From: Actinotalea ferrariae
Lineage (GTDB): Bacteria; Actinomycetota; Actinomycetes; Actinomycetales; Cellulomonadaceae
Reading direction: 5' to 3'
Assembly: GCF_019733465.1 (NCBI RefSeq)
Contig: NZ_JACVQL010000002.1
Span: 1-35,737, forward strand
Length of the DNA: 35,737 nucleotides
Below, piece by piece: positions 1 through 35,737 of the stretch; the first letter of the stretch is position 1, and the number at the start of each line of letters is the position of its first letter. The translations under genes were made by a program, and so were the position numbers. The notes below the pieces were generated by a model. It worked only from the letters and a program-made list of their open reading frames with translations. It ran no database searches and was not told the DNA's origin.

Positions 1-809
1 GCATCCGGCGGGTAGGCGACCTCCTCGAGGCACAGGCCGCCGGCCGGCGCGACGACGCCCTCCCGTCGGCCGGACGCCAGCAGGGCCGCCGGCCACCCCC
101 GCGGGCGGCGACCCTCGCCCACGGCGGTCAGCGCGCCCACGAGGGCGCGCACCATGCTGTGGCAGAAGGCGTCCGCCTGGACGCCCACGACGACGAGGCC
201 GGCGTCGGCGCCGTCGGCCGGGCGCGTGACCGTGAGCTCCTGCAGCGTGCGGATGGTCGTCGCCCCGGCGCGCGGACGGCAGAACGCCGCGAAGTCGTGC
301 CGGCCGACGAGCGCGCGCGCGGCGTCGTCCATCGCGGGCGCGTCGAGCGGGACGCGGTGCCGGACGACGAGGTGGCGACGCAGCGGGTCGACGCGCGCCG
401 GGTCGTCGGCGATGCGGTACGCGTAGCGCCGGTGCAGCGCAGAGAAGCGCGCGTCGAAGCCCTCGGGCGCAGGCACCGCCCGGTGGACGACGACGTCGGG
501 CGGCAGGACGCCCGCCAGGCGGCGGACGAGCGCGTCGCCGGGCTCGCGGGTCATCCGGCCGCGGACCGCCGACCAGACGCCGGCCTCGACGTCGACGTGG
601 GCGACCTGACCGCGTGCGTGCACCCCGGCGTCCGTGCGCCCCGCGACGGTGAGGCGCGGCTCCGGGCAGCGAAGGACGGTCCCCAGCGCCGCCTCGAGCG
701 TCCCCTGGACCGTGCGGAGCCCGGGTTGCGTGGCCCACCCCGCGAAGTCGGTCCCGTCGTAGGACAGGTCGAGCCGCACGCGCAGCACGTCCGGGGTCGT
801 CGCGGTCAC
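1..809 (-). CDS. truA: tRNA pseudouridine(38-40) synthase TruA (3' end cut by window)
   Basis: Isomerises uridines 38-40 of the tRNA anticodon arm to pseudouridine in the cytoplasm. The reading frame is open to the window edge, so about 269 residues are visible and only the extreme C-terminus is missing (family length is about 250-290). The N-terminal strand [18 protein letters not shown] and the catalytic loop [14 protein letters not shown] are clear, with the nucleophile at about Asp60. The C-terminal part carries RYAYRI and [11 protein letters not shown], as in the family. I chose the GTG at 809 because the conserved first strand follows at once and a TACCGT hexamer sits 6 nt upstream, which suggests a leaderless transcript. 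In many actinobacteria truA follows rplQ directly; here two other genes lie between them. Identification is firm. Confidence 0.95.
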
Positions 810-815
810 GGCGCC

Positions 816-821
816 ACGGTA
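816..821 (-). promoter_or_regulatory. -10 hexamer TACCGT for leaderless truA
   Basis: On the minus strand TACCGT is followed by 6 nt and then the GTG of truA, which places the transcription start at or next to the start codon. No Shine-Dalgarno is visible and no convincing -35 was found. Mirror-image geometry is seen for the divergent gene starting at 893. Confidence 0.5.
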
Positions 822-880
822 GTCGCGCGGCGCCCGCGGTGGCCGCCGGTCGCCGGCGGTCGCCGGCCCGTCGCCGCCGG

Positions 881-886
881 TACCGT
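881..886 (+). promoter_or_regulatory. -10 hexamer TACCGT for leaderless ROK-family gene
   Basis: TACCGT ends 6 nt before the GTG at 893, the spacing expected when transcription starts at the first base of the start codon. There is no purine-rich ribosome binding site upstream. The surrounding GC-rich cgccgg repeats (about 850-880) leave no recognisable -35. Confidence 0.5.
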
Positions 887-892
887 GACGGC

Positions 893-1681
893 GTGAGCGC
901 CGCGTCGACCCAGGGCCCGAGCACGCTCGCGGTCGACTGCGGCGGGGGCGGGATCAAGGCCTCCGTCCTCGACGCGGCGGGGACCATGCACGTGCCGCCG
1001 GTCCGCGTGCCCACCCCCTACCCCCTGCCGCCCGAGCGGCTCGTGCGGACGATCGCCGACCTCGCCGCGACCCTCCCCCGCGCCGAGCGCGCCACGGTCG
1101 GCATGCCGGGGATGATCCGGCACGGCGTCGTCATCGCGACGCCGCACTACGTGACGCGCTCCGGCCCGCGGAGCCGGGTCGACCCCGAGCTGCTGGCCGC
1201 CTGGGCGGGCCGCGACATCGAGGCGGCCCTCGCGGACGCGCTCGGCTACCCGGTGCTCGTGCTCAACGACGCCGAGGTCCACGGCGCCGGCGTGGTGTCG
1301 GGAAGCGGCCTCGAGCTGGTCCTCACGCTCGGCACGGGCCTGGGGTCCGCGCTCTACGACGGCGGCACGCTCGCGCCGCACCTCGAGCTCTCGCACGCCC
1401 CGGTGCGCTGGGGCGTCACCCACGACGCCTACCTCGGCGAGCACGAGCGCCGCCGGCTCGGCGACGGCGTGTGGTCGCGACGCGTGCGCCGGGCGGTCGA
1501 CGGCCTGCGTCCGGTGGTGCTGTGGGACCGGCTCTACCTCGGCGGCGGGAACGCGCGCCGCATCCGGCCGGCCGTGCTCGAGCTGCTGGGGGACGACGTC
1601 GTCGTCGTGCCGAACTCCGCGGGGATCGTCGGCGGGGTGCGGGCCTGGTCCCTGCGGCCGCCCGGCGCGCCGGCGGGCTGA
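893..1681 (+). CDS. ROK-family sugar kinase-like protein, related to polyphosphate glucokinase
   Basis: A 262-residue protein of the ASKHA/ROK fold. Polyphosphate/ATP glucokinases of actinobacteria phosphorylate glucose at O6. Visible landmarks are the phosphate-1 loop [16 protein letters not shown] (about residues 12-27), NDAE with the likely catalytic Asp126, the phosphate-2 loop [11 protein letters not shown] (from 144), ELSH (165-168) and the adenosine-region [11 protein letters not shown] and PNSAGIVGG near the end. It has no CxCGxxGCxE zinc motif, as in polyphosphate glucokinases. Two deviations from the usual family sequence stand out: GSGIKG reads GGGIKA, and the sugar-binding ELGH reads ELSH. 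Substrate and activity are therefore uncertain. The GTG at 893 is preferred over the ATG at 839 because the upstream 18 codons are an Arg-rich low-complexity stretch and the TACCGT hexamer fits the GTG. Confidence 0.82.
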
Positions 1682-1714
1682 GCGCCGGGGCCGGGTCCGA
1701 GGGCTCACGGCGGA

Positions 1715-1818
1715 GTCAGCGGGCCCGCGCGGCGTCGGCCCTCGCGTCGACCTCGCTCGCGGCGTCGTCAGCGGGTCCGCGCGGCGTCGACCCTCGCCTC
1801 GACCTCGCTCGCGGCGCC
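1715..1818. repeat. 52-bp tandem duplication at the 3' end of the hydrolase gene
   Basis: Copies at 1715-1766 and 1767-1818 match at 48 of 52 positions. The right copy contains the stop codon and last 16 or so codons of the hydrolase gene; the left copy, after the stop, is a relic with its own TGA at 1716-1718. Because 52 is not a multiple of 3, the relic would encode the same kind of tail (AASEVDARADAARAR) only in a shifted frame. Confidence 0.85.
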
Positions 1819-2604
1819 GAGGAGCACCCGGTTGAAGGCGACGGGCTGCACGAGGCTCACGAGGTGCGTCGCGCGCGGGATCGTCACGAGGCGCGCCGAC
1901 GGGCACGCGCGGGCGAACGCGCGCTCCTGGGTCCGGAAGTGGTCCCACCGTCCGTTGACCAGCCACACGGGGCACCGGATGCGACCGAGGTCCTCGAGCG
2001 GGCGCAGGGCGCGCACGGCGCCGAGCATGTCCACCATCACGTCGAGCGCGAACCCGCCCTCCGCCAGCGCGGCGCGGGCCTCGGGCGGCAGGGCGCGGTC
2101 GACGAGCGTCTGGTTGAGGCGCTCCCCGCGGTCGGGGAGGCGCGCGATGACCTGGGCCGCGCGCCGCCACGCGCCCGTGATCGGCTGGTCCGGGACCGTG
2201 CTGCAGCCCGCCGCCACGAGCCCGACCGCGTCGTCGTGCCGCGCCGTCCACGCGATGCCGAGGTACCCGCCGAGTGACAGCCCCACGAGCAGCGCACGAC
2301 CGCCGAGCGCCTCCACGCCGGCGTCGACGGCCTCCAGGCCCGCCTCGACGGTGAAGGTCTCGCCGCGACGTCGGCCGTGACCCGGCAGGTCGATCGCCAG
2401 GGCGCGCCGTCCTGACCGCTCGATCGCCTCGACCTGCGCGCGCCACATCGTCCGGCTGGCGCGGGCACCGTGGAGCAGGAGCACCGGCACGCGCCACGCC
2501 TCGTCGGCGTGCCGTGCGACCCCGACGCCGTGCCCGGGCTGCCCCGGCGCGCTGCCCGCGGTCCCGTCGCTGCGCGACCCGCCCCTGCCGTGACCACCGC
2601 TCAT
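1768..2604 (-). CDS. alpha/beta-hydrolase fold protein, substrate unknown
   Basis: A 278-residue soluble alpha/beta hydrolase. After a Gly-rich N-terminal stretch (residues 1-30) the fold begins with VPVLLLHGARAS (oxyanion-hole HG about 45-46), then IDLPGHG (71-77). The nucleophile elbow is GLSLGG with Ser110, the acid is probably Asp221 in LVNGRWDHF, and the base is His247 in ATHLVSL, so the triad looks complete. The protein may hydrolyse an ester, lactone or similar bond; the sequence does not tell which. It lies between rplQ and the ROK-like gene and is transcribed away from the latter's end. A TACGGT hexamer lies 6 nt before the ATG, so the transcript may be leaderless. Its last codons are part of a local 52-bp duplication. 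A downstream start cannot be excluded because the first 30 residues are low complexity. Confidence 0.85.
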   Translation of the reverse strand: MSGGHGRGGSRSDGTAGSAPGQPGHGVGVARHADEAWRVPVLLLHGARASRTMWRAQVEAIERSGRRALAIDLPGHGRRRGETFTVEAGLEAVDAGVEALGGRALLVGLSLGGYLGIAWTARHDDAVGLVAAGCSTVPDQPITGAWRRAAQVIARLPDRGERLNQTLVDRALPPEARAALAEGGFALDVMVDMLGAVRALRPLEDLGRIRCPVWLVNGRWDHFRTQERAFARACPSARLVTIPRATHLVSLVQPVAFNRVLLGAASEVEARVDAARTR

Positions 2605-2610
2605 CCGGTC

Positions 2611-2616
2611 ACCGTA
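2611..2616 (-). promoter_or_regulatory. -10 hexamer TACGGT for leaderless hydrolase gene
   Basis: On the minus strand TACGGT is followed by 6 nt and the ATG at 2604. The corresponding -35 position falls inside the hairpin at 2622-2656 and does not resemble a consensus. Confidence 0.42.
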
Positions 2617-2621
2617 CGACG

Positions 2622-2656
2622 ACGGGCCCGGACCGACGTCGTCGGTCCGGGCCCGT
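2622..2656 (-). terminator. Terminator-like hairpin after rplQ
   Basis: A perfect 16-bp inverted repeat (2622-2637 and 2641-2656) with a 3-nt loop, 40 bp past the rplQ stop. There is no T-tract on the minus strand after it, as for the other terminator hairpins in this window. Confidence 0.75.
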
Positions 2657-2696
2657 GCGTGCTCCTGCGGACCCTCGCGGGCCCCGCTGGGTCGAG

Positions 2697-3293
2697 TCAG
2701 GCCTTGTCGGCGTCCTCGTCCTGCGTCGCGACCTCGGCGGCCTCGTCGGTCGTCTCGACCGGCGTGTCCTGCACCGTCTCCTCGGCGGCCGTGTCGGCTG
2801 CCGTGGTGTCCTCGGCCGGCGTGTCCTGGACGGCCTCGTCGGCCGGCTCCTCGACGGGTGCGGCGGCGGCCTTCTTCGGCGCAGCCTTCTTCGTCGCCTT
2901 CTCGGCCTCGCGGACCGTGGCCTGCTTGGGGCTCACGGGCTCGAGCACGAGCTCGATGACCGCCATGGGCGCGTTGTCGCCCTTGCGCGCACCGATCTTG
3001 GTGATGCGCGTGTAGCCGCCCTGGCGCTCGGCCATCGCCGGCGCGATCTCCGTGAAGAGCTCGTGCACGACGCTCTTGTCACGGACGGTCGCCAGCACGC
3101 GGCGACGCGCGTGCAGGTCGCCGCGCTTGGCGAAGGTGATGAGGCGCTCGGCGAGCGGGCGGAGCCGCTTGGCCTTGGCCTCGGTCGTCGTGATCCGGCG
3201 GTGCTCGAACAGGCTCGTCGCCAGGTTGGCGAGCATGAGCCGCTCGTGCGCCGGACCGCCGCCGAGCCGCGGACCCTTGGTGGGCGTAGGCAT
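2697..3293 (-). CDS. rplQ: 50S ribosomal protein bL17 with acidic C-terminal extension
   Basis: Large-subunit protein bL17, located near the exit-tunnel side of the 50S subunit. The core (residues 1 to about 125) shows the family signature [20 protein letters not shown], then [20 protein letters not shown] and VIELV. The total of 198 residues is much longer than the 115-130 of most bacteria: from about residue 138 there is an Ala/Glu/Asp/Thr-rich, clearly acidic tail containing two similar VQDTP blocks. Tails of this kind occur in actinobacterial bL17 and are probably disordered. The ATG at 3293 is preceded by GAGGAGT. It is the last gene of the infA-rplQ operon, 67 bp after rpoA, and is followed by a strong hairpin. 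Confidence 0.97.
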
Positions 3294-3360
3294 GGTCTGT
3301 ACTCCTCAGTTCTCGAAGATCACGGGACCGGCCGCGCGTGGCCGCCGGTGCGCCACGGCG

Positions 3361-4362
3361 TCAGGACAGCTCGTCCTCGGTGAAGTCACCGTCGTAGTAG
3401 TCGGCGGTGGAGGGGTCGAAGTCGATCGGGCTGTCCTTGAGCGACAGGCCCAGCCCGGCCAGCTTCTCCTTGACCTCGGTGATCGACTTCGCGCCGAAGT
3501 TCCGGATGTCGAGGAGGTCCGCCTCGCTGCGCGCGACGAGCTCGCCCACGGAGTGGATGCCCTCGCGCTTGAGGCAGTTGTAGGAGCGGATCGTGAGCTG
3601 CAGCTCCTCGATCGGCAGCGCCAGGTCGGCGGCGAGCGCGGCGTCCGTCGGGGACGGGCCGATCTCGATGCCCTCGGCCTCGACGTTGAGCTCGCGCGCC
3701 AGGCCGAAGAGCTCGACGAGCGTCTTGCCCGCGGAGGCGAGCGCGTCGCGCGGCGTGATGGCCGCCTTCGTCTCGACGTCGACGATGAGCTTGTCGAAGT
3801 CCGTGCGCTGCTCGACACGCGTCGCCTCAACCTTGTAGGTCACCTTGAGGACCGGCGAGTAGATCGAGTCGACCGGCACGCGGCCGATCTCGGCGTCGTA
3901 GGACTTGTTCTGCTGCGCGGAGACGTAGCCGCGGCCACGCTCGACCGTGAGCTCGACCTCGAGCTTGCCCTTGCCGTTGAGCGTCGCGATGTGCAGGTCG
4001 GGGTTGTGCACCTCGACCCCGGCCGGCGGCGTGATGTCCGCGGCGGTGACGGTCCCCGGGCCCTGCTTGCGCAGGTACATCACGACGGGCTCGTCGTTCT
4101 CCGAGGAGACCACGAGCTCCTTGATGTTGAGGATGATCTCGGTGACGTCCTCCTTGGCCCCGCTGACGGTGCTGAACTCGTGCAGCACGCCGTCGATGCG
4201 GATGGACGTCACGGCCGCGCCCGGGATGGACGAGAGCAGGGTGCGACGCAGGGAGTTGCCGAGCGTGTAGCCGAAGCCGGGCTCGAGGGGCTCGATGACG
4301 AACCGCGAGCGGTACTCGGAGATGACCTCTTCGGTCAGGGTGGGGCGCTGTGCGATGAGCAC
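3361..4362 (-). CDS. rpoA: DNA-directed RNA polymerase subunit alpha
   Basis: The alpha subunit dimerises to nucleate assembly of beta and beta' and contacts UP elements and activators. Its 333 residues fit the family. The N-terminal domain shows [20 protein letters not shown] (about 22-41), the dimerisation and beta-binding core. The C-terminal DNA-binding domain (about 245-310) shows [16 protein letters not shown] and [16 protein letters not shown]. The tail is acidic. The start is GTG at 4362, since [12 protein letters not shown] follows and AGAGGA lies 8 nt upstream. The upstream spacer to rpsK is 177 bp and carries two hairpins where rpsD lies in many bacteria. Confidence 0.98.
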
Positions 4363-4413
4363 GGTGGGATTCCTCTCGGTGTGCGTCCGCCATATGACGC
4401 ATCACGTGGTGCG

Positions 4414-4441
4414 CCTGCCGGGTCTCGGTCCACCCGGCAGG
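4414..4441 (-). other. Hairpin in the rpsK-rpoA spacer
   Basis: A 10-bp perfect inverted repeat (4414-4423 and 4432-4441) with an 8-nt loop, 52 nt upstream of the rpoA GTG. It could stabilise or regulate rpoA mRNA; its function is inferred only. Confidence 0.6.
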
Positions 4442-4494
4442 GTGGAGCTGGTCGTGCAGCACGGGCGGACCGTGCGGGACGGGCCGGACGTGCC

Positions 4495-4530
4495 GGTGGG
4501 CGGGACCGCGCCGAGCGCGCCCCGCCCACC
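4495..4530 (-). terminator. Terminator- or attenuator-like hairpin after rpsK
   Basis: Arms 4495-4504 and 4521-4530 are perfectly complementary (10 bp) and enclose a further gcgc/gcgc pairing. It starts 9 bp after the rpsK stop, with no T-tract. Because rpoA and rplQ lie downstream with no clear promoter, partial termination or mRNA processing is more likely than full termination. Confidence 0.55.
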
Positions 4531-4539
4531 ACGACGACG

Positions 4540-4947
4540 TCAGACGCGGCGGCGCTTCGGCGGGCGGCAGCCGTTGTGCGCCTGGGGCGTCACGTCCTGG
4601 ATCGAGCCCACCTCGAGGCCGGTGGCCTGGAGCGAGCGGATCGCCGTCTCACGACCCGAGCCGGGGCCCTTGACGAAGACGTCGACCTTCTTCATGCCGT
4701 GCTCCTGCGCGCGCCGGGCCGCGGCCTCGGCGGCGAGCTGGGCGGCGAACGGCGTGGACTTGCGCGAGCCCTTGAAGCCGACCTGGCCGGACGAGGCCCA
4801 GGCGACGACGGCACCGGACGGGTCGGTGATCGACACGATGGTGTTGTTGAAGGTGCTCTTGATGTGGGCGACGCCCACGGCGATGTTCTTCTTCTCCTTG
4901 CGCCGCGGCTTGCGCGCGGCGCTCGAGGTGCGGGTCTTGGGAGGCAT
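4540..4947 (-). CDS. rpsK: 30S ribosomal protein uS11
   Basis: Platform protein of the 30S subunit that contacts 16S rRNA near the E site and mRNA exit. It has 135 residues, normal for actinobacteria. Conserved stretches are [33 protein letters not shown] and the C-terminal [11 protein letters not shown] basic, Ser/Lys/Arg-rich N-terminus precedes the fold. The ATG at 4947 is preceded by AGAAGGAA. It lies 98 bp after rpsM and is followed by a hairpin before rpoA. Confidence 0.98.
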
Positions 4948-5045
4948 GTCGTTCCTTCTCGAGGTCTGAGGTCGTCGGACCGGGGAGCGCTGTGAGCACC
5001 GCGAGCACGCGGCACGGTCACCCGACGCTCACGCCGGACTGCTGG

Positions 5046-5426
5046 CTACTTGCGCCCGGCCTTCTTCTTGCCGGCCACGGTGCGCTTGGGGCCCTTGCGG
5101 GTACGCGCGTTGGTCTTGGTCCGCTGACCGCGCACGGGCAGGCCGCGGCGGTGGCGGATGCCCTCGTAGCTGCCGATCTCGACCTTGCGGCGGATGTCGG
5201 CGGCGACCTCGCGGCGGAGGTCACCCTCGAGGCGGTAGTTCCCCTCGAGGTGGTCGCGCAGCGCGACGAGCTCGGCGTCGCCGAGGTCCTTCACGCGCAG
5301 GTCGGGGCTGATGCCCGTGGCCGCGAGCGTCTGCTGCGCGCGGGTACGGCCGACGCCGTAGATGTAGGTGAGCGCAACCTCGAGCCGCTTGTCGCGGGGG
5401 AGGTCGACGCCGACGAGACGTGCCAT
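5046..5426 (-). CDS. rpsM: 30S ribosomal protein uS13
   Basis: Head protein of the 30S subunit that forms intersubunit bridges with the 50S and contacts P-site tRNA through its basic tail. It has 126 residues. The N-terminus [14 protein letters not shown], the helix-two-turn-helix region [13 protein letters not shown], and [20 protein letters not shown] are typical, and the tail is Lys/Arg-rich. The ATG at 5426 is chosen because the family N-terminus begins there and AGGAGT lies upstream; the open frame extends 45 codons further up but without family similarity. Confidence 0.98.
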
Positions 5427-5631
5427 CCGGATGACTCCTGTACTGCCTCGGAGGTCCTCCGCACGGTCCTCCCGCTGCTGCGGGCCCCGGCCTCCGACCG
5501 GGGGTTGCGCCTGCGGACCGAGGTCCGACGAGGAGCGCTGACCGTGCGCTGGTCCGGTCACCGCTGGTGCGGTGCCGGCGGTCGACTACGTCGACCTGCT
5601 GCTCCCGGCCGGTGGCCGGGACGCCGGGGAC
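5427..5631 (-). other. rpmJ-rpsM spacer with small hairpin
   Basis: A 205-bp gap without a gene. Just after the rpmJ stop, 5604-5610 and 5614-5620 form a 7-bp GC stem with a 3-nt loop. No convincing promoter was seen, so rpsM is probably cotranscribed from the infA promoter. Confidence 0.4.
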
Positions 5632-5745
5632 TCAGCCCTGGCGCTGCTTGTGCCGCAGGTTCTCGCAGATGACCATCACGCGACCGTGCCGGCGGATCAC
5701 CTTGCACTTGTCGCAGATCTTCTTGACGCTGGGCTTGACCTTCAT
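5632..5745 (-). CDS. rpmJ: 50S ribosomal protein bL36, zinc-binding form
   Basis: The smallest large-subunit protein, 37 residues, binding near the base of the L7/L12 stalk. Cys11, Cys14, Cys27 and His32 form the intact zinc ribbon of the C+ paralogue. It starts [15 protein letters not shown]. The ATG at 5745 is preceded by GGAGGAAC, a strong ribosome binding site. It lies 88 bp after infA. No zinc-free paralogue is visible in the window. Confidence 0.97.
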
Positions 5746-5833
5746 GCTCGTTCCTCCGCCGCCGCACGCGCGCACACGAGCGGTGCGACGGGCGGCAGTG
5801 TCGATCGGGGGTGATCTCTCGATCACCGGCGGA

Positions 5834-6055
5834 CTACTTGTAGCGGTAGACGATCCGGCCGCGGGACAGGTCGTACGGGCTCAGCTCAACGACCACCCGG
5901 TCCTCGGGGAGGATCCGGATGTAGTGCTGACGCATCTTGCCCGAGATGTGAGCGAGCACCTTGTGACCGTTGGCCAGCTCCACGCGGAACATCGCGTTCG
6001 GCAGGGCCTCGACCACGCTGCCCTCGATCTCGATGACACCGTCCTTCTTTGCCAT
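5834..6055 (-). CDS. infA: Translation initiation factor IF-1
   Basis: A 73-residue OB-fold protein that binds the 30S A site during initiation and aids IF-2 and IF-3. The sequence [20 protein letters not shown], then [19 protein letters not shown] and [12 protein letters not shown], is nearly the family consensus. The ATG at 6055 has GGAGG seven or so bases upstream; in-frame codons further upstream show no similarity. It is the first gene of the infA-rpmJ-rpsM-rpsK-rpoA-rplQ operon, with its own leader and promoter. Confidence 0.98.
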
Positions 6056-6205
6056 TTCCTCCGCTAACTCTGTGACGACACGACGTCCCCCTCGCCACGC
6101 CCTCGCACCCGGGGACCGGGCACGGTGGGCACCCCCTGCCGCCTGTACCTGCACAGGACGACCGGGCGTCTGCCGAGCTGGGATCGGGACGTGTCCTCCG
6201 ACGCT

Positions 6206-6232
6206 GCCGGCTCCTCACGAGGACTCACCGGC
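6206..6232 (-). other. Hairpin in the infA leader
   Basis: Outer arms gccgg/ccggc and inner arms cctc/gagg form a stem with an asymmetric internal loop about 35 nt downstream of the predicted -10. It lies in an infA leader of roughly 200 nt. Regulatory role is inferred. Confidence 0.4.
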
Positions 6233-6264
6233 GGGACGTCGGGGGTACACGCACCCAACGGGCT

Positions 6265-6294
6265 ATCCTACGCCATCCCGGCGCCATCCGTCAC
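6265..6294 (-). promoter_or_regulatory. Putative sigma70-type promoter of the infA operon
   Basis: Minus-strand GTGACG (6289-6294), 18-bp spacer, TAGGAT (6265-6270). It lies 46 bp before the map stop's far side and about 210 bp before infA, so the infA operon can be made independently of secY-adk-map. Confidence 0.55.
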
Positions 6295-6340
6295 CACGGT
6301 GCGGGCCCCCACCAGCACCCCTCGGCCGGAGCCGACGGGC

Positions 6341-7162
6341 TCAGTCCCAGGGCGCGACCTGCACGCCGAGACGGGCGAGCTGCTCCGCGCCGCCGTCGGC
6401 GGCGGTCAGGACCCAGATGCCGTCGGGGCCGATCGCGACGGTGTGCTCCCAGTGCGCGGCACGCGTCCCGTCCTCCGTCACGACGGTCCAGTCGTCCTCG
6501 AGGACCTGGGTCGTGCGGGACCCGCGCGTGAGCATCGGCTCGATGGCGACGCACAGGCCGGGTCGCAGCTTCGGGCTCTTGCCGCGCGCGCGGTAGTTGA
6601 GCACCTCGGGCGGCTGGTGCATCGCGCTGCCGATCCCGTGGCCGACGTACTCCTGCACGATGCCGTACGTGACGGGCGCGGACGCGACGACGTCCTCGAC
6701 GGCCTCGCCGACGACGCCCAGCCGCTCCCCCGTCGCGAGCGCCGCGATACCGGCCCACATGGCTCGTTCCGTGGTGTCGCTCAGGGCGACGTCGGCGGGG
6801 TCCGCGTCGGGCAGCACGACCGTGAAGGCCGCGTCACCGTGCCAGCCGTCCACGATCGCGCCGCAGTCCACGGAGACGACGTCGCCGGGCTCGAGGACGC
6901 GCTCGCCCGGGATCCCGTGCACGATCTCGTCGTTGACCGACACGCAGAGCGTCGCCGGGTAGCCGTGGTACCCGAGGAACGACGGCGTCGCACCGGCGGC
7001 CTCGATGACCCGGGCGGCCACCTCGTCGAGGTCCGCCGTGGTCAGCCCCGGGCGGATCGCCTCGCGGACCGCCGCGTGGGCGTCCGCGACGACCAGGCCG
7101 GCCCGGCGCATCGCCTGGACCTGCTCGCGGGTCTTGTACTCGATCGCGTCGCGGCCGAACAC
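6341..7162 (-). CDS. map: Type I methionine aminopeptidase
   Basis: Removes the initiator methionine from nascent proteins with small second residues, acting at the ribosome exit. It has 273 residues. All five metal ligands are visible: Asp99 (SVDCGA), Asp110 (HGDAAF), His175 (GHGIG), Glu208 (AIEPM) and Glu239 (WEHTV); His82 in EIVHGIP is the usual substrate-contacting residue. The GTG at 7162, 10 nt after the adk stop, is preferred because FGRDAIEYKT starts the family's first helix; upstream codons read through adk in another frame. Cotranscribed with secY and adk. Confidence 0.96.
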   Translation of the reverse strand: MFGRDAIEYKTREQVQAMRRAGLVVADAHAAVREAIRPGLTTADLDEVAARVIEAAGATPSFLGYHGYPATLCVSVNDEIVHGIPGERVLEPGDVVSVDCGAIVDGWHGDAAFTVVLPDADPADVALSDTTERAMWAGIAALATGERLGVVGEAVEDVVASAPVTYGIVQEYVGHGIGSAMHQPPEVLNYRARGKSPKLRPGLCVAIEPMLTRGSRTTQVLEDDWTVVTEDGTRAAHWEHTVAIGPDGIWVLTAADGGAEQLARLGVQVAPWD

Positions 7163-7172
7163 GGTCCAGGCC

Positions 7173-7763
7173 TCAGACCGCGCCGGGCACGGACGCGTCG
7201 TCCAGGGCCGCCACGAGCCGCTCGGTGACCTCGTCGATCGCGCCGATGCCGTCCACACGGACCAGGAGGCCGCGCTCGGCGTAGGCGGTCGTCAGAGGCG
7301 CCGTCTGCTCCGCGTAGATGTCGAGCCGACGGGCGATCGACTCCGGGGTGTCGTCCTCGCGGCCCTCGAGCTCCGCGCGCCTGGCGAGGCGCTCGAGCAG
7401 CACGTCGCGGTCGGCGGTGAGCTCGACGACGGCGTCGAGCGCGACACCGCGATCCGCGAGGATCGCGTCGAGCTCGGTCACCTGGGCGGCGTTGCGCGGG
7501 TACCCGTCGAGGATGAAGCCGCCCTCGACGTCGCCCTGGGCGAGCCGGTCGCGCACCATGTCGTTGGTGACGGAGTCCGGGACGAGGTCGCCACGCGCGG
7601 TGTAGGACTGCGCGAGCACGCCCAGCTCCGTGCCGCCCTTGATGTTCGCCCGGAAGATGTCACCGGTCGAGATCGCGGGCACGCCCAGCCGCTCGGCCAG
7701 GCGGGCCGCCTGGGTGCCCTTGCCGGCACCCTGCGGGCCCATGATCACCAGTCGTGCCGTCAC
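7173..7763 (-). CDS. adk: Adenylate kinase, short-LID form
   Basis: Converts ATP and AMP to two ADP in the cytoplasm. It has 196 residues. The P-loop GPQGAGKGT (9-17), the AMP-binding STGDIFRAN and FILDGYPRN, and RRLDIY with downstream LTTAY are clear. The LID region (RAELEGREDDTPES) is short and lacks the zinc-ribbon cysteines, as in mycobacterial adenylate kinases. The start is GTG at 7763: its GTGA overlaps the secY stop by 4 nt, and GAGGGG lies 8 nt upstream, so translation is likely coupled to secY. Confidence 0.97.
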   Translation of the reverse strand: MTARLVIMGPQGAGKGTQAARLAERLGVPAISTGDIFRANIKGGTELGVLAQSYTARGDLVPDSVTNDMVRDRLAQGDVEGGFILDGYPRNAAQVTELDAILADRGVALDAVVELTADRDVLLERLARRAELEGREDDTPESIARRLDIYAEQTAPLTTAYAERGLLVRVDGIGAIDEVTERLVAALDDASVPGAV

Positions 7764-9055
7764 CTCAGGAACCCCTCGTAGTGCCGCTGCTGGAGCTGCG
7801 ACTCGATCTGCTTCACGGTGTCGAGTCCGACACCCACGACGATGAGGATCGACGCGCCGCCGAACGGGATGTTGGTGCCGACGTCGAGCAGGATGAACGC
7901 GATGAGCGGGATCATCGCGACGAACGCCAGGTACACCGAGCCGGGCGCGGTGATGCGCGAGATCACGTAGTCGAGGTACTCGGCCGTCGGGCGGCCGGCG
8001 CGGATGCCGGGGATGAACCCGCCGTACTTCTTCATGTTGTCCGCGACCTCGTCCGGGTTGAACGTGATCGCCGTGTAGAAGTACGCGAAGAAGATGATGA
8101 GCACGACGTACAGCCCGATGTTGAGCGGTGCTGCCGGGTCGGCGACGTTGACGGAGATCCACTGGACCCAGCCGGCCGTCTGGTCGCCGAACTGCGCGAC
8201 GAGACCGGGGATCGCCAGCAGCGACGACGCGAAGATGACCGGGATGACGCCCGACATGTTGATCTTGATCGGGATGTAGGTGCTCGAGCCGCCGTACATC
8301 TTCCGGCCGACCATCCGCTTGGCGTACTGGACCGGGATGCGCCGCTGGGACTGCTCGACGAAGACGACCAGGCCGATCACGAGCACGATGACGCCGAGCA
8401 CGATGATGAACTTCGTGGCGCCGTTCTCACCGCCGGCGATGGACCACATCGCCGTGGGGAACGTCGCGGCGATCTGGGTGAAGATCAGCAGGGACATGCC
8501 GTTGCCGATGCCCCGCTCGGTGATCTGCTCGCCGAGCCACATGATGATCGCCGTGCCCGCGGTCATGGTGATGATCATCAGGATGATCGTCACGATGCCG
8601 TCCTCGGGGATCACCGGGACGGTGCAGCCCTGGAACAGCAGCCCGTTGCGCGCGACGGTGATGATCGTCGTCGACTGCAGGATCGCGAGGCCGATGGTCA
8701 GGTAGCGCGTGTACTGCGTGAGGCGCGCCGTGCCCGACTGGCCCTCCTGGTGCAGGGCCTCGAAGTGCGGGATCACCACGCGCAGCAGCTGCACGATGAT
8801 GCTCGCCGTGATGTACGGCATGATCCCGAGCGCGAACACGGCGAGCTGGAGCAGCGCGCCGCCGCTGAAGAGGTTGATGAGGCCGAGCAGGTCGTTGGTG
8901 CCCTGCTCCTCGACGCACTGCTGCACGTTGCCGTAGTCGACGCCCGGCGTCGGCAGGAACGAGCCGATCCGGAAGACCGCCATGATCGCGATCGTGAACA
9001 GCAGCTTGCGCCGCAGGTCTGGCGTCCGGAACGCCCGGGCGAATGCGCTGAGCAC
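7760..9055 (-). CDS. secY: Protein translocase subunit SecY
   Basis: Central pore of the SecYEG translocon in the cytoplasmic membrane, with 431 residues and ten predicted transmembrane helices. Recognisable parts are FRTPDLRRKLLFTIAIMAVF (helix 1), the plug region, ITASIIVQLL, the conserved cytosolic IPVQYAKRMVGRKMYGG, and FIPGIRAGRPTAEYLDYVISRI near the C-terminus. The start is GTG at 9055 with AGGAGG close upstream. It leads the secY-adk-map operon, 188 bp after rplO, from which it is separated by a hairpin. Confidence 0.97.
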   Translation of the reverse strand: MLSAFARAFRTPDLRRKLLFTIAIMAVFRIGSFLPTPGVDYGNVQQCVEEQGTNDLLGLINLFSGGALLQLAVFALGIMPYITASIIVQLLRVVIPHFEALHQEGQSGTARLTQYTRYLTIGLAILQSTTIITVARNGLLFQGCTVPVIPEDGIVTIILMIITMTAGTAIIMWLGEQITERGIGNGMSLLIFTQIAATFPTAMWSIAGGENGATKFIIVLGVIVLVIGLVVFVEQSQRRIPVQYAKRMVGRKMYGGSSTYIPIKINMSGVIPVIFASSLLAIPGLVAQFGDQTAGWVQWISVNVADPAAPLNIGLYVVLIIFFAYFYTAITFNPDEVADNMKKYGGFIPGIRAGRPTAEYLDYVISRITAPGSVYLAFVAMIPLIAFILLDVGTNIPFGGASILIVVGVGLDTVKQIESQLQQRHYEGFLR

Positions 9056-9171
9056 CTGTCCTCCTGCTCCGCCCTCGGGCGGTGTGTCGTGTGCCGGTCA
9101 CTCCGGCGTGCGGGTCCCCTCGCCCACGGCGAGGGACGTCGCCCGCACAGGGACGGCGATGACCCCTGCGA

Positions 9172-9177
9172 ACCCTA
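9172..9177 (-). promoter_or_regulatory. Weak candidate -10 (TAGGGT) for secY
   Basis: TAGGGT on the minus strand lies between the hairpin after rplO and the secY GTG. A TTGCGC (9199-9204) is upstream, but the 21-bp spacing is too long, so support is weak. Confidence 0.25.
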
Positions 9178-9204
9178 ACCGAGGTCCGTCCCCGGACGGC
9201 GCAA

Positions 9205-9233
9205 GGGCCGGGTCGCGATGCGCAACCCGGCCC
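9205..9233 (-). terminator. Hairpin terminator after rplO
   Basis: A 9-bp perfect stem (9205-9213 and 9225-9233) extended by an inner gcg/cgc pairing, 10 bp past the rplO stop. No T-tract follows. It separates the ribosomal genes from secY-adk-map. Confidence 0.65.
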
Positions 9234-9243
9234 CTGCCCCTGA

Positions 9244-9936
9244 TCAGTCCTGGGTGATCGTGCCACCGGCGGCGAGGATCTTCTCCGCCGCGGAGGCCGA
9301 CACCTTCTGCACGGAGACCGTGAGCTTGACGCTCACGTCGCCGTCACCGAGCACCTTGACCGGCGCGCCCTTGCGGACGGCACCCTTGGCCACGAGGTCC
9401 TCGACCGTGACGTCGCCACCCTGCGGGTACAGCATGGCGAGCTTGTCCAGGTTGACGACCTGGTACTCCGTGCGGAACGGGTTCTTGAACCCGCGCAGCT
9501 TCGGGAGGCGCATGTGCATGGGCATCTGCCCGCCCTCGAAGCTCTCGGGCACCTGGTAGCGGGCCTTCGAGCCCTTGGTGCCGCGGCCCGCCGTCTTGCC
9601 CTTGGACGCCTCACCACGACCGACACGGGTCTTCGCGGTGTGGGCGCCCGGGGCCGGACGCAGGTGGTGCACCTTGAGCGTGCCACCGGCACCCTCGGAC
9701 GCGGCCGACGCCTTCGAGGCCTTCGCAGGCTTCTCGGCGGCAGCAGCCGACGCCTTGGGCGCCTTGGCCTTGGCGGGCTTGTCGGCCGGCTTCTCGGCCG
9801 CAGCGGCCGTCTCGGCCTTGGTCGCCTTCTTGGGCTTGGTCTCGGCCGCCGGCTTCTCGGCGGCCGCGGCCTTGGTGGACTTCTTCGCGGGCGCCTCGGC
9901 GGCGTCCGTGGTCTTGTCCTTCGCGGTCTCTGCCAT
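9244..9936 (-). CDS. rplO: 50S ribosomal protein uL15 with long Lys/Ala/Pro-rich N-terminal extension
   Basis: Large-subunit assembly protein that binds 23S rRNA. The canonical uL15 core starts near residue 86 ([20 protein letters not shown]), followed by [41 protein letters not shown] and [13 protein letters not shown]. In front is an 85-residue basic, low-complexity region not found in most uL15 proteins. It holds three copies of AAAAEKPA at residues 23-30, 44-51 and 64-71. I use the ATG at 9936; a GTG at 9942 overlapping the rpmD stop is an alternative, and GAGGAGG is 10 nt (ATG) or 4 nt (GTG) away. There is no stop or frameshift between extension and core, so the fusion looks genuine. Confidence 0.95.
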
Positions 9937-9938
9937 GG

Positions 9939-10121
9939 TCACTCGACCTCCTCGACGGCGACCAGGTGGGTCACCGTGGCGACCATGCCGCGGATCTCAG
10001 GACGGTCCTCCTTGACGACGACGTCGCCGATGCGCTTGAGGCCGAGGGTCCGCAGCGTGTCGCGCTGGTTCTGCTTGCCGCCGATGGCGGACTTGGTCTG
10101 GGTCACCTTGAGCCGGGCCAT
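9939..10121 (-). CDS. rpmD: 50S ribosomal protein uL30
   Basis: A 60-residue large-subunit protein. [20 protein letters not shown], then [18 protein letters not shown] and [12 protein letters not shown], match the family. The ATG overlaps the rpsE stop by one base (TGATG), implying coupled translation. The ribosome binding site of rplO lies inside its last codons. Confidence 0.97.
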
Positions 10122-10756
10122 CAGGCACCTGCCTTCGCTGCGAGGCCCTTGGCGCGGGCACGGAGCATCGAGGCCGGGGCGACGTGCTCGACCGACATGC
10201 CGCGGCGTGCCGCGACGGCCTCCGGCTCCTCGAGCCCGCGCAGCGCCGCCACCGTCGCGTGGACGATGTTGATCGCGTTCGTCGAGCCCATGGACTTCGA
10301 GAGCACGTCGTGGATGCCGGCGCACTCGAGCACGGCGCGCACCGGACCACCGGCGATGACACCGGTACCGGGCGACGCGGGACGCAGGAAGACGACACCG
10401 GCGGCGGCCTCACCCGTGATCGGGTGCGGGATTGTGCCCTGGATGCGCGGGACGCGGAAGAAGCTCTTCTTCGCCTCCTCGACACCCTTGGCGATCGCCG
10501 CGGGCACCTCCTTGGCCTTGCCGTAGCCGACGCCGACGGTGCCGTCGCCGTCGCCCACGACGACGAGCGCCGTGAAGCTGAAGCGACGTCCGCCCTTGAC
10601 GACCTTGGACACCCGGTTGATGGTGACCACGCGCTCGACGAAGGCGCTCTTCTCGGCGGCGTCTCCGCGACGCCCGCCGTCACGGCGGCCACCGTCGCGG
10701 CGGTCACCGCCGGCGCCGCCCTGGGCGCCGGTGTTGCTGCGCTGAGGTGCAGCCAT
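10121..10756 (-). CDS. rpsE: 30S ribosomal protein uS5
   Basis: Small-subunit protein at the mRNA entry and decoding region, important for fidelity and the site of spectinomycin-resistance changes. It has 211 residues. The core shows [40 protein letters not shown], and [19 protein letters not shown]. The first 35 residues form a Gly/Arg/Asp-rich tail with RRDGG repeated, encoded by imperfect 15-bp repeats around 10671-10715. The spectinomycin loop ([13 protein letters not shown]) looks wild type. It follows rplR by 43 bp. Confidence 0.97.
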
Positions 10757-10799
10757 CAGTGGTTCCTCTGCTTCCGTACGGACAGGACTCGGGTCGAGG

Positions 10800-11171
10800 T
10801 CACAGGACCAGCCCGCCCTCGCGGGCGCCGTCGGCGACTGCCGCGACCCGCCCGTGGTACTTGTTGCCGCCGCGGTCGAACACGACGGCCTCGACGCCGG
10901 CGGCCTTCGCGCGCTCGGCGATCAGCTCGCCGACGCGGCGGGCCTTGGCGGTCTTGTCACCGTCGAAGCCGCGCAGGTCGGCCTCGAGCGTGGAGGCGGA
11001 GGCCAGCGTGCGGCCCGCCGTGTCGTCGACGACCTGGGCCACCATGTGGCGGCTCGAGCGCGAGACGACGAGGCGCGGACGCACCGGGGTGCCGGAGACC
11101 TTCTTGCGCAGACGCAGGTGGCGACGCGCACGGGCGACGGACTTGCCCTTGCCACGGATCGTGAGTGCCAT
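10800..11171 (-). CDS. rplR: 50S ribosomal protein uL18
   Basis: Binds 5S rRNA with uL5 in the central protuberance. It has 123 residues: a basic N-terminus ([20 protein letters not shown]), then [17 protein letters not shown] and the C-terminal [20 protein letters not shown]. The ATG at 11171 is preferred; a GTG at 11177 overlapping the rplF stop in a GTGA is an alternative that would add two residues. Confidence 0.97.
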
Positions 11172-11173
11172 CG

Positions 11174-11710
11174 TCACTTACCAGCCTTTCCGGCCTTGCG
11201 GCGGACGACCTCGCCCGCGTAGCGCACGCCCTTGCCCTTGTACGGCTCGGGCTTGCGGATCTTGCGGATGTTCGCGGCGACCTCGCCGACCTGCTGCTTG
11301 TCGATCCCGCTCACCGAGAAGCGCGTGGGCGCCTCGACCGCGAACGTGATGCCGGCCGGGGCCGAGACGACGACCGGGTGGCTGAAGCCGAGGGCGAACT
11401 CGAGGTCCGAGCCCTTGGCCGTCACGCGGTAACCGGTGCCGACGATCTCGAGGCGCTTGGTGTAGCCCTCGGTCACGCCCACGACCAGGTTGGACAGCAG
11501 GGTGCGGGTCAGGCCGTGCAGCGAGCGCGAGGCGCGCTCGTCGTCCGGACGCGTCACCACGAGGGTGCCGTCCTCCTGGACCACGGTGATGGGCGCGGGG
11601 ATCGTGTGGGTCAGGGTGCCCTTGGGGCCCTTGACCGTCACCTCGGCGCCGCTGATGCTCACGTCCACGCCGGCCGGGACCGGGACGGGGACCTTGCCGA
11701 TTCGAGACAT
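11174..11710 (-). CDS. rplF: 50S ribosomal protein uL6
   Basis: Large-subunit protein next to the sarcin-ricin loop. It has 178 residues with two similar domains. [20 protein letters not shown] opens the protein; [20 protein letters not shown] and [19 protein letters not shown] carry the C-terminal rRNA-binding motif. It lies 24 bp after rpsH. Confidence 0.98.
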
Positions 11711-11734
11711 GGTCTTCTCCTCTCGGTTCTCGGG

Positions 11735-12130
11735 TTACCAGACGTAGGCGAGGACTTCCCCACCCACGCCCTTCGTGGCGGCCTGCTTGTCGGTGAGCAG
11801 GCCGGAGGACGTGGACAGGATCGCCACGCCGAGGCCGCCCAGCACGCGGGGCAGGTTGGTCGACTTCGCGTACACGCGCAGGCCCGGCTTGGACACGCGG
11901 CGCACGCCGGCGAGCGACCGCTCGCGGTTGGGGCCGAACTTCAGCTGGATCGTGAGGCTCTTGCCCACGGGGGCGTCCTCCACGGTCCAGCCGGCGATGT
12001 AGCCCTCGGCCTTGAGGATGTCCGCGATGTTCCCCTTGAGCTTGCTGTAGGGCATCGTCACGGAGTCGTGGTACGCGGAGTTCGCGTTCCGCAGACGGGT
12101 GAGCATGTCTGCGATCGGGTCAGTCATCAT
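11735..12130 (-). CDS. rpsH: 30S ribosomal protein uS8
   Basis: Primary 16S rRNA-binding protein of the platform; in E. coli it also represses spc-operon translation. It has 130-131 residues. [30 protein letters not shown] and GGEVLAYVW at the C-terminus fit the family. Two consecutive ATGs (12130 and 12127) are possible starts; GGAAGGG lies 10 nt before the first. Confidence 0.98.
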
Positions 12131-12202
12131 CGGGCTGTCGCCCTTCCTCGCCGCGGTATCACGCCGGTGCGGATCTGCACCGACGGACCTACGGCGTCGT
12201 CG

Positions 12203-12388
12203 TTACCAGCTGCTCTTGGTGACACCGGGAAGCTCGCCGCGGTGCGCCATCTGGCGCACGCAGATGCGGCAGAGGCCGAACTTGCGGTACACGGAGTGCG
12301 GACGTCCGCACCGCTGGCACCGGCTGTAGGCGCGCACCGCGAACTTCGGCTTGCGCGCCGCCTTCTGGATCAGGGCGGTCTTCGCCAT
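12203..12388 (-). CDS. rpsZ: 30S ribosomal protein uS14, type Z (zinc-binding)
   Basis: Small-subunit head protein of 61 residues. Cys24, Cys27, Cys40 and Cys43 (CQRC and CRIC) form an intact zinc site, which marks the short C+ form found in the spc operons of many Gram-positive bacteria. The ATG at 12388 is 1 nt after the rplE stop. The symbol rpsN is also used for this gene. Confidence 0.97.
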
Positions 12389-12389
12389 G

Positions 12390-12974
12390 TCAGTTCTCCT
12401 TGAAGGGGAAGCCGAGACGGCGGAGCAGCGAGCGGCCCTCGTCGTCGGTGGTCGCGGTCGTCACGACGGTGATGTCCATGCCGCGCACCCGGTCCGTACG
12501 GTCGGGGTCGATCTCGTGGAACATCACCTGCTCGGTCAGGCCGAAGGTGTAGTTGCCGTGCCCGTCGAACTGCTTGGGCGACAGCCCGCGGAAGTCGCGG
12601 ATGCGCGGCAGCGCGAGCGAGACGAGGCGGTCGGCGAACTCCCACATGCGGTCGCCGCGCAGCGTGACGTGGGCGCCGATCGGCATGCCCTCGCGCAGCT
12701 TGAACTGGGCGATCGACTTGCGGGCCTTCGTGACCTGGGGCTTCTGCCCCGTGATCGCGGTGAGGTCCTTGATCGCGCCGTCGATCAGCTTGGAGTCGCG
12801 AGCTGCCTCGCCGACGCCCATGTTCACGACGATCTTCACCAGGCGCGCGACCTGGTTGACGTTCTCGTGGGAGAACTCCTCGCGGAGCGCCGGGAGGATC
12901 TCCTCGGCGTAGCGGGCCTTGAGGCGCGGGACCTCGCGGGTCTCGACGCCGGCCTCGGTGGTCTGGGTGCTCAT
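12390..12974 (-). CDS. rplE: 50S ribosomal protein uL5
   Basis: Binds 5S rRNA and P-site tRNA in the central protuberance. It has 194 residues. Conserved parts are [52 protein letters not shown] and the C-terminal RLGFPFK. The ATG overlaps the rplX stop by one base (TGATG). A short Thr/Glu-rich N-terminus precedes the first helix. Confidence 0.98.
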
Positions 12975-13315
12975 CAGATGTCCTTACCGGAGCGCTTGGC
13001 CACGCGGACCCGGACGGTGCGGGTGCGACCGTCGCGCTCGATCTCCTCGGTGCGGTACCCGACCCGGGTGCCCTTCTTCGTCTCCGGGTCGACCAGCATG
13101 ACGTTGCTGACGTGGATCGCGGCCTCGACGGTCTCGATGCCGCCCGTCCGCGCGCCACGGTTCGACTGACCGGCCTTGACGTGCTTGGTGACGCGCTGCA
13201 CGCCCTCGACGATCAGGCGGTCCGAGTCCTTGACGACCTCGAGGACCCGCCCCTGCTTGCCGCGGTCGCGGCCCGAGATGACGACGACGAGGTCGCCCTT
13301 CTTGATCTTGGCCAT
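12974..13315 (-). CDS. rplX: 50S ribosomal protein uL24
   Basis: Assembly-initiator protein near the exit tunnel, 113 residues, with a KOW motif ([20 protein letters not shown]) at residues about 5-24 and [20 protein letters not shown] later. It starts 2 nt after the rplN stop and its own stop overlaps the rplE start. Confidence 0.98.
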
Positions 13316-13317
13316 GG

Positions 13318-13686
13318 TCAGAGCACCTCCGGCGCCAGCGAGATGATCTTCATGAACTTCTTGTCGCGCAGCTCGCGACCCACCGGGCCGAAGATGCGGG
13401 TACCCCGCGGCTCGCCGTCACCCTTGAGGATCACGGCGGCGTTCTCGTCGAACTTGATGTACGACCCGTCCGGACGACGGCGCTCCTTGGTGGTGCGCAC
13501 GATCACGGCCTTGACGACGTCGCCCTTCTTGACGTTGCCGCCGGGGATGGCGTCCTTGACGGTCGCGACGATGACGTCGCCGATTCCGGCGTAGCGACGG
13601 CCAGAGCCGCCGAGAACACGGATGCAGAGGATCTGCTTCGCCCCCGTGTTGTCGGCGACCTTGAGTCGCGACTCCTGCTGGATCAT
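13318..13686 (-). CDS. rplN: 50S ribosomal protein uL14
   Basis: Large-subunit interface protein, 122 residues, forming an intersubunit bridge and the docking site for silencing factor Rsf[39 protein letters not shown], and the C-terminal [11 protein letters not shown] are near consensus. It is the first gene after a 148-bp gap, the equivalent of the S10/spc operon boundary. GGAG lies upstream of the ATG. Confidence 0.98.
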
Positions 13687-13790
13687 CTTTCCCTACTCCT
13701 GTCGTCTGCTGGTTCTCGCTGCGCTGCTCGCAGGCGAGCCTTGCCGAACGGATGTGTGTGGTCGGGCGTCTGGGCGGTGGTCCGGTGGTC

Positions 13791-13812
13791 GGCGCCCTGT
13801 GACCAGGGCGCC
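13791..13812 (-). terminator. Hairpin between rpsQ and rplN
   Basis: A perfect 9-bp stem (13791-13799 and 13804-13812) with a 4-nt loop, 22 bp past the rpsQ stop. No T-tract follows and I found no clear promoter before rplN, so it may attenuate or process the transcript rather than end it. Confidence 0.5.
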
Positions 13813-13834
13813 GAGCCGTGAGCTACCGGCAGGA

Positions 13835-14137
13835 CTACTTCGCCTTCTCCAGGATCTCCACCACGCGCCACCGCTTGGTGGCAGAGAGCGGGCGGGTCTC
13901 CATGATCAGGACCAGGTCGCCCGCGCCGGCCGCATTGGCCTCGTCGTGCGCCTTGACCTTGCTCGTCCGCCGCATGACCTTGCCGTAGAGCGGGTGCTTG
14001 ACCCGGTCCTCGACCTCGACCACGACGGTCTTGTCCATCTTGTCGCTCACCACGTAGCCACGGCGCGTCTTGCGGTACGGCCGGGCCTCGGTGCTCGTCT
14101 CGGCGGTCGCCGCCGCTGCGTTCTCAGTGCTGCTCAT
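13835..14137 (-). CDS. rpsQ: 30S ribosomal protein uS17
   Basis: Primary 16S rRNA-binding protein with an OB fold; 100 residues from the chosen start. The core is [20 protein letters not shown], then [20 protein letters not shown] and [17 protein letters not shown] short Ala/Thr/Glu-rich N-terminal tail (about 20 residues) precedes it. I chose the ATG at 14137 because GAGAGG sits 6 nt upstream; a GTG at 14155 that overlaps the rpmC stop is the alternative and would add six residues. Confidence 0.96.
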
Positions 14138-14151
14138 GTCAGACCTCTCGC

Positions 14152-14394
14152 TCACTCAGCGCTGGCGCTGGGTGCGGTACGGATGCCGAGCTCGCGCTCG
14201 CGCAGGATCGTGTAGATCCGCGCGATGTCCCGGCGCACGGCCTTCAGCCGACCGTGGCTCTCGAGCTGCCCGGTGGCGGACTGGAAGCGGAGGTTGAACA
14301 GCTCCTCCTTGGCCTTCTTCAGCTCGGCGACGAGCGCGTCGTCGTCCATGCCGTCCAGCTCGGTCGGAGCAAGCTCCTTCGACCCGATAGCCAT
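14152..14394 (-). CDS. rpmC: 50S ribosomal protein uL29
   Basis: Small helical protein at the exit tunnel, a contact point for trigger factor and SRP. It has 80 residues; [18 protein letters not shown], then [20 protein letters not shown] and the helix [19 protein letters not shown] are typical. The ATG at 14394 overlaps the rplP stop (TGATG). Confidence 0.97.
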
Positions 14395-14813
14395 CAGTTG
14401 CCACCACCCTCGCGCACCACGAAACGGCACTTCATCGGGAGCTTGTGCATCGCGCGCCGCATCGCCTCACGGGCGAGGGGCTCCGGGACGCCGGCGAGCT
14501 CGAAGAGCACGCGGCCCGGCTTGACGTTCGCGATCCACCACTCGGGGGAACCCTTACCGGAACCCATGCGGGTCTCCGCCGGCTTCTTGGTCAGCGGACG
14601 GTCGGGGTAGATGTTGATCCAGACCTTGCCGCCACGCTTGATGTGGCGGGTCATGGCGATACGAGCAGCCTCGATCTGCCGGTTCGTGACGTAGGCGGGC
14701 TCGAGAGCCTGGATGCCGTACTCGCCGAACGCGATCGCGGTGCCACCCGTGGCCGCGCCGGAGCGCGACGGGTGGTGCTGCTTGCGGTGCTTGAGCCTGC
14801 GCGGGATCAGCAT
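14394..14813 (-). CDS. rplP: 50S ribosomal protein uL16
   Basis: Located near the A site and peptidyl-transferase centre, with a role in late 50S assembly. It has 139 residues. [40 protein letters not shown] and [20 protein letters not shown] are strongly conserved; the loop after [12 protein letters not shown] reaches the A-site tRNA. It starts 2 nt after the rpsC stop. Confidence 0.98.
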
Positions 14814-14815
14814 GC

Positions 14816-15643
14816 TCAGGCCTCCGTTCCGGTCGAAGCCTCGCCGGCGGGAGCCGCCTCGGCGGCCGGCTGGGCCGGTGCCTCGGTCGCGCCCTCGGCA
14901 CGGTCACGGCGCGGTCCACGAGCCGGACGGTCGCCACGGTCGCCGCGCGGACCACCGCGGGGCGCGCGCGGGCCGGCCGTGGCCTGCTCGCGGGCGAACT
15001 CCTTCTCGGTCATGTCGCCCTTGTAGATCCAGACCTTCACGCCGATCTGGCCGAACGTCGTCTTCGCCTCGAACAGGCCGAAGTCGATGTTCGCGCGGAG
15101 CGTGTGCAGCGGCACCCGGCCCTCGCGGTAGAACTCCGAGCGGCTCATCTCGGCGCCGCCGAGGCGACCCGAGCACTGCACCCGGATGCCCTTGGCACCG
15201 GCACGCTGGGCGGACTGCATGCCCTTGCGCATGGCGCGGCGGAACGAGACACGGCTCGCGAGCTGCTCGGCGATGCCCTGCGCGACCAGCTGCGCCTCGA
15301 TCTCGGCGTTCTTGACCTCGAGGATGTTGAGCTGGACCTGCTTGCCCGTGAGCTTCTCGAGCTCGCCGCGGATCCGGTCCGCCTCGGCGCCGCGGCGGCC
15401 GATGACGATGCCGGGGCGGGCCGTGTGGATGTCCACGCGGACGCGGTCGCGGGTGCGCTCGATCTCGACCTTCGCGATGCCGGCGCGCTCGAGGCCCGTC
15501 GACATCAGCTTGCGGATCTGCACGTCCTCGCGGACGTAGTCGCGGTAGCGCTGCCCGGGCTTGGTGCTGTCGGCGAACCAGCGCGACCGGTGGTCGGTGG
15601 TGATGCCGAGGCGGTACCCGTGCGGGTTGACCTTCTGTCCCAC
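14816..15643 (-). CDS. rpsC: 30S ribosomal protein uS3 with disordered C-terminal tail
   Basis: Head protein at the mRNA entry channel with helicase activity. It has 275 residues versus about 230 in E. coli. [20 protein letters not shown] opens the protein; the KH domain is seen in [20 protein letters not shown], and [20 protein letters not shown] and [14 protein letters not shown] follow. From about residue 217 there is an Arg/Gly/Asp-rich and then Ala/Glu/Pro-rich tail, probably disordered. The start is GTG at 15643, overlapping the rplV TAG by one base; GGAGAGGA lies 7 nt upstream. Confidence 0.98.
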
Positions 15644-16011
15644 TATCGGGTCCTCTCCTTCTTCTCGACCGGCGCGACGACCACGGTGATGTGGCTCGTG
15701 CGCTTGAGGATCTGGCTCGCGCGGCCCTGGGCCCGCGGACGGAAACGCTTGAGGGTCGGGCCCTCGTCGACGTACGCCGCGGAGACCACGAGCGCCGAGG
15801 CGTCGAACGCCACGTTCGCGCGGTCCGCCTTGACGCGGGCGTTCGCGATCGCGCTCTCGACGACCTTGCGGACCGTCTCCCCCGCGGCCTGCGGCGCGAA
15901 CATCAGCGTCGCGACGGCCTCGTCGGCCTGCTTGCCACGGATGAGGTCCACGACGCGCCGGGCCTTCTGGGGCGTGACACGGACGAACCGTGCCTGCGCC
16001 TTGGCTTCCAT
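15643..16011 (-). CDS. rplV: 50S ribosomal protein uL22
   Basis: Lines the exit tunnel; its beta-hairpin loop forms the tunnel constriction and is a site of macrolide-resistance changes. It has 122 residues. [34 protein letters not shown] and [20 protein letters not shown] are family hallmarks. The ATG at 16011 is preferred over the ATG at 16038 because the family N-terminus starts there and AGGCAGGAC lies upstream. Confidence 0.97.
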
Positions 16012-16078
16012 TGCTGTCCTGCCTTCTTGTGTCGTCATGGGAAGACTTCCCGCTCGGATGTCGTCGGTGACCGCGAGG

Positions 16079-16360
16079 TCAGCGACGACGACCCTTGCGG
16101 TCGTCCTTCTCGTGGCCGCGGAACGTCCGCGTCGGGGCGAACTCGCCGAGCTTGTGGCCGACCATCGACTCGGTCACGAAGACCGGGACGTGCTTGCGGC
16201 CGTCGTGCACGGCGAACGTGTGGCCCAGGAAGTCGGGCGTGATCATCGACCGGCGGGACCAGGTCTTGATGACGGTCTTGGCGCCCTTCTCGTTGTGGGC
16301 GTCCACCTTCTTCTGAAGGTGGTCGTCCACGAAGGGGCCCTTCTTCAGGCTGCGTGGCAT
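16079..16360 (-). CDS. rpsS: 30S ribosomal protein uS19
   Basis: Head protein, partner of uS13 in intersubunit bridges; 93 residues. [40 protein letters not shown] and [20 protein letters not shown] are nearly invariant. It starts 15 nt after the rplB stop. Confidence 0.98.
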
Positions 16361-16375
16361 CTGTCAGGCTCCTTC

Positions 16376-17218
<843 letters not shown>

Positions 17219-17252
17219 GGAGGTCAGTCCCTTGTGTCTCGTCGGTCCGGCG

Positions 17253-17555
17253 TCAGCCGACCGGTCCGCCGAAGATGTCGATGGTGCCCGAGCGCAGCGT
17301 GACGATCGCGCGCTTGGTGTCCTTGCGCTTGCCCAGGCCGAACTTCGTCCGCCGCGACTTGCCCTTGCGGTTGATCGTGTTCACCGAGGCGACCTCGACG
17401 TCGAACACCTGCTCGACGGCGATCTTGATCTCCGTCTTGTTGGCGCGCGGGTCGACGACGAAGGTGTACTTGCCCTCGTCGAGGAGGCCGTAGCTCTTCT
17501 CGGAGACGACCGGCGAGATCAGGATGTCGCGCGGGTCCTTGTTCAGGGTGGTCAC
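17253..17555 (-). CDS. rplW: 50S ribosomal protein uL23
   Basis: Exit-tunnel rim protein that docks trigger factor and SRP. It has 100 residues: [40 protein letters not shown], and [20 protein letters not shown]. The start is GTG at 17555, whose GTGA overlaps the rplD stop by 4 nt. Confidence 0.98.
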
Positions 17556-18250
17556 TTCGTCTCCTCAGCGTCCTGCTCGGCCTCGGTCGACGTCGCGACG
17601 GCCTTCGCCGCCTTGCCCGTGGGACGCGTGAGGAAGGCCTCGAGCGCACCGCGGGTGAAGACGACGTCGTCGGAGACGAGCACGTCGTACGTGTTGAGCT
17701 GGTCGGCCAGGAGCAGGTGGACCTGCTCCGCGTTGCGCAGCGACTTCCAGCTGGCGTCGTCGCCCCGCTCGAGCACCACGAGGACGTGGCGACGCTGCGA
17801 GATCGACGCGAGCGTCGCGATCGCCGTGCGGGTCGACGGCACGGAGCCCTCGAGCGCGAAGCTCTCGACGACGTGCACGCGGCCGGCGCGGGCCCGGTCG
17901 GACAGGGCACCGCGCAGGGCGGCCGCCTTCATCTTCTTGGGGGTCCGCTGGCTGTAGTCGCGCGGCTTGGGGCCGTGCACGATGCCACCACCGGCGAACT
18001 GGGGTGCACGGGTCGAGCCCTGACGGGCGCGGCCGGTCCCCTTCTGCTTGTAGGGCTTGCGGCCTCCACCGGAGACCTCGCCGCGGCGCAGCGTGGAGTG
18101 CGTGCCCTGGCGGGCGGCGGCCAGCTGGGCCACCACGACCTGGTGGATCAGCGGCACGTTCGTCTGGACGTCGAACACCTCGGCAGGAAGCTCGGCGGTG
18201 CCGGCCTTCTTGCCCGTGGCGTCCAGCACGTCAACGGTCAGCGCGGACAT
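17552..18250 (-). CDS. rplD: 50S ribosomal protein uL4
   Basis: Binds 23S rRNA and its loop reaches into the exit tunnel; in E. coli it also regulates the S10 operon by attenuation and translation control. It has 232 residues. The tunnel loop region reads [20 protein letters not shown], then [20 protein letters not shown] and RALDSD-like helix residues. The C-terminus is Ala/Glu-rich. I chose the ATG at 18250, with AAGGGGG 7 nt upstream; a GTG at 18256 overlapping the rplC stop is the alternative. Confidence 0.97.
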
Positions 18251-18252
18251 CG

Positions 18253-18915
18253 TCACGCCCCCTTCGCGGCACTACGCACGAGGACGACGCCGCCCTTGGG
18301 GCCGGGGACGGCACCCTTGACGAGCAGGAGACCCCGCTCTGCGTCGACCGCGTGAACGGTCAGGTTCTGGGTGGTCTGGCGGACGTGACCCATGCGACCG
18401 GCCATGCGCAGACCCTTGAACACGCGCGACGGCGTCGAGGCGCCACCGATCGAGCCCGGCTTGCGGTGGTTGCGGTGCGCACCGTGGGAGGCGCCGACGC
18501 CGGAGAAGCCGTGACGCTTCATCACACCGGCCGTGCCCTTGCCCTTGGTCGTGCCGACGACGTCGACCGCCTGGCCGGCCGTGAAGGCGGCCGCGGTGAT
18601 CTCCTGGCCGAGCGCGAACTCGCCGGCGTCGGACGTCCGGATCTCGGCGACGTGACGACGGGGCGTCACGCCGGCCTTCTCGAAGTGGCCCTTGAGGGGC
18701 TGGGTGACCTTGCGCGGGTCGATCGGCCCGTAGGCCAGCTGGACGGCCGCGTAGCCGTCCGTGTCGACGTCGCGGACCTGGGTCACCACGTTGGTGCCGA
18801 CCTGCACGACGGTGACGGGCACGAGGCGCCCGGCCTCGTCCCACACCTGGGTCATGCCGAGCTTGGTGCCCAGCACGGCCGTGACCGGCTTCGCGTTCTG
18901 GGGAAGGGTGGTCAT
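18253..18915 (-). CDS. rplC: 50S ribosomal protein uL3
   Basis: Early-assembly protein whose central extension reaches the peptidyl-transferase centre. It has 220 residues: [20 protein letters not shown] at the N-terminus, [20 protein letters not shown] in the central extension (the site of pleuromutilin/linezolid changes), and [15 protein letters not shown] later. It lies 11 bp after rpsJ. Confidence 0.98.
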
Positions 18916-18926
18916 CGTGATCTCCC

Positions 18927-19235
18927 TCAGAGCTTGATCTCGATGTTCACGTCCGCAGGCAGGTCGAGACGCATGAGCGAGTCGACGGCCTTCGGCGTGG
19001 GATCGATGATGTCGATGAGGCGCTTGTGGGTGCGCATCTCGAAGTGCTCGCGGCTGTCCTTGTACTTGTGAGGCGACCGAATCACCACGAACACGTTCTT
19101 CTCAGTCGGCAGCGGCACCGGACCCACGACCGTCGCACCAGCGCGTGTCACCGTGTCGACGATCTTGCGCGCCGAGCTGTCGATGACCTCGTGGTCGTAG
19201 GACTTGAGCCGGATGCGGATCTTCTGTCCCGCCAT
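18927..19235 (-). CDS. rpsJ: 30S ribosomal protein uS10
   Basis: Head protein, 102 residues, also the NusE partner of NusB/NusG in antitermination. [60 protein letters not shown] are near consensus; the [19 protein letters not shown] loop (tigecycline-associated) looks wild type. The ATG at 19235 fixes the family N-terminus. There is no strong Shine-Dalgarno near it; a GAGAGAGAG tract is about 14 nt upstream. It is the first gene of the long S10-spc transcript. Confidence 0.98.
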
Positions 19236-19512
19236 GGCGTCGTCTGACTCTCTCTCTCGAACCGCTAGCTGTCCGACCCCCGCACTCGGGCGTGTCGCTT
19301 CTCGCGACACACCTTCGCGCTGCGCACCGTGAGGAGCGAGGTCGTTGGATGCTGTGTGGAGCCAGTCCCACCCGCGGCTGCGGGCGAGGCACCTGGTCCT
19401 CAACGTCTGTCGTACGTGGCTGCCGGCCCCTCGCCTGACCACCGCGCCTCGGAGAGCCGGTCCGGAGGACCACTCCCAGCAAGGCGCAGCGCACGGCGGC
19501 GCCGGGCAACCT
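19236..19512 (-). other. S10-operon leader region
   Basis: About 275 nt between the predicted transcription start and rpsJ, without a convincing gene. It contains a 25-nt element (19273-19297) shared with the rpsL leader, a 7-bp hairpin (19292-19298 and 19304-19310) that overlaps and competes with it, and a small cccgc/gcggg stem at 19371-19384. uL4-type feedback control is known for S10 leaders of other bacteria; here it is inferred only. Confidence 0.6.
19273..19297 (-). promoter_or_regulatory. Shared r-protein leader element, rpsJ copy
   Basis: Matches 24131-24155 in the rpsL leader at 22 of 25 positions. On the minus strand it folds as CGAC...GTCG around CGC...GCG with a 2-nt GG bulge on the 3' side and a CCGAGT-type loop. 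Its 5' arm (CGACAC) can alternatively pair with GTGTCG just upstream. It ends 37 nt before the rpsJ ATG. Confidence 0.65.
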
Positions 19513-19516
19513 GAAC

Positions 19517-19546
19517 AGTGTGCCACCCCGAGGCCCCGATCACCAA
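19517..19546 (-). promoter_or_regulatory. Putative promoter of the S10 operon
   Basis: Minus-strand TTGGTG (19541-19546), 18-bp spacer, CACACT (19517-19522) preceded by TGG. It lies about 285 bp before rpsJ and downstream of the tuf terminator in the direction away from tuf, so it would drive rpsJ independently of the str operon. Confidence 0.55.
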
Positions 19547-19612
19547 CTCGGGTGCGGGTCACGCGGGTCACACCCCGCGCGTCGCGCGGGTGGAGGCACA
19601 CCAACGGACATG

Positions 19613-19645
19613 GCGAGGGCCCGGGCGCACGGCCCGGGCCCTCGC
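19613..19645 (-). terminator. Terminator hairpin of the str operon (after tuf)
   Basis: A perfect 14-bp GC-rich stem (19613-19626 and 19632-19645) with a 5-nt loop, starting 5 bp after the tuf stop. It lacks a T-tract. Confidence 0.85.
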
Positions 19646-19650
19646 TCACA

Positions 19651-20841
<1,191 letters not shown>

Positions 20842-20961
20842 TGGGGTCCTCCTCGGACTGGGGTAGTTGTGCCGAACGATGCAGGTGCCGGCTGACTCCT
20901 GCGGGGCGTGCGGGTCGCTACAGGTTGTGTGTGGAACTGGACTTGCTGACGACCTGTGGGA

Positions 20962-23064
<2,103 letters not shown>

Positions 23065-23172
23065 GGTGTGGAGCCCTTCTTGGAGCAGTCGGTGGTGGCC
23101 GGGTGGGCCGAGGTGTGGTGCGGGCCTGGATGGCCGTTCCCGGCCGAGCGGCGGTCTCCCGCCGGCTTGCGA

Positions 23173-23643
23173 CTACCAGCGGTAGTGCGCGAACGCCTTG
23201 TTCGACTCGGCCATCTTGTGCATGTCCTCGCGGCGCTTCACCGCGGCACCGAGGCCGTTCGACGCGTCGAGGATCTCGTTCATGAGGCGCTCGGTCATGG
23301 TCTTCTCGCGACGCGCACGGGCGTAGTCCACGAGCCAGCGCAGCGCGAGGGTCGTCGCGCGGACCGGACGGACCTCGACGGGCACCTGGTACGTGGCGCC
23401 ACCGACGCGGCGGGACTTGACCTCGAGCGACGGACGCACGTTGTCGAGCGCACGCTTGAGGACGACGACGGGGTCGCCGCCGGTCTTCTCGCGGGCACCC
23501 TCGAGCGCGCCGTAGACGATCGACTCGGCGACGGACTTCTTGCCGTCGAGGAGGACCTTGTTCACGAGCTGGGTGACGACGGGCGACCCGTAGACCGGGT
23601 CGACGATGAGCGGCCGCTTCGGGGCCGGACCCTTGCGAGGCAT
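23173..23643 (-). CDS. rpsG: 30S ribosomal protein uS7
   Basis: Head-nucleating 16S rRNA-binding protein, 156 residues; in E. coli it represses str-operon translation. [24 protein letters not shown]-type helix residues [40 protein letters not shown] and the C-terminal [13 protein letters not shown] are typical. The ATG at 23643 is 1 nt after the rpsL stop (23645). Confidence 0.98.
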
Positions 23644-23644
23644 C

Positions 23645-24016
23645 TCAGTTCCCCTTCTTGGCGCCGTAGCGGCTGCGCGCCTGCTTGCGGTTCTTGACAC
23701 CCTGGGTGTCGAGCGCACCGCGCACGATCTTGTAGCGGACACCCGGGAGGTCCTTCACACGACCGCCGCGCACGAGCACGATCGAGTGCTCCTGGAGGTT
23801 GTGGCCGACGCCGGGGATGTAGGCGGTGACCTCGATCTGGCTCGAGAGCTTCACGCGTGCGACCTTGCGCAGCGCGGAGTTCGGCTTCTTCGGGGTCGTG
23901 GTGTAGACGCGGGTGCACACACCGCGCCGCTGCGGGCTGCCCTTGAGGGCCGGCGTCTTGGACGACGTCGTCTTGGACGTCCGTCCCTTGCGCACGAGCT
24001 GCTGGATCGTGGGCAC
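23645..24016 (-). CDS. rpsL: 30S ribosomal protein uS12
   Basis: Decoding-site protein that controls accuracy. It has 123 residues. [40 protein letters not shown] and [20 protein letters not shown] are near invariant. Lys43 and Lys88, whose substitution gives streptomycin resistance in mycobacteria, are both wild type; Asp89 is the usual methylthiolation site. The start is GTG at 24016 with ACGGAG upstream. It heads the str operon. Confidence 0.98.
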
Positions 24017-24306
24017 TACGTCTCCGTCTTCTCGGTCTGGCTCTGGTCGACCGGCACCTGTCTGAACGCTGCCGGCCATGAGGACCGGCTGGTGCCGGGC
24101 CTGGGGTCTTTCGTCCTGCGCCGCCGACTGCCGACCCACGCATCCGGGCGTGTCGACCCTCTGGACGCGGCACCGACCGCCAGCATGATCTGGACGGTGG
24201 ACCGCGCGGAGGTGGCGACCACCCGGCATCCCGGACGGCCGGCCCCGGTCTCCCGGGCGGGCGCACACGCGATGCACACGCGAAGGCCCGACGGCGCAGG
24301 CACAGG
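24017..24306 (-). other. str-operon leader region
   Basis: About 290 nt from the predicted transcription start to rpsL with no convincing gene. It carries the element at 24131-24155 that is nearly identical to one in the rpsJ leader. Short frames in it are not supported by a start, a ribosome binding site or any recognisable protein. Confidence 0.6.
24131..24155 (-). promoter_or_regulatory. Shared r-protein leader element, rpsL copy
   Basis: On the minus strand CGAC-ACGC-(CCGGAT)-GCGT-GG-GTCG forms two 4-bp helices with a GG bulge; 22 of 25 positions equal the rpsJ copy, and the changes sit mainly in the loop or at the outer pair of the upper helix. It ends about 115 nt before the rpsL GTG. 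Confidence 0.65.
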
Positions 24307-24311
24307 GACTT

Positions 24312-24341
24312 ACGTTACCTGCTGCTCCGCGAGAGCGTCAA
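24312..24341 (-). promoter_or_regulatory. Strong promoter of the str operon
   Basis: Minus-strand TTGACG (24336-24341), 18-bp spacer, TAACGT (24312-24317). This is the closest match to the sigma70/HrdB/SigA consensus in the window, placed after the rpoC terminator and about 300 bp before rpsL. Confidence 0.8.
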
Positions 24342-24389
24342 AGTGATGTAGGTCGCTCCCACCGGCGCGCGGCAGGGGTGGAAGAGCGA

Positions 24390-24421
24390 CGGAGGGGGCC
24401 CACCGTGGTGGACCCCCTCCG
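24390..24421 (-). terminator. Terminator hairpin after rpoC
   Basis: Arms 24390-24404 and 24407-24421 pair over 15 positions; the single non-Watson-Crick pair becomes a G-U wobble only in the minus-strand transcript, which supports that strand. It starts 14 bp after the rpoC stop and lacks a T-tract. Confidence 0.85.
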
Positions 24422-24435
24422 TCAGCGAGGTGACG

Positions 24436-28320
<3,885 letters not shown>

Positions 28321-28389
28321 GGTGTCCTACTTCCTTCGTCTGTCTGTGTTCACCGTGACTGTGTCGGCCGGTGAGAGCCGGTGGCGTGA

Positions 28390-28417
28390 CCCGCCGGGAC
28401 TGGGGAGTCCCGGCGGG
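28390..28417 (-). other. rpoB-rpoC intergenic hairpin
   Basis: A perfect 12-bp GC stem (28390-28401 and 28406-28417) with a 4-nt loop, beginning 9 bp after the rpoB stop and ending 69 nt before the rpoC TTG. Since rpoC has no evident promoter, it more likely acts as an mRNA processing or stability element or a partial terminator. Confidence 0.6.
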
Positions 28418-28426
28418 CCCGCGAGG

Positions 28427-31933
<3,507 letters not shown>

Positions 31934-32083
31934 GAGGGGTCCTTCCCTGCGGATCGAGTGCACGCGCGCCGGGTCATGGCCTACCCTCGTCCGACGACGG
32001 CGAGCGATCGGGCACCGGGCAGAACTCGGGCACGACGGCGAACCGGGGGCGGGTTGAGGGGTGCAGGCACAAGCCAGCGCAAA
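31934..32083 (-). other. rpoB leader
   Basis: About 150 nt between the predicted transcription start and the rpoB TTG. I see no gene and no strong hairpin in it beyond the ribosome binding site near 31940-31950. Confidence 0.4.
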
Positions 32084-32088
32084 GCGCT

Positions 32089-32117
32089 AGCGTACCCGAG
32101 CTGTCGCCGCCTGTCCA
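32089..32117 (-). promoter_or_regulatory. Promoter of rpoB-rpoC
   Basis: Minus-strand TGGACA (32112-32117), 17-bp spacer, TACGCT (32089-32094). The same TACGCT hexamer is used by the rplJ promoter. It lies downstream of the rplL terminator, so rpoBC can be made independently of rplJL. Confidence 0.72.
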
Positions 32118-32454
32118 CTGAGGTCATCGGACGACTTGACCCGGCATCGCCGCCGTGGTCTCATCCGGCCCCCGCGCCCACCGATGACGGGCTCGATCCG
32201 GCCTCCACGACGGGCTCGATCCCGCTCCGACCGCCAGCACCTGTCCCCCACCGCGGCGTCCGGATGTTCGCGTCCGAGCTCGTGTGCGTCCGAGCACGTC
32301 CTGGACCGGGCCACCTGCACGCGGGCTCGCGTTCGAGCATCCGGACGGCGGCGGCCGGGGCGGCGGGTCCGGCGGCGTAGGGGTTCCGGCCGGGGCGGCG
32401 GGTCCGGCGGCGTAGGGGCTCCGGCCGGGGCGGCGGGTCCGGCCGGGGGAAGCG
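32118..32454. other. Gene-free, repeat-rich spacer between rpoB promoter and rplL terminator
   Basis: Holds no supported gene. It contains a 14-bp direct repeat (32186-32199 and 32209-32222), a 10-bp inverted repeat (32257-32266 and 32338-32347) and the 35-bp tandem repeat at 32354-32443. Long open frames here encode only Pro/Arg/Ala-rich translations of the repeats. Confidence 0.6.
32354..32443. repeat. 35-bp tandem repeat (about 2.6 copies)
   Basis: Full copies at 32354-32388 and 32389-32423 differ at one base; a third copy is truncated after 20 bp (32424-32443) and merges into gccgggg. The unit starts gccggggcggcgggtccgg and includes cggcgtagggg. The period is not a multiple of 3. Confidence 0.9.
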
Positions 32455-32488
32455 GCGAGGCCCGCACCCCGAAGGGTGCGGGCCTCGC
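32455..32488 (-). terminator. Terminator hairpin after rplL with UUCG loop
   Basis: A perfect 15-bp stem (32455-32469 and 32474-32488) whose loop in the minus-strand RNA is UUCG closed by a C-G pair, an extra-stable tetraloop. It begins 51 bp past the rplL stop; no T-tract. Confidence 0.85.
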
Positions 32489-32538
32489 TGTCGAGCGTCG
32501 GCGCCGTGGGCGCCGGGTGCTGCAGGGTCAGGCAGACG

Positions 32539-32931
32539 TCACTTGACGGTGACGGTCGCGCCGGCACCCTCGAGCGCGGCGACGGCCTTGTCGGCCGTCT
32601 CCTTGTTGACGCCCTCCAGGACGGCCTTGGGGGCGCCGTCGACGAGGTCCTTGGCCTCCTTGAGGCCCAGGCTCGTGAGGGCGCGCACCTCCTTGATGAC
32701 CTGGATCTTCTTGTCGCCGGCGGCCTCGAGGACGACGTCGAACTCCGTCTTCTCCTCGACCTCCTCGGCGGCAGCGGCGCCGGCGCCACCGGCGGCCGGG
32801 CCGGCCACGGCGACGGGAGCGGCAGCGGTGACCTCGAAGGTCTCCTCGAAGGCCTTCACGAACTCGGAGAGCTCGATGAGCGTGAGCTCCTTGAACGCGT
32901 CGAGGAGCTCCTCGGTGGTGAGCTTCGCCAT
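32539..32931 (-). CDS. rplL: 50S ribosomal protein bL12 (L7/L12)
   Basis: Stalk protein that recruits and activates translational GTPases. It has 130 residues: an N-terminal dimerisation domain ([20 protein letters not shown]), an Ala/Gly/Pro-rich hinge (about 35-60) and the globular C-terminal domain with [20 protein letters not shown] and [20 protein letters not shown]. The ATG at 32931 follows rplJ by 99 bp, a spacing that allows the extra translation needed for multiple copies per ribosome. Confidence 0.98.
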
Positions 32932-33030
32932 GGTGGCGTTCCTTCCTGGTTGCCCTGCGCCGGCGGTACTGGTGGAGCCGGTGAGCAGGTGGGGTGGTGT
33001 GTCGAGGGGCGGACGGTCAGGACCCGGAGG

Positions 33031-33561
33031 TCAGGCCGCCTGCTCCTCGGTCGCCCGCTTCTCGCGCAGGGCATCGATGGTGCGCACGGCCTTGGCCGTG
33101 GGCGCGGTGAACAGGTACGCCGCCCCGAAGAGCGACGCCTTCATGGCGCCGGCCAGCTTGGCCAGCAGGACCTCGCGGGACTCGAGGTCCGCGAGCTTCG
33201 TGATGTCCGCAGCGCTCAGGGAGCGTCCGTCGAGGACACCGCCCTTGATGACGAGCTGCGGGTTGGCCTTGGCGAAGTCACGCAGGCCCTTGGCCGCCTC
33301 GACCGGGTCACCGGTCACGAAGGCGACGGCCGAGGGGCCGGCGAGCTGGTCGTCGGCGATCTCGACGCCAGCCTGCTTGGCCGCGATGGCGGACAGCGTG
33401 TTCTTCACCACGGCGTAGGTTGCGTTGCCGCTGAGCGCGCGACGCAGCTGCTTGAGCTGCGCGACGGTGAGCCCGCGGTACTCGGTCAGCACGACGGCGT
33501 TCGAGTCACGGAACTGGTCCGAGAGCTCGGCTACCGCGGCTGCCTTGTCCGGCCTCGCCAT
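33031..33561 (-). CDS. rplJ: 50S ribosomal protein uL10
   Basis: Stalk base protein that anchors bL12 dimers on its C-terminal helix. It has 176 residues. [40 protein letters not shown], and [14 protein letters not shown] match the rRNA-binding domain; the C-terminal helix ends [19 protein letters not shown]. The ATG at 33561 has GGAAGGA 5 nt upstream. A long leader with a hairpin precedes it; uL10-L12 feedback on such leaders is known in other bacteria. Confidence 0.98.
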
Positions 33562-33812
33562 GGCAATCCTTCCGGTGGTCGTACCGCCGGTCGTCTGCGC
33601 CGAGCCCGGACATGAGAAGAGCCCCGCGCAGGCGCGGGGCTCGAGAGGCTGGTGGTGCCACGCACGAGTCCGTGCGCACGGCGCCGCCGTCCGGTCCTGA
33701 GTCCTTCACCTGCGCCGGCCTCCGCTCGATGAGCGGGACTTCGGTCCACCGCCCGCGCCAGCACCTGCGAGCAGATGCGGGTCCGGGCAGCCGACGACCT
33801 GCGGTCTTGGGC
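33562..33812 (-). other. rplJ-rplL leader region
   Basis: About 250 nt from the predicted start site to rplJ, with no gene. It is likely the site of autogenous binding by the uL10-bL12 complex; the visible hairpin at 33619-33642 is described separately. Confidence 0.5.
33619..33642 (-). terminator. Candidate attenuator hairpin in rplJ leader
   Basis: An almost perfect GC stem (33619-33628 with 33633-33642, extendable by one pair) with a CCTG-type loop on the transcribed strand, followed by TTCTC. It has the form of a rho-independent terminator lying 58 nt before the rplJ start codon, inside the leader. Confidence 0.6.
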
Positions 33813-33818
33813 CCGATC

Positions 33819-33847
33819 AGCGTACGTGACGTCCGGCGCGTGACCAA
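33819..33847 (-). promoter_or_regulatory. Promoter of rplJ-rplL
   Basis: Minus-strand TTGGTC (33842-33847), 17-bp spacer, TACGCT (33819-33824). It lies about 260 bp before rplJ and about 90 bp from the divergent gene at 33938. Confidence 0.72.
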
Positions 33848-33893
33848 ATCGCGTGTCACACCGGGGTCCGGTGCGCTCTCCTGAGGGGGTGGA

Positions 33894-33911
33894 GGGCGCC
33901 GCCGGGCGCCC
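33894..33911 (+). other. Hairpin before the S8-like gene
   Basis: gggcgcc and ggcgccc arms (7 bp) with a 4-nt loop, ending about 16 nt before the CAGGAG ribosome binding site of the gene at 33938. I found no clear promoter for that gene in the 90-bp divergent spacer. Confidence 0.4.
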
Positions 33912-33937
33912 CGGGGGACCACAGGAGCGTCACCGCC

Positions 33938-34762
33938 ATGACCGTACTGCTCACCGACCGGCCGTCCGCGCGCCTGGCGCCGGTCGACCTCGCCCGCTGG
34001 CTCGCCGACCGGTGCGCCGACGACCCCGACGCCCCTGGTCCCGGTGTCGCGCGCGTGCCCTTCCCCCACGTCGACCCCGCGCGCACGGGCCGCGGTGCAC
34101 GGGTCGCCCTGCTCGACGGCGTGGTCGACGTCGAGCACCCGGACCTGCGCGGGGCGCTCCTGAGCGACCTCTCGAGCCGCTCGGCCGGTGCGCCGTCGCC
34201 CCTCGCGACCGCGCACGCGTCCCTCCTCGTCGGCCAGGGCGTCCGCGACGTGCGGGGACTCGTGCCGGACGCCCGGCTGCTCGTCGCCCCCGTGCTCACG
34301 CCCGGCGGGTTCACGAGCGACGAGCTGCTGGTCCGCGCGGTCCGCCGGGTCGTCGCCGAGGGCGCGGAGGTGCTCGTGCTGCCGTTCGGCCGGCGCCGGC
34401 TCGGCCGCCGCGTCGCGATGGTCCTGCGCGGGGTGACCGAGCGCGGCGTCCGCGTGGTCGTCGCGGCGGGCGACCTCGGTCCCGACGTCCTCGCCTTCCC
34501 CGCGTCGGTCGCCGGGGTCCTCGCCGTGACCGCGCACGACGGCGACGGGGTCCTCCCCGCGTGCAGCGCTCGGGCGGACCTGTCGGCGCCCGGTCGCGAC
34601 GTCCCGGCGTCCGGTCCGGCGGGCCGGCTCCTCCTCGAGGGGTCCTCAGCCGCCGCGGTGCTCGCGGCCGGGGCGGTCGTCGCCGGCGTCGGCGTCGGTC
34701 TCGGGCACGGCGACGACGAGCGGCGCGAAGCACGTGAGGGGCACCGGCTCGTCGAGCCCTGA
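33938..34762 (+). CDS. Small subtilisin-fold (S8-like) serine protease, no signal peptide
   Basis: A 274-residue protein recognisable as a compact, diverged S8 subtilase. Motifs in order: VALLDGVVDVEHPDLRG with the likely catalytic Asp60; ATAHASLLVGQ with His93; VVVAAGDLG followed by AFPASVAGVLAVTA, which matches the AAGN...YPAS...IAVGA segment, but with Asp179 in place of the oxyanion-hole Asn; and EGSSAAAVLAAG with the likely nucleophile Ser237. The triad therefore looks complete while the flanking consensus (DTG, HGTHVAG, GTSMAxP) is eroded. No signal peptide, propeptide or transmembrane segment is evident, so it probably acts in the cytoplasm. Its ATG is preceded by CAGGAG at 10 nt. The 3' end overlaps the convergent CHAT gene by 117 bp. 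It could be active, weakly active or a substrate-binding pseudoenzyme. Confidence 0.8.
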   Translation: MTVLLTDRPSARLAPVDLARWLADRCADDPDAPGPGVARVPFPHVDPARTGRGARVALLDGVVDVEHPDLRGALLSDLSSRSAGAPSPLATAHASLLVGQGVRDVRGLVPDARLLVAPVLTPGGFTSDELLVRAVRRVVAEGAEVLVLPFGRRRLGRRVAMVLRGVTERGVRVVVAAGDLGPDVLAFPASVAGVLAVTAHDGDGVLPACSARADLSAPGRDVPASGPAGRLLLEGSSAAAVLAAGAVVAGVGVGLGHGDDERREAREGHRLVEP

Positions 34763-35737
34763 GCACGCCGCCGCGAGCGCAGCGTCCGGGCTCGCGCCCC
34801 GACGGACGAGGACGTGCAGCGTGGGCATGACCCGGGCGGCGACGTCGTCGCGCAGCGGCGCGAGCGACGCGACGACCGCGCCCGCGCCGAGCCGCAGGAG
34901 CACGCTCGCGAGCCCGAGCACCTCGCCGCCGGGTCGCACCGAGGCGCGGCCGACCTCGCACGCCGAGAGCACGACGAACGAGCCGGGCAGCACGGCGCCC
35001 TCGAGCTCGTGGGCGAAGAGCGGCCCGTCCGCGAGCCGCACCCAGGAGAACAGCGGGTTGTCCGTCTCGTGGTGGCCGTGGGCGGCGAGGTGCACGACGT
35101 CGGCCGTGCGCAGCGCGTCGGCGGCCGCGGACGTCGTCGCCGCCTCGCCGAGAAGGAGCCGCGCGTCGGGCCACGTGGCGGCCACCACCTCGGCCTCGGC
35201 CCGCGCGTGGCCGAGCCCCGGACCGGCCAGCACGACGGCGGCCGAGCCCCGCGCACGGACGGGCGCCAGTTGGAGCCGCGGGCTGACGCTCGTCGGCAGC
35301 CCCGCACGCGAGGGCACCAGCCCCCACGGCAGCGTCACGAGCGCACCGCCGGCGACGACGTGCAGCGGGCCGGGCGCGCCGAGCGGACGCACGAGGAGCT
35401 CGTCGAGCCGTCCGAGACCGCGCGCGAGCGAACGGCGCACGCCGTCGCGCAGCGGGATCGGGAGCACGGGGTTCGCGAGCACCTGGAGGTCGGCACGCAG
35501 CCGCCGCGTGAGCTCGTCGACGCTCGCCACGGGCGCGAGGTCCACGAGGCGCAGCCCCGCGGCGTCGGCCACCACGGCGTGCACCCGTCCCTGGTGCGCG
35601 ACGAGGTCGGCCACCGTGGCGCCGGGTGGCGCGGAGGGCCGGCGCGACGCCACCCCGGAGCCGGTCACGCCCGCCGACGGTGATGCCCGTCGGCCCGGGC
35701 GCAGGACGCGCACGAGCTCGCGCGCGGTCACCGGCCG
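34646..35737 (-). CDS. CHAT-domain (caspase-like) protease, 5' end probably beyond the window
   Basis: CHAT domains are clan CD cysteine peptidases related to caspases and separase. The visible 361 or more residues include the domain's hallmarks: LVTLPWGLVP, then VVHLAAHG with catalytic His (the second His, about 218 counting from a GTG at 35731), NPLFSWVRLADGPLFAHEL, and VVLSACEVG with the nucleophile Cys at about 258, followed by GGEVLGLASVLLRLGAGAVV. Both catalytic residues are intact. The C-terminal strand CFAPLVVAVPE is followed by a short Asp/Gly/Arg tail. The frame has no stop before the window end and family members usually carry N-terminal TPR or similar sensor repeats, so the protein is probably longer; the GTG at 35731 is only a possible start. 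It converges on and overlaps the S8-like gene, which suggests a linked function. Confidence 0.85.
   Translation of the reverse strand, partial: RPVTARELVRVLRPGRRASPSAGVTGSGVASRRPSAPPGATVADLVAHQGRVHAVVADAAGLRLVDLAPVASVDELTRRLRADLQVLANPVLPIPLRDGVRRSLARGLGRLDELLVRPLGAPGPLHVVAGGALVTLPWGLVPSRAGLPTSVSPRLQLAPVRARGSAAVVLAGPGLGHARAEAEVVAATWPDARLLLGEAATTSAAADALRTADVVHLAAHGHHETDNPLFSWVRLADGPLFAHELEGAVLPGSFVVLSACEVGRASVRPGGEVLGLASVLLRLGAGAVVASLAPLRDDVAARVMPTLHVLVRRGASPDAALAAACSGLDEPVPLTCFAPLVVAVPETDADAGDDRPGREHRGG

Follow-up and report, generated by a model that had tools for sequence, protein, structure and literature searches.

A probable pseudo-subtilase beside rplJ in Actinotalea accompanies a sigma factor and CHAT protease module that may control transcription through regulated proteolysis

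Our analyses have identified, next to the ribosomal protein gene rplJ of Actinotalea ferrariae, a subtilisin-like protein (S8m) that is most likely a pseudo-subtilase, catalytically dead-looking with a weak or altered activity still conceivable, and that accompanies a module made up of a sigma factor, a protein of about 165 amino acids (aa) (sml), a larger subtilase of 560–610 aa (S8L) and a TPR-CHAT protease. A promoter-like motif shared by the S8m and sigma factor genes, taken together with the sigma factor itself, points to regulated proteolysis that may control transcription. In the model that fits best, to which we give an even chance, sml would be an anti-sigma factor that is cleaved by the TPR-CHAT protease (with S8L), and the sigma factor freed in this way would induce the operon and S8m, the latter acting in feedback. 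If this is true, caspase-like proteases control transcription outside CRISPR systems, and the module provides testable handles: sml as a putative anti-sigma factor, a pair of proteases whose active-site residues are intact, a candidate promoter and a pseudo-protease that is probably co-regulated.

The window analysed here, viz. the whole stretch of 35,737 nucleotides, is an entire contig (C112 in the assembly numbering), at whose right end the open reading frame of the CHAT protease is truncated. The two protease-like frames are found where the first-pass annotation had placed them, converging on one another with overlapping ends (Table 1), and an overlap is seen in 5 of the 9 orthologous loci. 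S8m is matched by the Pfam profile Peptidase_S8 (PF00082; E = 4.1e-10, 39.9 bits against a gathering cut-off of 21.8) and the truncated frame by the profile CHAT (E = 3.5e-24, 86.2 bits against a cut-off of 24). S8m had been described as lacking a signal peptide, and this agrees with a crude hydropathy test, in which its N-terminus is not hydrophobic (best 19-residue Kyte-Doolittle mean of 0.5 within the first 48 residues). Three relatives referred to below (L003, L004, and L006) are Actinotalea (family Cellulomonadaceae) and are identical with the genomes G007, G014, and G016, each of which is counted once.

Table 1. Features of the S8m–CHAT end of the window, with positions counted from its first nucleotide.
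Feature	Position	Strand	Basis or remark
S8m, 274-aa subtilisin-like protein	33938..34762	+	ORF, Pfam, alignments
TPR-CHAT protease, C-terminal 363 aa	34646..35737	-	ORF, Pfam; N-terminus beyond contig end
Coding overlap of S8m and CHAT, tail-to-tail, 117 bp	34646..34762	both strands	ORF coordinates
ECF-type promoter-like motif GTCACA-N17-CTCCTGA	33855..33884	+	53 bases 5' of S8m ATG
Putative ribosome-binding site AGGAG 5' of S8m ATG	33923..33927	+	inference, read from sequence
rplJ (L10), conserved neighbour	33031..33561	-	S8m divergent from rplJ
rplL (L7/L12), context	32539..32931	-	ORF

Comparison with related genomes gives the gene order rplK-rplA, sigma factor, sml, S8L, TPR-CHAT, S8m (on the opposite strand), and rplJ. 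In the genome from which the window derives (G000), the sigma factor, sml, S8L and the N-terminus of the CHAT protein lie on the 4-kb contig C423, so that the CHAT gene is divided between two contigs, and its middle part was not found in the assembly. The sigma factor of L004 matches TIGR02937 with 56.5 bits (cut-off 42.9) and its S8L the Pfam subtilase profile with 52.7 bits. The active-site residues of both proteases of the module are conserved in these alignments: S8L has D/H/N/S in 18 of 19 aligned proteins (the Asp region of the 19th, from L087, being unaligned, and the weaker matches in L092 and L095, which fell below the threshold, being left out of the residue alignment), and the CHAT part in the window has its catalytic His in HLAAHG and its Cys in SACEVG, as the first-pass annotation had read them, the same two residues being present in 25/25 homologues that passed E 1e-20. 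The sigma factor and TPR repeats had been anticipated as further partners beyond the contig end; the former was found, and TPR-like repeats are present in the CHAT protein only below the Pfam threshold (17.9 bits against 30.1). The proposal that a subtilase and a CHAT protease form a two-protease pair holds in so far as such a partnership exists, but the usual subtilase is S8L, which is encoded upstream of CHAT and off the window, and the subtilase-like gene that was seen, S8m, probably encodes no intact protease.

Two tandem CHAT genes follow the module in at least 12 genomes of the group g7 (e.g. G091:C11:619281-624575), and a tandem pair is also present in G020 and G044 of the group g3. In Paraoerskovia (L005:6282-10957) the frames of S8L (6282-8780) and CHAT (8345-10957) overlap by about 436 bp, possibly owing to a frameshift or to an unusual arrangement. 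S8L carries, between its N-terminal part and its subtilase domain, a tandem hexapeptide repeat (e.g. HPYTES x10, HPFTDP, HPLTDP, and HPYTQP), whose sequence and copy number are lineage-specific (L017:5469-7301; L056:454-2169; L003:6584-8248).

Among 200 genomes of the family, 123 carry sml, at 127 loci in all, and 119 of these 123 have a single match. CHAT lies downstream of sml on the same strand at no fewer than 114 of the 127 loci, a lower bound because weaker, partial and second-copy CHAT matches were left out, and at these loci S8L stands between the two genes in 87 cases and CHAT is directly adjacent (within 300 bp), without S8L, in 27. This co-location count used all 127 sml matches, 90 of the 94 S8L matches (those dropped being both pieces in G013 and the second pieces in G008 and G149) and 118 CHAT matches, including the CHAT N-terminus of the window genome (G000:C423). 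At the level of the class, an sml match at E <= 1e-6 occurs in 68 of 394 genomes. Twenty loci were picked by hand on the basis of their sml match, and hence not at random (15 from outside the family, chosen among the 72 matches of the class-wide search so as to include strong and weaker ones, and 5 from within it); the sigma factor adjoins sml in every one of them, 16 include CHAT, and 13 give an S8L-like match, in 11 cases above 200 bits. By these locus and genome counts, the sigma factor and sml are the constant pair, CHAT is the usual protease, S8L is an optional second protease, and S8m is an addition limited to one clade. One diverged copy of sigma-sml-S8L-CHAT (L022, G002:C3) is found elsewhere, about 130 kb from the rplJ of G002, and has neither S8m nor the motif.

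The predicted structure of sml contains helices within residues 18–64, modelled at low confidence (pLDDT about 35–68), and a C-terminal beta-sandwich at residues 81–152, modelled at good confidence (pLDDT about 78–93). Its best Pfam match is CarboxypepD_reg (E = 0.0092, 16.7 bits, under the cut-off of 32.3); searches with sml gave no convincing PDB sequence match and no match in sequence or fold to a known anti-sigma family. We infer that sml is a candidate soluble anti-sigma factor, a role that would fit it better than that of an adaptor because of its predicted helices and beta-sandwich and because it lies beside the sigma factor even where the proteases are missing. A different arrangement, proposed in the review of ECF54 sigma factors discussed below, is that the ECF sigma factor itself is the target of S8L and TPR-CHAT, by which it would be degraded under normal conditions, and that sml serves as an adaptor or sensor. 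We regard it as unlikely, since the adjacency of the sigma factor and sml at all of the picked loci includes four (L086, L090, L091, and L096) with no CHAT or S8L profile match in the surrounding sequence that was examined, as one would expect if sml were the inhibitor or partner belonging to that sigma factor. These four loci also suggest that the pair may work alone or with other partners.

The loss of catalytic residues from S8m emerges from alignments of several kinds. Its profile was aligned with three subtilases of solved structure, PagA, PatA, and thermitase (E 7e-25 to 9e-22), and this alignment, a single-sequence alignment and an hhalign alignment of S8m against S8L all place Leu89 at the position of the catalytic His, with His93 lying four residues further downstream. 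The position of the oxyanion Asn is occupied by Asp179. The first-pass annotation had listed Asp60, His93, and Ser237 as a retained triad; Asp60 and Ser237 are indeed present at the catalytic Asp and Ser positions of the window protein, and it is His93 that, by these alignments, does not occupy its place. Across the nine S8m orthologues, the catalytic Asp is kept in 4, the Ser in 2 (both of which also keep the Asp), the oxyanion Asn in 1, and a His at the aligned column (89) in 1, and the protein of L006 retains Asp, His, and Asn. By the profile alignments a complete Asp, His, and Ser set occurs in none of the nine. The replacement of the catalytic His and of the oxyanion Asn and the lack of a full triad in all nine proteins make S8m most likely a pseudo-subtilase. 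At the sequence level the triad is thus not assembled, an outcome that the annotation itself had set against its proposal; the AlphaFold model of the window protein (mean pLDDT 42.8) is too poor for judging the geometry.

It may be asked whether S8m is instead weakly active or re-wired in the lineage of the window, with Asp60, Ser237, and His93 forming an unusual site, so that the proposed two-protease relay would hold there. All three residues are present in the window protein and in that of its nearest relative, L003, and a MAFFT alignment of S8m mixed with S8L sets His93 in the His column in 3/3 runs, contrary to the placement of Leu89. The mixed alignment is trusted less because it also sets Thr, not Asp, of 7/8 S8L proteins opposite Asp60 in 3/3 runs and misplaces the Ser in 2/3, and even on its reading D/H/S occur together only in these two of the nine S8m proteins. 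Given the three alignments that agree on Leu89, the exchange of the oxyanion Asn for Asp, and the loss of the Ser in 7/9 orthologues although dN/dS remains below 1, we consider a re-wired protease quite unlikely.

Strong S8m matches are restricted to 9 of 19 genomes of the genus, which are also the only 9 found among the 200 of the family. The 8 orthologues outside the window share 48–68% identity with its S8m, and the S8m-bearing genomes are the same 9/19 that have an rplJ-linked CHAT gene, S8m always lying beside CHAT and rplJ. Hence, the co-occurrence of S8m with an adjoining CHAT gene, which had been suggested as a check, was observed in 9/9 cases. The trees of S8m and of rpoB show identical groups, and this agreement is most simply explained by a single origin of S8m followed by vertical inheritance in one Actinotalea clade; S8m thus looks like an accessory added to the module in that clade. 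The reading frame of S8m is open in 9/9 genomes, with 58 invariant columns. Its dN/dS (Nei-Gojobori) is 0.39 between the window and its nearest relative and 0.43–0.68 against the other seven, values which include the codons overlapping the CHAT gene (39 codons in the window), and in 8/8 comparisons with the window it exceeds the dN/dS of the CHAT part.

The distribution of these genes also bears on the suggestion that they form a conflict or programmed-death module, in which CHAT and S8L would kill or disable an infected cell and the sigma factor would merely drive expression. S8m has weak PADLOC matches (subtilase 9.4e-05, IetS 0.0027), as does CHAT (BovA 9.4e-04), and the latter also weakly matches Csx29 (3.3e-05, with 22.9 bits where the cut-off is 300). 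Such a role is nevertheless very unlikely in view of the constant place beside rplJ in the 9 Actinotalea genomes, the presence of rplJ in the same stretch in L005 and L097–L101, the vertical inheritance of S8m, and the single sml match in nearly all sml-bearing genomes; an unsystematic look at the adjoining genes recognised no toxin or phage-sensor gene.

A common motif precedes both transcription units in the S8m-bearing genomes. It reads GTCACA-N16(17)-CTC(C/T) before S8m in 9/9 genomes and GTCAC[ACG]-N16-CTCC before the sigma factor gene in 9/9 (the ninth being G013), and the sequences of the spacers vary between genomes, whereas the boxes are constant. The promoters in which it is counted here are also those from which it was derived, and its chance rate in a Markov simulation, with the two strands taken together, is 0.082 per kb. 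Over the 500 bases that precede rplJ, scanned on the strand divergent from it, the motif is present at 9/9 loci with S8m and at 0/15 loci without it (9 from genomes of the genus and 6 from others). Before the sigma factor genes of L082–L101, L005, and L022 the motif was not found. A search of 19 whole genomes with a strict form yielded 13 matches, against 1 for a reversed control, and 7 of the 13 lie at the module; at <=2 mismatches the number of matches was not above the control. In G008, a single contig of 4.5 Mb, and in G018, the only strict matches are two in each genome, and they are the sigma and S8m promoters.

Two of the 6 strict matches outside the module, in the window genome and in G007, precede orthologous genes for M66-like proteins of 723–729 aa, which share 80% identity over 725 columns, have a zinc-site-like HEAGHAAGL[AP]H and match Peptidase_M66. 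The genes upstream of these two (L145:2543-4729 and L146:2507-4675) differ between the genomes, and the protein of L145 has no obvious hydrophobic N-terminus. Another off-module match, in G014, precedes a 146-aa protein without a Pfam match (L147:8572-9009, minus strand), and the other three, in G000:C422 and in G004 and G010, two genomes without the module, are chance-like. On the strength of these sequence comparisons, we suggest that the motif serves as the promoter for the sigma factor of the module itself, by which S8m is probably switched on. That S8m is a functionless, decaying remnant of a formerly active subtilase is most improbable, for, although its catalytic residues are gone in many combinations and its dN/dS is above that of the CHAT part throughout, its frame remains open with many invariant columns, its dN/dS stays under 1, and the promoter motif in front of it is kept in every genome while the spacer drifts.

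The model that we favour comprises the following steps. The sigma factor would be kept inactive by sml, and the TPR-CHAT protease would be switched by a cytoplasmic signal through its repeat part and would then, alone or with S8L, cleave sml and free the sigma factor. The freed sigma factor would transcribe from GTCACA-N16/17-CTCCTGA-like promoters, viz. those of its own operon and of S8m, and the gene of the M66-like peptidase would be a further target in two genomes or more. S8m would hence be made when the system fires, and it would most likely bind S8L, sml, or CHAT and in this way tune or end the response, which is the least supported step. The order in which TPR-CHAT acts on sml is favoured because of the precedent of Craspase, where Csx29 cleaves the sigma inhibitor Csx30, and because of the PDB matches of the CHAT profile. 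These consist of 5 distinct PDB sequences at E <= 0.01 (best E 0.0043), all named 'CHAT domain protein', which we take to be Craspase entries.

The closest solved relatives of S8m are the cyanobactin proteases PatA and PagA (E 7e-25 to 2e-24), which work as active enzymes in clusters for peptide maturation; they have the motif HGTH, in contrast to Leu89 at the catalytic His of the window protein. A parallel for a subtilisin-like protein whose catalysis has apparently been lost while the protein is conserved is provided by CspC and CspA of Clostridioides difficile, described in the part of the account considered here as pseudoproteases that act in signalling as soluble binding partners; unlike S8m, they serve spore germination and are described there without a sigma/CHAT module (PMC12880746).

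By its gene context, the module is of an already known kind, being ECF54-like. According to the portion of a 2022 review that deals with ECF54 sigma factors, these are accompanied by conserved genes for carboxypeptidase, subtilase, and CHAT proteins, and their regulation by proteolysis is proposed there from gene context only, with no anti-sigma factor assumed (PMC8999054). The present module agrees with this description in its actinobacterial hosts, ECF sigma factor, subtilase, and CHAT, and perhaps in sml, whose CarboxypepD_reg match is sub-threshold, and differs from that portion of the review in its pseudo-subtilase, shared promoter motif and candidate anti-sigma factor (PMC8999054). In the literature searched, outside of which lie the primary ECF54 papers (Casas-Pastor 2021; Huang 2015), we found no pseudo-subtilase, nor its co-regulation, the motif, the M66-like gene, or a candidate anti-sigma role.

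In the Type III-E CRISPR Craspase, as outlined in the part of the work drawn on here, Csx29, a TPR-CHAT protease, cuts Csx30, which inhibits the ECF-like sigma factor CASP-sigma (PMC10028731). Our module resembles it in combining a CHAT protease (with TPR-like repeats that are sub-threshold here) with an ECF-like sigma factor and, as a small third component, sml with its candidate inhibitor role, and is unlike it in its additional subtilase and in sml, which is not recognisable as Csx30 (PMC10028731); no CRISPR gene was noticed around the module in an unsystematic look. We put forward tentatively, as a reading that is rather unlikely in its full extent, that the module is a non-CRISPR, chromosomal counterpart of Craspase, in which TPR-CHAT and the subtilase would together process the soluble anti-sigma factor sml, with a sigma-induced pseudo-subtilase providing feedback on the two proteases in one clade and an M66-like peptidase as an output.
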